Shown here: piece by piece, positions 1 to 64,000 of the stretch
Numbering within the stretch: the first letter of the stretch is position 1
Layout: each line of letters opens with the position of its first letter
Origin: an uncultured Desulfobacterales bacterium
GTDB taxonomy: Bacteria > Desulfobacterota > Desulfobacteria > Desulfobacterales > JAHEIW01
Reading direction: 5' to 3'
Assembly: GCA_947259495.1 (NCBI GenBank)
Contig: CAMYLV010000042.1
Span: forward strand, 1-64,000
DNA: 64,000 nt
Notes under the pieces: model-generated
The model's input: the letters and a program-made list of their open reading frames with translations, nothing else
Database searches by the model: none
Told to the model about the DNA's origin: nothing
Made by a program: the position numbers and the translations under genes

Positions 1-90
1 CGGCACGTAGCTGACGGTACATGGCGCATGGGGCAGGGGGGCGTCGATTTTTTTAGGGCTTGGGTCACAATAAGATTTGTATCACTTTAG

Positions 91-273
91 TCAGCACTTC
101 AAAATATTTTTTAACTCTTCTCTGGAAAAATCAGCGATAATTCTGGCAGTTCTGGCTCTTTCAAGAAGTTCTTCAGGTGGTTCCTCACCTGACATTTGAT
201 ATTTTGTAATTATGTAGGCCAATTTGAGGAACTCAAATTTGTTCTCAAGAAGGTATTTTTGCTTTTTAGTCAT
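91..273 (-). CDS. Small hypothetical protein (60 aa)
   Basis: A 60-residue charged ORF rich in Lys, Glu and Leu, with a SGEEPPEELLERA stretch and predicted mostly helical; no signal peptide or membrane segment. I do not recognise the family. The ATG is preceded on the minus strand by an AT-rich leader with only a weak AAGAG-like purine run about 18 nt upstream. It lies alone at the left edge of the window. The amino-acid make-up looks like a real small cytoplasmic protein, but nothing else supports it. Confidence 0.38.
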   Translation of the reverse strand: MTKKQKYLLENKFEFLKLAYIITKYQMSGEEPPEELLERARTARIIADFSREELKNILKC

Positions 274-346
274 TTAATATAATAAAAATGAACTCTTTTT
301 AAAATTTGTAACGCTCAATTTAGGTATTCGCCCATTATATTATTAA

Positions 347-553
347 CTAATCCCACTTACTCGTATACATCTTGCTGCATTCCGGACATTGAACGATACA
401 GGTCCGTTTTACCTGGGCTTCGTTTCTACCTTCCAGAGGTTCGACATGTACGGGTTCCAATAGAACGTTACTGCAGCACACACCCAGTGGTTTGATACGG
501 CGCAGACTATATGCGAGACTGCGATACTCAGAAAGTGATATTTTTCCGTTCAC
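347..553 (-). CDS. Small Cys-containing hypothetical protein (68 aa)
   Basis: GTG-initiated ORF of 68 residues. An AAAGG run 6 nt before the GTG could serve as ribosome binding site, and this leader lies next to the end of a family A element. The protein carries a CC pair near residue 26 and a C-x3-C-P-E-C cluster close to the C-terminus, which could form half of a zinc knuckle or ribbon. No family recognised. The element just upstream would separate the gene from any original promoter, so it may be a relic or be transcribed from within the repeat. Confidence 0.35.
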   Translation of the reverse strand: MNGKISLSEYRSLAYSLRRIKPLGVCCSNVLLEPVHVEPLEGRNEAQVKRTCIVQCPECSKMYTSKWD

Positions 554-565
554 AATTAACCTTTA

Positions 566-726
566 CGGTTATGCAGCAAACCCAAGTTAGTCTCTTTCAA
601 CCACGAAGGGCACGAAGGACCCGAAGAGGAGGAGTCCATTTATTCATCCTGCCTTTGTGATCTTCGTGATCTTCGTGGTGAGATCACTATCGGACGTAAA
701 CTACTGGAACTTTCCAGATAACCACG
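566..726 (+). mobile_element. Family A MITE-like element, copy 1
   Basis: About 161 bp, starting CGGTTATGCAG and ending CAGATAACCACG. It contains CACGAAGG-type words on the left arm and CTTCGTG words on the right arm, able to form a long hairpin, and an internal CTGGAA/TTCCAG palindrome. It is flanked by TTAACCTTTA (556-565) and CTAATCTTTA (727-736), an 8/10 match to a 10-bp target duplication. No coding capacity. Confidence 0.8.
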
Positions 727-856
727 CTAATCTTTATAAAAAAATTATCTGTAAATTCAAACAAATAGGATTATAGGGAATCTTATTTGATCGGACCCAT
801 AGTTCAATACAATTTTGTATTTAATATCGGCATTTTTATGAAATCATTTAATTATT

Positions 857-960
857 TATATCGCTTTTCATAATAATGTTCCGCATTACGGAATTGGGGT
901 ATAAGTGGTTGTAGAAAAAAACGTTGGAATAACGAAACGTTTTATTGACAACCCCTATAT
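857..960 (-). mobile_element. Family B MITE-like element, copy 1
   Basis: About 104 bp, reverse orientation. It starts TATATCGCTTTTCATAA, contains the ATAAGTGGTTGTAG segment and an AAACGTT...AACGTTT hairpin, and ends TTGACAACCCCTATA. It lies about 220 bp upstream of the sensor kinase. The rest of 727-1182 shows no gene; a TATAAT-like box at 1146-1151 is the only promoter-like signal I see before the kinase. Confidence 0.72.
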
Positions 961-1182
961 AGGGATTTAGCGGCAGATAGAAACAATATTTTACGGCTCT
1001 AGCGGGATTATCAGAATTTGCATTCGAAATTAGACTGTGATAAACTTATTTCAGAAATAACCACAACAAAATCGATGACCTACGCCAGATTTCAAGCCTG
1101 CCCGCCCGATTCCTGCTCCGGCAGATTTGAACATCCACCGATCATGTATAATCGGTTTCATCACAGATAGATAAGGACACCT

Positions 1183-2811
1183 GTGTTAATTCGCGGTCTG
1201 AGAACAAAAATCGCACTCAACATTGCCATCCTCTTTTTTGTGGCCATGCTGCTGATCAATATTGTCACGATGATGACCGCCAAACGTGACATCATTCGCA
1301 AAGAGGCTTCCAGAGGCCATTTTTTAGTATCCACCCTCACGGCCGACCTTATGAATACGCTGAAATTGGGTGTGGATTCAACGTCCCATAACTCCAGGGC
1401 GCGGGTATTTGGTCTGCTCGCCGAAGTCGGTGTTTCCGGTGCTCTTGTTCTGGGCAAAAATAACGAGCGGGTGGTTTTCGGCAGCAGTTCGGCGGCGCTG
1501 CAAGACGAGCTGCTGAAGCACTGCCGCAACGTCATGCAAACCCATAAGCGGGAATCCAATTTTTTCGGGACCACCTGGGGTATATTCTGGAAGCAACGAC
1601 GCGACCTGATCATTTCATCGCCATTGTTGCAAGACGGACGGGTGATAGCCGCTGTCAGCATCGTCCTGCCGCTGGAGGGCATTTATAAAACTCTGCGGCG
1701 CTCCCAGAAAATGCTGTTTGTTTATTTGTTTATCAATACCGTTATTTTGACCTTTATCGGCATTTATCGGCTCTCCAAAGTTTATTTTCAACCGTTGGCC
1801 AGATTGGCACGCCGTGCTGAAGATTACCATGAAGATGATGAAATGCTCTTTTCCGTGCGCAAAGAGGACAATGAGCTGCACAAGCTATCGGGCGCCTTAA
1901 ACAGCATGCTGCGACGCATATCCGCCGACAAGGAAAAACTGCGTTCGACCGTCAATTCACTTGAAGTCGCCAATCTGGAATTGAAAAAAGCCCAGGAAGA
2001 AATGATTCGCGCGGAGAAATTGGCCTCAGTGGGACGTCTGTCGGCCGGGATTGCCCACGAAATCGGCAATCCGATCGGCATTGTCATGGGATATCTTGAA
2101 CTGCTCAAGCAAAAAGACACGCCCGCAAGCGAGAAAGAAGAGTACATTCAACGCACGGAGGACGAAATCGAGCGGATCAACACCATCATCCGCCAGCTTC
2201 TAAAAATATCACGGCCGTCGACTGCGGGCTTAAAGGCCGTGGCGGTCCATGATTTAATTGATGACATTGCCCAGGTTCTGAATGTACAGCCTTTGATGTC
2301 AAACATCAAACTCGAATGCAGTTTGGAAGCCCCAAAAGACACAGTGCTTGCCGATGCAAATCAGCTGCGACAGGTCTTTTTAAATTTAATTATCAATGCG
2401 GCCGACGCCGTCTCTTCAACGGGCAAAGCCGTTAACGGCAAGCTCGTGATAAAAAGCGCGCTGGTCGCTGAAAAGCAAGAACAAACTGCAGAAGGGCAAC
2501 AGCATTTAAAAATTATGTTCATTGATAACGGTCCCGGGATACCCGAAGAAGATATCGGCAATATTTTTGATCCGTTTTACACGACCAAAGAACCCGGTAA
2601 AGGCACCGGCCTGGGCCTTTCGGTCAGCTTTATGATCGTTCAAGGATTTGGCGGTAAAATGACCGTAGACAGCCAGAAGGGAGAGGGAACGAGCATGACG
2701 ATATTGCTGCCCGTAATTGAAAGCAAAGACGACATCGTCAAAAAACAAGATTCATCTGACTCTTCTTTGCCGCTTGCAACCGACAGTGATGAGCGGTCAA
2801 TGGAGCCATAG
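1183..2811 (+). CDS. Membrane sensor histidine kinase (NtrB/AtoS type)
   Basis: A 542-residue two-component sensor. Starts at GTG with an AAGG motif 8 nt upstream. Membrane segments at about 10-31 and 178-198 flank an extracytoplasmic sensor region of about 145 residues. A HAMP-like segment and coiled coil (250-285) follow, then the phosphoacceptor motif AHEIGNPIG with His292, an N-box (LNLIINAADA), a G1 box (DNGPGIPEED) and a G2 box (GTGLGLS). The partner is almost certainly the sigma-54 response regulator at 3285. The ligand is unknown. Two repeats have accumulated between the two genes, so they may no longer be cotranscribed. Confidence 0.93.
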   Translation: MLIRGLRTKIALNIAILFFVAMLLINIVTMMTAKRDIIRKEASRGHFLVSTLTADLMNTLKLGVDSTSHNSRARVFGLLAEVGVSGALVLGKNNERVVFGSSSAALQDELLKHCRNVMQTHKRESNFFGTTWGIFWKQRRDLIISSPLLQDGRVIAAVSIVLPLEGIYKTLRRSQKMLFVYLFINTVILTFIGIYRLSKVYFQPLARLARRAEDYHEDDEMLFSVRKEDNELHKLSGALNSMLRRISADKEKLRSTVNSLEVANLELKKAQEEMIRAEKLASVGRLSAGIAHEIGNPIGIVMGYLELLKQKDTPASEKEEYIQRTEDEIERINTIIRQLLKISRPSTAGLKAVAVHDLIDDIAQVLNVQPLMSNIKLECSLEAPKDTVLADANQLRQVFLNLIINAADAVSSTGKAVNGKLVIKSALVAEKQEQTAEGQQHLKIMFIDNGPGIPEEDIGNIFDPFYTTKEPGKGTGLGLSVSFMIVQGFGGKMTVDSQKGEGTSMTILLPVIESKDDIVKKQDSSDSSLPLATDSDERSMEP

Positions 2812-2867
2812 CCGATTTAGTTTCCAATTCGGAAACCAATGAGTGCCTTTCTTTAATAATAGTAATT

Positions 2868-3018
2868 CGTGGTTATCTGGAAAATTCCAGTAGTTAACGC
2901 CCGATGATGATCTCACCACGAAGGCCACGAAGATCACGAAGTTCACAAATTAAGGATGAGTAAAATGATATCCTCTCCTCGGGTCCTTCGTGTCCTTCGT
3001 GGTTGAAAGAGGCTAGAA
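2868..3018 (-). mobile_element. Family A element, truncated copy 2
   Basis: Reverse-orientation copy beginning CGTGGTTATCTGG and retaining both the CTTCGTG and CACGAAG arms. It stops at TTGAAAGAGGCTAGAAG, without the usual terminal CTTTCTGCATAACCG. The break coincides with the left end of a family C element, which suggests that C inserted into, or recombined with, this copy. Confidence 0.7.
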
Positions 3019-3210
3019 GTTTTTCAAAACCCCGTTTCAGCCGATTTGCGGCTTTTGTAAAGCGCTAAGCTTGTTGCGCTAATCCGCCTGAGGCGGAGAA
3101 AACTCAGGCTAAGGCCCTCAAACAGTTCAAGATTTTACGCTCCACTGCGCTAAGCGCTTTTTAACAAAAGTCCGCAAAATTAGCTCTAAAGAGGTTTTGA
3201 AATGGCTTCC
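3016..3210 (+). mobile_element. Family C inverted-repeat element, copy 1
   Basis: About 195 bp bounded by a degenerate left end (GAAGTTTTTCAAAACC) and a good right end (GGTTTTGAAATGGCTTC). The interior has GCGCTAAGC/GCTTAGCGC-type arms and a small palindrome TCCGCCTGAGGCGGA at 3083-3097. It shares more than 80 bp of right-half sequence with the copies at 25307 and 48155. Non-coding. Confidence 0.7.
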
Positions 3211-3284
3211 AATAGGCACTATTTAAGATTCGTTTTTGTTATGAAATGCCTGGCTGTCACCCCTAAACAAGGAATGCAAACCAA

Positions 3285-4673
3285 ATGACTCCCAAAAAGC
3301 CGGAAAAACGGCTCCTGATAATCGATGACGAAGAAAATATGCGGCACATGCTTTCAAAAGTGCTGAGCAAAGCGGGCTACACGATTGAAACCGCTTCCAA
3401 CGGTCATGAAGGTGTGAAAATGACCGCAAGCAAGACCTATGATTTTATCCTGTGTGACATTAAGATGCCCAATATGAGCGGAATGGATTTTTTAAAAGCC
3501 GCACGCGATAAAATCAGATTCACCACCGTGATTATGATGTCAGCCTACGGTACCATTGACACCGCCATAGCGGCGATGAAGCTGGGAGCCTATGATTATA
3601 TATCGAAACCATTTAAAACCGATGAAGTATATCTGACCTTAAAAAAGGCGGAAGAACGTGAAAGCCTCAGACAGGAAAACCGCCAGCTCAAAGAGCACAT
3701 CAAAAAAATTGAAAGTAATTATGATTTCGGCAACCTGGTGGCCAAAAGCGAGGCCATGCGGAAAATGTTCCGGGTCGCAGCCAAGGCGGCCCAGTACAAA
3801 ACCACTGTTTTGATCCTGGGCGACAGTGGAACCGGCAAGGAATTAATTGCCCGGGCAATTCACAACGAAGGTGACCGTTCAGGCATGCCGCTGGTTCCGG
3901 TAAATTGCGGCGGTATTCCGGAAACACTGCTGGAAAGTGAATTGTTCGGCTATAAAAAGGGCGCCTTTACCGGCGCCGACAAAAATAAAAAAGGGCTGTT
4001 TCAGGAAGCCGACGGCGGCACCATTTTTCTGGATGAAATCGGTGAGCTACCACTGGCGCTGCAGGTTAAGCTTTTAAGGGTTCTGCAGGAAAATGAAGTT
4101 AGAATGATCGGTGATTCGATCTCGACTCAAATTGATGTGCGGGTTATTGCGGCAACGGCTAAAAATCTTGAGGAAGACGTAAAAAAGGGTGTCTTTCGAG
4201 AGGATCTGTACTACCGCCTAAATGTTCTGTCCATAAAAATTCCGCCCTTGCGAGACCGTGCCGAGGACATCCCCTTGCTCTGCGATCATTTCATGGAGCG
4301 GTTTAATCGCAGCCTGAACAAAAAAATCAAAAGCATCGCACCCGCTGCCATGTCGCATCTGCTTGAATACTCCTGGCCCGGAAATGTCAGAGAGCTGGAA
4401 AATGCAATCGAACGTGCGCTGGTGCTGACTGAAGGCGATGTGCTCCTGCCCGAGCATTTTCCTGCGGCGTTCGGGCAGCGATCGGGGGAGGATGCGTCAG
4501 ATATGCTTTTTGATGGTTATTCACTAAAAGTTGCTCAGAAACTGATGGAAGAAAAACTCATCACCAAAGCCCTCAAAGAAACCGGCGGCAATCGCACCCA
4601 GGCATCTCGTTTGTTAGAGATCAGTCATCCGTCGTTGCTGAGCAAAATCAAATTATACAATATAGATCTGTAG
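3285..4673 (+). CDS. Sigma-54-dependent response regulator (NtrC/AtoC family)
   Basis: A 462-residue bacterial enhancer-binding protein of standard length. The receiver domain (8-120) has phosphoacceptor Asp58 in LCDIKMP and Lys108. The AAA+ domain carries Walker A GDSGTGKE (179-186), the sigma-54 contact loop GAFTGA (226-231) and Walker B TIFLDE (246-251). A Fis-type HTH lies at the C-terminus (GGNRTQASRLLEIS). It activates sigma-54 RNA polymerase on phosphorylation, presumably by the kinase at 1183-2811, 473 bp upstream. Regulated genes are not evident nearby; the sigma-54-like site at 23412 is one local possibility. Confidence 0.95.
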   Translation: MTPKKPEKRLLIIDDEENMRHMLSKVLSKAGYTIETASNGHEGVKMTASKTYDFILCDIKMPNMSGMDFLKAARDKIRFTTVIMMSAYGTIDTAIAAMKLGAYDYISKPFKTDEVYLTLKKAEERESLRQENRQLKEHIKKIESNYDFGNLVAKSEAMRKMFRVAAKAAQYKTTVLILGDSGTGKELIARAIHNEGDRSGMPLVPVNCGGIPETLLESELFGYKKGAFTGADKNKKGLFQEADGGTIFLDEIGELPLALQVKLLRVLQENEVRMIGDSISTQIDVRVIAATAKNLEEDVKKGVFREDLYYRLNVLSIKIPPLRDRAEDIPLLCDHFMERFNRSLNKKIKSIAPAAMSHLLEYSWPGNVRELENAIERALVLTEGDVLLPEHFPAAFGQRSGEDASDMLFDGYSLKVAQKLMEEKLITKALKETGGNRTQASRLLEISHPSLLSKIKLYNIDL

Positions 4674-4787
4674 TGGATTAGCCCGTTACCCGTTGTTGGT
4701 TACCCGGTTAAAAAGAAAAATCAGACAGTTACCTTTTTTAACAGGCTCAATCCCGTTTTACGGGGACCTTCGGCCGGCTCAACCGAC

Positions 4788-5777
4788 CTAATCGATGGCC
4801 CACCGAAACAACACACTGCCCCAGGTAAAGCCGGCGCCAAAGGCCGCCAGGAGCACCCAGTCTCCTTTCTGCAATTTGTTTGCCCGATAGGTTTCAGACA
4901 TTGCCAATGGAATAGTGGCTGCCGTAGTATTGCCGTATTTGTTGATGTTAATCACCACCCGCTCGGGATCCAGCCCCATTTTTTTAGTAGCGGCATCGAT
5001 GATTCGGTAATTGGCCTGATGGGGTATGAAAAAGCGAATATCTTTATCGTTTAAATTATTCCTTTCGACGATTTTGACCGATACATCTGCCATTCCGACG
5101 ACTGCATGCTTGAACACCGTTTTGCCGTCCTGATAGATATAGTGCATCTTCTGGTCAACCGTTTCGTGTGAGGCCGGAAAGAGACTACCGCCGCCCGTAA
5201 TCGCAAGGGATTCGGCCCCCGAGCCATCCAGGTGCATGATAAAATCTTGGATGCCCAAATCGTCCTTTTCATATGATTCCAAAAGGACTGCGCCGGCGGC
5301 GTCCCCGAACAGTATGCAGGTTGTACGATCTTCGTAATTGGTAATCGCACTCATTTTATCGGCACCGATAACCAGAACTTTTTTATGGCGGCCGCTTTCA
5401 ATGAATTGGGAACCGGTCACCAATGCGCACATAAACCCGGTGCAGCCGCCGTTGATATCATATCCCCAGCTATTGCTGGCCCCCAGATTTCTTTGAACGA
5501 ATGAAGCAGCTGAGGGGACCGGCCAATCCGGTGTTACGGTGGCAAACAAGATCAAATCCAGTTCCGCGGGGGAAGTATGCGTTTCTTCAAGAACGACCTG
5601 AGCGGCTTTGGTGGCCATATAAGAAACGCCCTTTTCTTTGTCCAGTATCCGGCGCTCCTTTATTCCGGTGCGGGTCGTAATCCATTCATCATCGGTGTCG
5701 ACCATTTTTTCCAGGTCACTGTTTGACAGTATTTTATCAGGCACATAATGGCCAACTCCGGAGATGATTGCGCGCAT
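4788..5777 (-). CDS. fabH: Beta-ketoacyl-ACP synthase III
   Basis: A 329-residue condensing enzyme that starts type II fatty-acid synthesis by joining acetyl-CoA (or a similar primer) to malonyl-ACP. The complete catalytic triad is visible: Cys112 in NGGCTGF, His253 in PHQANYRI and Asn283 in NKYGNTTAA. Full length for the family. AAAGGAGGATATTA precedes the ATG, a strong ribosome binding site. It stands alone on the minus strand rather than in a fab cluster, so a role with a special primer is possible but not shown. Confidence 0.95.
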   Translation of the reverse strand: MRAIISGVGHYVPDKILSNSDLEKMVDTDDEWITTRTGIKERRILDKEKGVSYMATKAAQVVLEETHTSPAELDLILFATVTPDWPVPSAASFVQRNLGASNSWGYDINGGCTGFMCALVTGSQFIESGRHKKVLVIGADKMSAITNYEDRTTCILFGDAAGAVLLESYEKDDLGIQDFIMHLDGSGAESLAITGGGSLFPASHETVDQKMHYIYQDGKTVFKHAVVGMADVSVKIVERNNLNDKDIRFFIPHQANYRIIDAATKKMGLDPERVVININKYGNTTAATIPLAMSETYRANKLQKGDWVLLAAFGAGFTWGSVLFRWAID

Positions 5778-6091
5778 TAATATCCTCCTTTAACGGTATA
5801 AATTTTGTCAGAACGCGGCAGCGCAAGTAAAGCTTCTGATACGGACGGCAATCGAGCTTGCGACACAGTGCGGACAGATAATTTTATCCCACCTAATTAG
5901 CACACGTAACAAAAAAAATAAACCGGTGTGAATCATCAGTACTCAGATTTGAGATGACCGATCGGGAAATAAAAATTATACCGTTTCCTGGGCGGAAACG
6001 GATGCGGTTGGCTTGCATTTAAGGATCGGGTGGGCAGGCGAGTTGTTGCCTCGTAAAAAAGGGTCCCGTTTGTGATCTGTATTTTTTTGCG
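5778..6091. other. Intergenic, no gene seen
   Basis: A 314-bp gap between ihfA and fabH, both on the minus strand. I see no ORF of coding character, dispersed repeat or convincing terminator. It should hold the fabH promoter. Confidence 0.5.
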
Positions 6092-6376
6092 TTAGAAATT
6101 TCCGTTAATCTTTTTTCTCAGTTTTCCCGAGCATTTGAATGTGACGACTTTTCTTTCTCTAAGGATCAGGTCTTCGCCGGTTGCCGGGTTGCGTCCGCGA
6201 CGTTTGCTTTTGTCTTTCACACAAAATTTCCCAAAACCGGAGATCAACACATCTTCATCTTTTGCCAGCGAGCTTTTAATAATTTCCAGCAAGGTTTCAA
6301 TGATATCGACTGATTTTTTCTTTGTAAAGCCAAGCTCATGCACTGCGGCAACAATGTTGCTTTTGGTTAATGCCAT
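6092..6376 (-). CDS. ihfA: Integration host factor alpha subunit (HU/IHF family)
   Basis: A 94-residue nucleoid protein. The MALTKSNI start, the ISGFGKFCVKDK turn, the flexible-arm signature RRGRNPATGEDL and the RKVVTFKCSGKLRKKIN end match the IHF-alpha branch better than HU. It bends DNA as a dimer, often assisting sigma-54 activation, which fits the NtrC-type regulator in this window. AGGAGGCATCT precedes the ATG. A second HU-type gene at 34851 is clearly a different paralogue. The subunit assignment is by motif resemblance only. Confidence 0.9.
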   Translation of the reverse strand: MALTKSNIVAAVHELGFTKKKSVDIIETLLEIIKSSLAKDEDVLISGFGKFCVKDKSKRRGRNPATGEDLILRERKVVTFKCSGKLRKKINGNF

Positions 6377-6513
6377 AGATGCCTCCTAATAATGTCCTGT
6401 TCCTTTTCCCTTATATTTAAGCTGAGCGGTCATCTCACACGCCTGGCGCCAGTCGGCATAATTGTGCAAGGCCAGGGTCAAGCATACCGCTGTCGGCGCA
6501 CGCGTTCCCGTTT

Positions 6514-6693
6514 CTATTCCTTCCCTGTAAGGCTATTATTTGACGAATCGGGGTTTTCAGCCCGATCTCCAGCCGGGTCCTGCTCTGACTCTTCTTTTGG
6601 TTTTAAAGCATCAACTTTCTTCATGATGTTTTTGACGCCTTTCACGATACTATCAATTTCAGCTTTAATCTGGGCATCATCAATATCGTTCAT
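6514..6693 (-). CDS. Small acidic hypothetical protein (59 aa)
   Basis: A short ORF: ATG at 6693, stop TAG at 6514, with GGAG 8 nt before the start. The product begins MNDIDDAQIKAEIDSIVKG, continues with an amphipathic Lys/Val/Met helix and ends in an acidic, Ser/Asn-rich, probably disordered tail (EESEQDPAGDRAENPDSS). No cysteines, signal peptide or membrane segment. It lies about 140 bp upstream of ihfA on the same strand and could share a transcript with it. Family unknown. Codon use and ribosome binding site make it a likely real gene despite its size. Confidence 0.6.
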   Translation of the reverse strand: MNDIDDAQIKAEIDSIVKGVKNIMKKVDALKPKEESEQDPAGDRAENPDSSNNSLTGKE

Positions 6694-7056
6694 CCAGAAA
6701 TCTCCGCGTAACAGTTTAGAAAAAGTTTTGCCACATGTTTCGCTGTTTTTATTTGGTGATTTTCATTTTTTCAGCTATCATGAACAAGCTGTTTTATTTT
6801 TATCGCGCTGCAAAAACCATTGCTATTATATGATATACATAACCAAATAGCTTATACGTACCCAAATCATATGTCAAGATTCGAATTAATTAAATAATGA
6901 TGATTCAAAAACTAATCCGGGTGCCTTTTTCTTGCAAAATCTGAACCGGATTCAATTTTTTTTGAATCATTTTGACTGATGCAATTATTTATTCGCAAAT
7001 GGATATTATTGATCTTAAGTCTTTGGCTTCTTTAGCATCCGCAAAATAAAGAATTA

Positions 7057-7212
7057 CGGTTATGCAGAAAGCCTAGGTTAGTCTCTTTCAACCACGAAGG
7101 GCACGAAGGACCCGAAGAGGGGGTGTCAATTTTCCTGTATCTATAATTTTCGTGATCTTCGTGGTGAGATCACTATCGGACGTAAACGACTGGTGCTTTC
7201 CAGATAACCACG
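7057..7212 (+). mobile_element. Family A element, copy 3
   Basis: About 156 bp from CGGTTATGCAGAAAG to CAGATAACCACG. It is flanked by TAAAGAATTA (7047-7056) and TAAAGAACAA (7213-7222), 8/10 identical. It lies just beyond the tRNA-Thr terminator. The remaining sequence from 6694 to 7046 is AT-rich without a recognisable gene. Confidence 0.8.
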
Positions 7213-7240
7213 TAAAGAACAATACAGCGGTACAGAAACA

Positions 7241-7276
7241 ATAAAAGGGTTCCCCCAAGACTTACCGGGAACCCCC
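7241..7276 (-). terminator. Rho-independent terminator of tRNA-Thr
   Basis: Read on the minus strand, GGGTTCCC pairs with GGGAACCC around a loop of about 12 nt and is followed by TTTTATT. It begins about 12 nt after the tRNA CCA end. Confidence 0.8.
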
Positions 7277-7286
7277 GTCTATCCTG

Positions 7287-7362
7287 TGGAGCCACCGTGC
7301 GGAGTCGAACCGCAGACCTGAGCATTACGAATGCCCTGCTCTACCAGCTGAGCTACGGTGGC
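7287..7362 (-). tRNA. tRNA-Thr (anticodon CGU)
   Basis: A 76-nt cloverleaf on the minus strand. Acceptor GCCACCG pairs with CGGTGGC, the D arm is GCTCAGCTGGTAGAGC, and the anticodon stem GGGCA/TGCTC encloses the loop TTCGTAA, giving anticodon CGT for Thr ACG codons. The T arm is TGCGG-TTCGACT-CCGCA. Discriminator U and a genome-encoded CCA follow. No insertion or integrase next to it. Confidence 0.96.
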
Positions 7363-7400
7363 ACAGTTGATGTTGGGTTGGGTTTGCAAATCGCAGTGCT

Positions 7401-7436
7401 TATAGTGGTTGTCAAAAAAACGTTCCGTTGCCCTGG
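7401..7436 (+). mobile_element. Half copy of family B element
   Basis: TATAGTGGTTGTCAAAAAAACGTTCCG matches the left end of family B, but the sequence diverges after that. Probably a decayed remnant between tRNA-Thr and mfd. Confidence 0.55.
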
Positions 7437-7484
7437 ATTTAGGCCACCCGCCACGCGGCAGGTCGTTGACTCATTACTTTGTTT

Positions 7485-10400
7485 ATGATTCAAAATCAAG
7501 CAATAAATTCGCTGAAAGCCCTCGCAGAGCAGATACCGCAAAGAGCGGGCCGCATTGAATGTTATGGTCTGAATGGTTCCGACAGGGCGCTTCTGATCGC
7601 CAGACTTTACCAGCAACTTTGTATCCCTATTTTTGTCGTTACGCCTTCGATCAAGTTGGCTGAAACGCTTTTAGCAGATCTGCGATTTTTTAATCATACC
7701 CCTGATGTGCCCCTGTTTTTATTTCCGTCATACAACATATTACCATTTAAATTAATGGCATACCACAATGAAACGGCCGCCCGGCGGATTCATGCCCTTT
7801 ATCAATTGCTGGAATCCCGAACACCCCCGATTGTGGTTGCCGCCGCTGAAACCCTGTTGCAAAGAATTATTCCCAAGCAAGAGATCATCAATTATACGGA
7901 TTTGATTATGGCCGGCGAGGAAATCGACCGGGAGCGTCTAATCGAAAAGCTGATAGCCGGCGGGTATGCACATGCGGCCATCGTTGAGGAGCCAGGGGAT
8001 TTTTGTGTTCGAGGCGGAATTCTCGACATCTACTGCCCGCTTTATCCGGAGCCATTGCGAATCGAGTTTTTTGGAGATGTGGCAGAGTCCATCCGGCTTT
8101 TCTCGGCGGCCAGCCAGCGCACCATTCAATCCATATCTGAAGCTGTCATCCTTCCGGCCCGGGAGATGATTTTATACAAAACCCACCTGCCGCAGACAAT
8201 CAACCGCATCAGATCCCGGGCATCCGAGCTTGAAATCCCGCTGACCGAAATCAGAAGAATTGTCGATTCTATCAAACACGGCCAGGGATTTCCGGGGGTG
8301 GAAAATCTGATTTCGCTGGTTTATCCGGAACTGGACAGCGTTTTTGATTTCCTGCCGGACAATACGCTGGTGGTATCCATTTCAGATGAAGATCTGGAAA
8401 AATCGGTCAAGGCACAAGAAAATCATATTGCTGCGAATTATGAAGCCGCTTGCCTCGCAAAACATCTGTGTGTGGAACCGTCGAGCCTGTATTTGAGCGG
8501 GTCTCAAATCCAAACGCTGATCGCACAGCGTAAGCCACTGATTTTTAAAATGCTGGAGGTTCAAGGAAGCCAGCGGCAGAATCTTCCAGGTGACATGCGA
8601 TTTAAAGCGGTCGTCGAGGATAATACCGACATCGGTATACAGTTAAAAAATTATCAGGAGACAGAAAACCTTCTCAAACCACTGGCTGACTGGATTGACA
8701 AAAACAGGCGCAACGGATTGACCCCCCTCCTGGTTTGCCGAACCGAGACTCAGGCCCAAAGGTTAAAATCTCTGCTGATTCCTTATGGTTTCCAATTTAA
8801 AATGGCCGCTGCATTTGCGAGCGTGAATATTGAGCCAAACACGTTATGGCTTTGCCTGGGGCAGATCTCTGCGGGGTTTGTCTGGTCGGCGGAATCTCTG
8901 GCCATCATCACCGAAGCGGAAATTTTTGGATTGAGATCCCACCGTAAAAAAGCATTGCGTCCCGGGAGACCCTCTGAGCTGCTGGGCCTGCAGGATTTAA
9001 AAAAGAGCGATCTGGTCGTACACGTTGAGCATGGTATCGGGCGTTACGCGGGTCTGGTGAAGTTAAAAGTTGATGGACTCGCCAATGACTTTCTTGAGCT
9101 GGTCTACAAAGATGGAGACAAACTCTATCTGCCGGTTGACCGTATGAACATGGTTCAGCAATACATGGGGGTGGAAGGGATTGAGCCGGTCATTGATAAA
9201 ATGGGCGGCAATTCCTGGAAGCGCATCAAAGCACGAGTAAAACGCTCTGCCGAGAAGATTGCCGGTGAGCTTCTCAAATTGTATGCCACGCGAAAATACG
9301 AAAAAGGATTTGCGTTCAGTGCGGTTGACAACTATTTTCGTGATTTTGAAGCCGGATTTGAATATGAAGAGACGACCGACCAGGTCAACGCCATTGGGAT
9401 TGTGCTCGAAGATATGTATCGGTCAGCACCGATGGATCGACTGGTCTGCGGGGATGTCGGATACGGAAAAACAGAAGTGGCCCTGCGGGCGTCCTTTTTA
9501 GCAACCCATAACGGCAAACAGGTTGCGGTTCTGGTTCCAACAACCATACTGGCCGAGCAACATTATGCCACCTTTTGCAGACGTTATGAGCGCTACCCGA
9601 TCAACATCGCCTGCCTGAGCCGATTTCGCCCGTTGCGTGAACAAAAGCAGATTGTGGCGGACCTAAGAGCCGGCAAGCTGGATATTGTCATCGGAACACA
9701 CCGCTTGCTGCAAAAAGATATCGCATTTAAAGATCTGGGATTACTTGTGCTGGATGAAGAGCAACGTTTTGGTGTCCGTCATAAAGAAAAGTTGAAGAAA
9801 TTTAAGCACAATGTGGATGTGCTGGCACTCACGGCCACACCGATTCCGCGAACCCTGCATATGTCGCTGGTGGGTATCCGCGACATCAGCATAATTTCGA
9901 CACCACCGGAATTTCGGCAATCGATTATCACCACCATCTCTGAATTTGATGAAGAATTGATCATCGAGGCCATTCGAAAGGAGCTACGGCGCCGAGGGCA
10001 GATCTTCTTTGTTCACAACAATATTCAAAGTATCCGCAAAACCGCGCGGAAACTGCAGCAACTGGTGCCGGAAGTCAGATTGGAAATAGCCCATGGCCGG
10101 ATGAGTGAAAATGAGCTTGAGCAGGTCATGTATCGTTTTTTCAACAAGGAATTTGACATGCTGGTTTGCACGACGATCATCGAGTCCGGGCTGGATGTCC
10201 CTTCAGCCAACACCATCATCGTTAATCGGGCCGATCGTTTCGGGCTGGCGCAGATTTATCAGTTGCGCGGGCGCGTCGGCCGCTCAGATGAGCAGGCTTA
10301 TGCGGTTTTGATTATCCCTCATGAAAGCATACTTACCTCGGATGCCCGCAAGCGGCTCAAGGTCCTCATGGAACACAGCGATTTAGGCTCCGGTTTTCAA

Positions 10401-11000
10401 ATCGCGATGAACGATCTGAAAATTCGTGGCGGCGGAACCATTCTGGGTGCTTCTCAATCCGGCCATATCGCCGCTGTCGGTTACGATATGTTTTTAAAGC
10501 TGATGGAAAATGCTGTCTCCGAATTAAAAGGCCACGCGCCCATCGTACCGCTGGATCCTGAAATTAATGTTCGCCTGTCTGCCTTTTTATCAGAATCCTA
10601 TATCCCCGATATTGACCAGCGGATGGCGGCATACCGGCGGCTAGCCCGCATGACCGAACTCCAGGAGGTTACCGATTTTAAAAATGAGCTCATCGATCGT
10701 TACGGGAAACCGCCCGGAGAAGCCAACAATCTTCTATTTAAGATTGTTTTAAAAATCTTATCCAAGAAGGCCGGGATTGCCAAATTGGATTTGTCAGATC
10801 GACAGATGCATCTCCAATTCTCCGCCGCGCACCTGAAAAACACCCGGGCGCTGGTGGAATTGATCCAATCGGCCCCCCGCCGCTACGAACTAACACCGGG
10901 ACAGGTTTTGAAAGTAAAATTGGCGCATGATCATGGCGGTAGTCATCTGGGTTATGCCAAAAATATATTGAAAGATATTATAGAGCGTGTTAAAAATTAA
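7485..11000 (+). CDS. mfd: Transcription-repair coupling factor
   Basis: A full-length Mfd (1171 aa from ATG 7485; an in-frame TTG at 7479 would add two residues). It releases RNA polymerase stalled at DNA lesions and recruits UvrA. The order of parts is: UvrB-like N-terminal module, CarD-like RNA-polymerase interaction domain (about 495-560, beginning [15 protein letters not shown]), RecG-like translocase with Walker A GDVGYGKT (656-663) and the DEEQ helicase box (757-760), a [11 protein letters not shown]-type motif (LTATPIPRT), a QLRGRVGR motif and a C-terminal TRCF domain. No obvious Shine-Dalgarno. It heads a plus-strand run into the surA-like genes, 40 bp downstream. Confidence 0.97.
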
Positions 11001-11042
11001 AGTTTAATAGAAACGCTCAAATTATGGTCAAATGAGTTATAC

Positions 11043-11789
11043 ATGACAAAAATTTTTCCGTTAACAATTTGGTTGCTTGGCGCGCTTTTACTTTTGGGTC
11101 TGTTCGCGGGCTGCATGAATTCAGGATCAGACTCCGGCAATGAACCCTTGATTCGTGTTCGTGACCGGGTGCTCACGGTTCTGGAGTTCAATAAGGCATT
11201 TGAATTTATCCGAATAGCTTATCCGCAGAACTTAAAGGATGACCCTGAGGATCTGAGAAACGCCCAGGAGCGCCTTTTAAACCAGCTGACAGTTGAAATG
11301 ATTATCCTTGAGAGAGCTGAAGAACTGGGGCTTTCTATTTCCGACGAGGAGATCGCTAAAGCCGTAAGCGACATCAAAAGCGACTATCCTGAAGACACTT
11401 TTGAAAAAACGCTGCTGAAGACCGCTGTTTCTTACGAATTATGGGAAGCCCGTTTAAAAAATAGATTGCTGATGCAAAAGGTGGTTGATAACGAACTTAA
11501 AGATCAAATCATCATTACGCCTGAAGATATTGCCAGCTATTATGAACGCAACATAAAAACCCGGGCTCCCGAGGCTGAAGCGGCGGCTCCCAAAGATGAC
11601 ATGAACGAAATTATTATAAAATATCTGCGACGGGAAAAAGCAGAGCAGGCTTACAAAATATGGATCAATAATCTTAAGCAAAACTACAGTATCGAAATCG
11701 ACACTGTCCGATGGGAAAAAATCAGCGGTTCTCAATACCAGCAGGATCAGAATCTGGAAGATTTGGATTTAACCCAAAAACCTGAGTGA
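11043..11789 (+). CDS. SurA_N-type lipoprotein chaperone
   Basis: A 248-residue exported lipoprotein. A 20-residue hydrophobic signal ends in lipobox LFAGC (Cys23). The body is helical and matches the SurA/PpiD N-terminal chaperone fold (VRDRVLTVLEFNKAF..., LLNQLTVEMIILERAEELGLSISDEEIAKAV). It has no parvulin isomerase domain, so it should act as a holding chaperone for outer-membrane or secreted proteins. It lies 42 bp after mfd and 39 bp before a second SurA-like gene, a tandem arrangement that suggests cooperation. The exact name (PrsA-like) is uncertain. Confidence 0.8.
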   Translation: MTKIFPLTIWLLGALLLLGLFAGCMNSGSDSGNEPLIRVRDRVLTVLEFNKAFEFIRIAYPQNLKDDPEDLRNAQERLLNQLTVEMIILERAEELGLSISDEEIAKAVSDIKSDYPEDTFEKTLLKTAVSYELWEARLKNRLLMQKVVDNELKDQIIITPEDIASYYERNIKTRAPEAEAAAPKDDMNEIIIKYLRREKAEQAYKIWINNLKQNYSIEIDTVRWEKISGSQYQQDQNLEDLDLTQKPE

Positions 11790-11828
11790 CGTATTTTCGG
11801 ATAAAAATTGCAGCTGTATCCAGAAAAG

Positions 11829-12818
11829 ATGACGTTTTTTTTATTTTTAAATGTATTGTGTCTGCTGACCTTGAATGGCGTTCTTTTTGCAAATGACGTT
11901 CAAGCAGATGAGCCCGCTGTTGTCGATCGCATTGTCGCGGTTGTCAATGATGAAATCATAACTCTTTTTGATCTAAATAAGACCTTGCAGCCGTATGAAG
12001 AAAATATCCAGGCCCTCGGTTACGCGCCTGAGAAGAAACGTGAAACGCTTTTTAAGTTACGCGCTGATCTGCTCAACAGTCTTGTCGATCAAAAACTGGC
12101 AGACCAACAAATCAAGAAAAATAATATTAAAGTCAGTACCAAACAGGTAGATATGGCGATAGAGCGAATAAAAGAAATGCGTTCTTATACCGATGAAGAC
12201 CTGAGAGCAGGGTTGGCCGAGCAGGGCTTAACCATGGAAGAATATCGTGAAAACCTAAAGCAGCAACTGTTAAGAACCAACCTGGTTAATCGTGAAGTCA
12301 AATCAAAAATCGTCGTGACCAATGAAGAAATTAAAAAATATTACAATGCCCACCCTGACAAGTATGCCGGTCAAACAAAATACCACATTTGGAATATAGC
12401 GATCCGGTTTCCCCAGTATGCCGATGCTGCCCAAAAACAAAAAGCCTCGGGAAAAATGGAGGCTGTCTTGGCGCAACTAAAGCAAGGACGCTCGTTTGAA
12501 TCCCTGGCAAATGAAGCCCCGAACGCCCCGGGGATGCTTGAAGGGGCGGATCTGGGTTTGTACCAGCTGGACGAACTGTCGCCTGAGCTGCAAGATGCTG
12601 TAAAAAATATGAAAGCGGGGCAATACAGCTCAATTTTAAGGTCCGCCACTGGGTATCAAATTATCTATATTGAAGAAACACTTGCGACAGATCCTAAAGC
12701 CATTTCTGACGCTAAAAATGAGATTGAGGATATTTTGTATAATGAAGCGGTTAACAATCGCTACAATACCTGGTTAAGTGAGCTCCGCAAACGGTCGCAC
12801 ATCAAGATTATTAAATAA
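11829..12818 (+). CDS. surA: Periplasmic peptidyl-prolyl isomerase (SurA-like)
   Basis: About 330 residues from ATG 11829; an upstream TTG at 11808 would place extra polar residues before the signal peptide, so ATG is preferred. The signal peptide (MTFFLFLNVLCLLTLNGVLFA) is followed by a SurA N-terminal domain with VDRIVAVVNDEIIT near its start, then one parvulin domain (about 180-285; YHIWNIAIRFP..., DLGLYQLDELSPELQDAVKNMKAGQYS). One rotamase domain rather than the two of E. coli SurA. Role: folding of outer-membrane proteins. Part of the mfd-recO run. Confidence 0.88.
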   Translation: MTFFLFLNVLCLLTLNGVLFANDVQADEPAVVDRIVAVVNDEIITLFDLNKTLQPYEENIQALGYAPEKKRETLFKLRADLLNSLVDQKLADQQIKKNNIKVSTKQVDMAIERIKEMRSYTDEDLRAGLAEQGLTMEEYRENLKQQLLRTNLVNREVKSKIVVTNEEIKKYYNAHPDKYAGQTKYHIWNIAIRFPQYADAAQKQKASGKMEAVLAQLKQGRSFESLANEAPNAPGMLEGADLGLYQLDELSPELQDAVKNMKAGQYSSILRSATGYQIIYIEETLATDPKAISDAKNEIEDILYNEAVNNRYNTWLSELRKRSHIKIIK

Positions 12819-12867
12819 TGCTTTAGTTAGTTATTAGAACATAACTGAACTGCGCTTCCTATTAAAT

Positions 12868-13605
12868 ATGAAACCTGAAAAAGAATCTTTTTTATTTGGA
12901 TATTATCTTCAGTCGATAAGGCTTGAAAAGAAGATAACGTTGGAAACAGTAGCCGAAGAGACCCGCATTGCAATCAGCAATTTGACGCTGATCGAAAAAG
13001 AGGATCTCGAATCGCTTCCGGATTCAGTATTTGTAAAGGGGTTTCTGCGTTCTTATGCAAAGGCCATCGGGGCTGACGGGAACGAGGCCGTCAGGCTTTA
13101 CGAAGCCCGGCTCAATATGGAAAGTCGGTTGGACGAAGTCGGGCGCGTGTCGCCCAAATCAACGCTTTCTCCCTGGCGCAATCTGATGTTGTCGATTATC
13201 GCTGTTTTGGGTCTGATCGCCTTATCTTTGTATGGTGTTTCTTATTTCCAACATCAGACACCGCTGCATGAAGGCACCGAAATTTCAGGCGACAGCGAAA
13301 ATCCGCCCGAAACACGTTCCGCGAACCGGAACCCGTCAGATACGAAAACAGGAATCCCACCTGAAGCGCTCACAAAATTGGTGCTGCAAATAAACGCCCT
13401 TGAAGACACATGGGTGAAAATCATCGTGGACAATCAAGAACCCAAAGAATACAATTTGCGCGCCGGGGATCAGCTGGAAGAAGAAGCATCCACGGGTTAT
13501 AATCTGCTGATTGGCAACGCCAGTGGCCTTGAAATGAAACTTAACGGCGAATCCGTAGCAATTTCCGGCAAAGTAGGTGAAATCGTCAACATTCAGCTTC
13601 CTTGA
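12868..13605 (+). CDS. RodZ-like membrane protein (HTH-TM-DUF4115)
   Basis: 245 residues. A cytoplasmic XRE-type HTH (about 10-75; LGYYLQSIRLEKKITLETVAEETRI-like) matches RodZ. A single membrane helix (107-126), a Pro/Ser/Thr-rich linker and a C-terminal DUF4115-type beta domain (about 170-245; LVLQINALEDTWVKIIVDN) follow. RodZ links MreB filaments to the cell-wall elongation machinery. No mreB lies in the window. The link to mfd-surA-mgtE-recO looks like operon position only. Confidence 0.88.
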   Translation: MKPEKESFLFGYYLQSIRLEKKITLETVAEETRIAISNLTLIEKEDLESLPDSVFVKGFLRSYAKAIGADGNEAVRLYEARLNMESRLDEVGRVSPKSTLSPWRNLMLSIIAVLGLIALSLYGVSYFQHQTPLHEGTEISGDSENPPETRSANRNPSDTKTGIPPEALTKLVLQINALEDTWVKIIVDNQEPKEYNLRAGDQLEEEASTGYNLLIGNASGLEMKLNGESVAISGKVGEIVNIQLP

Positions 13606-13636
13606 AACTTTACGGGAAAGAACCTCATTTTAAAAG

Positions 13637-14989
13637 ATGCAAACCGATCGCACCAGGGTATTAGTGGACAGCATTAAACGGCTCCTAAGGCGCAGGGCGG
13701 CGACACACCTGAGCAATATTATCGCCAAAACCCATGCGGCGGACCTGTCCGTTGTTTTCCGTTCGTTGTCGATTTCGCAGCAGCACCAATTATTCAATTT
13801 GGTCACGGATATCGAGCAAAAAGGGATTTTGTTCAGAGAACTGGATGTCGATACATTTTTAGACCTCATCGAAGGAATTCAACTGGATGACCTCGTTGAA
13901 GTTTTTGAACAGATGCCCAATGACGATGTGGCGGATCTGTTGGAGCGCTTGCCCGAAGAAAAAGCCGATGCCATCCTGGAAAAAATGAAAAAGGCGGAGT
14001 CGGAAGAGGTCGAAGATCTGCTGCGTTATGAGAAGGACACCGCCGGTGGCATCATGGTACCGGATTTCATTGCCCTGGCAGAAGATACGACTGCAAAGGA
14101 AGCCATCGAAGCTCTGCAGAAAGAATATTCTGATGTTGAGATGCCTTTTTATCTTTATGTCGTCGATGATTACGGCAAGCTGGTCGGCGTCAGTTCTTTG
14201 CGCCAGCTCGTACTGGTACGACCTGAAACACCGCTTAAAGCGTTTATGGCAACCGACGTATTTTCCGTTCAAACCGACATGGATCAGGAGGAAGTCGCCA
14301 AAATCGTCGCCCGTTATGACATTTTAGCGGTACCGGTGGTAGACGATACAAACCGGCTGGTGGGTATCGTAACGGTTGATGACGTCATCGACATCTTTCG
14401 ACGCGAAGCCACTGAGGACATATTGAAGATGGCGGGTGTGGGCGAAGAATTTGTCGAAACCAAGTCGGTCCTGAAAAGCACACGCATTCGGTTGCCCTGG
14501 CTTTTTGCCAGTTGTGTGGGCGGTATTGTTGCATTTTTTATCATCGGCAAATTTGAAGGCTCTCTGGCCAAAATTGCTACGCTGGCGGCCTTTATTCCCG
14601 TCATTATGGGCATGGGTGGTAATATCGGCACTCAGTCCTCAACCATTATCGTTCGGGGTATTGCAACGGGCCGAATCGATATCCGGGACTTTTGGTCTGT
14701 CCTTTTCAAGGAATTGGCGATCGGCGTTATTTTAGGCGTCATTTATGGATTAATTATCGGCGCTGTCGCGCAGGTGCGTTATAGCACGGCAGCTCTGGCT
14801 TTCTCAGTTGGCCTTGCGGTCATCAGCTCAATGTCGGTAGCCGCCCTGGTCGGCTCGCTGGTCCCAATGGCTTTTGCGCGAATCCATATTGATCCGGCTG
14901 TCGCGACCGGACCTTTTGTCACGACGGCCATTGATATCATCAGCGTTTCGTTTTATTTTATGATTGCCACCGCGCTGCTGGGTCTTTGA
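13637..14989 (+). CDS. mgtE: Mg2+ transporter MgtE
   Basis: 450 residues, normal family length. N-terminal superhelical MgtE_N domain (about 40-140; DLVEVFEQMPNDDVADLLERLPEEKA), paired CBS domains (about 140-265) that sense Mg2+, a plug helix and five membrane helices (about 285-450). The pore signature PVIMGMGGNIGTQSS is present. Homodimeric Mg2+ channel. Starts 31 bp after rodZ and overlaps or abuts recO at its end. No Mg2+-sensing leader RNA is possible in this short spacer, so control would be at the protein level. Confidence 0.95.
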   Translation: MQTDRTRVLVDSIKRLLRRRAATHLSNIIAKTHAADLSVVFRSLSISQQHQLFNLVTDIEQKGILFRELDVDTFLDLIEGIQLDDLVEVFEQMPNDDVADLLERLPEEKADAILEKMKKAESEEVEDLLRYEKDTAGGIMVPDFIALAEDTTAKEAIEALQKEYSDVEMPFYLYVVDDYGKLVGVSSLRQLVLVRPETPLKAFMATDVFSVQTDMDQEEVAKIVARYDILAVPVVDDTNRLVGIVTVDDVIDIFRREATEDILKMAGVGEEFVETKSVLKSTRIRLPWLFASCVGGIVAFFIIGKFEGSLAKIATLAAFIPVIMGMGGNIGTQSSTIIVRGIATGRIDIRDFWSVLFKELAIGVILGVIYGLIIGAVAQVRYSTAALAFSVGLAVISSMSVAALVGSLVPMAFARIHIDPAVATGPFVTTAIDIISVSFYFMIATALLGL

Positions 14990-14993
14990 TTGC

Positions 14994-15767
14994 ATGTCAG
15001 TTTTTTCCACGCCTGCCATTTTACTCCGCAGACTCGATTACGGGGATTTCGATCTCATCCTGACCTTATTGTCCTTGCGGCGGGGTAAAATATCGCTAAT
15101 CGCAAAATCTGCCAAAAAAAGTAGAAAACGATTTGCAGGTATTCTGGAGCTTTTTTCGCTCGTTGACGTCGTCGCCAGCACGGGCAGGGGGCGTGGTCTT
15201 GCTGTCCTGCAGGAAGCGGCCCTAAAATCTCCCTTCAGCACGATTCGCAGCGATATCAAGAAAACTGCTTATGCCAGTTACTGGTGTGAGTTGCTCCACA
15301 ACTGGCTCGAAGAAAACCAGGAACAAGTTCAACTTTACCATCTATTAAAATATGTCCTCGGTCAGCTTGACAGCGGCACCTCTACGGCAGCCGAATTAAG
15401 CGCCTTATTTCAAATGCGGCTGCTCTATCTTTCCGGACATCGCCCTAACTTGCAGCAATGTGCGCGTTGTCGTAAGCACCTTGACACCATTGAGGCCCAT
15501 CAAGTCGTTTTTGATATTTCCAAGGGCGCCATCCTGTGCCATGGATGTGCATCCGGCTCCGGTGGCCACATCCGGCTTTCGAAAGGAACGATAAAACAAC
15601 TGATCTGGTTTGAAAACGGGGATCTGAAAAAAGCCTCCAGAGTCCGATTCGGCGCCAAGGCCCTCAATGAAAGCCTGGAATTGCTTGAGGCATTCGTGCC
15701 TTATATTCTTGGGATGCAACCGCGCAGTCTTAAGTTTTTGAGACAGATACGAAAACCAGTAAGTTAG
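14994..15767 (+). CDS. recO: DNA repair protein RecO
   Basis: 257 residues from ATG 14994, 5 bp after the mgtE stop. A longer reading from 14964 would overlap mgtE and add an unlikely Cys-rich leader. The N-terminal OB fold (STPAILLRRLDYGDFDLILTLLS, RGKISLIAKSAKK) and a C-terminal zinc site with CARC and CHGC pairs are diagnostic. RecO loads RecA on SSB-coated DNA in the RecFOR pathway. Last gene of the mfd run; a family A element lies 90 bp downstream. Confidence 0.93.
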   Translation: MSVFSTPAILLRRLDYGDFDLILTLLSLRRGKISLIAKSAKKSRKRFAGILELFSLVDVVASTGRGRGLAVLQEAALKSPFSTIRSDIKKTAYASYWCELLHNWLEENQEQVQLYHLLKYVLGQLDSGTSTAAELSALFQMRLLYLSGHRPNLQQCARCRKHLDTIEAHQVVFDISKGAILCHGCASGSGGHIRLSKGTIKQLIWFENGDLKKASRVRFGAKALNESLELLEAFVPYILGMQPRSLKFLRQIRKPVS

Positions 15768-15855
15768 GAATTCAGGAATTCTGGTATTCTGAACTGTGAC
15801 GTTTTACAGGGAAATTATAAAAGCTAACCACGAAAGCACGAAATTTTATTTTATA

Positions 15856-16016
15856 CGGTTATGCAGAAAGCCCAAGTTAGTTTCTTTCAACCACGAAGGG
15901 CACGAAGGACCCGAAGAGGGGGCGTCAACTTATTCATCCTGCCTTTGTGATCTTCGTGATCTTCGTGGTGAGATCACTATCGGACGTAAACGACTGGAAC
16001 TTTCCAGATAACCACA
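15856..16016 (+). mobile_element. Family A element, copy 4, with perfect 10-bp target duplication
   Basis: About 161 bp, from CGGTTATGCAGAAAG to CAGATAACCACA. It is flanked on both sides by TTATTTTATA (15846-15855 and 16017-16026), a perfect 10-bp direct repeat. Sits between recO and the GHMP kinase. Frames through it read as NHEGHEGPEE-like peptides, which are spurious. Confidence 0.88.
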
Positions 16017-16064
16017 TTATTTTATAATTCCTAATTCGCGCTTTCGTGATAAATTATTTTACTT

Positions 16065-17123
16065 ATGGCGAATAAATTCAAACGTATCCTTGAAAATGAA
16101 CCCATTGAAGCGTCGGCGCCGTGCCGCATCGATATGGGAGGCACATTGGACATTCGTACATTTTATTACCCTCTGCGGCATTTGTCTCCCTGCACCTTTA
16201 ATATTGCTGTAGGACTCAGAACCCGGGTGCGGCTGATGCCCTATCACAAGGATCGCATAAAAATCTCCTCAAAAGGATTTGAAAGTGCGGAATTTACCAT
16301 CAGCCGGGCGCCATACACGCATCCACTGGGTCTGATGTTTGCGGCCGGGGTATATTTCAACGCCAAAAATGTGCATATCCGGATTGAATCCGAATCACCG
16401 CCACGCAGTGCCCTGGGAGGCTCATCAGCAGCAGTTGCCGCACTGATCGCCGCCTTTTCAACGTTATGGCATAAGGCAGCTTCAACCCGACCGCTGACCC
16501 GGCACCAAATTGCAATTCTGGCCCATGGACTGGAGGAAAGTGTTGCCGGGGTACCCTGTGGCTTTCAGGATCAGCTGGCCGCCATATATGGGGGTGCTAA
16601 TGTCTGGGAATGGCCGACGGGCATTGACCGCCCGCAATTCAGAAAAAAAGTGGTTGTACCCAAAAGATTGCATAAAAATCTTGAAAAGCACCTGCTTGTG
16701 GCATACTGCGGAAAACCACATGTTTCCAAAGATATTAACAGCCGCTGGGTCCAGCAATTTCTTAAAGGACGATTTCGGCACCTCTGGGCCGAAATCGTTG
16801 CCTGTACCCGGCAGTTTGTCATGGCCCTGGCTGACCGAAATTATTCGCTGGCCGGTGAATTGATGAACCGGGAAACGGCCTTTCGCCAAAAAATGACACC
16901 GGACGTGCTCGACGATATCGGACTACAATTGGCAAAATCCGCGCGCACACACAATTGTGGTGCCCGATTTACGGGTGCCGGAGGCGGGGGCTGTATTTGG
17001 GCTCTGGGTGAAATTGAAAATATTGACAGACTAAAACCATTATGGGAAGAGATACTTTCATCTGAAAATGAGGCCCGCTTGCTGGATATAAAAATTGACT
17101 CGCAGGGGTTGGTGGTTCACTAA
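16065..17123 (+). CDS. GHMP-family sugar kinase
   Basis: 352 residues. The GHMP ATP-binding motif PRSALGGSSAAVAAL is at about 115-129, the N-terminal substrate motif is SAPCRIDMGGTLD (galactokinase/HddA-like), and C-terminal motif 3 is FTGAGGGGCIWAL. The family phosphorylates sugars such as galactose, heptose-7-phosphate or mevalonate-type substrates. The N-terminal motif favours a sugar such as a heptose or fucose, but the substrate cannot be fixed from sequence. It sits upstream of glyQS with a hairpin repeat between, so it is probably a separate unit. Confidence 0.85.
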   Translation: MANKFKRILENEPIEASAPCRIDMGGTLDIRTFYYPLRHLSPCTFNIAVGLRTRVRLMPYHKDRIKISSKGFESAEFTISRAPYTHPLGLMFAAGVYFNAKNVHIRIESESPPRSALGGSSAAVAALIAAFSTLWHKAASTRPLTRHQIAILAHGLEESVAGVPCGFQDQLAAIYGGANVWEWPTGIDRPQFRKKVVVPKRLHKNLEKHLLVAYCGKPHVSKDINSRWVQQFLKGRFRHLWAEIVACTRQFVMALADRNYSLAGELMNRETAFRQKMTPDVLDDIGLQLAKSARTHNCGARFTGAGGGGCIWALGEIENIDRLKPLWEEILSSENEARLLDIKIDSQGLVVH

Positions 17124-17215
17124 ATTTAGTGTTTGGTATTTAGTATTTAGTGTTTTGTGATGGCCAATGTATAGAACTAAACACAAAACACAAAACACTA
17201 ATCTGAAGGAAAAAG
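17124..17215. repeat. Intergenic hairpin of TTAGTGTTTTGTG-type words
   Basis: The left arm has near-tandem TTTAGTGTTT/TATTTAGT words and the right arm has AACACAAAACACTAA, the reverse complement of TTAGTGTTTTGTGTT. Fills the spacer between the GHMP kinase and glyQ. Non-coding. Confidence 0.65.
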
Positions 17216-17224
17216 GAAGGCGCA

Positions 17225-18100
17225 ATGTACTTTCAGGATGTAATTTTAGAACTGAACAAATTCTGGGCCCGCAAGGGCTGTGTGATGGTACAACCCTATG
17301 ATCTGGAAGTCGGCGCCGGAACATTTCATCCGGCCACGCTCTTAAAGGCGCTGGGTCCTGAACCGTGGAAGGTCGCTTATGTCCAGCCTTCCCGGCGTCC
17401 GACCGACGGGCGCTACGGCGACAATCCGAACCGATTGCAGCATTATTATCAGTATCAGGTTCTATTGAAACCATCCCCGTTTGATGTCCAAAAGCAATAC
17501 CTGCAGAGCATGAAGGTATTGGGTGTCGATCCGCTTGATCATGATATCCGGTTCGTGGAAGATGATTGGGAATCACCCACCCTGGGCGCCTCCGGCCTTG
17601 GATGGGAAGTCTGGTTGGATGGCATGGAGATCACCCAGTTTACCTATTTTCAAATGGCCGGCAGTATTGAATTGCATCCCATTTCCGTCGAGCTCACTTA
17701 CGGCCTGGAAAGAATTGCCATGTACCTGCAGGGGGTGGACAATGTCTATGATCTGCAATGGAATGCGGACGTCAAATACGGCGAGGTTCATCACCAGCAG
17801 GAAGTTGAGCAGTCGACCTATAATTTTGAAAAAGCCGACGTGCCCGTCTTGTTTGATCTGTTTAAAAAGTACGAAAGGGAATCCATGCGGCAGATCGAAG
17901 CCGGGCTGGTTTTGCCGGCGTACGAATACTGCCTGAAGTGTTCTCATACCTTTAACCTCCTCGATGCGCGCGGCGCCATCAGTGTGACCGAAAGGACCGG
18001 TTATATCGCCCGAATACGAAATCTTGCAAGGGACAGCGCAGAGGCGTATTCGAAACAGCGTGAAGATATGGGCTATCCGCTGCTCAATAAATTAACTTAA
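17225..18100 (+). CDS. glyQ: Glycyl-tRNA synthetase alpha subunit
   Basis: 291 residues, the catalytic (class II aminoacylation) subunit of the bacterial alpha2beta2 Gly[16 protein letters not shown], the [17 protein letters not shown] block, the [15 protein letters not shown] block and [13 protein letters not shown] are highly conserved family segments. AAGGAAGG about 5 nt before the ATG is the ribosome binding site. The beta subunit follows after a 202-bp spacer rather than the usual few bases, because a hairpin repeat separates them. Confidence 0.97.
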
Positions 18101-18104
18101 AAGG

Positions 18105-18295
18105 TTCCAGGGTTCAACGTTCAAAGGTTCAGGGTTAGAAAACAGAAGACAGATATCAGAGATCAGAGGACAGAAAACAAGTAAGGTCATTCATTACTCA
18201 GTTTTTAGCATCTGTCTTCCGTCATCTGACATCTGATCTCTGACACATGGAAACCTCTGAACCCAGAACCCTGAACCTCTGAACCCGGGAGTTGA
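18105..18295. repeat. Large word-repeat hairpin between glyQ and glyS
   Basis: Nested inverted repeats. The outer arms are GGTTCAGGGTT / AACCCTGAACC words, and the inner arms are GAAGACAGATATCAGAGATCAGAGG / CATCTGACATCTGATCTCTGAC-type words. It could fold into a long RNA stem inside the glyQS transcript and may change the relative output of the two subunits. Confidence 0.7.
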
Positions 18296-18302
18296 GGACC
18301 AA

Positions 18303-20312
18303 ATGGAAACCTTATTGCTTGAGATTGGAACTGAGGAAATCCCCGCAGGTTACATTAATCCTGCTTTAAAGGCGCTGGCTGCAACGTTGCAGAAAAAAAT
18401 GACCGAAGCCCGCATTTCCCATGGCGCCGCTAAAACATACGGGTCCCCCCGGCGACTTGCGGTTTGTATTGAAAAAGTTGCCGTCAAGCAGCTGCCGCTA
18501 AAGACCGAATTGACCGGACCACCGGTTAAAGTTGGGTTTGATGAATCCGGCAAACCGACCATGGCCGCCAAAAAGTTTGCCGAGAAAGCGCGAGTTAAAA
18601 TTAAGCAGCTGGGCGTTAAAGAGACCAAGAAAGGTGCTTATTTGTGCGCGGTAATGCAGGAGCGGGGTCAGGCAACCCGGACCTTGCTTAAAAATATCCT
18701 GCCAAAGGTGATATTGGCGACCCCGTTTCCGAAAACCATGCGGTGGGCAGATCTGGACATCGCTTTTGCCAGACCGATCCATTCCTGCCTGGCGCTGCTG
18801 GGTTCTAAGGTCATCTCTTTTAAACTGGGAAATATAAATGCCAACCGGTATTCCTACGGGCATTACTTTATGAAGCCCGGAAAAATAAAAATAGACTCAG
18901 CAGACGACTACCCGATACGCCTGAAAAATGCTCAGGTAATTGTCGATCTGGATGAACGCCGCAAATCGGTTGAACGCGAAATCAACAAAGCAGCCCAGAA
19001 GGTTGGTGGCCGTATTTTGCCCGATGCTGATCTGGTGGATATCGTCAACAACCTGGTGGAATATCCGGTGGCCGTGGCGGGTGAATTCGACAGGAAATTC
19101 CTCGAACTTCCCGACGAAGTCCTGATTACCGCCATGCGGGAACATCAAAAGTATTTTGCTGTTGTCAATAAATCACAAAAACTGCTGCCATATTTTGTAG
19201 CTGTCAACAATACGGTCGCCAGAGATATGAAGCTGGTGACCATAGGCCATGAACGCGTGCTGCGCGCACGCTTGGCCGATGCCCAGTTTTTTTATCAGGG
19301 TGATTTGGAGGTCTCTAATGATGCGCGGGTGGAAAAGCTGAAAGGGGTTCTGTTCCAGGCCAAGCTGGGTAGCATGTATGAGAAAATACAACGGGTTGCC
19401 CGGATCGGTAAATTTATCGCCAAGGCGCTGGATATCGATCTGGACGCGGAAAAGCGGGGTGATGAGCTTAAGGCCCAGGTGGCGCGGGCGGCGAAACTGT
19501 GCAAAGCGGACCTTGTCAGCCAGGTTGTTGGGGAATTTCCTAAATTACAAGGAATCATGGGAAGAGTTTACGCGACCATTGCGGGTGAACTGCCCAGTGT
19601 GTCGCTCGCCATCGAAGAACACTATCGTCCCACCTATTCCGGAGGCCCCCTGCCCGAGACCATTACCGGCGGCATTTTGAGTATTGCCGACAAGATCGAC
19701 ACGATCTGTGGTTGTTTCAGTGCCGGGCTGATTCCCACCGGTGCGTCCGATCCATATGCCCTCCGACGCCAGGGGATCGGGATCATTCAAATCATAAACG
19801 ACAAGGGCTTTTCCTTTTCACTCAGAAAACTGATCAAAAAAAGTCTCAGCCAATTTGATTTAAAAGACCCGGATGAACTAAAAGCACTCACCCGAAAGGT
19901 CTATTCTTTTTTGCAAAACCGCATCATCCAGCTGCTGGCCGACCAGGGATATGCGAAGGATACCATCGCTGCGGTTGTTGAGGTCTCTATCGATCACGCG
20001 CCCAATTTATGGAACCGTCTATTTGTCAAACCCGGTGAGGTCAACGACAATCTGTTTGAACACAAGAGCGAAACGGCGCTTTTTAGTGCCTACCTGAAAG
20101 TTGAACAAAGCGTTTCGGATGCCATGCAAAAGGGCCTTTTCGAAAAAGCGCTGCTGGATATCGCTACCCTGCGCGGTCCGGTAGATGCTTTCTTTGATGG
20201 CGTGATGGTGCTGGCAGATGACAAAAACGTTCGCCGTAACCGCCTGGCCCTGCTCGAACATATCGCAGCGCTTTTCAGTCAAATGGCCGACTTTTCAAAG
20301 CTATCGACCTGA
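18303..20312 (+). CDS. glyS: Glycyl-tRNA synthetase beta subunit
   Basis: 669 residues, slightly short of the typical ~690 but intact at both ends: METLLLEIGTEEIPAGYI start and a C-terminal anticodon-binding/DALR region. Contains the conserved PFPKTMRW, YPVAVAGEFD and EHQKYFAV segments and an HD-like tRNA-binding fold. Partner of GlyQ. GTTGAGGACCAA before the ATG gives a GAGGA ribosome binding site. A family B element follows 43 bp after the stop and may act as terminator. Confidence 0.97.
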   Translation: METLLLEIGTEEIPAGYINPALKALAATLQKKMTEARISHGAAKTYGSPRRLAVCIEKVAVKQLPLKTELTGPPVKVGFDESGKPTMAAKKFAEKARVKIKQLGVKETKKGAYLCAVMQERGQATRTLLKNILPKVILATPFPKTMRWADLDIAFARPIHSCLALLGSKVISFKLGNINANRYSYGHYFMKPGKIKIDSADDYPIRLKNAQVIVDLDERRKSVEREINKAAQKVGGRILPDADLVDIVNNLVEYPVAVAGEFDRKFLELPDEVLITAMREHQKYFAVVNKSQKLLPYFVAVNNTVARDMKLVTIGHERVLRARLADAQFFYQGDLEVSNDARVEKLKGVLFQAKLGSMYEKIQRVARIGKFIAKALDIDLDAEKRGDELKAQVARAAKLCKADLVSQVVGEFPKLQGIMGRVYATIAGELPSVSLAIEEHYRPTYSGGPLPETITGGILSIADKIDTICGCFSAGLIPTGASDPYALRRQGIGIIQIINDKGFSFSLRKLIKKSLSQFDLKDPDELKALTRKVYSFLQNRIIQLLADQGYAKDTIAAVVEVSIDHAPNLWNRLFVKPGEVNDNLFEHKSETALFSAYLKVEQSVSDAMQKGLFEKALLDIATLRGPVDAFFDGVMVLADDKNVRRNRLALLEHIAALFSQMADFSKLST

Positions 20313-20354
20313 TGGCAGCAAAGATAATTTGCGGTGCATCAGCGTCGGCTTTAC

Positions 20355-20460
20355 ATATAGTGGTTGTCAAAAAAAACGTTCCGATTGCGGGACGTTTTTT
20401 TGCTACAACACTTATGCCGCCATCCTTTTTTTTTGAACATTATTTTGACAAGCGGTATAT
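20355..20460 (+). mobile_element. Family B element, copy 2
   Basis: About 106 bp from TATAGTGGTTGTCA to TGACAAGCGGTATA; these ends are imperfect 14-bp inverted repeats with TATA at both tips. The internal hairpin AAACGTTCCG-ATTG-CGGGACGTTT followed by a T run also resembles an intrinsic terminator, here placed after glyS. Confidence 0.78.
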
Positions 20461-20520
20461 TTATTCCGGGCAGGGTTAATTTCTGATGTTGTCTGCGGTG
20501 CCAATCATAAAAAATTGATG

Positions 20521-21066
20521 TTATTCCGGTAGAGAATAGAGCGGGGGAAAATAATCACGCTCTTTTTTTATTTCGGCGACTATTTTTTCTACATCCGCGG
20601 TCTTCCACTCGCCAGTTCCCTTAATATTTTGCAGTCCTTCCAGGCGCAAGGCTGAAGCGATCATTGTCAAATTTGCACCGACGCGGTGCAAATCCCTGAC
20701 CATTTGAAAAATTTTTTCTTTTTGAGGATGATCGTGCCACGGCTGCTTTTTGTCAATCACCGCCACATTCATGACCCGGCTCTCATCGGAAGCATGTTCA
20801 GGGGCAATCATATCGATTTTGCATACAATTTTTCTGAGATTATTGGCGATTTCGTGCAGCTGTTGGGCAAGTAAATCCTGTTTGGCATGAAAGCGTGACG
20901 ATCCCTGGTTTGCGTCAAGCAGGTTTGCGATTGCCCTCTCAACCATTTTGCCAAGGGGTTCTCCGGTTCGTTTTTTTTGACGGTCGAGTTTATGCTTTAA
21001 TTCAGCCGACACCTTAATCGTGAGGGCCTTCTGGCTTTCTCCGATTCGTTTATCTTTTAATCTCAT
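20521..21066 (-). CDS. RHH-type DNA-binding protein with coiled coil
   Basis: 181 residues from ATG 21066 (190 from an in-frame TTG at 21093); no clear ribosome binding site for either. The N-terminus (ALTIKVSAELKHKLDRQKK...GEPLGKMVERAIANLL) looks like a ribbon-helix-helix DNA-binding domain of the CopG/Arc kind. A central helical segment and a C-terminal block GANLTMIASALRLEGLQNIKGTGEW...VEKIV follow; the latter resembles the helix-turn-helix end of serine-recombinase 'Recombinase' domains. There is no catalytic recombinase domain. Probably a regulator, solitary among repeats; function not known. Confidence 0.6.
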   Translation of the reverse strand: MRLKDKRIGESQKALTIKVSAELKHKLDRQKKRTGEPLGKMVERAIANLLDANQGSSRFHAKQDLLAQQLHEIANNLRKIVCKIDMIAPEHASDESRVMNVAVIDKKQPWHDHPQKEKIFQMVRDLHRVGANLTMIASALRLEGLQNIKGTGEWKTADVEKIVAEIKKERDYFPPLYSLPE

Positions 21067-21093
21067 GCGTTGAACGTTGCTTTGGGTGTTCAA

Positions 21094-21478
21094 ATTGAAA
21101 AAGATAAGGACATGTGTTTGTCAAGATTGTTATGAATTTCTAAAAACAATGTCAACATAAAATTAGTAGAAATATCAATTAGTTATTATTTATCGACCAC
21201 AATGATTTTATACACATTTATTTTTTGAACCGTTATCCAGTAAACCGTTATGGAAACATTAGGATGGGATTTGACCCACCCGCCATGAGATATGCCCCAG
21301 CAGCACGCCGTTCAGCCCTTTGTAAAAATTCTTGAGCAAATAATTTTTTTAAAATTTTCCAAGCAGTTATAAGATTACCCAAAAAAAAGCGGTACACTGG
21401 CATAGATGTTGACATAATAGGGTGACAGGAGGCGGAAGACGAAGCGAATGCGACCGACAGGTTTACTCGGCTTCTGCG
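21094..21478. other. Intergenic, AT-rich, no gene seen
   Basis: About 385 bp between the RHH gene and a family B element. AT-rich with no convincing ORF; a minus-strand frame from 21574 through this stretch is mostly family B sequence and is not a believable gene. Confidence 0.45.
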
Positions 21479-21583
21479 TATATACCATTTTCCATAATAA
21501 TGTTCCGGAATACGGAAGCGCGGCATAAGTGGTTGTAGAAAAAACGTTTTAACAACGAAACGTTTTTTTGACAACCACTATAA
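21479..21583 (-). mobile_element. Family B element, copy 3 (24 bp before an OmpA-family gene)
   Basis: Reverse orientation, TATATACCATTTTCCATAATAATG to TTTTGACAACCACTATA. Its end lies 24 bp upstream of the OmpA lipoprotein start, just before the GAAAGGAGG ribosome binding site, so it forms part of the leader. Confidence 0.78.
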
Positions 21584-21606
21584 GTCTATAGAAAGGAGGT
21601 AGGACA

Positions 21607-22779
21607 ATGAAAAAGAATTATGTGATCTTCTTCTTAATCGTTTTGGTGGGAGCTGTATTTATCAGCTGTCAGGCCCATCATGCACCGGTCGTTCATCCAC
21701 AGTTTCAACCGGTGGATCTCAACGCCAAATTGAAATCCGGTGTTTTAAAGCCTAAAGTCAACAACTTTGCTGTCATTTTGGATGCTTCGCCATCAACCAG
21801 AGACCTGCAAAGCGGGCTTACGAGTTTTGAATCTTCCAAAGCTTTTCTGTACCGCATGAATCGGTCGATTCCGCAGATGAATTTGAATTCAGCATTAAGA
21901 TCGTTTGGACACTGGCAAGACGGCGGGGAGACGACATTACACTTTGGCCCCACGCGCTGGCAGCGGGATTCTTTTCAAAGCGCGCTGGACGGGGTTTCCC
22001 AGGGAGGGGGTAAAAGCCCCGTGGATCAGGCTTTTGATCTTACCACTGATGATATGAGCAGCATGCAGGGGCGCACCGCCGTGATCCTGGTGGGCGACGG
22101 CCAGTACCGCGGTGTTGACGCCGCAGGCGCTGCCAAACGCCTGAAGGCACGCTACGGAAGCAATGCGTGCATTTATACTGTTTTGACTGGCAGTGCCGGC
22201 CCCCAGGATGTGGCCACAATGAAAGCGATTGCCGCCGCCGGCCAATGTGGTTCGTTTCAAAAGGCCAGTAACCTGGAATCGCCGCAGGCCATGGCCAACT
22301 GGGTGGAGTCGGTTTTTTTGACAAAATCAGCGATGAAGGCTGCGGTACCGGCCGCACCTTTAGACAGTGACGGTGACGGAGTTTACGATAATGTCGATCA
22401 GTGTCCGGACACGCCCAAAGGCGCCACCGTTGATAAGCGTGGATGCTGGGTACTTACCGGCGTTACATTTGATACTTCCAAATGGGAAATTAAATCCAGA
22501 TACTATTCCAGATTGAACAGCGTCGTCGCCATCCTGCAAAAAAATCCATCTCTCAGGCTGGAGATTGAAGGACACACCGACAACCGCGGTGCGGCCGACT
22601 ACAACCAGCGCTTATCTGAGAATCGTGCCAAAGCCGTCATGGATTATTTGATCGCCAGGGGCATTGCGTCAAATCGCCTGTCGGCCAGAGGCTATGGTTT
22701 TTCGAAACCGGCAGCTTCAAATGCCACTGCAGCCGGTCGTGCGCAGAACCGACGGGTTGAATTACGGCCCCTGCCTTAA
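21607..22779 (+). CDS. OmpA-family lipoprotein with vWA-like domain
   Basis: 390 residues. A signal peptide with lipobox VFISC (Cys21) indicates outer-membrane anchoring. A von Willebrand A-like domain follows (about 50-235; NFAVILDASPSTRD with a MIDAS-like DxSxS variant, later VILVGDGQYRG). Then come a calcium-binding type-3 repeat (DSDGDGVYDNVDQCPDTPKG) and a C-terminal OmpA peptidoglycan-binding domain (EIEGHTDNRGAADYNQRLSENRAKAV). Such proteins tether the outer membrane to the wall. AAAGGAGGTAGGACA is a strong ribosome binding site. Followed by a strong terminator, so monocistronic. Confidence 0.92.
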   Translation: MKKNYVIFFLIVLVGAVFISCQAHHAPVVHPQFQPVDLNAKLKSGVLKPKVNNFAVILDASPSTRDLQSGLTSFESSKAFLYRMNRSIPQMNLNSALRSFGHWQDGGETTLHFGPTRWQRDSFQSALDGVSQGGGKSPVDQAFDLTTDDMSSMQGRTAVILVGDGQYRGVDAAGAAKRLKARYGSNACIYTVLTGSAGPQDVATMKAIAAAGQCGSFQKASNLESPQAMANWVESVFLTKSAMKAAVPAAPLDSDGDGVYDNVDQCPDTPKGATVDKRGCWVLTGVTFDTSKWEIKSRYYSRLNSVVAILQKNPSLRLEIEGHTDNRGAADYNQRLSENRAKAVMDYLIARGIASNRLSARGYGFSKPAASNATAAGRAQNRRVELRPLP

Positions 22780-22803
22780 GACAGCAGCTTTTCCTGCCAA
22801 TAA

Positions 22804-22848
22804 AATGGAGGGGTGGATGCGGACGCATCCACTCCCTCCATTTTTTTT
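22804..22848 (+). terminator. Rho-independent terminator of OmpA-family gene
   Basis: Long stem: ATGGAGGGGTGGATGC pairs with GCATCCACTCCCTCCAT around GGAC and is followed by eight Ts. Begins 25 bp after the stop. Confidence 0.92.
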
Positions 22849-22870
22849 GCGTCAGCCGGAGTCAGGTTAA

Positions 22871-22974
22871 TATACCGCTTTCCATATTAATATACCGAAC
22901 CACGGAATTGGGGCATAAGTGGTTGTAGAAAAAAACGTTGGAACAGCGGAACGTTTTTTTGACAACCACTATAA
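22871..22974 (-). mobile_element. Family B element, copy 4
   Basis: Reverse orientation, TATACCGCTTTCCATATTAATA to TTGACAACCACTATAA, with the AAACGTTGGAAC...GGAACGTTT hairpin. Lies directly after the OmpA-family terminator. Confidence 0.75.
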
Positions 22975-23094
22975 AACCCATGACGATGCCGAAATTGGCA
23001 GGCATTACAGGCCGTTTGTCCAGAGCGACATCCTTGTTATAATATAAGAGGCAAATATTTTGTATAGTTGTCATTGTGCAATCTGCTAAAACAT

Positions 23095-23264
23095 CGTGGT
23101 TATCTGGAAAGTTCCAGTCGTTTGCGTCCGATTGTGATATCACCACGAAGATCACGAAGATCACGAAGATCATAAATGCAGGATGAATAAATTGACACCC
23201 CCTCTTCGGGTCCTTCGTGCCCTTCGTGGTTGAAAGACACTAACTTGGGCTTTCTGCATAACCG
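23095..23264 (-). mobile_element. Family A element, copy 5
   Basis: About 170 bp in reverse orientation (CGTGGTTATCTGG to CTTTCTGCATAACCG). Possible flanking target repeats GCTAAAACAT (23085-23094) and TATAGAACAA (23265-23274) match at only 6/10, so this is an older or altered copy. It has one extra GATCACGAA word compared with other copies. Confidence 0.75.
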
Positions 23265-23411
23265 TATAGAACAATTCCGCTCTAATACTTTAGTATTAAG
23301 AAATGCGATCCACAATTTTAACTACTTCTTTTCACATTTCAAATGTTTTGCGATTTCTTGCAATGCCTATATCTCTCTGATACTATTTGAAAATTGATTT
23401 TTATCATCATC

Positions 23412-23427
23412 TGGCACAGCTATTGCT
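23412..23427 (+). promoter_or_regulatory. Sigma-54-type -24/-12 promoter candidate
   Basis: TGGCACAGCTATTGCT matches TGGCAC-N5-TTGCT, with GG and GC separated by exactly 10 nt. It is 179 nt upstream of the PilZ gene ATG on the same strand, with no gene between. The long leader (about 170 nt) leaves room for other control. Confidence 0.6.
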
Positions 23428-23605
23428 CTTGTAGATATTACCTGATCGGCTGCTATCTTTTTCTAGCACGTCAAGTAATTGGCTGCTCGCCTTTATTAGG
23501 GTGAGTGAATACGGCGAATATCACGGCATCCGGGGGAGTCTTAAATTTAAAACTGACTAAATGCAGAAACATACATTTGTCGATAATGGTTCCTGAGAGG
23601 AAAAA

Positions 23606-23953
23606 ATGAAAGCATTAACGGTTGATCAGAATATTGAACGTAGAATTGAAAAAAGACATGCTTGCTCAGAAGATATTTTTTTCGTAACTCAAAACCGACT
23701 TTATGAAGGCAAGCTTAAAGATTATAGCCGCAACGGTCTTTTTATCAGGACTAAAGAGGCTTTATCAGTCGGCGAAATGATCACAGTGGTGGATCCGCAC
23801 CCCGGTGGAGACAATAAGAAACGGAAAGGCCAAATTTTATGGAGAAATAAGGAGGGATTCGGCGTAGAGTTGTATAGATACCGCAATGACAGGGAACACA
23901 AAATAATACGATTTGAGAAAAGATGTATAATAAAAAATTATGATTTACGATAA
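23606..23953 (+). CDS. PilZ-domain protein
   Basis: 115 residues forming a single PilZ domain that binds cyclic di-GMP. The RRIEKRHAC N-terminal arginines and the DYSRNGLFI (D/NxSxxG-type) motif are the two ligand signatures. GQILWRNKEGFGVELYR is the typical closing strand pair. GAGAGGAAAAA precedes the ATG. Probably a c-di-GMP effector; target unknown. A sigma-54-like promoter lies upstream and a second small gene 47 bp downstream. Confidence 0.9.
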   Translation: MKALTVDQNIERRIEKRHACSEDIFFVTQNRLYEGKLKDYSRNGLFIRTKEALSVGEMITVVDPHPGGDNKKRKGQILWRNKEGFGVELYRYRNDREHKIIRFEKRCIIKNYDLR

Positions 23954-24000
23954 AAAAATGCCGGGTAGATAAAAAGACGGTATAAAGTAACTCTTTTAGA

Positions 24001-24162
24001 ATGAAAGATATTGATCAAATAAAAGAACCGTATAATAAACCTGTTCTGAGAATTAATCTTAAGGATGGCGATCTAAGAACCGGTCCTAATGACAGGCGGC
24101 AGGTCCACACCTATGTTGCCGATGACAGAAGAAGTGGGATTGCCGATCGGCGGAAAAATTAA
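24001..24162 (+). CDS. Small hypothetical protein with DRRSGIADRR end (53 aa)
   Basis: ATG at 24001, TAA at 24160-24162; 53 residues beginning MKDIDQIKEPYNKPVLRIN and ending in a basic DDRRSGIADRRKN tail. Arginine-rich RRSGxxRR strings like this commonly begin PilZ-associated proteins, and the gene directly follows a PilZ gene on the same strand. No clear ribosome binding site, so translation may be coupled or weak. A family A element begins 21 bp after the stop. Confidence 0.5.
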   Translation: MKDIDQIKEPYNKPVLRINLKDGDLRTGPNDRRQVHTYVADDRRSGIADRRKN

Positions 24163-24183
24163 GATGACCCTCGAATATCCAAA

Positions 24184-24345
24184 CGTGGTTATCTGGAAAG
24201 TTCCAGTAGTTTACGTCCGACAGTGATCTCACCACGAAGATCACGAAGATCACAAATGCAGGATGAATAAATTGACACCCCCCTCTTCGGGCCCTTCGTG
24301 CCCTTCGTGGTTGAAAGAAACTAACTTGGGCTTTCTGCATAACCG
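24184..24345 (-). mobile_element. Family A element, copy 6 (9/10 target duplication)
   Basis: About 162 bp, reverse orientation, bounded by AATATCCAAA (24174-24183) and TATATCCAAA (24346-24355). Inserted between the 53-aa gene and a convergent hypothetical gene. Confidence 0.85.
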
Positions 24346-24364
24346 TATATCCAAATTTAGAGAA

Positions 24365-24751
24365 TTATAAAAATTCTATTTTTTCGGTCGCTGATTTTAC
24401 AACAAAAATACGTTCGTTATTACCCTGCAGGTCTGCCGGTGTTAAATAGAAACCCTGGCGATCCGGAGAATAGCCCAAAGTATAACCTACCACAGTTTCG
24501 CCATCAAAAAAACGAACCTTCATTTTCCGGCCTCCGGCAGCTATTTCGTCATTATAGTTATCCTCGCGGTCTTTGTTTCCTTTAAAATCCTTTACAAAAA
24601 AAACCGCTTTCAAATCCTCAATGCCAATTTCCATTATTTCCCCATTTATTTCTTCCAGGTGGAATTGATTCTTGTTGGGGAAAAAGTCGTTGGTTTTGCC
24701 TTTTGCCACGGTGTTGTCTTTGAATTTTACCACGACCCTGTTTGGTTCCAT
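24365..24751 (-). CDS. Conserved-looking hypothetical protein (128 aa)
   Basis: 128 residues made of two similar beta-rich halves: MEPNRVVVKFKDNTVAKGKTNDFFPNKNQFHL... and MKVRFFDGETVVGYTLGYSPDRQGFYLTPAD...NERIFVVKSATEKIEFL. The second half resembles a small domain I have seen at the ends of signalling and PilZ-linked proteins in Desulfobacterota, but I cannot name it with certainty. No signal peptide, membrane segment or Cys. GCGGAGGCTGTA is a good ribosome binding site. A family B element begins 18 bp upstream of the ATG and may carry its promoter or displace it. Confidence 0.72.
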   Translation of the reverse strand: MEPNRVVVKFKDNTVAKGKTNDFFPNKNQFHLEEINGEIMEIGIEDLKAVFFVKDFKGNKDREDNYNDEIAAGGRKMKVRFFDGETVVGYTLGYSPDRQGFYLTPADLQGNNERIFVVKSATEKIEFL

Positions 24752-24768
24752 TACAGCCTCCGCTAAAT

Positions 24769-24872
24769 TATAGTGGTTGTCAAAAAAACGTTCCGATTGC
24801 GGGACGTTTTTTTGCTACAACACTTATGCCTCCATCCATTTTTCGGAACATTATTATGACAAGTGGTATAAT
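24769..24872 (+). mobile_element. Family B element, copy 5
   Basis: TATAGTGGTTGTCA to TGACAAGTGGTATAAT, nearly identical to copy 2 at 20355 apart from the right arm. Abuts the start of the 128-aa gene on the minus strand. Confidence 0.78.
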
Positions 24873-24931
24873 ATGTCAAAATGCAATAGCGTGGGATTGC
24901 TGCCATTTGAAGATATGATTATTAATAATAA

Positions 24932-25083
24932 CGTGGTTATACGGAAAGTTCCAGTAGTTTACGTCCGATAGTGATCTCACCACGAAGATCACAAATGGAG
25001 GATGAATAAATTGACACCCCCTCTTCGGGTCCTTCTTGCCCTTCGTGGTTGAAAGAGACTAACTTGGGCTTTCTGCATAACCT
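24932..25083 (-). mobile_element. Family A element, copy 7
   Basis: About 152 bp, reverse orientation, lacking one GATCACGAA word. Flanked by TTAATAATAA (24922-24931) and TATATAATAA (25084-25093), 8/10 identical. Confidence 0.8.
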
Positions 25084-25194
25084 TATATAATAATTTAGCA
25101 CACTTTCTATTAATTTGCGAATAGGGAAAACCAATCGTATTTATTGTCATCTCGACTCAGGAGGTGAATCCGATTTTATGGTTTTGCCTTTTTT

Positions 25195-25297
25195 CTAGTG
25201 GTTGTCAAAAAAACGTTCCGATATTCAAACGCTATTTTCTACAACCACTTATGCCCCAATTCTATATATCGAAACACTATTATGGAAAACGGTATAT
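25195..25297 (+). mobile_element. Family B element, copy 6 (diverged)
   Basis: Starts TAGTGGTTGTCAAAAAAACGTTCCGATATTC and ends ATGGAAAACGGTATATTT. The internal hairpin partner arm is mutated, so the copy is older than those at 20355 and 24769. Confidence 0.68.
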
Positions 25298-25306
25298 TTG
25301 TTTATA

Positions 25307-25430
25307 GAAGCCATTTCAAAACCTCTTTAGAGCTAATTTTGCGGACTTTTGTTAAAAAGCGCTTAGCGCAGTGGAGCGTAAAATCTTGAATTGTTTGAGG
25401 GCTTGGAACGGGGTTTTGAAATGGCTTCTA
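25307..25430 (+). mobile_element. Family C element, copy 2, with perfect 17-bp TIRs
   Basis: 124 bp bounded by GAAGCCATTTCAAAACC and its exact reverse complement, with TA dinucleotides at both outer ends (TAGAAG...CTTCTA). The interior GCGCTTAGCGC and CTCTTTAGAGC palindromes are shared with the copies at 3016 and 48155. No ORF of its own. Confidence 0.82.
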
Positions 25431-25520
25431 GTCAAATTTTGTAGATCTACTGTTTGACATCAAGAGAAATGATGCTGTAAGTTGCAAGTATGAGTTTGAG
25501 ATCAACAGAGGGAGAAAGAA

Positions 25521-25940
25521 ATGTCCGACATTTTGCTTGGAGTCATCATTGGTGGATTAATTGCAAGCATAACGCCGATAGTTATGATAATTTTAGATCA
25601 CAGACGCTGGCAACGACAGGCAACAATTGAGCAGCTAAGATTTGAACGGCAACAATTTGAGAAAATATTCAGAGAGAATCTTAAAAGGTTTTCCAAGGCT
25701 ATTGCTGAGAATAGTTACCCGTCAGACATGATTATGGACTTTATTTTAACTATGCCAAAAGAGGTGTCTACAAAATTTAAAGAATTTTTGGCTGACCCTA
25801 ATAAAACAGATGCAAAATGTAAAAAAGTTTATATAAATGTAGTTTTAACAATGAAAAAGATCTTATCTGATATCGACAATAAAATTAAAGACCTAACTTC
25901 TCAAAAACCAAAATTCTTTAAAATGCCATCTAAAAAATAG
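25521..25940 (+). CDS. Membrane-anchored coiled-coil hypothetical protein (139 aa)
   Basis: 139 residues. An N-terminal membrane helix (about 4-24; ILLGVIIGGLIASITPIVMIIL) is followed by a basic HRRWQRQ junction, an amphipathic helix rich in Gln, Glu and Arg and a Lys-rich helical C-terminus. AGAGGGAGAAAGAA precedes the ATG. AT-rich codon choice differs from neighbouring housekeeping genes, which suggests an acquired accessory gene. No family recognised; located in the densest repeat cluster. Confidence 0.7.
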   Translation: MSDILLGVIIGGLIASITPIVMIILDHRRWQRQATIEQLRFERQQFEKIFRENLKRFSKAIAENSYPSDMIMDFILTMPKEVSTKFKEFLADPNKTDAKCKKVYINVVLTMKKILSDIDNKIKDLTSQKPKFFKMPSKK

Positions 25941-25945
25941 GATTT

Positions 25946-25980
25946 TACCGCTTTTCATAATAATGTTCCGAAACATGTAA
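25946..25980 (-). mobile_element. Family B end fragment
   Basis: TTACCGCTTTTCATAATAATGTTCCGAA matches one terminus of family B; the rest of the element is missing. Lies between two convergent genes. Confidence 0.55.
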
Positions 25981-25987
25981 AATTTGC

Positions 25988-27544
25988 TCAGGCTTGTGCG
26001 ATAACAGATGCGGCCAAAACTCCCGGACCACAGGTGATGCCGCCGCCCGGGTGGCTGCCGCTGCCGCACAGATACAGCCCCTTAATCGGTGTATGATAGC
26101 GGGCGCACTCCGGGGTGGGTCTTAATATCAGTTGATCCAGCGCGTGCTCGCCGTGTAGAATATGCCCCTGTACCAGCCCGTAACGTTTTTCCAGATCAAC
26201 CGGAGTAACTACTTCCCGGGCCACAATCGCATCGGTCACGCCGGGGGCATATTGCTCCAGAGCTGCCACAACAGTATCCCCCAGTTTTTCAATCTGATCC
26301 TGATCCCATTGCGATTTTAAGCCATAGGGCACGAAATGCACGAGAATCGAAACCACGCTATGGCCTGGGGGAGCGAGATCCGGGCTTGAAACGGTGGGAA
26401 TATGGATATCCAGTATGGGTTCAGCTGAAAACCGACCGTACTTACAGACATCAAAGGCTTTTTCGATGTGATCCAGGTGGCAGCCTGTTCTGGCAAACGC
26501 TATTTTTTCTCCCGAGCGGCCAATAAATTCCAGTTGCGTACCAAGCGCCAGATTCACTTTGGCGGTTGTTCCGGTGCCCCGGATATGCTGCATGCGGTGT
26601 TCCTGCCAGTTTTCAAGCTGATTGCCCTGTATCAAATCCAAAAAGGTATGCCGGGGGTCGCAGGACGCAGCGACTATGGAGGCCTGGATATGCTCCCCGT
26701 CTTTTAGCAGCAACCCCTTGATTTGTCCCCCGGAGACCTGTATTTCGCTGACTTCGGCGTTGGTTCGAATTTCGCCCCCCCGAGATTGAACCGCTTTTTC
26801 GAGGGCGGCGATCAGGGAGCGGGGGCCGCCTTTAATGCTGTATTTGGCGGAACACTCCCACAATAGAAGGTTAAAGGCGGTGCCGGGGCTCCAGGGGCCG
26901 GCAAAAGTACCGGTTAAGCAGGCACCGGCCAGCGCGGCCTTTACGTGACTATTTTCAAACCATTCGTTCAGCCAGTCAGCGGCACTCATGGGTGCGATGC
27001 GCATCAACTCCAGCATCGTAGTTTTGCCCAGCCGTCGCAGTGCAAAACCGGTTTTAAAAAGATCCCATAGCGTGCGACCATCAGACGAATCCATCGCCGG
27101 CGGAAGTTCGTCGAAGATGCGATTGACAACACCGGCAACCTGTCTGATGAATTTGCGGTAGCGATGATATTGCCGGGCGTCTTCCGGTGAGTAAAAATTG
27201 ATTTCATTTGCGGTGCGACGCTCTTTGTTGCCCAGGAGCATTCCCCGGTCCCGGGGGTCCAATGCCAGAAAAGAGGGTCTTCCCTGTAGGAGTTCGAGGC
27301 CGTGGGACTTCAAATCAAGGCTTTTGACGACCCGGGCTCGAACCTGGCCGGAGTCATGCAGGACCCCGTCCGTTTGATATCCGGCATGAAATTCCTCTCC
27401 CGCCGCCAGACCGCCGATGGTACTGCGACGTTCAAGGACCAATACGTTACGGCCCTGTCTGGCCAGGAGTGCAGCTGTGGTCAGGCCATTATGCCCAGCA
27501 CCGATGACAATTACGTCATATGCGTTGCTCGTGGATGAGTTCAT
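25988..27544 (-). CDS. FAD-dependent oxidoreductase (PYROXD2/CrtI-like), copy 1
   Basis: 518 residues. N-terminal Rossmann dinucleotide fold VIVIGAGHNGLTTAALLA (about 11-28) with an acidic end LERRSTIGG, and a C-terminal GLYLCGSGSHPGGGITCGPG flavin-binding motif characteristic of phytoene-desaturase-like/PYROXD2 proteins. Paralogue of the gene at 27710-29338, with the same orientation and the same ends. Likely oxidises an amine or an unsaturated substrate using FAD; substrate unknown. Third gene of a unit led by a GcvT-like protein. It is separated from gene 2 by a 165-bp hairpin-bearing spacer. Confidence 0.87.
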   Translation of the reverse strand: MNSSTSNAYDVIVIGAGHNGLTTAALLARQGRNVLVLERRSTIGGLAAGEEFHAGYQTDGVLHDSGQVRARVVKSLDLKSHGLELLQGRPSFLALDPRDRGMLLGNKERRTANEINFYSPEDARQYHRYRKFIRQVAGVVNRIFDELPPAMDSSDGRTLWDLFKTGFALRRLGKTTMLELMRIAPMSAADWLNEWFENSHVKAALAGACLTGTFAGPWSPGTAFNLLLWECSAKYSIKGGPRSLIAALEKAVQSRGGEIRTNAEVSEIQVSGGQIKGLLLKDGEHIQASIVAASCDPRHTFLDLIQGNQLENWQEHRMQHIRGTGTTAKVNLALGTQLEFIGRSGEKIAFARTGCHLDHIEKAFDVCKYGRFSAEPILDIHIPTVSSPDLAPPGHSVVSILVHFVPYGLKSQWDQDQIEKLGDTVVAALEQYAPGVTDAIVAREVVTPVDLEKRYGLVQGHILHGEHALDQLILRPTPECARYHTPIKGLYLCGSGSHPGGGITCGPGVLAASVIAQA

Positions 27545-27589
27545 ACTTTAATTGTGTTTCTTTTATTTCATTTCTTAAGGTGTCATTCT

Positions 27590-27690
27590 TCAGAAGACAG
27601 AGGTCAGACGACAGAAGACAGATGGAAAAAATGGAAGATAAAACAGCCTTACTGTCCTCTGTTTGCTGACACCTGAAACCTTGTGCTATT
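27590..27690. repeat. Word-repeat hairpin (CAGAAGACAGAGG type)
   Basis: Left arm words CAGAAGACAGAGGTCAGACGACAGAAGACAG-like and right arm CTGTCCTCTGTTTGCTGACACCTG-like are loosely complementary. Resembles the inner arms of the glyQ-glyS spacer repeat. Lies between the two flavoprotein genes. Confidence 0.6.
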
Positions 27691-27709
27691 AACCAAAAAC
27701 CAATAACAA

Positions 27710-29338
27710 TTAACTGGACTTAAGCAAGGTTTTGGCAGCCAGTTCGCCGGGGGCGCCCATAATGCCCCCGCCCGGGTGAACACAGGAACCGCACATCCAA
27801 AGATGATCGATTGGCGTCTGGTAGCGGGACCAGCCGGAGACCGGCCGAAACGGGCCCAGTTGCTCCAGGCTCAATTCTCCCTGAAAAATATTACCCTCGG
27901 TAAGACCCACATCTTGCTCAAGATCCCAGGGTGTGACGACCTGACGGTGCAGGATGCTGTCTTTTATATCCGGGCAGTATTCGGCCAGCGTGTCGACCAC
28001 CGTATCCCCCAGTGCTTCCCGCTTTGCAGGCCACTGCTCAGGGCCTTCTTTCAAATGGTAAGGTGCGTATTGGACAAAAATCGAGATCACATGTTTGCCA
28101 GGTGGTGCGACGGTGGGATCTGTCAAAGAGGGGATGACAATATCCAAAAAGGGTCTTTCTGAAAAATTGCCATATTTGGCGTCATCGTAGGCCTTTTCCA
28201 GGTATTCGACACCCGGGGCAATGGTGATATCTCCCCGCAGATGGGGTCCGTCACCCGGTTTACAGCCAAAATCCGGTAGACGATCCACCGCCAGATTGAC
28301 CTTGGCAGAACTGCCTCTGTATTTAAAGCGTTTGAGCTGCTGCACAAAATCAGCGTCCAGGTGCTGCGCGCCTATCATCTTGAAAAACGTTTGATGCGCA
28401 TCGACGGCCGAAATGACGGTCTTGCTCTTGATTTCATGTCCACCCCGCACCACCACCCCGGCGGCCTTTCCCGCTCTTAAGATAATTTTTTCCACCGCTG
28501 CCTGGGTCCGTATGTCAGCGCCGAATGATCTGGCGGCCCGTGCGCAGGCCAGGCTGACACCGCCGGTGCCGCCTTTGGAAAACCCCCATGAGCGAAAGGC
28601 ACCGTCGATTTCCCCCATGTAATGGTGCAGCAGGACATATGCGGTTCCAGGAGACCTTACGCCCAGGAAGGTGCCAATGATGCCGCTAACCGACATCGGG
28701 CCGACCAGGCGGTCGGATTCAAACCATAAATTTAAAAACTCAACCGCACTCATGGTCATCAGTTTGGTGAACACATATTTGCCGCCATCGGCGAGTGCTT
28801 TGAAGCGGCGTCCCAGACCGAGCAATTTGGCAACCTCGCTGATTCGCAAAGCGGTCAGATCCGGGGCGGGCGAATCAATCAGGTGCTTTATAAAACTGGC
28901 CATCTGGGTCATGGCCAAAGAGAAGCGGGGCGCTACTTCCGCATCTGTTGGGCTGAAGCGCGCGATTTCGCGCCGGGTGGCCTCGGGATCTCCGCAACGC
29001 GTCATGGATTCACCGTCGGGAAACGGAGTGAATGTGCATTCCAGCGGGATCACCTGGTATCCGTGCCGGGTGAGGTCGAGTTCACGGACGATATGCGGGC
29101 GAAACAGGCTGACGACATATGAGTAAACCGAAAACGTGAACCCCGGAAATATCTCGTCACTTGCGGCAGCGCCTCCCAGGATATGTCTACTTTCCAGAAC
29201 GAGCACTTTTTTCCCGGCTTTTGCCAGGTAGGCCGCGCACACAAGTCCATTGTGACCGCCACCGACGACAATGGCATCATAGCTTTCGGTTGGGATGTGA
29301 GAATTAAACGGCTGTGCAATTTGAGTAACTTGAGACAT
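27710..29338 (-). CDS. FAD-dependent oxidoreductase (PYROXD2/CrtI-like), copy 2
   Basis: 542 residues, full length. AIVVGGGHNGLVCAAYLAKAG (about 22-42) plus VLESRHILGGAAASDE forms the FAD-binding fold; the C-terminal LWMCGSCVHPGGGIMGAPGELAA motif matches the neighbour. The two proteins align over most of their length but are clearly diverged, so this is an old tandem duplication or a heteromeric pair. It begins 29 bp after the GcvT-like gene, consistent with cotranscription. A glycine- or methylamine-type demethylation is an inference from context. Confidence 0.88.
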   Translation of the reverse strand: MSQVTQIAQPFNSHIPTESYDAIVVGGGHNGLVCAAYLAKAGKKVLVLESRHILGGAAASDEIFPGFTFSVYSYVVSLFRPHIVRELDLTRHGYQVIPLECTFTPFPDGESMTRCGDPEATRREIARFSPTDAEVAPRFSLAMTQMASFIKHLIDSPAPDLTALRISEVAKLLGLGRRFKALADGGKYVFTKLMTMSAVEFLNLWFESDRLVGPMSVSGIIGTFLGVRSPGTAYVLLHHYMGEIDGAFRSWGFSKGGTGGVSLACARAARSFGADIRTQAAVEKIILRAGKAAGVVVRGGHEIKSKTVISAVDAHQTFFKMIGAQHLDADFVQQLKRFKYRGSSAKVNLAVDRLPDFGCKPGDGPHLRGDITIAPGVEYLEKAYDDAKYGNFSERPFLDIVIPSLTDPTVAPPGKHVISIFVQYAPYHLKEGPEQWPAKREALGDTVVDTLAEYCPDIKDSILHRQVVTPWDLEQDVGLTEGNIFQGELSLEQLGPFRPVSGWSRYQTPIDHLWMCGSCVHPGGGIMGAPGELAAKTLLKSS

Positions 29339-29367
29339 CCTATTTTTCCTAAAATGAGCGTTCCCAA

Positions 29368-30561
29368 TCAGGTTTTCTTGTGTTCTGGATTATAAAACGG
29401 CATGGGTGCCACCACCGCGCTAACGGTTTCGCGCCGGTATTCCACGGTATATTCGATTTTGAGTACAGTGCCGTTCTGTGCATAGCGGGTCTCCACCGAA
29501 GCCAGCGCCAGGTTTTTCTTGACAATCGGCGACCAGGTGCCGCTGGTGGCTTTGCCGATTTGGCGGGAGCCGTCGTTATTATAAACCGGCACACCGCTTC
29601 GCCAGGCCCCCCGATTAAACTGGACGGGCAGTCCATGTTTGGCATAAAGCGCTTGCTGTTCGTCCCAGTCCAGCTCAAGCCCGACGAAGGCAAACCGTGA
29701 TCCGGCAGCCTGCTCCGCGCTGAGAGCCCGCTGACCGCAAAAGGGCTCTCGTTCGAGGTCGACCGTCCAACCGAGGCCCAGTTCAAATGGTGTTGATTTT
29801 TGCAATTCGACCAGGCAGTGGGCAGCGTTGTGAAACTCGACGCCATTTAACATCAGGCCGGCCTCAATACGGGCAATGTCCAGGACATCCAGGCCGACGG
29901 GTTGCAACAAATAGGGTTTTCCGGCTGACATGAGAGCATCCCAGAGGGGCAGGGCCGCTGCATTTTCCACCCAGATCTCGTATCCTAAATCGCCGGTATA
30001 TCCAGTGCGGGATATCAGCACGGGCAGCTTATCAAGTTGAACGGTCAACACGCGGTAATATGCTAACGCGTCCAGATCGACGTCGGTGATCTGCCTGAGA
30101 ATTTTGCGGGATGTGGGTCCCTGGATGGCAACGGCTGCGATCTTTGCAGTCATATCCTCGAGGGTGACATTAAAACCGCGTTTAAACTGCTTAAACCAGG
30201 CCAGCATCGGTTCTGCGGTATGCACCCGCAAGCGATCTTTGTCCAAACGAAACACGGTGCCATCATCGATGATCTTTCCAAAATCATCACACCAGCAGCA
30301 ATAGACCGCCCGCCCGCCGGGAATGTCTTCAATATTTTTGGTCATGATGCGGGACAGAAACGCAGCCGCATCCGGTCCGGTAACCTCGTATTTAAACAAC
30401 GGGCTGATATCAATTAAACCGGCGGCATGGCGCAGGGCGTAGTACTCGCTGTCGTTGGGCAGGTTATATGAACATACGGCGCAATAGCCGGCCCAGTCTG
30501 TCCAGCGGTGGCTGGTGCATAAGCTGGCAGTTCTATCATGAAATGGCGTTGGAATTGGCAT
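29368..30561 (-). CDS. GcvT-like aminomethyltransferase
   Basis: 397 residues with the GcvT/DmgdH folate-binding fold: DWAGYCAVCSYNLPNDSEYYALRHAAGLIDISPLFKYEVTG at the N-terminus, the ISRTGYTGDLGYEIWV signature, LQPVGLDVLDIARIEAGL, and a C-terminal barrel (SGTWSPIVKKNLALASV). Family members move a methyl or methylene group from an amine to tetrahydrofolate. No gcvH or gcvP is nearby; instead two FAD oxidoreductases follow. This suggests a dedicated amine-demethylating unit rather than glycine cleavage. First gene of the minus-strand unit; ribosome binding site weak. Confidence 0.88.
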   Translation of the reverse strand: MPIPTPFHDRTASLCTSHRWTDWAGYCAVCSYNLPNDSEYYALRHAAGLIDISPLFKYEVTGPDAAAFLSRIMTKNIEDIPGGRAVYCCWCDDFGKIIDDGTVFRLDKDRLRVHTAEPMLAWFKQFKRGFNVTLEDMTAKIAAVAIQGPTSRKILRQITDVDLDALAYYRVLTVQLDKLPVLISRTGYTGDLGYEIWVENAAALPLWDALMSAGKPYLLQPVGLDVLDIARIEAGLMLNGVEFHNAAHCLVELQKSTPFELGLGWTVDLEREPFCGQRALSAEQAAGSRFAFVGLELDWDEQQALYAKHGLPVQFNRGAWRSGVPVYNNDGSRQIGKATSGTWSPIVKKNLALASVETRYAQNGTVLKIEYTVEYRRETVSAVVAPMPFYNPEHKKT

Positions 30562-30618
30562 CTGTCATCCGATCTGTGCGGTTCCGATATATGGGTTGCC
30601 TGGGGTTGTCAAGTCTTT

Positions 30619-30720
30619 TATACTGCTTTTCATATTCATGTTCTATATGCGGAATTGCGGCATAAGTGGTTGTAGAAAAAAACGCTTTTATGTCGAAACG
30701 TTTTTGACAGACACTATATA
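30619..30720 (-). mobile_element. Family B element, copy 7
   Basis: TATACTGCTTTTCATATTCATG to TTTGACAGACACTATATA, reverse orientation, diverged. It lies 57 bp upstream of the GcvT-like gene start, inside its expected promoter region. Confidence 0.7.
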
Positions 30721-30936
30721 CCGAAAAGACTGATTGACAAGCGATTTTTGACCCATTAGATTTGTTGACATATTTGCCGGCTGGCAATAAAAAGACGGAC
30801 CGCATAACGATTTGCGATTGGAACCGAGTTTATTCATCTCTCATTACCTGAAAGGAGCGCATCAAATTTGAAAAAGAGATAATTATAGTTCATTTCAGGT
30901 ATTATCTGGCAGTGCTCAAACTGAGTGGAGGCTACA

Positions 30937-31191
30937 ATGGCGTATGATCCAGAAAAGGACATGGTATTAAAAAAGTGGAAGTGTGATGAAACCGGGTTGG
31001 TAATTACGATCAACCAGTATGGTGACGCTGAACCAAAGGTCCAGATCGGGCCCCGGATTTTATTGAAAAAAGACGGCAGCGAAAGAGCTCCGGCCAAAGC
31101 CGGACGGCTGACGATCGAGGATCTGATGTGGCTATACGACATAATCGATGAAGTTAAAGAGGAGCTGACATCTCTGCACAAACCACGATAA
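30937..31191 (+). CDS. Small hypothetical protein (84 aa)
   Basis: 84 residues from ATG 30937, chosen over an earlier in-frame ATG at 30925 because TGGAGGCTACA gives a Shine-Dalgarno 6 nt before it. Mixed beta then helical: LKKWKCDETGLVITINQYGDAEPKVQIGPRI, then AGRLTIEDLMWLYDIIDEVKEELTSL. No signal or membrane segment. It looks like a cytoplasmic single-domain protein conserved in form, but I do not recognise the family. Monocistronic position. Confidence 0.68.
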   Translation: MAYDPEKDMVLKKWKCDETGLVITINQYGDAEPKVQIGPRILLKKDGSERAPAKAGRLTIEDLMWLYDIIDEVKEELTSLHKPR

Positions 31192-31192
31192 T

Positions 31193-31285
31193 TGTTATGA
31201 GTTATCAGTTATTAGTTATTCGATCTGATAATCTGGATGTCGATGCGAAATAAAATACCAATTAACGCATAACCAATAACGGATT
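31193..31285. repeat. Word-repeat hairpin (GTTATTAGTTATCAG type)
   Basis: The left part has GTTATGAGTTATCAGTTATTAGTTATT words and the right part has AATTAACGCATAACCAATAACGG words that can pair with them. Intergenic, non-coding. Confidence 0.55.
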
Positions 31286-31331
31286 GATACACATCATCTG
31301 TTTGGAATTATCCAGCAGACGATCATTATGA

Positions 31332-34081
<2,750 letters not shown>

Positions 34082-34127
34082 AATCAGCGGCCTGCGCAAT
34101 TGCTGCGCCAAGCACAGGGAGGTTCGC

Positions 34128-34409
34128 ATGGAAAAACAGGTACGCGCCCATGTCATTATATCCGGGCGGGTTCAGGGCGTTTTTTTTCGGGTTGAAACGC
34201 AGCGCGCTGCTGAACGGTTTAACGTTTTGGGCTGGGTTCGCAACAGGCCCGACGGCACGGTCGAAGCTGTTTTTGAAGGCGGGCAGCAGGCAGTTGATGC
34301 CGTTCTGCAATGGTGCCAGGAAGGACCCAATCTGGCGGTCGTTGAAAATGTGGACCTGAACTGGCAGGATTTTACCGGGGAATATAAGCGCTTCGACATC
34401 ACCTATTAG
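34128..34409 (+). CDS. acyP: Acylphosphatase
   Basis: 93 residues from ATG 34128, selected by the GGGAGGTTCGC ribosome binding site; an upstream reading from 34044 would overlap ligA. The signature GRVQGVFFR with catalytic Arg21 and GWVRNRPDGTVEA with Asn39 are intact. Hydrolyses acyl phosphates such as acetyl phosphate or carbamoyl phosphate. Confidence 0.93.
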   Translation: MEKQVRAHVIISGRVQGVFFRVETQRAAERFNVLGWVRNRPDGTVEAVFEGGQQAVDAVLQWCQEGPNLAVVENVDLNWQDFTGEYKRFDITY

Positions 34410-34623
34410 TGTGGCGCCTCAAAAATAATTTATAGGCGTAGGTGCAGATCATTCCAAATATCGACCCATTGCGTTTCTTGTGGGTAAATCATCCGCATAT
34501 CACCTTATATCACCTTTCAGGAAGTAATAAGCTCTTTTGACAAACCCAGTGTGTGCTGAATCTGAGCGTAATTCATTTCGAAAAAAAAGACAAATATTGC
34601 AAATTATTTTGGAATAAAAAAGT

Positions 34624-34788
34624 AGAAGCTATCTCAAAAATAGTAGATCACGCTCAAGGGCGCGACGTAAACTGATTCAAAAACGGAGCATACACGTTAG
34701 TATTCGAGTATTTTGAATCGGTTTACAACAATGCCCTTGGGCGCCTGTCCGCCGCAGGCGGGTTAGATGCATTTTTGAGATAGCTTCT
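34624..34788. mobile_element. Family D inverted-repeat element (related TIR to family C)
   Basis: 165 bp with an 18-bp perfect terminal inverted repeat AGAAGCTATCTCAAAAAT / ATTTTTGAGATAGCTTCT. The left part has inner arms (CAAGGGCG / GCCCTTGG and AAACTGATTCAAAA / TTTTGAATCGGTTT), with a palindrome CCGCCGCAGGCGG at 34749-34761. TIR tips resemble those of family C, but the interior differs. The stretch 34410-34623 has no gene. Confidence 0.8.
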
Positions 34789-34800
34789 GGTGGAAATAAA

Positions 34801-34833
34801 AAGGGCGACTTATACAAACCATAAATCGCCCTT
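34801..34833 (-). terminator. Rho-independent terminator of HU gene
   Basis: On the minus strand AAGGGCGATTTAT pairs with ATAAGTCGCCCTT and is followed by TTTTATT. It starts 18 nt past the HU stop. Confidence 0.88.
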
Positions 34834-34850
34834 TTGTTCTTTGGTTTTGC

Positions 34851-35123
34851 TTAAACGGCGTCTCTGAGTTTTTTGCCGGGTCGGAATTTAACCACGTTGG
34901 CGGCTTTAATTTTGATCGGCGCGCCGGTTTGCGGATTGCGTCCTTTGCGGGCTTTACGACGAACTTTCTGAAAAGTGCCGAAGCCGACCAGCGTAACCTT
35001 GCCGCTCTTTTTCTTCAGTGCTTTGGTCACACCTTCCATAAACGAGTTGAGTGCAGCTGCAGCTGCAACCTTTGAAATTTTTGCATCTTTAGCCGCTTTT
35101 TCTACCAGTTCTGCCTTTGTCAT
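34851..35123 (-). CDS. hup: DNA-binding protein HU
   Basis: 90 residues, the standard HU length. MTKAELVEKAAKDAKISKVAAAAALNSF, VTLVGFGTFQ and the beta-arm RKARKGRNPQTG, with FRPGKKLRDAV at the end. Dimeric nucleoid protein. AAGGGGGTAAAGCATT precedes the ATG. Monocistronic, ending in a clear terminator. A different branch from the IHF-alpha-like protein at 6092. Confidence 0.95.
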   Translation of the reverse strand: MTKAELVEKAAKDAKISKVAAAAALNSFMEGVTKALKKKSGKVTLVGFGTFQKVRRKARKGRNPQTGAPIKIKAANVVKFRPGKKLRDAV

Positions 35124-35379
35124 AATGCTTTACCCCCTTCTAGTTTTTATTGATCTTTTGTTATGGTTAATACGAACCGAGCGCCTATTTGCCTGTTTCC
35201 ATACAGAAAGATAAAATCGATGTCAACAGAAATCTACATTTTACAACACTTTTTTTGAAATAATTCTCGTTGAACGGCTGCATAACAGCATTTACAGAAA
35301 ATGAATTCTTAATTTTTTAACAAATTTCAAAGTTAGGTGGCATGCAAATACTATTCGCCAAATACGGCAAAGGTCATTT

Positions 35380-36387
35380 TTAGAGCAGCGCATCAACAAA
35401 ATTGGCAGCATCAAATTTTTGCAAATCCTCAATCTGTTCCCCGATACCGATGTATTTTAAAGGTATTTTTAGGGTGTTGCAAATACTGATGACGATGCCG
35501 CCTTTGGCTGTGCCATCCAGCTTGGTCAGTGCCAAACCCGTAACGCCAAGGGCATCATTAAATAGTTCGGCCTGCGATAAGGCATTTTGGCCGGTGGTTG
35601 CATCTAAAATCAGTAACACCTCATGGGGGGCATCCGGTATTGTTTTTGAAATGGCGCGTTTTATTTTTTTTAATTCTTCCATTAAATTTACTTTAGTATG
35701 CAAGCGGCCGGCGGTATCAATCAATACCAAATCGGCACCGCGGGCTTTTGCGGCTTCAACCGCATCAAACGCAACTGCAGCCGGATCTGCCATTTCTTTA
35801 TGTTTGACGATATCCGCCTTTGCTCGATCGGCCCAGATCATGAGTTGATCAATGGCGGCAGCCCGGAAGGTGTCCGCGGCACCGATCAGCACCTTTTGGC
35901 CAGATTGGGTTGCACGGGCAGCGAGTTTGCCGATAGTTGTGGTTTTGCCGGTACCGTTCACACCGACCACCATTATGACGCAAGGTGAAGTCAACGGTTT
36001 TTCAGGCTCCGCTGTCTGAGGTGCAAGAATGGACAGAATTTCAGCTTTGAGGAAGGATTTGATTTCATCCGCACGGGAGATTTTCGACGCTGCGATCTTT
36101 TCCACAAGCGCCAGAGCCGTTTGAACCCCGATATCCGATGTAATCAATAATTCTTCAAGCTCCTCTAAAAGATCGTCATCGATCCGGTGTTTATGTGAAA
36201 AAATTTTATCAAAACCACCGGAAAACGTTTTGCGGGTCTTCGATAGCCGATCCTTTAACCGTCGAAAATATCCGCCGGAGGTTTCGGCCGCAGGCAGCGG
36301 GTCTCGCTTTTCAGCGCCATTTTCAGACAATTCTGATAAAGAATTTTCGGTAACGGGGTTATTTTTTTTTGATTTACGAAAAATCAT
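35380..36387 (-). CDS. ftsY: Signal recognition particle receptor FtsY
   Basis: 335 residues. A short charged A domain (about 1-60) precedes the NG domain: helical N domain (KHRIDDDLLEELEELLITSDIG), G1 GVNGTGKTT (142-149), ADTFRAAAIDQL, DTAGR and TKLDGTAKGG. SRP receptor GTPase at the inner membrane for cotranslational insertion. It lies downstream of smc on the same strand, a pairing common in many bacteria, with a decayed family A-like hairpin in between. Confidence 0.96.
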   Translation of the reverse strand: MIFRKSKKNNPVTENSLSELSENGAEKRDPLPAAETSGGYFRRLKDRLSKTRKTFSGGFDKIFSHKHRIDDDLLEELEELLITSDIGVQTALALVEKIAASKISRADEIKSFLKAEILSILAPQTAEPEKPLTSPCVIMVVGVNGTGKTTTIGKLAARATQSGQKVLIGAADTFRAAAIDQLMIWADRAKADIVKHKEMADPAAVAFDAVEAAKARGADLVLIDTAGRLHTKVNLMEELKKIKRAISKTIPDAPHEVLLILDATTGQNALSQAELFNDALGVTGLALTKLDGTAKGGIVISICNTLKIPLKYIGIGEQIEDLQKFDAANFVDALL

Positions 36388-36416
36388 GCCGAAATTTTGA
36401 AAATCGCATCTTACGA

Positions 36417-36516
36417 TTCACCACAAAGAACATAAAGAACCCGAAGATGCACGAAGATGAATTTAAAATCTTGTAAAATCTTTTTTTTGTGTCCTTCGTG
36501 ATCTTCGTGGTAATAT
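36417..36516. repeat. Degenerate CACGAAG/CTTCGTG hairpin
   Basis: Arms TTCACCACAAAGAACATAAAGAACCCGAAG and GTGTCCTTCGTGATCTTCGTGGT resemble the core of family A, but the GGTTAT termini are absent. It is either a decayed copy or an independent hairpin, between smc and ftsY. Confidence 0.55.
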
Positions 36517-36596
36517 TCAAACCTGCATAAAAAGCTTGATTAGCTCAAATTTTGTTCTGCATGGCTTTAAAGCAGGCGGATATCGGGCGCCTGGCT

Positions 36597-39500
36597 TTAA
36601 TTGGAGGAGTGCGCGGCCTCAAAGTTAACGGAGACAATCTTTGATATTCCCTTTTCTTCCATTGTAATCCCAAACAACGTATCGGCAAATTCCATGCTGC
36701 GCTTGTTGTGTGTGATCATAACGATTTGGGATTTTTCCCCGATAATTTTAAGCAAATCATTGAATCGGAAAACATTGGCGTCATCCAAGGGCGCATCGAT
36801 TTCATCCAGAAGACAGAAAGCAGCCGGTTTGATCAAAAAGATCGAAAATATAAATGCAATTGCGGCCATGGCCTTTTCGCCGCCCGAAAGGAGGCTTAAG
36901 CGGGTTAGCTTTTTGCCCGGTGGGTGGATCATAAACTCTACACCGGTCTCTAACGGCAGATGGGGGTCTTTTAAGATAAGCTTGGCCAAACCGCCGCCAA
37001 AAAGTCTGGGAAAGACTTCATTTAATTTTTCATTGATAAGTTCAAACGTCTCCAGAAAGCGTTTTTGAGTGATGGCATTAATTTTCTTGATCACCTTGTG
37101 CAGATCTTCAATGGCACGTTCCAGGTCATCGCGTTGTTCTTTTAGAAAATCAAAGCGATCCTTCAGCTGCTCATATTCTCGGATGGCACCTAAATTGACA
37201 TCGACGATTCGATCAATTTTAGTTTGAACGGCCGCCAGCTCCGTCTCCATTTGTTCAATGGTTTTTCCCTCGGTCAGCTCGAGCGCCTCTGAATCCTGAT
37301 TGAACTCGGTTTTTATTACCGCAAACGATGTCCGGTATTTTTCTTCCAATCGGCCGGCAATATTATCTTTCTTTATTTGGCGCTCGGATTGCTCCAGCTC
37401 TAACAGTCTGACTTTTTCCAGTACCTGTTCACGTTCGCTTCTTATTTGCGATATTTTGCTGTCGCTGTCCTGGAGCTGTGTATCAATAACCTGGTAATGC
37501 GCCTCGTTGCTCCTAAGAGACTGATCAAGTGCCTCCATGTTTTGATACAGTTCGGAGAGTTTACGATCGTATTCGACGATTTGCTGTTTGGCGTTTTTTT
37601 CCTTTTGCTGTTTGGAGCGAATTTCCTGTCCAAGTTGCTCGAGTCTATTCAAGCTGTCGCTATGAAATTCGTTTAGTCGCCGGGAGCTGTTGCTGGCATT
37701 TTCCAATTTCGCATTAAGCGCCGTTAGCTGCAATTGCAGATCAACAACCTTTTGTTGGTATTGTTCCAATTCGGTTGAAACCGTGCTGATGGATGCGGAA
37801 ATATTGGAAACTTTATTTTGAGCCGCTTGAACTTCAGCGGACAGGTCTGCCAGGGCCGAATTATACCTGGTCATTTCGGCATCGATATCGCTGGCTTCAC
37901 CCTGCAGCTGTTCTTTTTCCAGCATCACGACTTCACGATGACGCTCGACATTTTTGCGCTCTTCGGAAGCTCGCACCAGTTCTTTTTCGGCCTCAATTTC
38001 GTTTTTTGCGGCGTTATTTTTTTGTTCGGTAAGTTTTTGCAGTTGAATTTCGAGTTGGCGCGCCTCTGATTCCAATCTGCTCTGGTCCGAACCGGCCTGC
38101 TCCAGTTTCCGGTCGAGTTTGAGGGATTGGCGGCTCAGCTCTTTGAGCTCTTGCTTTTTGACCAGAATGCCGTTTAATTTATCTTTGCTGCCGCCAACCA
38201 AAAAACCCTGCGGCGATATGACATTACCGTTTTTGGTGACAATCGTCTTTGAGACGCCGTTGCGATTATGCATCTGGATGGCATCGGACATGTTTTCTGT
38301 AAAGACAACATGGCCCAGCAGGGCCCTGACAATGGCCTCATAACCGGGCTTTACGGTGATCTGGTCTATCAGCAGTTGCCTGGAGACGGGGGCATCCTTC
38401 TGAAGGTTATCGGCCGGCTTCATCGCGGAAAGCGGGATGAAGCCGCTGCGGCCGGCTTTGCGGGTCTGCAAAAAATCGATGGCTGCGAGGCCCGCATCCT
38501 GGTCCTTAACAATTATGTACTGGAGCGCATCACCCAGCACCGCTTCCACAGCGGCTTCAAAGGTCGGTTTAGCCTCGATAATATCCGCCATAAGCCCGAC
38601 AATTTTTGCGGATATGTTCGAAGTGACAGCGGGTTCATCAGCGTTGCCGGGCTTCATGATCGCCTTGACACCGTCGCGATACCACTCAAAATCGTCGGCC
38701 ATTTTCTTTAGGGTATTTAAATTGGATTTAATTGTGTTGCGTTCCAGCTCAAGTGTCCGGGTCACTTTGACCTGCTTGCCGAGAGCGCTGTTTTTTTGTT
38801 CCAACTGGCTGATGGTTACGGCGATTTGTTCTTCCAGAGCATGAATATCGCCTTTTATGATCGCCAGCTGTTCGCGGGCCGTTTCTTCCTGCCCGCGAGC
38901 CGCGTGGATTTGTTTCCGGGCCTGGGTCTCGTCTTCAGCAACCCGTGCCAGGCGTTTTTGCAAACTTTCTTTATTATTAATGGTGGTCTGGTAGATGTTT
39001 TTGTACTGTGCCTCACGGGCGACAAGGTCCATTAAGCCGGCTTTGCCGGATTCCAGATCTTGATTGAGTGCTGCTAATCTTTCAGCTACTGCTTCACTGG
39101 ACGCTTTTTCCTGGTTGACCTGGTTTTTTTTGGCGGCGATCTCTTCATTCACCTCGGCCGTTTCTCTTTTGACCTGATCAATTTCAGCAAGCATTTCCTG
39201 ATTTTTTTCTTCCAGGTCAACGCGTACGGCCGTCAGCTCTGAGGATTCTTCGGATAATCTTTTGACTTCACTGCGCAAATGAACCCGGTCATTTTCGATA
39301 CGGTCGATATTGCGCTGGGTTTCGTATTGATTCGATTTTTGTTCGGATATTTCCTGATTTTTTTGCCAGCGTTTGAGCTTGATTTCTTCAACTGAGGCAT
39401 CCAGTTTTTTAATCTCGGTGGTATGGCTGATATCCAAATCCTGCAGTTCACGCAGCAGGGTATCGGTTTCTTGAATGTTGCGGGCGTAATCTGCGTAATA

Positions 39501-40205
39501 ATGCAGGCCGAGAAAGGTCTCAAAGGCCTTAATCTGTAGGCGGTAACTATTGTAAATTTCGGCTTTGCGGGCCTGTCGCTTCAGGCTGGCCATCTGGCGC
39601 TTAATTTCCAGGATAATGTCTGTAACGCGTAATAGATTATTTTTGGTAGCCTCAATTTTGCGCAGCGCTTCGTTCTTGTGGTTCTTATAACGGGTAACGC
39701 CGGCGGCTTCTTCAATAAAAAAGCGGAGCTCATCCGGGCTCGCATCGGTAATGGCGCCGATTCTACCCTGCTGAATGATAGCGTAGGATTTTGAGCCCAG
39801 TCCGCTGCCCCAGAAGACATTGTGAATGTCTTTCAACCGGCACGGTTGTTTGTTTAGAAAAAAAGCACTTTCTCCGGAGCGATAGAGGCGACGGGTGAGG
39901 TTGATTTCGGTAAAGTCTTTTAGTTCTTCGGGGCTATCCCCGTTATCGTTTGCCAGGGTTAAGGAGACTTCGGCCATATTTAACGGCGGCTTGCCATTGG
40001 CCCCCGAAAAGATGACATCTTCCATCGTTTTGCCCCGCAGTTGCTTGACGCTTTGTTCGCCCATAACCCATCTCAAAGCGTCGATGATATTGCTCTTACC
40101 GCAACCGTTGGGACCGACTACCGCAGAGACGCCCATTGGAAAAGCGATTCCGGCTTTATCATAAAAGGATTTAAACCCGGTAATTTCAAGTTTTTTTAAT
40201 TTCAT
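36597..40205 (-). CDS. smc: Chromosome segregation ATPase SMC
   Basis: 1202 residues, full length. Walker A GPNGCGKSN (31-39), long coiled coils, a hinge region (about 520-670), the second coil and the C-terminal ABC signature LLSGGEKAMAAIAF with Walker B CLLDEIDAPLDD. Forms the condensin ring that compacts and separates replicated chromosomes. Its partners ScpA/ScpB are not in this window. First gene of the smc-ftsY pair. Confidence 0.97.
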   Translation of the reverse strand: MKLKKLEITGFKSFYDKAGIAFPMGVSAVVGPNGCGKSNIIDALRWVMGEQSVKQLRGKTMEDVIFSGANGKPPLNMAEVSLTLANDNGDSPEELKDFTEINLTRRLYRSGESAFFLNKQPCRLKDIHNVFWGSGLGSKSYAIIQQGRIGAITDASPDELRFFIEEAAGVTRYKNHKNEALRKIEATKNNLLRVTDIILEIKRQMASLKRQARKAEIYNSYRLQIKAFETFLGLHYYADYARNIQETDTLLRELQDLDISHTTEIKKLDASVEEIKLKRWQKNQEISEQKSNQYETQRNIDRIENDRVHLRSEVKRLSEESSELTAVRVDLEEKNQEMLAEIDQVKRETAEVNEEIAAKKNQVNQEKASSEAVAERLAALNQDLESGKAGLMDLVAREAQYKNIYQTTINNKESLQKRLARVAEDETQARKQIHAARGQEETAREQLAIIKGDIHALEEQIAVTISQLEQKNSALGKQVKVTRTLELERNTIKSNLNTLKKMADDFEWYRDGVKAIMKPGNADEPAVTSNISAKIVGLMADIIEAKPTFEAAVEAVLGDALQYIIVKDQDAGLAAIDFLQTRKAGRSGFIPLSAMKPADNLQKDAPVSRQLLIDQITVKPGYEAIVRALLGHVVFTENMSDAIQMHNRNGVSKTIVTKNGNVISPQGFLVGGSKDKLNGILVKKQELKELSRQSLKLDRKLEQAGSDQSRLESEARQLEIQLQKLTEQKNNAAKNEIEAEKELVRASEERKNVERHREVVMLEKEQLQGEASDIDAEMTRYNSALADLSAEVQAAQNKVSNISASISTVSTELEQYQQKVVDLQLQLTALNAKLENASNSSRRLNEFHSDSLNRLEQLGQEIRSKQQKEKNAKQQIVEYDRKLSELYQNMEALDQSLRSNEAHYQVIDTQLQDSDSKISQIRSEREQVLEKVRLLELEQSERQIKKDNIAGRLEEKYRTSFAVIKTEFNQDSEALELTEGKTIEQMETELAAVQTKIDRIVDVNLGAIREYEQLKDRFDFLKEQRDDLERAIEDLHKVIKKINAITQKRFLETFELINEKLNEVFPRLFGGGLAKLILKDPHLPLETGVEFMIHPPGKKLTRLSLLSGGEKAMAAIAFIFSIFLIKPAAFCLLDEIDAPLDDANVFRFNDLLKIIGEKSQIVMITHNKRSMEFADTLFGITMEEKGISKIVSVNFEAAHSSN

Positions 40206-40758
40206 ATATCAAGATCTCCCCAGATCATTTTATCGTACAAGCATATCTTTTCTGGTGCTTTGGTTTTTTGATTGCAGGCCGACGCCGGTTTCTTTTAACC
40301 CTACCCCTGTTTTCATTTTGTTTACGATCAATTGGGGTAAAAAAAGCCTCAGATCTACCCTCCAAATTTTTTTCAGGCAAATTTTGGCTTGCAAGAAGAT
40401 GGGAAAACGGTTCTGATTTTCAATGGCAAATCATAACAGGAAGTGGGCTGCTTGTAAAGGAAAAACACAACTTAAGGTATAATTTTAGAGGTTTGAGTAC
40501 AAGATGTGGTGGAATCAAAAATTATAAATATCGAAATTCGAAGCGCCAAATTCGAAACAAATCCGAATATCTAATTTCAAAAATCTAAAAAGTTGACTTA
40601 TAAATTCTAAATAATTGTCAATACCTCTTCTGTTTATGAAATTAGAAAATTTGAATTTTGATATTGTTTCGTATTTCGAGTTTAAGATTTTGTGCGCGTA
40701 CAAGAAAAGTTAGAGCGCATCAAAACAGCATAAGACCTTTTTGATGTTGTTTTGTAAT
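40206..40758. other. Intergenic with word-repeat hairpin (40528-40690)
   Basis: A 550-bp gap. The right half holds AAATTCGAA / TTCGAAACAAATCCGAATATC words on one side and GAAATTAGAAAATTTGAATTTTGATATTGTTTCGTATTTCGAG words on the other, giving a loose AT-rich inverted repeat. No gene accepted; plus-strand frames at 40268-40588 lack coding character. Confidence 0.5.
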
Positions 40759-41490
40759 TTAAAGGATCTGACTCAAAAATAGCTTGGTGCGCTCGTGGGT
40801 GGGATTTTTAAAAAAGTGCTCGGGGGTGCCGACTTCGACAATGGCGCCTTCATCCATAAAGATCACGCTATCGGCCACCTCACGGGCAAACCCCATTTCA
40901 TGGGTCACGCACACCATGGTCATGCCCTCTTTGGCCAGTGTTTTCATAACATCCAGCACTTCGCCGATCATTTCAGGATCCAGCGCCGAGGTCGGTTCGT
41001 CAAACAGCATGACCTTGGGATCCATGGCCAGGGCGCGCGCGATGGCGACCCGCTGCTGCTGACCGCCGGACAAGTTATCGGGATAGGCGTTGGATTTATC
41101 ATGGATACCGACTTTTTTTAACAGAAAATCGGATTTTTCCCGGGCGGCGGCCTTCGAGCGTTTGCGGACCACTTTTTGGGCCAGGGTAACATTATCAAAC
41201 ACCGATTTATGCGGGAAAAGATTAAACGACTGGAATACCATTCCCACTTCGGCCCGCAGCTTGTTGATATTCGTTTTAGGATGCAGCACATCAACATCGT
41301 CGATAAAAATGTGGCCGGATTCGGCCTTCTCCAGACGATTGAGGCATCTGAGAAGCGTGCTTTTACCGGATCCGGAAGGCCCGCAGACCACCACCACCTC
41401 TCCGGCTTTGATTTTGGTCGAAACATCAACCAGGGCTTTGACCTCGTGGGGGACATAAAATGTTTTATTGATATTTTGCACGTCAATCAC
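40759..41490 (-). CDS. Polar amino-acid ABC transporter, ATP-binding protein
   Basis: 243 residues, GlnQ/HisP class. Walker [10 protein letters not shown] (37-45), signature [16 protein letters not shown], Walker [14 protein letters not shown] and the H-loop [13 protein letters not shown]. Energises import by the permease upstream; its ATG overlaps the permease stop by 4 bp (41487-41490). Last gene of a three-gene unit. The exact amino acid cannot be told. Confidence 0.94.
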
Positions 41491-42497
41491 TGGATGGCCA
41501 TCCTTCTTTCAAGATGTTGAACGAGCATAGATAAGGTAAACGTTAAGACAAGGTACAGTACGGCGCATAACATAAAAACTTCAAATGGCTGCAGGCTGGC
41601 CGTAACCGCCTCGCGGGACGCCTTGGTCAATTCCCGAATCGCAATAATGCCGAGCAGCGAAGAATCTTTAATGAGACTGATGAACTGGCCCGCCAGGGGG
41701 GGCAAAATTCGGCGCAACGCCTGGGGCATGATAATATAGCGCATTGCCTGGCCGTAACTCATGCCCAAAGAGCGCGCCGCTTCCATCTGGCCGCGATGAA
41801 TCGATTGGATGCCTGCCCGCACGATCTCGCTGACATAAGCACCCGCAAAACAGGACAGCGACGCCACCCCGTACCACCAGGCCGGAATCCGTCCGAGCCC
41901 ATAGGCGGTGAGCAACTCATCTATCACCGTGCCAAAAATAAAGTACCAGATCAGTATCTGCACCAGCAACGGCGAGCCCCGGATGATTTCCACATAAACC
42001 ATCGTCGTCCATTTGAGCGCCGGGTTGCCTGAAATACGCGTTAGACCGCCGATGATACCGATGATGACACCGAAAAATGTTGCCAGGACACTGATCTTGA
42101 GCGTAATCCAGAGGCCCATGATCAGAAGACCGGGTTTCCAATTGGTGTAGGATGCCAGCGTATCACCGATGGAGATGATCTCGTCCTCATCGACGCTGAC
42201 ACCGGCGGCCGGAACTTCATACGCGGCCGACTCGTCCAAACCTTTGACCGTAATGGTTGCCGTTTTGCCTTCTTTGGTGATAGATGCAACCTCACCGTCG
42301 ATCTCCGATATAATATCGATCTTATCTTTGTAGGCAAAGTATATCGGCACGCGGTGCCAGCGCCAATTATATTCGATTTTCTGGGTGGCATAGTAAAACA
42401 GGCCGATAACGATCAGGGCAAACACACAGAATACGCCAACCCAGGTGTAATATGCAGGCGGCCGGGCGGATAGTCGCTGATTTTTTGATGGTTTCAT
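41487..42497 (-). CDS. Polar amino-acid ABC transporter, permease
   Basis: 336 residues, longer than the usual ~220 of the HisM/GlnP family. A first membrane helix (about 18-38) is followed by an extra hydrophilic domain of about 80 residues (45-120; [43 protein letters not shown]), then the standard BPD_transp_1 core with EAA loop ([31 protein letters not shown]). Such N-terminal insertions occur in some deltaproteobacterial transporters. It works as a dimer with the ATPase. Confidence 0.93.
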
Positions 42498-42570
42498 GGT
42501 GTTTATAGGCTGTTTGAAGGGTTATCGGTTGAGGCATCCCTGGCGTTCAATTCTATTGGACCCAAATGCA

Positions 42571-42610
42571 AAAGGCCGGCCAGCTCCCCTGACGGGAACG
42601 GCCGGCCTTC
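42571..42610 (-). terminator. Intra-operon hairpin/attenuator after the binding-protein gene
   Basis: AAGGCCGGCC and GGCCGGCCTT are a perfect 10-bp stem with a loop of about 19 nt; on the minus strand it is followed by TTTGCATTTGG, a weak U tract. It lies between the binding protein and the permease, where it would allow surplus binding protein. Confidence 0.75.
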
Positions 42611-42649
42611 TCAATCATCCGGATAGCAGAAAGTGTGGATTCCAGCTGA

Positions 42650-43477
42650 TTATTCCAGCTCTTTTTTCCAGTCGGTGCCGATGATCCACTTCTGGTAAAG
42701 ACGATCATAGAAACCGTCACCCCTGGTTTGCTTTAAAAAGTTGTTGAGCCAATTCATAAAATCCGGGTCGCCTTTGTTGATGGCCCAGGCCAGCGGTTCA
42801 TAGGTGAACGGTTCATCCAAAAAGACCGTTTTGCCCTTGCCCTGGCTGCCGTATAGAAATCCGCAGTAGGGCAAATCATATACCAGGGCATCGGCTTTGC
42901 CGTTGATCACTTCAAGGCCCGCTTCGGCTTCAGATTGAAATGATTTGTAGGTGGCTTTGGGCAGGTAGCGCTTGATGGCCTGCTCGCCGGTGGTGCCCTG
43001 TCTGGAGGTGAGGATATATTTGGGGTCATTGAGGTCTTTGTAGGATTTCACTGTGCCGGCATGTTTTTTATTCAACAGGATGGTCTGGCCGACAACAATG
43101 TAAGGATCGGCAAAGTTGATTTTCAGATTTCTTTCCTGGGTGATGGTCATGCCCCCCATGATAATATCGAATTTGTCGGTCATCAGGGCCGGGATAATGC
43201 CGTCCCATTCGGTGTTGACCGGCACGAATTTAACGCCCATTTCTTTGGCCATTCGGCGGGCGTAGTCCATGTCAAATCCGATAAAGTTTCCCTTTTTATC
43301 GGTCATTTCAAACGGAACGTAGCCGGATTCAAAACCAACGCGAAGCTCACCCCTTTTCAGGATTTTTTCAACCGTTGATTTTTTGGCCAGATCGATGTCA
43401 GCGCCAAACACCGATGCACTGAAAATAAACCCGGCGGCAAACAATGCCACCAAACTCAAAACCATTACTTTTTTCAT
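42650..43477 (-). CDS. Polar amino-acid ABC transporter, substrate-binding protein
   Basis: 275 residues. Cleavable signal peptide (MKKVMVLSLVALFAAGFIFSASVFGA) then an SBP_bac_3 fold: GELRVGFESGYVPFEMTDKKGNFIGFDMDYARRMA, the FDIIMGGMTITQERNLKINFADPY block and the two-lobed end. Captures an amino acid in the periplasm. First gene of the unit; GGAGGAGGTTCGGC precedes the ATG. A 16-bp palindrome lies 46-61 nt upstream. Confidence 0.95.
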   Translation of the reverse strand: MKKVMVLSLVALFAAGFIFSASVFGADIDLAKKSTVEKILKRGELRVGFESGYVPFEMTDKKGNFIGFDMDYARRMAKEMGVKFVPVNTEWDGIIPALMTDKFDIIMGGMTITQERNLKINFADPYIVVGQTILLNKKHAGTVKSYKDLNDPKYILTSRQGTTGEQAIKRYLPKATYKSFQSEAEAGLEVINGKADALVYDLPYCGFLYGSQGKGKTVFLDEPFTYEPLAWAINKGDPDFMNWLNNFLKQTRGDGFYDRLYQKWIIGTDWKKELE

Positions 43478-43522
43478 GCCGAACCTCCTCCTTATGGGGT
43501 TAAAATTTACTTTCAGGGAATT

Positions 43523-43538
43523 GAATCGTTAACGATTC
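43523..43538. promoter_or_regulatory. Perfect 16-bp palindrome upstream of the ABC transporter
   Basis: GAATCGTTAACGATTC is a perfect dyad in the leader or promoter of the amino-acid transporter operon; a plausible repressor operator. No cognate regulator nearby. The rest of 43478-43873 has no gene; TTGACA at 43785-43790 may be the -35 of the phosphofructokinase gene. Confidence 0.5.
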
Positions 43539-43873
43539 TGCCCCCTATCAGTATCATTGACAACCGTTTTCTGTTTAAGATGTGTTGGCTTTTGCACTTC
43601 AGGATGCTGCCGCTAAAACGATGCTTACTTATCACAATCACTATAAATGGCAAGTCGTTTTTTAAATCTGGTTCTGTTAATCATAGCCGTTCAACCATTA
43701 AACAACATTAAAACCGCCTAAAACTGAACAGATCCGAATTGCCGGGTGTTTACCCCTGTAATTGTTTCGTTATTGCAAATAATATTGACACCCTCGGATG
43801 AGGTTGGGTAAAACGACAGTGATGACGGCCTCATTGAATTGAATCCAACGAATCTAATTTTGCGGAGACACCT

Positions 43874-45973
43874 ATGCCAGGAACAAAGCCAATTAAAATC
43901 AACGATCTATTAAAGCACCCCAAAGTGTTAAAAGTCACCGACAATGTGAATGCTGTTCTGCTGGAAAGAAGGCAATATTCACCGCCGGTCTGTAAAGCAT
44001 TTTCCCAAAAATTTTCGCGCCTGCAGCAAGCAGATGAATTTACATTCACAGTGGATAAGGAAGCCCAAAAACAGCTGCCCGATATTATCGACAATCGGGT
44101 TCAAAAAATCCAGGGCTGCAACACTGCTGATGCGTCTTTTGCCAAAACATATAGACGGAAACGAAACATCGGCATTGTCTTTTCCGGCGGGCCGGCCCCC
44201 GGCGGACATAATGTTATTGCCGGTCTTTATGATGCGGTTAAACAGGCCAATGACAAATCCAGGGTTTACGGATTCTTGATCGGCCCTGATGGGATTGTCG
44301 AAAACGAAGCGCTCGAACTCAACGATGATCTGGTAGACGCTTATCGTAACCTGGGTGGCTTTACCATGATCAAAACCGGTCGGACCAAAATCGATACCCC
44401 TGAAAAGATGGCGCTGTGCAAAACGACATGTGATAAACTTGATTTAGACGCCCTGGTTATCGTCGGTGGAGATGATTCCAACACCAACGCTGCCTTTTTA
44501 GCCCAGGAAATGTTTGCCGACGGTGTTCAGGTAATCGGTGTCCCCAAGACAATAGACGGCGATATTCAGGTCAGAGATGATAACGGCAGCGTCCTTTGCG
44601 CCATGTCTTTCGGGTTTCACACCGCCGCCCGGGCATTTGCCAACTCCATCAGCAATTTGTGCACCGACAGCAGCTCCGATGTTAAATACTGGCATATCTG
44701 TAAAGTCATGGGTCGGGTGGCCAGCCACCTTGCTCTGGAGGCTGCTTTACAAACCCACGCAAACATGACGCTTATCGGAGAGGACCTGGCCGACTATGTC
44801 GACCAAAAGCGGCTTGAAAAGGCCCGCAAAGAAGGCAAGGTTGATTATCATGCTTACGGGATAACCCTGCGCCATCTCTCACGGGTAATTTGTGAAGGAA
44901 TTGTGAGGCGTGCGGCAATTGGCAAAAATTACGGTGTCATCGTTGTGCCCGAAGGCGTGCTGGAGTTTATCAACGAGATTCAGGTTTTCATTATTAAGCT
45001 GAATACCATTATTGCCGAACACAACCAAACCTACGACAAAGATTTTCATGCCACCTTTGCCCGGCTGGTAGACAAACTGGACTATTTGCGGCGCCTGGCG
45101 CAGCGCTCCAGAGAGGATGCTTCTTTTACGCTATGGAACACCCGCGATGATGACCTGTTTAACGACATTCCGGCCTTTTTTCAGGAAGGGCTGCTAATGG
45201 AAAGGGACAGTCACGGCAATTTCCCATTTTCGCAGGTTGAAACCGAAAAGGTCCTAATGGATCTTGTCAAAGATTACCTCAATATTTTAAAGGATGAAGG
45301 CCGCTACCGCCTTGGCATTCACAAAAACCATTACCGCAAAACCCTGAAGCGAGCAGATCTGGATCCGGACGCGTTTGGTCCGCTGCTGTTTGAAAATTAT
45401 GGGCAGTCTGAAATTTTGCTGAGAAGATCCGCGATTATTTCGCTAAAAACCTTAAAGCAGTCTCTTATCGAAGAGCAAATGATAAATGCAGATCAAGAAA
45501 TTCCGGCGGCGGTTGAAAAAATTTTCAAAAAATCGGTTCCTGCTTTTAAGACCCAGAATCATTTTTACGGATATGACGGCAGGGGAAATGATCCGACACG
45601 ATTTGATTGTATATATACCTACAACCTCGGATTGACCGTATTCAGCCTGGTTGCCAACGGGGCCACAGGGCAGATGGCCGCTGTTCGTAATCTGGAACAA
45701 GATTTTACAAAATGGGAACCCATCGGTGTCCCGATTGCACCGCTGATGCATCTTGAAGAACGCAAAGGCCGCCTGGCGCTGGTACTGGAAAAGAGTGTCG
45801 TCGATGTTCGTTCAGCCGCATTTCAGGTCGTCAAAGCCAATCGCGAAAAATGGCTGGCGGCGGATGCTGCCAGGGACCACTTCAGAAGACCCGGCCCCAT
45901 AAGGTTTACGGGCAAAAGCGAGGAAGACCGACCCATTACCCTTGAACTCAACGCCATTTGTAGATTGCCTTGA
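43874..45973 (+). CDS. Pyrophosphate-dependent phosphofructokinase (long type)
   Basis: 699 residues, a long PFP-type enzyme. The motif GGDDSN (198-203) has Asp where ATP-dependent enzymes have Gly, the accepted mark of PPi use. GGPAPGGHN (105-113), PKTIDGD (224-230) and MGR (GRVASHLALE region) complete the active site. It interconverts fructose-6-phosphate and fructose-1,6-bisphosphate with PPi, reversibly, serving both glycolysis and gluconeogenesis and saving ATP in an anaerobe. About 90 N-terminal residues before the catalytic core and a long C-terminal region are unusual compared with ~400-550 aa forms. Confidence 0.93.
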   Translation: MPGTKPIKINDLLKHPKVLKVTDNVNAVLLERRQYSPPVCKAFSQKFSRLQQADEFTFTVDKEAQKQLPDIIDNRVQKIQGCNTADASFAKTYRRKRNIGIVFSGGPAPGGHNVIAGLYDAVKQANDKSRVYGFLIGPDGIVENEALELNDDLVDAYRNLGGFTMIKTGRTKIDTPEKMALCKTTCDKLDLDALVIVGGDDSNTNAAFLAQEMFADGVQVIGVPKTIDGDIQVRDDNGSVLCAMSFGFHTAARAFANSISNLCTDSSSDVKYWHICKVMGRVASHLALEAALQTHANMTLIGEDLADYVDQKRLEKARKEGKVDYHAYGITLRHLSRVICEGIVRRAAIGKNYGVIVVPEGVLEFINEIQVFIIKLNTIIAEHNQTYDKDFHATFARLVDKLDYLRRLAQRSREDASFTLWNTRDDDLFNDIPAFFQEGLLMERDSHGNFPFSQVETEKVLMDLVKDYLNILKDEGRYRLGIHKNHYRKTLKRADLDPDAFGPLLFENYGQSEILLRRSAIISLKTLKQSLIEEQMINADQEIPAAVEKIFKKSVPAFKTQNHFYGYDGRGNDPTRFDCIYTYNLGLTVFSLVANGATGQMAAVRNLEQDFTKWEPIGVPIAPLMHLEERKGRLALVLEKSVVDVRSAAFQVVKANREKWLAADAARDHFRRPGPIRFTGKSEEDRPITLELNAICRLP

Positions 45974-46022
45974 TGAATGTGTTTCCGGTAAGATAATATA
46001 GATTTTGGATTAATGCAGTCGG

Positions 46023-46304
46023 CTACTCATAGTATTCGCTTTCCAGCTTAAATTTTTGCTCTTCATTAAGGATTCCCAATTCCACGAGCAAATCGCCGAT
46101 ACCCGCTTCGCGCAGGTAATCGATTTTCAGGATGTTGGCCGGCTTTTTCTCCTTTAAGCTGAAAAAAGTGTAATTCAGGTGCAGTGAGGTTTTCTTTAAC
46201 AGGTGGACGTTTTTGCCATAAAAAATGAAATGGTTATCCATAATGAAATACACGGCCGCCGCCAGGATGCCAATCAGGATATATTGCTTAATTCTTGCAT
46301 TCAT
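46023..46304 (-). CDS. Small membrane hypothetical protein (93 aa)
   Basis: 93 residues. An N-terminal membrane helix (about 7-24; YILIGILAAAVYFIMD) precedes a basic mixed region and a C-terminal helical hairpin IDYLREAGIGDLLVELGILNEEQKFKLE. That end resembles the IGELLVxxGxLTxxQ motif seen at the start of GspE-type ATPase N domains. AAGG 9 nt before the ATG. Convergent with the phosphofructokinase gene. Confidence 0.62.
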   Translation of the reverse strand: MNARIKQYILIGILAAAVYFIMDNHFIFYGKNVHLLKKTSLHLNYTFFSLKEKKPANILKIDYLREAGIGDLLVELGILNEEQKFKLESEYYE

Positions 46305-46342
46305 TATATGACCTTAGTGAATTGTGTTAATAAATATTTACT

Positions 46343-46606
46343 ACCTGAATTTTGCATGAAAATTAATGAGAAGTTAGATTATGTTTAATGACAACAAGTT
46401 GAACAAATTATTGACGCAAAACAAAATACCGATCAGGTATAATGGATGAAAATCATTTTATCTCATTAATTTTCACCCGACGGGCGAGCCGGAGGCTTCC
46501 ATCGGTCCGCCTCAGGCGGATTATTAAGGCCGAGGCATAGTTGACTATAGCCTCGTCCTTAAATGCCTTGCATATGAAAGCCTCCGACTCGTGCAAAATT
46601 CAGGTA
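46343..46606. mobile_element. Family E element, copy 1, with perfect 15-bp TIRs
   Basis: About 264 bp bounded by TACCTGAATTTTGCA and its exact reverse complement TGCAAAATTCAGGTA. The left part ends in ATGAAAATTAATGAGA, answered internally by TCTCATTAATTTTCA. A palindrome CCGCCTCAGGCGG sits at 46507-46519, and GGCTTCC / GGAAGCC-type arms occur. Non-coding; a second, partial copy is at 59829. Confidence 0.82.
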
Positions 46607-46694
46607 ATAGACTTTAGCGTGCATCCAATAACTATAATTCTATCAAATAGAGCCTGGCACGTCAATATCTGGCGATTTTCAGGAAAACAACTGT

Positions 46695-48038
46695 ATGAAT
46701 AAATTCAAAAAACTTATGGGCAAGCGGGTCGATATGGCCGATTACATGGTTCTGACCGGGATATTTCTGGGGGCTTTATACTGGGCTCTGGAATCCCTTC
46801 TCAACGTTTTTTCTCCGGAAGAAATTAGTTTCTATCAAGAAATATTCGGACCCAATATCAGTGAAGTTTGGCCGCGACTCATCGTATTTTGCCTGTTTTT
46901 GATGTTTGGTTCCCACGTACAATTTACCATCAATGAACGTAACAGGGCGCTGGAAGCTTTAAAAGAAAGTGAAGAAAAATACCGATCCATTCTCGAAAAT
47001 ATCGAAGAGGGTTACTATGAGGTCGACTTTGAGGGGTATCTGCTTTTTGTAAATGATTCGTTGAGTAAAATTCTCAGCGTACCCAAAATGGATCTGCGGT
47101 TTATGAATTTTTGGGATTTTATGGACGAAAAGAATGCCGGATTGATTCATGAAACGTTTTTGGAATGCCGCCGCAGCGGCAATCCGGTTAAAGCCTTTGA
47201 CTGCGAATTAAAAATAGAGGGCGCAACAGTATTCATTGAAGCCTCGGCTTCTTTAATGCGGGATGCAAAGGACCTGCCTGTCGGATATCGAGGCGTCTTG
47301 CGGGACCGGACCGAAAAAAAGAAGATGGAGATGGATTTATTGGAATCCTACCGAAAAGTTCATGAAGCGCGAAGTGCAACAATCCTGGGTCTTGCCAAAC
47401 TTGCCGAATACCGGGATGAAGGCACCGGCACCCACCTGGAAAGAATTCGGGAGTATGCTAGAATGCTTGCAGTGCAATTGGGCGAGAATCCAAAATTTAA
47501 TGACCGGATCGATCAGCAATATATTGATGACATTTACCATTCTTCGATTTTGCACGATATCGGAAAAGTCGGCACGCCTGATGCGCTTTTGCTAAAGCCC
47601 GGGAAACTGACCGAAGAAGAATTTGATATCATCAAACGCCACACCTCAATGGGCGGTAATGCGCTGATGGCAATCGAATCGCAGATTGAGGGGAAATCAT
47701 TTCTGGCCATGGGCAAGGAGATTGCCTACAACCACCACGAGAAATGGGACGGTTCCGGGTATCCACAAGGACTAAAGGCCGAGGCCATCCCTTTATCTGC
47801 GCGTATCATTGCTGTGGCAGATGTGTATGATGCCTTAACAACCAAGCGGTTTTATAAAGAAGCCTATTCACACGAAAAAGCCAAGTCGATGATTATCAGT
47901 TTAAAAGGCAAACACTTCGATCCGGAGATTGTTAAGGCCTTTATGGCCGTAGAGACAGAGCTCAACCGTGTACGCAAAGAGAAGCTCAAGGAAAAAACCG
48001 CTTTTACCCGGAGGTCGGTTCAGGCTTTAGGCCGTTAA
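46695..48038 (+). CDS. PAS-HD-GYP cyclic di-GMP phosphodiesterase
   Basis: 447 residues. Two membrane helices (about 17-37 and 61-75), a PAS sensor domain (90-205; SEEKYRSILENIEEGYYEVDFEGYLLFVND) and an HD-GYP domain (220-430) with the metal HD pair SILHDIGKVG (His287, Asp288), NHHEKWDGSGYP (HHE at 347-349, GYP at 355-357) and ADVYDALTT. Complete catalytic set, so an active c-di-GMP phosphodiesterase is expected. With the PilZ protein it points to c-di-GMP signalling. Membrane-bound; signal unknown. Confidence 0.94.
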   Translation: MNKFKKLMGKRVDMADYMVLTGIFLGALYWALESLLNVFSPEEISFYQEIFGPNISEVWPRLIVFCLFLMFGSHVQFTINERNRALEALKESEEKYRSILENIEEGYYEVDFEGYLLFVNDSLSKILSVPKMDLRFMNFWDFMDEKNAGLIHETFLECRRSGNPVKAFDCELKIEGATVFIEASASLMRDAKDLPVGYRGVLRDRTEKKKMEMDLLESYRKVHEARSATILGLAKLAEYRDEGTGTHLERIREYARMLAVQLGENPKFNDRIDQQYIDDIYHSSILHDIGKVGTPDALLLKPGKLTEEEFDIIKRHTSMGGNALMAIESQIEGKSFLAMGKEIAYNHHEKWDGSGYPQGLKAEAIPLSARIIAVADVYDALTTKRFYKEAYSHEKAKSMIISLKGKHFDPEIVKAFMAVETELNRVRKEKLKEKTAFTRRSVQALGR

Positions 48039-48154
48039 TTAGCACTCTCCATTACAACAAAATTATTTTCGGATAGGCATCAGCAGAATGAATTATCAAT
48101 AGTGTCATCGTGCCCTGTCTGAAAACCTCTCCACACCTCAATTATTTCTCAGAC

Positions 48155-48249
48155 AATCAAACAGTTCAAGATTTTACGCTTCACTGCGCTAAGCGCTTTT
48201 AACAAAAGCCCGCAAAATTAGCTCCAAAGAGATTTTGAAATGGCTTCTA
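48155..48249 (+). mobile_element. Family C element, right-half copy
   Basis: CAAACAGTTCAAGATTTTACGC through GCGCTAAGCGC to TTTTGAAATGGCTTCTA matches the right half of the copy at 3016; the left terminus is missing. Confidence 0.7.
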
Positions 48250-48304
48250 ATCATTTATTGTTGAAGGGCACAGATAAAGCCCGGCCCATTTCGGCGTATA
48301 AGAT

Positions 48305-48559
48305 CTATACCGTCTTCCATAATACTGTTCCGGAATACGGAGGTACGGCCTAAGGGGTTGTATAAAAAAACGATTGTACCGTTTTCCATAATCATGTTCC
48401 GAAATACAGAAGTGCGGCATAAGGGGTTGTAGAAAAAAACGTTTGAATACCGGAACGTTTTTTAACAACCCCGGAACGTTTTTTAACAACCCCTATAAAT
48501 ACCGGAACGTTTTTTAACAACCCCTATAAATACCGCAACGTTTTTTGACAACCGCTATC
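48305..48559 (-). repeat. Nested and tandem family B sequences
   Basis: Two family B left ends (TATACCGTCTTCC at 48306 and TACCGTTTTCC near 48378) are nested, followed by four tandem right-end units of about 24-31 bp (from 48448, 48472, 48500 and 48531), each with CGGAACGTTTTTTAACAACCCC-like sequence. Looks like insertion of one B copy into another plus slippage amplification of the end. Confidence 0.75.
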
Positions 48560-48577
48560 AGGCGCTGCCGGGCCTTT

Positions 48578-48632
48578 GTTTTTCCACCGCTGGCGGAAAA
48601 ATCCAAGCCACCCGCTTTGCGGGTGGTCGGTG
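48578..48632. repeat. GC-rich palindromes
   Basis: TTTCCACCGCTGGCGGAAA (with a bulge) and the perfect CCACCCGCTTTGCGGGTGG (48608-48626) lie side by side. They resemble the CCGCC/GGCGG mini-palindromes found inside other repeats of the window. No gene in 48039-48811. Confidence 0.6.
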
Positions 48633-48811
48633 ACGCCAAAATCCATTCAAGTATCTTTCCCAAATTGCCGATATATAAGCCAGATTTCGGTTTGATAGAT
48701 TGTTAACGGCAGTTGCCTACATAACGGACTGACATTCAACGCAAACCTTTCTGATGGTAATCCATACCAGCGAAACATTTGAATCACATAATCAAGGATT
48801 CAATCTTTCAA

Positions 48812-50620
48812 ATGAAAGACATTGAGGCCAAACAATTCGGGAAATACCGGTTGCTGCAAAAAATTGCTGTGGGCGGCATGGCTGAACTGTATCTTGCCAA
48901 GGTCACCGGGGACCACGGTTTTGAAAAACGGGTTGCCATCAAAAAAATATTGCCGCACCTCTCTGATGAGGGCAATCTGGTCAAGGCCTTTATTGCTGAA
49001 GCCAAGCTCGCTGCTCTGCTTCAGCATGAAAACATCGTCCAGATATACGATTTTGGCAGCATCGACGGCGAATACTTTATCGCCATGGAATATCTTTTCG
49101 GCAAAGACTTGCGCAAATTGATTCGCAAGGTCAATAGGATCGACCGCCCTTTAGACCTGGAAAATACCCTTTACATTATTTCGCGCATCTGTGCCGGGCT
49201 TGATTACTCTCACAAACTAAGGGATCTGCAAGGCAAACCGCTGAATATCATCCATCGGGATATCAACCCTCAAAATATCTTCATTACCTATGAAGGGCAG
49301 GTGAAAATAATTGATTTTGGCATTGCCAAGGCCGCCAGCCACAACAGCACAACGCATGAGGGTTTGATTAAAGGCAAAGTGGCCTACATGTCACCGGAAC
49401 AGGCTAGGGGCAAAATCATCGATCACCGCTCTGACATCTTTTCCACCGGCATTATCTTGTACGAACTTCTGGCGGGCCGGCCAATGTTTGAAGGCGAAAT
49501 CTTGCACATCTACAACCAGGTGCGTGAAGCCCGGTACGAACCGTTGAACAAGCTGCTACCGGATCTTTCCAAAAAACTTCATGCGGTCGTTGAACGGGCC
49601 CTGGCAAAGGAACCCGATGATCGCTATCAGACCTGCGGAGAGATGCTGGCCGACCTGGAAGAATGCATTTTTGAGCTGTCTGTACGACCCAACAGTCGGA
49701 GCTTTGCCAATTTTATCAAAGACTTTTTTAAGGATGAATTCGCGGTAGAGGAAACGGCGCTATGGTCCAACGCGCAGACCGACGGCGACCCGCAGCGCGC
49801 CGCAGACCACACGTCATCTGTTGACAACGAAGATACCGGGAACACCATTTTTCTCCCTGAATCCAAAATAGCGGCGCAATTTCAACACACCATCTGGCGT
49901 TTTGTGCCGGCTGCGGTGATGGTCATTATTGGCTTGGTATTCAATCTGAGTTTGGCTGAAGTACCGTTTACCCCCTCAGACCGCTCTGTTGCGGCATATT
50001 CGTTAATATTACCGCCCGCCAAGACGGATACGGATACCGCCGGCGATCAAATTAAAGCCGCCCGGCAAGCACTTGCGGCCAAACAGTTTTCCTCAGCTGT
50101 GGCGATGTTTGAATCGGTCCCGGTCACTGACACTTCTGCTCTCAACGGATTTTCAGCTGACTTTGCGGCCGCCCTACAGGGGATGGCGGAAGAGTTGCTC
50201 GCAACAGATCCGCCGTCGGCCAAAAGTGCTTTGCTCAAAGCCCTGGAGTTAGAGCCCGCCAGCGTAGCGGCATTGTCCAAACTCGGATACATTTACGTTC
50301 GTGAAAACGACTACCCGCATGCCATCGATAGCTACCAAAAGGTTGCTGAACTCGAACCGCTCCTTCCGGATACCTTTTTTAACCTTGGATACATCTATGC
50401 GATCACTGCAGATTTCGCCCAGGCAAAAGAGATGTATACGCGGGTCGTCAAACTGGAGCCGGACTTCCTTGATGAAGCGCTGTTTAATCTTGCCATGGTG
50501 CAGGAGCAATTGGGCGAACGCAGCCAGTGCGTTAAAAGTCTCAAACGGGCCATCGCAATCAATCCGGATAACACGTCAGCTGCAGCCTTTTTAAAACAAA
50601 TAACGGAAGACAAGGAGTAA
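48812..50620 (+). CDS. Serine/threonine protein kinase with TPR domain
   Basis: 602 residues from ATG 48812; an in-frame TTG at 48779 would add 11 residues. Hanks-type kinase (about 10-280): glycine loop IAVGGMAELYLAK, VAIKKI lysine, catalytic HRDINPQN, DFGIAKAA and MSPEQARG. A linker, one membrane helix (about 360-380) and several TPRs at the C-terminus (ALSKLGYIYVRENDYPHAIDSYQKVAELEP...), probably periplasmic. A membrane receptor kinase. Its stop is 5 bp before a LysM lipoprotein, strongly suggesting cotranscription and a cell-envelope role. Confidence 0.92.
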   Translation: MKDIEAKQFGKYRLLQKIAVGGMAELYLAKVTGDHGFEKRVAIKKILPHLSDEGNLVKAFIAEAKLAALLQHENIVQIYDFGSIDGEYFIAMEYLFGKDLRKLIRKVNRIDRPLDLENTLYIISRICAGLDYSHKLRDLQGKPLNIIHRDINPQNIFITYEGQVKIIDFGIAKAASHNSTTHEGLIKGKVAYMSPEQARGKIIDHRSDIFSTGIILYELLAGRPMFEGEILHIYNQVREARYEPLNKLLPDLSKKLHAVVERALAKEPDDRYQTCGEMLADLEECIFELSVRPNSRSFANFIKDFFKDEFAVEETALWSNAQTDGDPQRAADHTSSVDNEDTGNTIFLPESKIAAQFQHTIWRFVPAAVMVIIGLVFNLSLAEVPFTPSDRSVAAYSLILPPAKTDTDTAGDQIKAARQALAAKQFSSAVAMFESVPVTDTSALNGFSADFAAALQGMAEELLATDPPSAKSALLKALELEPASVAALSKLGYIYVRENDYPHAIDSYQKVAELEPLLPDTFFNLGYIYAITADFAQAKEMYTRVVKLEPDFLDEALFNLAMVQEQLGERSQCVKSLKRAIAINPDNTSAAAFLKQITEDKE

Positions 50621-50625
50621 ATCCC

Positions 50626-51588
50626 ATGACCCCATTAATCAAAAATCACATCGCAAAAAGCATCATCGGCGGCATGATCATGCTGCTGCTGTTTGGCTGT
50701 GCCAGCGTCAAAGAAATGAATATCAGCCAAAAGTACGAAGATTCTAAAAGCTGGGTTAAAGAGAAGTGGCAATCAGTGGAAACCAAATTTTCATCCGCCG
50801 ATGACGAAGCGGCTTCTCTTAAGCCCTATTCCAAAAATTCGAATTATCTGGTTTACCGAACACAGTGGCCGTATGAGACGCTTTCCGGTATTGCCGAATG
50901 GTTCACGGGCGATTCTGATAATTGGAAGACCCTGGCCTCCGCAAACCCGAAGGTTAAACCCACCCGCATTCCTGCGGGTGCGCAGATCTTGATTCCGGCT
51001 AATCTTGTTAAAAAGAAAACGCCACCACCAGAAGGTTTCGCCGCCAAACACCGGATTTATTATTTTGAACACCGGGTGAAATGGCGCGGCGAATCCTTAA
51101 GTTTGATTGCCAAGTGGTACACGGGACATTTTGGAAACTGGAAAGCGCTGGCGCGTGCAAATCCGGGCCTGAATCCCAATCGAATTGCGCTGGGCAACCG
51201 GATCTATATTCCGCCAGAAATGATGAAAACCAAAAAACCGTTGCCCCGTAAGGTGGTCGCCAAAACCCTGCCCGGGTATTTTGCCCATACCGTCACAAAA
51301 ACGGATGAAAAATTGTCGGATATTGCCGCATGGTACACTGGGAATGCGAGCAACAATAAAGAGATTGCCGGCGCCAATCCCGATATTGATCCCGAACTTC
51401 TACTGGTCGGAAACGAAATTTATATTCCATCCGCTTTGTTAAAGACTCACAAACCCTTGCATCAGAAATCCATTCAGACGCAGACCGCCAAATCGACCCG
51501 GAAACAATCTAAAACCGAAGGCGCAGCTTCGGCAGCCAAGCAAAATAAGATCCAGCTGTTTGGCCCCAAGCAATTTCCTGCGAATTGA
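50626..51588 (+). CDS. LysM-like repeat lipoprotein
   Basis: 320 residues. Signal with lipobox LLLFGC (about Cys25). Three repeats of about 75 residues follow, each like Y-x-V/H-x-(G/D)E-x-L-S-x-I-A-x-W-(Y/F)TG...N-W-K-x-L-A-x-A-NP...RI-x-x-G-x-x-I-x-IP, a LysM-type peptidoglycan-binding pattern with an inserted WYTG. The C-terminal tail is Lys/Gln/Thr-rich. AAGGAGTAAATCCC before the ATG. Likely anchored in the envelope and a partner of the upstream kinase. A strong terminator follows. Confidence 0.85.
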   Translation: MTPLIKNHIAKSIIGGMIMLLLFGCASVKEMNISQKYEDSKSWVKEKWQSVETKFSSADDEAASLKPYSKNSNYLVYRTQWPYETLSGIAEWFTGDSDNWKTLASANPKVKPTRIPAGAQILIPANLVKKKTPPPEGFAAKHRIYYFEHRVKWRGESLSLIAKWYTGHFGNWKALARANPGLNPNRIALGNRIYIPPEMMKTKKPLPRKVVAKTLPGYFAHTVTKTDEKLSDIAAWYTGNASNNKEIAGANPDIDPELLLVGNEIYIPSALLKTHKPLHQKSIQTQTAKSTRKQSKTEGAASAAKQNKIQLFGPKQFPAN

Positions 51589-51623
51589 CCCCAGGCGATG
51601 AAGCGTTTGCGCAGCTTAACATT

Positions 51624-51652
51624 ACCGGCCCTGTGCCACAGGGCCGGTTTTC
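51624..51652 (+). terminator. Rho-independent terminator of kinase-LysM unit
   Basis: ACCGGCCCTGTG pairs with CACAGGGCCGGTTTTCTATTT; an almost uninterrupted GC-rich stem with a very short loop, 35 nt after the stop. Confidence 0.92.
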
Positions 51653-51707
51653 TATTTCCATTTTCCCGGCGGCCGCACATCCATTGAGAATTTGAAGCCT
51701 ATCAGAT

Positions 51708-51721
51708 TGAATGATCATTCA
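51708..51721. promoter_or_regulatory. TGAATGA/TCATTCA palindrome, distal site
   Basis: TGAATGATCATTCA is a perfect 14-bp dyad about 210 bp upstream of the beta-oxidation gene. It shares its half-site with the proximal palindrome at 51879. Confidence 0.6.
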
Positions 51722-51851
51722 TCACATTATTTTTCGCTTATCGCTATTATAGAAAACCGATATTTTTTAATTTCATTTCCTAATTTATAAATATATATAT
51801 ATATTTATACAAAATATTCTCCAATCCAGGGTCGTGCAATTAAGGTTTTTA

Positions 51852-51880
51852 TTGACAGGCCGGTTTGATATCTGGTAGAT
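51852..51880 (+). promoter_or_regulatory. Sigma-70-type promoter candidate
   Basis: TTGACA at 51852 and GTAGAT at 51875 with a 17-bp spacer. The -35 is perfect and the -10 poor. The proximal operator overlaps its start-site side. Confidence 0.5.
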
Positions 51881-51898
51881 GAATGAGTATTCATTCAT
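51879..51898. promoter_or_regulatory. FadR/TetR-type operator candidate
   Basis: ATGAATGAGTATTCATTCAT is a dyad of 8-bp arms around GTAT. It agrees with the TGAATGA-N(3-4)-TCATTCA consensus known for the TetR-family FadR of Bacillus and relatives that represses fatty-acid degradation and is released by acyl-CoA. It sits at the predicted transcription start of the dehydrogenase gene. The regulator gene is not in the window. Confidence 0.72.
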
Positions 51899-51930
51899 TT
51901 TTGTTATCCTAACTCGATGAGGAGGTTATT

Positions 51931-54336
51931 ATGCCAAGGAAGATCAGATCCGCCGCGGTGATCGGTTCAGGAATTATGGGAGGGGGTATTGCCGCCTTGC
52001 TGGCCGGGACCGGCATAAAAACGCTATTGCTGGATATTGTGCCCCCGGATTTAAAAAATGAAGAAAAAAATGATCCGTTGGCCCGCAATCGAATCGTTAA
52101 GGCCGGTCTGGATGCAGCTCTGACGACCCAGCCTGCACTTTTCATGTCGCTCAAAGATGCAGAGCGTATTAATATTGGCAATCTGACGGATGATTTTGAG
52201 AAGATTGCCGATTGCGATTGGATTGTTGAGGTTGTAATCGAAAATCTAAAGATTAAACAGGATCTTTTTAAACGCATCGAGCCGGTTCGAAAAAAAGACA
52301 GCCTCATTTCGTCAAACACTTCCGGTATCCCCTTAAAAGCCATGTCCAAAGGGCGCAGCAAGGCCTTCAAGCAACATTTTTTAGGAACCCATTTTTTTAA
52401 CCCGGTACGCTACATGAAACTGCTGGAAATCATCCCCGGCAAAGAAACCCTGCCCGAGATCCTGGAATTTATGGCAGATTTTGGAGAACGGATTTTAGGC
52501 AAGGGGATTGTATGGGCCAAGGACACGCCCAATTTTGTCGGCAATCGCATCGGTGTACAGGGCATGGTGAAAGTGATGCAGCTGATGGTTGAAGAGGATA
52601 TCTCCATTCCAGAGGTGGATGCCCTCTTTGGACCGGTCATGGGCCGACCGAGGACCGGGATGTTTAAAACAGCCGATATCGTGGGTCTGGATATCCTGGC
52701 GCATGTGGCTAAAAATACCTATGAGATGATTGCGCATGATGAGGATCGGGAGAGTTTCGTTCTGCCGGAATTTGTCAATACCATGATCGCAAAGAATCTG
52801 CTGGGCAAAAAAAGCCAAAGCGGGTTTTATAAAACTGAATTAACGCCGGACTGGCAGAAAATCCGTAAGGTCCTGAACCCGGCGACATTTGATTATGAAA
52901 AGGCCCAACCGGTGGAATTACCCTGTTTGGCTGAAGCGCTAAAAGCCGGGAATCTGCCGGAAAAGATGCGAGCCGTAATCTATGGAGAAGACAAGGGGGC
53001 CCGTTTTGCATGGCAGGCGGTTGCCAACAACCTGATCTATGCGGCCAACAGAATCCCGGAAATTTCTGATACCATTGTGGATATTGACAATGCCATGCGC
53101 TGGGGCTTCAATCTGGAGATGGGACCGTTTGAAACCTGGGATGCTATTGGTCTAAATACTTCGGTTGCGCGCATGCAAAAGGAAGGATTTAAGGTGCCGC
53201 CAAAAGTCCAAAAGATGCTCAAGGCCGGACACACCGCGTTTTACAAAACGGAAAACGGCACCGAATTCTTCTACGATTTTGAATCCGAAAGCTATAAAGA
53301 AAAGGTGGTCAGCCCCCATATTGTTTCACTGGCATCTTTGACAGCGCAGGATAAGGTCGTTCAAACTTCTGATTCAGCCTCTCTGATCGATCTTGACGAT
53401 GGGGTATTCTGCCTTGAGTTTCACACCAAAATGAATTCTTTGAATCTGCAGATCGTCGAAGCCATCCATTCAGCCAGGGAATTTGTCGACAGTCAGGGCG
53501 TCGGGCTTGTCATCGGTAATCAGGCCGGCGGCATGCCGGGTGCCTTTTCAGCCGGTGCCAATCTGGCCGACATGGGCGCGGCGGTTAAAGAAAAACGTTA
53601 TGACGATATCAATCAGCTGATCAAGAATTTGCAATACGGACTGCAGGATTTGCGATATGCCCCATTTCCGGTCGTGGCGGCGCCCTATGGCTTAACGCTT
53701 GGCGGTGGATGTGAGGTTTGCCTGGCTGCGGATAAGATTGTCGCGCATGCCGAGCTGTATATGGGACAGGTGGAAATCGGCGTCGGATTGATTCCGGCCG
53801 GTGGCGGCTGCTTGAACCTCATGAAAAAATTCTTAAGTTCGTTGCCCGCAGTGGTGACCGATTTTGATCTGGCCAAATTTTTCCTGCCGGTGTTTATGGC
53901 CATTGCCATGGCCAAAGTTTCAACCTCGGCGGCAGATGCCCGGGACAACGGCTTTTTAGGACCTTGCGATCGAATCGTTTTCAATCGCGACTATTTAATC
54001 GGGGAGGCCAAAAAAGAGGTCTTGAAGATGGTGGACGAAGGTTATGCGCCGCCGCCCAAACGAAAGATAAAAGTGCTGGGTCAGGCCGCCCAGGGGATGG
54101 TGAATGCGGAAGTATCCAATATGTTGAGCGGCAAGTTTATCTCCGAATATGATGCCTTGCTGGCTAAAAAGATTGCCTATGTGATCAGCGGCGGAGACGT
54201 GCGGGATAATGCGAAAGTTGATGAAGATGTGATCTTGACGCTGGAACGCGAAGTTTTTCTGGAGTTTTTAAAAGAAGAAAAGACTCTGGCGCGCATTGAG
54301 CATATGCTGGCCACAGGCAAACCTTTAAGGAACTAA
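51931..54336 (+). CDS. 3-hydroxyacyl-CoA dehydrogenase/enoyl-CoA hydratase (FadN type)
   Basis: 801 residues in FadN order: NAD-binding dehydrogenase first, hydratase last. Rossmann motif VIGSGIMGGGIAALLA (10-25), SSNTSGIPLKAM and FLGTHFFNPVRYMKLLEIIPG, dehydrogenase C domains to about 470. The crotonase region follows (about 490-680; AGGMPGAFSAGANLADM, YGLTLGGGCEVCLAADKIVAH). Performs steps 2 and 3 of beta-oxidation. GATGAGGAGGTTATT precedes the ATG. Paired with the thiolase at 54596, separated by a hairpin and a family B element. Confidence 0.95.
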   Translation: MPRKIRSAAVIGSGIMGGGIAALLAGTGIKTLLLDIVPPDLKNEEKNDPLARNRIVKAGLDAALTTQPALFMSLKDAERINIGNLTDDFEKIADCDWIVEVVIENLKIKQDLFKRIEPVRKKDSLISSNTSGIPLKAMSKGRSKAFKQHFLGTHFFNPVRYMKLLEIIPGKETLPEILEFMADFGERILGKGIVWAKDTPNFVGNRIGVQGMVKVMQLMVEEDISIPEVDALFGPVMGRPRTGMFKTADIVGLDILAHVAKNTYEMIAHDEDRESFVLPEFVNTMIAKNLLGKKSQSGFYKTELTPDWQKIRKVLNPATFDYEKAQPVELPCLAEALKAGNLPEKMRAVIYGEDKGARFAWQAVANNLIYAANRIPEISDTIVDIDNAMRWGFNLEMGPFETWDAIGLNTSVARMQKEGFKVPPKVQKMLKAGHTAFYKTENGTEFFYDFESESYKEKVVSPHIVSLASLTAQDKVVQTSDSASLIDLDDGVFCLEFHTKMNSLNLQIVEAIHSAREFVDSQGVGLVIGNQAGGMPGAFSAGANLADMGAAVKEKRYDDINQLIKNLQYGLQDLRYAPFPVVAAPYGLTLGGGCEVCLAADKIVAHAELYMGQVEIGVGLIPAGGGCLNLMKKFLSSLPAVVTDFDLAKFFLPVFMAIAMAKVSTSAADARDNGFLGPCDRIVFNRDYLIGEAKKEVLKMVDEGYAPPPKRKIKVLGQAAQGMVNAEVSNMLSGKFISEYDALLAKKIAYVISGGDVRDNAKVDEDVILTLEREVFLEFLKEEKTLARIEHMLATGKPLRN

Positions 54337-54338
54337 GC

Positions 54339-54458
54339 GAAATGGTTATTTTTCCGCTGAGCGTTGTTCTCCGCGGGATTTAATCCTCGACGTACTTTAA
54401 GTACGCCTCGGAATAAATCCCTTGTGCGGCCGCGCTCAACGAAAAAATCCCTCATTTC
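54339..54458. mobile_element. Family F inverted-repeat element
   Basis: About 120 bp beginning 2 bp after the FadN-type stop. Left GAAATGGTTATTTTTCCGCTGAGCG...GGGATTTA and right (reverse complement) GAAATGAGGGATTTTTTCGTTGAGCG...GGGATTTA align for most of their length, with an internal GTACTTTAAGTAC palindrome. Single copy here, could form an extensive mRNA stem within the beta-oxidation transcript. Confidence 0.68.
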
Positions 54459-54491
54459 TTAACTAAAATTAATAGCCAAACGTAATCGATT

Positions 54492-54593
54492 TATACCGCT
54501 TGTCATAATAATGTTCCGAAAAAAATGATGGCGGCATAAGTGTTGTAGCAAAAAAACGTCCCGCAATCGGAACGTTTTTTTGACAACCACTAA
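54492..54593 (-). mobile_element. Family B element, copy 8, ending 3 bp before a start codon
   Basis: TATACCGCTTGTCATAATAATG to TTTTTGACAACCACTAA, a well-preserved copy with the AAACGTCCCG-CAAT-CGGAACGTTT hairpin. The thiolase ATG follows 3 bp after it, so the normal ribosome-binding region is replaced by the element's end. Confidence 0.8.
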
Positions 54594-54595
54594 CC

Positions 54596-55774
54596 ATGAG
54601 AGATGCCTATATTGTAACGTCGATACGGACACCGGGGTGCAAACGCAGTAAAGGGGCGTTTAAAGATACCCGGCCGGAGGATTTGCTGTCCTTTATTCTG
54701 AACGCGGTTGTTGAAAAAACCAAAGGTCTCGAAAAAAAAGATGTGGAAGACATCATGATCGGCTGCTCGTTTCCGGAAGCCGAGCAGGGCCTTAATATAG
54801 GGCGGATTGCATCCCAGATTGCCGGTTTTCCGATGGATGTGACCGGGGCCACCGTCAACCGCTTCTGCGCCTCCGGTTTGGAAGCCATTGCCCAATCCGC
54901 ATTGCGGGTTATGTCCGGCTGGTCGGATATTGTCATCGGCGGCGGCCTGGAATCCATGACATATGTTCCCCTGGGCGGTAATCTCCCGCGGCCGCATCCG
55001 GAATACACCCAAAAAATGGCCGACCTTTATGCCTCCATGGGCATCACCGCTGAAAATGTAGCTAACCGCTATGATGTCTCCCGGCAAGCCCAGGATGAAT
55101 TTGCCTATCAATCCCAGCGCAAAGCCGCTGAAGCCAAAAACAAAAAGTTATTTAAAGAGATTGTGGCAACCCCGGCCACCCGATATAGCGTTCAAAAAGA
55201 CGGGACCTATAAAAAAGAGACCTTTTTACAGGATTATGATGACGGCATCCGCGAGGATACGACCCTGGAGGGGCTGGCCAACCTGAATCCGGTTTTTGCC
55301 GCCGGCGGGAGTGTCACAGCCGGCAACTCGTCCCAGATGACCGACGGAGCTGCGGCCAGCGTCATTATGAGTGAAGGCAAGCTCAAAGCGCTGGGGGTAA
55401 AGCCGGTTGCAAAATTTAAGTTTTATACCACCGTGGGCTGCAAGCCGGATGAAATGGGCATCGGTCCGGCGCTGGCCATTCCCAAACTAATGAAATTAGC
55501 GGGTATGGATTTAAAAGACATCGGTTTGTTTGAAATCAACGAGGCCTTTGCCTCGCAGGCCCTTTACTGTATCGACAAGCTGGGAATCGATCAGCAAAAA
55601 GTCAACATTCACGGCGGCGCTATTGCATTGGGGCATCCGCTGGGATGCACCGGCGCCAAGCTGTGTGCCACGCTGCTCAGCAATATGCAGCAGCGCGGGG
55701 TGAAATACGGCGTGGAGTCCATGTGTGTCGGCGGCGGCATGGGCGCGGCGGCTTTATTGGAATTAATTGAATAA
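54596..55774 (+). CDS. Acetyl-CoA acyltransferase (thiolase, FadA/FadI type)
   Basis: 392 residues, typical length. Catalytic Cys91 in NRFCASGLEA, His347 in ALGHPLGCTG and Cys377 in MCVGGGMG are all intact. Cleaves 3-ketoacyl-CoA with CoA in the last beta-oxidation step; partner of the upstream FadN-type protein. No Shine-Dalgarno is visible: the sequence before ATG is the T-rich end of a family B element (TTTTTGACAACCACTAACC). Translation may be reduced or use another route, or the true start may be an internal codon. Confidence 0.94.
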   Translation: MRDAYIVTSIRTPGCKRSKGAFKDTRPEDLLSFILNAVVEKTKGLEKKDVEDIMIGCSFPEAEQGLNIGRIASQIAGFPMDVTGATVNRFCASGLEAIAQSALRVMSGWSDIVIGGGLESMTYVPLGGNLPRPHPEYTQKMADLYASMGITAENVANRYDVSRQAQDEFAYQSQRKAAEAKNKKLFKEIVATPATRYSVQKDGTYKKETFLQDYDDGIREDTTLEGLANLNPVFAAGGSVTAGNSSQMTDGAAASVIMSEGKLKALGVKPVAKFKFYTTVGCKPDEMGIGPALAIPKLMKLAGMDLKDIGLFEINEAFASQALYCIDKLGIDQQKVNIHGGAIALGHPLGCTGAKLCATLLSNMQQRGVKYGVESMCVGGGMGAAALLELIE

Positions 55775-55785
55775 GCGATCATTTT

Positions 55786-55817
55786 AAAATAGGCTGCCAA
55801 AATGGCAGCCTATTTTT
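55786..55817 (+). terminator. Bidirectional terminator after thiolase
   Basis: AATAGGCTGCCA pairs with TGGCAGCCTATT around AAA and continues in TTT; A and T tracts on both sides let it serve the thiolase and the convergent 55842-56435 gene. Confidence 0.9.
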
Positions 55818-55841
55818 GATACCGGCAGGATGAGCATTCCT

Positions 55842-56435
55842 TCACGATGATGCTTCGGTTGTGACCTTCAAAAATAGCTCCGTATCATCCCAATTCATTT
55901 CCGCCAGTGCTGCAACATCTATTTTCTGATCATTTAAGTCAACTGACTCGCATGCAGGCTTTAAATCTTCTAAATTATGGGATATAAAATCACTAAAATT
56001 ATGCCTATCAATCCAGATGCCGCTTTTCAAAAAGACAGGCCCCAGTTCTTTTAACACCATGTTAAACAGCTTTAATGTTACGCGGGCTTTGCCATTAGCA
56101 TTAACGGATGCTTCATCGCTATAGGAAATTGTATTTCGCATGGCAGCAAAGGCACCGCCTTTGCGAAGCGTGGCCCCAACAAGGCCCGGCATAGCACCTG
56201 AAAGGGCCAGCGTTGCATCATTGTGCAGGTAGGCTTTTTCCACTTTATCCACCGGCTTACCGTCCAGAAATAGCGTCTGAATTCTCTTATCCAAATACGC
56301 TTCCTCTATACCCAGTTGCTTACAGAGCAGATTCTTGATACTGCAACCTGCCTGGGTTGTGACAATAAAGCCCTGCTCCAATAGCTTGAAAAATCTGGGC
56401 AATAATTCTGTCGTGATTACGATGTAGATTTTCAT
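55842..56435 (-). CDS. Hypothetical protein with MoaD/ThiS-like N-terminal half (197 aa)
   Basis: 197 residues, downstream of AOR on the same strand. Residues 25-94 read like a ubiquitin-like beta-grasp: AGCSIKNLLCKQLGIEEAYLDKRI, TLFLDGKPVDKVEKAYLHNDATLALSGAMPGLVGATLRKGG. An (x)GG pair lies at 93-94, where MoaD-type proteins end, but here about 100 more residues follow, ending VDVAALAEMNWDDTELFLKVTTEASS. The fold assignment is my inference from motif shape. Next to a tungsten-type oxidoreductase, a role in cofactor sulfur chemistry is possible. A terminator-like hairpin separates it from AOR. Confidence 0.6.
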   Translation of the reverse strand: MKIYIVITTELLPRFFKLLEQGFIVTTQAGCSIKNLLCKQLGIEEAYLDKRIQTLFLDGKPVDKVEKAYLHNDATLALSGAMPGLVGATLRKGGAFAAMRNTISYSDEASVNANGKARVTLKLFNMVLKELGPVFLKSGIWIDRHNFSDFISHNLEDLKPACESVDLNDQKIDVAALAEMNWDDTELFLKVTTEASS

Positions 56436-56504
56436 GACCCGGTATATTCGGTGTCCTTTCCGAATGCGAAATTAATTTTTTGTTTCAGCTGTTAAAGATC
56501 TATG

Positions 56505-56539
56505 AAAAATGGGAAGACCCTTTGCGGCTCTCCCCATTT
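56505..56539 (-). terminator. Terminator after AOR gene
   Basis: Minus-strand AAATGGGGAGAGCC pairs with GGGTCTTCCCATTT around GCAAA and runs into TTTTC. It lies 23 nt past the AOR stop, before the 197-aa gene, so readthrough would be needed for cotranscription. Confidence 0.75.
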
Positions 56540-56561
56540 AACCGTACTGATTTTCCGATAT

Positions 56562-58304
56562 TTACCAGTTAAAGACCTGATCCAGATCCTCATCTTTGAC
56601 CAGAAAGGTAATATCGTGCGGCGGCAATTTCTCCTTTTTAAAGTATTCGGGCAGTCGATCGTCTTTGGCAGTTAAACCGGCGGCCAGATTAAACTCGCGT
56701 TCATTCGTCAGGATGGATTTGCCCAGCGCGGTGACGTCATCGGCGGTCAGACTGAGACCATAAAAAGAATTCAGCAGATCGAGCAGGGCCTGGAAAGTTT
56801 CCGGCTGATCCAGCACCGGAAAGGCCACAAACAAACACATACCGGTGGCATCAACTGCAGCGGTGGCGATCTGCAGGTTTCTGGAAAGCTCAATTTGCCC
56901 TTCCGGTTTCAAAGGATCCACACTTCCTCCAACCCCCATGATATTGGATGCAACGGCATAGCCTGCCGTATGGTCTGCGCCCATGGTGGTGGTGGCGTAG
57001 GTCACACCGATGCCCTGTACGCCGCGAGGGTCGTAAGCCGGCATGGACTGCCCCTTGACCACCGGCACCCTTTCGACGCCGAAAACCTTTCCGGTCACCG
57101 CAGCGCCGCTGCCCAGAACGCGGCCCAGCGGCGTTCCCGCACCGACTTCCTTGACCAGCTTAATGGCCGCTTCGGCGTCGCCAAATTCGGCAACACCGCC
57201 TTCCATGGCCACCGCGATGGTGGCGCCCATTTCAATGGTATCCAGACCGAAATCATCATCCAGACGATCCAGCTGGGCAATGGCGTCCAGGTCATCGATG
57301 CCGCAGTTGCCGCCATGGGCCCAGACGGTCTCATATTCGGGTTGTTTAGTCAGGTACTGCCCGTCTTTGTTCAGATACGTGCCGGAGCAGCGAATGATGC
57401 AGCCCCGGTGGCAGCCGTGCGTTGCAGCGCCCTTGCCGCCGCGGGCTTCTTCCAACTCCGCCTGGGTTTCCCCACTGATCTTGTTGCAATTGTCGAAGCG
57501 TCCCCACATGAAATTTTTGGTGGGGTACGCACCGGCTTCGTTAATGACGTTTGTCAGAACATTGGTGCCGTATGCCGGCAGCCCCTCACCGCTGACCGGG
57601 TGTTTCTTTAACCCGGCCACCCATGCCTTGTTGGCTTCTTTGAATGCAGCCGGATCCTTGGGCTGCCGCATCTTCATCCCGGCCTCATCGATGACAATCA
57701 CTTTGACGCCTTTTGCACCCATGACCGCGCCGACACCGCCGCGACCGGCGTGACGGGTGGGTCTGAGCTCCATATCGGTGCAGGCGATGGAAGCACCCGC
57801 CAATTTCATTTCACCGGCCTGGCCGATGGAGATACAGCTGATTTTCTCACCATGTTCGGCCTTCATTTTGTCGACGGTGTCATAATTTCCGAGCATGCAC
57901 AGGCTATTGTCTTCCTTGATATCGACCCCATCTTTGTTGATCAAAATTTTATAAAGCGCGTTGTCTTTGGGTTTGCCTTCCAGCACGATGGCCGCATATC
58001 CCAGCCGGCCGAGCATTTGGGATGGCTGTCCGCCAGAGTTGGCTTCTTTGATTCCGCCGGTCAGCGGGCTCTTGCAGCCCACCGATAAGCGGCCGGACAT
58101 TGCCGCCGTGGTGCCGCTTAACATTCCCGGTGCGATAACCAGTTTGTTGTCTTCTCCCAGGGGGTGGCATAACGGCGGAACTTCCTTTGAGACGATGGCC
58201 GACGTCAGCCCGCGGCCGCCCGCGCCGGCATAGTCACCCAGGGGATCAGTTTTGACCGCCGGGCCGCCATCCGCACCCATATTGATTCTTAGGATCTTGT
58301 CCAT
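56562..58304 (-). CDS. aor: Aldehyde:ferredoxin oxidoreductase
   Basis: 580 residues from ATG 58304; AGGAGG 5 nt before it supports this over the in-frame GTG at 58310. AOR family: N-terminal beta domain (KILRINMGADGG, YAGAGGRGLTSAIV), pterin-binding segments, a GCHRGCIIRCSG cluster-ligand motif (C-x3-C-x3-C) and a later Cys in ATGMCLFVAFP that supplies the fourth ligand. Binds a tungsto-bispterin and [4Fe-4S]. Interconverts aldehydes and carboxylates with ferredoxin. A good indicator of anaerobic metabolism. Confidence 0.95.
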   Translation of the reverse strand: MDKILRINMGADGGPAVKTDPLGDYAGAGGRGLTSAIVSKEVPPLCHPLGEDNKLVIAPGMLSGTTAAMSGRLSVGCKSPLTGGIKEANSGGQPSQMLGRLGYAAIVLEGKPKDNALYKILINKDGVDIKEDNSLCMLGNYDTVDKMKAEHGEKISCISIGQAGEMKLAGASIACTDMELRPTRHAGRGGVGAVMGAKGVKVIVIDEAGMKMRQPKDPAAFKEANKAWVAGLKKHPVSGEGLPAYGTNVLTNVINEAGAYPTKNFMWGRFDNCNKISGETQAELEEARGGKGAATHGCHRGCIIRCSGTYLNKDGQYLTKQPEYETVWAHGGNCGIDDLDAIAQLDRLDDDFGLDTIEMGATIAVAMEGGVAEFGDAEAAIKLVKEVGAGTPLGRVLGSGAAVTGKVFGVERVPVVKGQSMPAYDPRGVQGIGVTYATTTMGADHTAGYAVASNIMGVGGSVDPLKPEGQIELSRNLQIATAAVDATGMCLFVAFPVLDQPETFQALLDLLNSFYGLSLTADDVTALGKSILTNEREFNLAAGLTAKDDRLPEYFKKEKLPPHDITFLVKDEDLDQVFNW

Positions 58305-58383
58305 GTGCACCTCCTTTTTTGAGTTAAATTATCAATCGTCACAGATTTGCTGTATTTGACGAAAATGACAGGTTAATCCCTGA

Positions 58384-58401
58384 ATACGTGTCGGCACGTA
58401 T
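58384..58401. promoter_or_regulatory. Palindrome in the AOR-hisD divergent region
   Basis: ATACGTGTCGGCACGTAT has perfect 7-bp arms around TCGG. It is 80 bp upstream of AOR and 134 bp upstream of hisD, a position suited to an operator for either gene. Nothing else in 58305-58534 is recognised. Confidence 0.5.
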
Positions 58402-58534
58402 ATTTTTAATTTTCATATTCGGATTGAACCGCAATGTCAAGGTCTTTACCGGTTATTGCTTGCCAAGATCACTAAAAATCCTCTATATGTATGCTGCATT
58501 CTTGATGGTGATTTAATTAAGGAAGGATATACCC

Positions 58535-59830
58535 ATGAAAATTTTTAATTATCCGTCGCGTTCGGCCGAGCAGCGGGTTGCCCGAATTATCAGACGCGGC
58601 CTCGTGTTTCAGAAAAAAGATCTGGCTGCCGTCAGCCGCATTTGCGAGAATGTCCGCAGGCGGGGGGATCAAGCGGTCATTTCCTATACCCGACGGTTTG
58701 ACTCAAAGCGCGTGACCGCGCGATCGATGCGGGTTTCGAAACAAGAATTTGCCGATGCCGCTAAAAAGGTTGATCGATCTTTTACCCGGGCCTTAAACCG
58801 GGCGGCTTCCAATATCAAAAGATTTCATGCGCTGCAGCGGCGCCGGTCCTGGATGCAAGCCGAGCGGCCCGGCACCTTGCTGGGCCAGCTGGTTCACCCG
58901 GTCGATGCCGCCGGGGTATATGTGCCCGGTGCCAGGGGAGGGGAGACACCCCTGGTATCCTCGGTGCTGATGGGCGTGATTCCCGCCAAAGTGGCGGGTG
59001 TCAAACAGATTGTTATGGTCACTCCGCCGACCAGAGGCGGCGGGGTGAGCCCCCATCTGCTGACGGCTGCCCAAAAGGCGGGTGCCGACGCTGTCTACAA
59101 AGCCGGAAGTGCCTGGGCCATAGCAGCTCTGGCTTACGGTACCGAAACGATTCCCAGAGTCGATGTCATTGTCGGCCCGGGCAACATTTACGTCACCCTG
59201 GCCAAGAAAATTTTAACGGGCACCGTCGGTATCGACATGATTGCCGGTCCCAGCGAGATTCTGGTCATCGCCGATGATGGTGCCCGACCCGAATTCATTG
59301 CCGCAGATTTGCTGTCTCAGGCCGAGCACGATGTCTTGTCTTCGGCCATATTGATCACGGATTCTGCTAAATTGGCCAAAGCCGTCGTCGCAGAAATCAA
59401 GGAACAGCTTGCAAGTTTGGTGCGCGTTGATATCGCCGAGGAATCGCTGCAAAAGTTCGGCGCTATTATTGTGATCAAGGAAATGGATGCCGCCATCGAA
59501 ATGGCCAACCGTATCGCTCCCGAGCATCTTGAGCTGCAAATAAGGGATCCGTTTGAGGTGGTGGGCAAAATCCGCAATGCCGGTGCCGTATTTGTAGGGG
59601 ACTATACTCCGGAACCGGTGGGCGATTATATGGCCGGCCCCAACCACGTGCTGCCCACAGCGGGCACCGCGCGATTTGCATCCGCGCTTTCGGTGGACAA
59701 TTTTATCAAAAAGACCAGCCTGATTCAGTATACCCAAAAGGCTTTTCGGCGCGAGGCCGCCGACATCATGCGCCTGGCAGAAATCGAGGGCCTGGGAGCG
59801 CACGCGAGATCCATTAAGGTCAGATTATAA
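58535..59830 (+). CDS. hisD: Histidinol dehydrogenase
   Basis: 431 residues, standard length. Conserved GVYVPGARGGETPLVSSVLMGVIPAKVAGV, the VDVIVGPGNIYVTLAKK block, GIDMIAGPSEILVIAD, the zinc-ligand LSQAEHDVLS and IAPEHLELQI segments. Oxidises L-histidinol to L-histidine with two NAD+. AAGGAAGGATATACCC precedes the ATG. It is isolated, with no other his gene in the window, and divergent from AOR. Confidence 0.96.
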   Translation: MKIFNYPSRSAEQRVARIIRRGLVFQKKDLAAVSRICENVRRRGDQAVISYTRRFDSKRVTARSMRVSKQEFADAAKKVDRSFTRALNRAASNIKRFHALQRRRSWMQAERPGTLLGQLVHPVDAAGVYVPGARGGETPLVSSVLMGVIPAKVAGVKQIVMVTPPTRGGGVSPHLLTAAQKAGADAVYKAGSAWAIAALAYGTETIPRVDVIVGPGNIYVTLAKKILTGTVGIDMIAGPSEILVIADDGARPEFIAADLLSQAEHDVLSSAILITDSAKLAKAVVAEIKEQLASLVRVDIAEESLQKFGAIIVIKEMDAAIEMANRIAPEHLELQIRDPFEVVGKIRNAGAVFVGDYTPEPVGDYMAGPNHVLPTAGTARFASALSVDNFIKKTSLIQYTQKAFRREAADIMRLAEIEGLGAHARSIKVRL

Positions 59831-60078
59831 CCTGAATCTTGCATGAAAATTAATGAGAAAATTGTTTTACCATTAAATTATGATGGGTGACCTAATTTCA
59901 CAGCTTTAAGTTCTATAATCATCTGTTAAATCGGATGATAATCTATTTTTCTCATTAATTTTCACCCTGCGGGCGAGCTGGAGGCTTTCATCTGCTGCGT
60001 TACCTGCCCGCCACCACGCCCGCCGCGCCTTGCTCGCATGGCGGGCGGGTTAAGGGCGAAGCATAGTTCACTATGGCT
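59829..60078. mobile_element. Family E element, copy 2, right end missing
   Basis: Starts AACCTGAATCTTGCATGAAAATTAATGAG immediately at the hisD stop and has the inner TCTCATTAATTTTCACCCTGC and GAAGCATAGTTCACTATGGCTTC blocks of copy 1. The right terminus is absent next to the phospholipase gene. In place of copy 1's CCGCC palindrome it has a longer GCCCGCC...GGCGGGC inverted repeat (about 60006-60050). Confidence 0.78.
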
Positions 60079-61551
60079 TCAGAAATTACTCAAGCCGGCA
60101 TATTCCTGAATTAGATAAACTATTTTTTTCAGTGCTGACGCATCCTTATAGGCTTCGTAGCTGACCGTATAGTATTTGCCGTCCCGGTTGGCCCAGATCC
60201 TGTCGAAATAATCCGCGGCCGCCTTGATAAAAAGCGCGTCCTCCCCGGCGGTAACCGATATGTTGGCCTCTAAATTGTAATTATTAAGGTTTCTTCTGGT
60301 AAAATTTGCAGACCCCAGAAGTAATGAGGCCTCCTTGCCGTGTTTTATGATCGCCAGTTTGGAGTGGAACTGTTCGCCGTGCGTGTCGTACCATCTGATT
60401 TCGATCTTGCTTGACGACCTCTTAAGGAGTTCCTCTGCGACCGGCCGGTTTGGGATCCCGATTTTTTCGAAGCCGAACGCGTCTTTGTTCGGATCGAGAA
60501 TAACCTTAATATGAACGCCTCTCTGCGAGGCATTAACGAGCTCTTTGATTATTTGCCGGTCCGCTAAATAAAAAATAGCCATATTTATTTCATCATCAGC
60601 GGTTGTTTCACTGATACGAGCCAAAAGCTCCTTTTTTATCTGGTTCTCGGTAAGGAATACAATTTTCGCATGCTCGGCTTCGAGCCTGATGTTCTCATCG
60701 AGTCCTACTGGCGGACCCTGGAGCGCACGGCCGGATAACTTGGCGACGGCCGCCTCGGCGGCATAGACATCCTGCCAGAGTTTACCGGTTATTTTTAAAG
60801 CAACGTTCGAATGGGCGGAGCTGCCGTCATGCGGATTACCCGACGTCATAATCACCGCTGTATTCTCTTCCTGGTCAGCCATAAAGATCTTCCGGTGATT
60901 AGCCTTGAAATTAAGCATATCGAAATAACTTCTTAAAGTTACTTTCGGCTCGCCCCCGGTAAAGGGGTGCGGTATCAGTCCGTAACTGCTCGAGTTCCCG
61001 AACCATTGGATAAAAGTCCGCCAAAAGGCAGAGTAGATCGGATTCGAGTCCGGTAATGCCTTAAGATCGGTCACTATCACGTTAACACCGATACCTTTTA
61101 ATTTCTCGATCTCCGTATTTATTGCCCCGCCGTAAACCGTATTGATCGGGTCGGTTATAAAATCGATCTCGATATCGGGGTTGGCTTCTTTTTTCTTAAC
61201 TAATCTTTCGGTAAGTTCAGGGGTCAGATGGCGATAAATCTTGTTCGGTTCGCGAGTATAAGAGTTAAATAAAAAAGCATCGATTAAAATATACTGTTTT
61301 GCCCCTTCGATCAGGGAAAAAACCTCATCGAAGATCGTCTGTTCGGAGATAATTTCGCCGTTAAGGTTCTCATAAGTAAGGTCGTAAAGAAATTCGATGT
61401 TCTCAACATATATATCCCGTTCTTCTCCCCGGAAATCGAGATTTTCCGGCAATTTCTTCGTGATCTGGTAAAAACCGACGAATAGGACCCAGACCAATAG
61501 TATTAAAATGATTTTTTTTATTTTTTTCATGTCTAAAGTATAATTTTTCAT
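60079..61551 (-). CDS. Phospholipase D/cardiolipin synthase-like protein
   Basis: 490 residues. N-terminal membrane helix (about 12-30; IILILLVWVLFVGFYQI) then two PLD modules: NHRKIFMADQEE...TSGNPHDGS and FHSKLAIIKHGKEASLLLGSANFTRRN, the HxK(x4)D-type catalytic pair (the first copy with a slightly variant spacing). Likely a membrane phosphatidyltransferase or nuclease-like PLD. AAGGGACGTA before the ATG is a good ribosome binding site. Codon use is more AT-rich than neighbours, possibly acquired. Single gene with a family A element upstream. Confidence 0.88.
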   Translation of the reverse strand: MKNYTLDMKKIKKIILILLVWVLFVGFYQITKKLPENLDFRGEERDIYVENIEFLYDLTYENLNGEIISEQTIFDEVFSLIEGAKQYILIDAFLFNSYTREPNKIYRHLTPELTERLVKKKEANPDIEIDFITDPINTVYGGAINTEIEKLKGIGVNVIVTDLKALPDSNPIYSAFWRTFIQWFGNSSSYGLIPHPFTGGEPKVTLRSYFDMLNFKANHRKIFMADQEENTAVIMTSGNPHDGSSAHSNVALKITGKLWQDVYAAEAAVAKLSGRALQGPPVGLDENIRLEAEHAKIVFLTENQIKKELLARISETTADDEINMAIFYLADRQIIKELVNASQRGVHIKVILDPNKDAFGFEKIGIPNRPVAEELLKRSSSKIEIRWYDTHGEQFHSKLAIIKHGKEASLLLGSANFTRRNLNNYNLEANISVTAGEDALFIKAAADYFDRIWANRDGKYYTVSYEAYKDASALKKIVYLIQEYAGLSNF

Positions 61552-61621
61552 TACGTCCCTTTAATAATAACAGTTTTTAACGGTTCTTCGCCACTTTTTA
61601 CTTAAAACCAATTAATTTATA

Positions 61622-61782
61622 CGGTTATGCAGAAAGTCCACGTTAGTCTTTTTCAACCACGAAGGGCACGAAGGACCCGAAGAAGGGGTGTCAATTTATT
61701 CATCCTGCATTTGTGATCTTCGTGATCTTCGTGGTGAGATCACTATCGGACGTAAACAACTGGAACTTTCCAGATAACCACT
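61622..61782 (+). mobile_element. Family A element, copy 8, with perfect 10-bp target duplication
   Basis: About 161 bp. TTAATTTATA occurs immediately before (61612-61621) and after (61783-61792), a perfect 10-bp match. Lies upstream of the phospholipase gene and downstream of the cyclase gene. Confidence 0.88.
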
Positions 61783-61896
61783 TTAATTTATATTAAAGCT
61801 TATTATTGACCTAAATTAAATTTCTTCTATTAAAATAAAAAAACCGGCATCGGGCAATTGAGTCTGATGCCAGTCTGGTGTTGTATATAAATAATT

Positions 61897-62706
61897 TCAA
61901 GATTCAGGAGCCATTTCCACATCATGCTGGAGAACACGGTAAGTCTGAATGGGATAATGGAACCCTTTAACCTCAATGGTGCCGATTTCCTCGCAAGGTA
62001 TCTCATCATTAACCAGGGCCCACGAAGTATGTGAAAGATATATCTCACCGGGTTGACAGGCCTGTTCCAAGCGAGAAGCAAGATTTGTGTTCAGGCCGAT
62101 GGCAGAATATTCCATAAATCCTTCGGAACCATAATTGCCTACATTGGCCATACCCGTATGAATGCCGCATCGGATGTCGAAAGGAAATTGGATACCCTGG
62201 TTCCACCATTTCTCTCGCAGGGTTTTCATCTTCACTTGCATCTCCAGCGCCATACGTAAACACGCTAAAGCATCTCCTCGCTCTCCCTTTGAATCCGGTG
62301 CCCCAAAGATTGCATAAATGCTATCCCCGGTAAACTGCGGGATGGTTCCACCCCATGTCCGGACGATCTGAGCCATCTCCCCTAAATATTCATTGAGCAA
62401 CTTTGCCACATCTTCAGGATCAGAAGCGTCGGTAAATTGGGTGAAATCCTTGATATCGGAAAAGAACATCGTCAACTTTGTTCGCTTGTGAGACAGTTCT
62501 GCTGAAAATTCACCCTTGAATATTTTTTCAGTTATATTCGGATCAATGTACTTCGAGATTTGTTCCTGGGCTTTTTTGAGTCTCTTGTTGATTTCTTCCA
62601 AAGCGTTCGACTTCGTGGTGAGCTCCTCTTCGCGCTTCTTCAGGTCCGTAATGTCGGAGTAAATTGCGACATTTCCGCCATCCCCGGTTTTGCGTTCAGT
62701 GATCAT
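61897..62706 (-). pseudogene. 3' part of split receptor adenylate/guanylate cyclase
   Basis: 269 codons from the ATG at 62706. It starts inside a PAS domain: the same frame just upstream reads HHDPGEPRIQQRSGGQWIMITERKTGDGGNVA, clearly PAS sequence, back to a TAA at about 62770. A coiled coil and a class III cyclase domain follow (LTMFFSDIKDFTQFTD with metal-binding Asp, GDSIYAIFGAPD). All of the cyclase domain looks intact. The ATG overlaps the stop of the upstream ORF as ATGA, so a coupled second protein might still be made. Which nucleotide is cyclised is not certain. Confidence 0.85.
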
Positions 62707-64000
62707 AATCCACTGACCACCACTACGCTGTTGGATCCTTGGTTCACCCGGGTCATGATGAAAGGCTCCTTATACCGGGTGTTACAAAGCACCAAACGGT
62801 CATCAGGATCGAAGAACGCGAAGCCTTCAGATGAATTTTCAATGGCATCGATTAGCCTTCGACGGGCCGTTTCAACGTCGCGTAAATTGTTTTCTTCAAC
62901 TTCGATGGCCGTATCGCGAAAAACGACCAGGGACTCTGTCATGCGGCCGATCTCGTCATCACTGCCGGGTTCCGGCAACGGTGTTCTCAGGTTGCCGCCG
63001 GCAATCGCGAGCATGCTATTGCTGAGTGCGGTCAATCTGGCAATCAGGTTACGCCCCACATAGAGCCACACGATGAGAAAAGAGCTCACGAGGCTCAAAG
63101 CAGCGATGGCGATCAAAATGTTTCGGTTAAGCGTCTGGATCCCTGCAGCCTGGAGGTTGGCTTTCTCAGTATCCGATTTCGCGCGATCTACCAAAAAGCG
63201 TACTCTGTTGGTCAGAAATCTCGACAGCCGCACGTTGACAGCCAAAAGCTTTTCGGCCTGAGCGATGACGGCCAATTCATTCTTTCTGATCAGCGAGAGA
63301 CTGTTCGAGCCAACGGTGAGACCCTCAAGCATCGCGACCTGTTTCGCGAGACGCCTTTTCGCGCGTTTTGAAACGATCAGAGAGACCTCATACAGTTCCT
63401 GGAGAGATTTTTTCAAAGGAAATGTCAAGACATCAATCCGTTCAGGGGTATCCGCGTCTGCTATTTTGAGGAGATCGTTGTGAATTGAGTCAACCAGAAG
63501 CGCGGCCCTCTGTTGGGGAATCAAGCCAATTATCGAATTCACAAGATCCAACTTTTCCTTTGACGATGGGTTTGCTTTGGCCTTTTGTTGATTTCTACTC
63601 CAATCCGCTATCTGGGCACCGAGGATGCGCTCACCCGGCGACAGCATTCGCTGGGCGACAATATTGGCGCTGGAAAGGTCACGAATTCGTTTGTCTTTGA
63701 GCACGGCAATGGAAAGCCTTTTATTCACAAGCTTATCCAGGCTAACGAGATTTTCGGTCACGTCAGTGACAAATTTTACGACATCAGCCGTTGCGGTCTT
63801 TTCTTCTTCGGTCTCATAGCTTCTGCCGCGCTGCAGAAACGGCTCAAGCTCTTCGACTTGCAAGGCGATTTCATTCGAAACGTCCATCCGTGCCCTATCG
63901 GTTTTCACCACCAGCAGGGCGGGTGCCGCGCGCACAACGCTTTCCACGCGCCGTGACAGCTCCAGCCAGGACAGCGCTTCAGGCACACGTTGCTCGGTGA
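62703..64000 (-). pseudogene. 5' part of split receptor cyclase (partial at window edge)
   Basis: Runs off the right edge, so the true start is outside; a GTG at 63986 is probably internal. A long helical sensor region of the TorS-like kind (LPQQRAALLVDSIHNDLLKIADADTPERIDVL-type), a membrane helix (about 63065-63130, NILIAIAALSLVSSFLIVWLYVG), HAMP, and the start of a PAS (AIENSSEGFAFFDPDDRLVLCNTRYKEPF). The PAS breaks after YKEP and is followed by 16 out-of-frame residues. About 50-60 PAS residues are missing compared with normal domains. With the ORF at 61897 it formed one HAMP-PAS-cyclase. Confidence 0.82.

Follow-up and report, generated by a model that had tools for sequence, protein, structure and literature searches.

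The window analysed here, a 64,000-nt stretch of contig C42 (CAMYLV010000042.1, 64272 bp), covers most of a minus-strand gene (contig 64142..61897) that encodes a HAMP-PAS_7-class III cyclase receptor. The gene is read as two open reading frames, the upstream one starting 142 bp past the window end. The locus comprises the following features:

Contig 64142..62703 (window part 62703..64000), minus strand: upstream ORF of 479 aa, the membrane receptor half.
62706..61897, minus strand: downstream ORF of 269 aa, with the PAS end, a linker and a complete class III adenylate/guanylate cyclase catalytic domain.
62707..62766, minus strand: PAS remnant HHDPGEPRIQQRSGGQWI in the cyclase frame, 5' of its ATG.
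62766..62767, minus strand: deletion junction GTATAAGGA / GCCTTTCATCATG, where all four intact orthologues have 133 nt.
62703..62706, minus strand: ATGA, in which the upstream-frame stop overlaps the cyclase-frame ATG.
63511..64000 (window part), minus strand: variant stretch, in which C38:1-762 matches C42:63511-64272 at 93%.

In the upstream ORF, a HAMP domain is followed by a PAS_7 fold that breaks off after its first ~26 positions; 20 out-of-frame residues and a TGA come next. Its PAS is readable to NTRYKE, after which PFIMTRVNQGSNSVVVVSGL runs to the stop. The PAS_7 profile (PF12860) aligns over positions 1-26 of 115 and scores 19.4 bits against a cut-off of 27; in the one intact orthologue scanned, it covers positions 1-115 with 72.3 bits. 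In the cyclase half the end of the PAS alone remains, and further PAS residues are encoded in the same frame ahead of its ATG. Both the out-of-frame run and these stranded residues had been described in the initial annotation, which also held the cyclase domain to be intact. This agrees with our data, since PF00211 matches residues 76-258 of the downstream ORF at 86.2 bits (cut-off 21.9) and the catalytic motifs FFSDIKDFT, FTGDSIYAIFG and NLASR are all present. We take these motifs to supply the two metal-binding Asp as well as the transition-state Asn and Arg.

At the positions that specify the substrate, Gln and Ser are found in the window copy and in the intact orthologues instead of the adenine-contacting Lys and its Asp/Thr partner, and the nucleotide substrate of the cyclase is therefore uncertain. 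The replacement of the usual Lys by Gln and of Thr/Asp by Ser extends over the cyclase subfamily (61897-62706 in the window; loci L033-L035 and L058, and also L060 and L072), while more distant cyclases such as L014 and L015 have Asn or His at the Lys position. The metal-binding and transition-state residues are conserved in the subfamily. By sequence, the closest solved class III cyclase domain (residues 71-260) is the catalytic domain of CyaB (PDB 3r5g), the Pseudomonas aeruginosa enzyme. CyaB carries the Lys (DKFVGD) where the window subfamily has Gln (PQFTGD), and Thr where the subfamily has Ser. The nearest subfamily members (73-74% identical cyclase domains) were considered as natural short forms and rejected, as they are 480-aa proteins with a different, apparently membrane, N-terminal part and not split PAS receptors.

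Comparison with orthologues, which had been proposed together with the first description of the locus, placed the break exactly. In a search of 389 genomes, three orthologues of full length were recovered, their frames open over 793-814 codons, and a fourth (SOIH01000100.1, locus L058) came from a species-genome scan. Each of the four is 792-794 aa long in a single continuous frame, and only the window copy has the deletion. Aligned to these four, it lacks 133 nt, i.e. 44 codons plus 1 nt of the PAS fold, and the frame is shifted. The shift had been recognised before, but the earlier estimate of 50-60 missing PAS residues was too high. A few terminal 3' bases aside, this is the sole indel across the gene's 2246 bp in the alignment to the four orthologues. 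The lesion that disables the window copy relative to its intact orthologues is thus the deletion with its frameshift, as in a frameshift pseudogene; a second disabling lesion was not seen against the four orthologues, and the window is free of N bases. No other split copy occurs among the orthologues found, every one of which is a single gene.

The orthologues on NZ_JABZFL010000041.1 (Desulfobacula sp.), JAHOYS010000147.1 (Desulfobacterales MAGs) and SOIH01000100.1 share the domain order of the window gene, lie like it downstream of a Peripla_BP_6 gene, and are 90-96% identical to it at the DNA level over the cyclase part. Unlike the window copy, they have a continuous 792-aa frame, a full PAS and a CTG at the restart site. 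In the intact genomes the cyclase is found just downstream of the Peripla_BP_6 gene, and the same partner is present at the end of C42 and in C38. The closest relative of the window gene, at 96% DNA identity across the cyclase portion, is that on SOIH01000100.1, a 3.3-kb contig bearing the cassette and binned as Anaerolineales, which is probably a misbinned contig or a recent transfer. The cassette is sporadic: searches of the three further genomes of the genus did not recover it, and few of the genomes sampled from the order and the phylum carry it. For a receptor-cyclase gene with such an accessory, sporadic distribution, loss would plausibly be tolerated. In genome G353, an ORF just upstream of the cassette (L051, 2579-3937) reads by eye as transposase-like, a possible hint of mobility. 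Next to the window cyclase lies a PLD-like domain protein of 490 aa (60079-61551), for which no counterpart was recovered from the three further genomes of the genus either.

The position of the lesion calls for caution. It lies 1.5 kb from the end of C42, which falls inside the binding-protein gene, and the same genome bin holds a second contig, C38, whose first 762 bp dovetail with the terminal 762 bp of C42. The binding-protein gene follows in C38, and after it come 141 Ns (1648-1788), which probably mark a scaffold gap, although the retrieved sequence also has some stretches masked as N. Positions 1-1647 of C38 represent another variant of the binding-protein/cyclase cassette; it is 93% identical, with block-wise divergence, is cut by the contig start, and its 3' half was not found in the bin. 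The C38 stretch could be an additional copy or the strain form of a single locus. Such a difficult region, together with a window gene that has no other lesion and shows normal constraint, would fit an artefact in which two cassette variants were wrongly joined, or a defective minority sequence was used, while the gene of the organism is intact. However, a false join normally needs a repeat shared at the breakpoint, and none fits: a direct repeat with 133-nt spacing, which a repeat-collapse misassembly would need, was not seen in an intact orthologue. Moreover, orthologue identity changes gradually across the junction, so that there is no sign of two different genes meeting there, and the rest of the assembly contains no leftover of the missing segment. 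We consider an artefact unlikely, although it ranks second among the explanations.

Other origins of the junction were also considered. Repeat-mediated deletion was rejected because flanking repeats at the 133-nt spacing are absent, and a mosaic or chimera because orthologue identity along the gene does not jump at the break. Relocation of the PAS segment was dismissed after a search across the genome did not find it elsewhere. The junction sequence itself is absent from viral contigs and from the fetched loci other than C42.

The overlap of the cyclase ATG (62706-62704) with the upstream TGA (62705-62703) is as first reported. ATGA is a standard geometry of termination-reinitiation, in which a Shine-Dalgarno motif often, but not always, helps (PMC6728339), and it is common to the stop/start of such gene pairs and of the window pair. 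Unlike the pairs described there, the window overlap came from a deletion within one gene plus a private substitution, and coupling is putative. The geometry would suit a natural split receptor, kept by selection, in which termination-reinitiation yields a liberated, soluble 269-aa cyclase coupled to the truncated receptor. In line with this, the ATG is derived in the window copy, all four intact orthologues having CTG, and the complete cyclase half has evolved under normal constraint along the window branch. Several observations argue against it. The sequence directly 5' of the ATG is much as in the intact copies, and no Shine-Dalgarno motif was evident there by eye. Over the 858 bases aligned in the cyclase half, the window branch has about 23 polarised changes, so that one creating an ATG would be unremarkable. 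The truncated receptor ends in a broken PAS and 20 foreign residues, and none of the orthologues found provides a second split example. A special RNA structure at the restart was rejected, as the hairpin is weak (z -1.7). We therefore regard a selected split receptor as improbable and the least likely of the three main explanations. A gene fission caught at birth, in which the deletion and the ATGA-making substitution would have created a two-protein operon with a selected soluble cyclase made by coupled restart, appears more doubtful still.

Selection on the window branch was estimated from changes polarised against two outgroups, a crude count on few sequences. The window branch carries 62 synonymous and 60 nonsynonymous changes in the upstream half and 15 and 8, respectively, in the cyclase half, with an estimated omega of about 0.36 and 0.17. 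These values are near those between intact pairs (0.18-0.35 upstream, 0.06-0.13 cyclase), and under simple Poisson modelling neutral evolution could cover no more than about 20% of the branch that began with the divergence from SOIH01000100.1. Relaxed selection or further decay, which would be expected only for an old lesion, was not seen on this branch, where omega and indels are as in intact genes. The ordinary purifying selection in both halves therefore means that the break either arose recently, or is limited to a strain, or is tolerated, alternatives which this test cannot separate; a recent deletion explains the low omega as well as a maintained split receptor does.

Overall, we favour as probable, and as the most likely of the explanations, a young frameshift pseudogene, i.e. 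a receptor cyclase broken by one recent 133-bp deletion in its PAS. A recently broken gene is preferred because there is a single frame-shifting deletion and none of the other occurrences of the gene that were found is interrupted. The initial annotation had allowed for a dying gene, a natural split receptor or an assembly error; the first is favoured in this more specific form, while the split receptor is unsupported, given the lack of a second example, the private ATG and the absence of an evident Shine-Dalgarno motif. Two observations run counter to a pseudogene: both halves look maintained with no second lesion, and the contig end is near in a bin with a second variant of the cassette. We infer that the deletion is present in the DNA of the organism, is recent and leaves the receptor non-functional.

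The ancestral gene would have encoded an N-terminal sensor with a membrane anchor, followed by HAMP, PAS_7, linker and cyclase, its usual place being right after a Peripla_BP_6 binding-protein gene. A single, recent loss of 133 bp from the PAS-coding stretch would have shifted the frame and truncated the receptor ahead of the linker and catalytic domain, and with this truncation the ligand-controlled cyclase output would be lost. A little uncoupled, unregulated soluble cyclase might still be made via the ATGA restart. The locus also illustrates that genes near contig ends of fragmented assemblies should be checked before they are called split. As found, the locus represents an accessory signalling gene with an ordinary lesion; if both halves were made and selected, it would instead be a datable gene fission by frameshift and restart.
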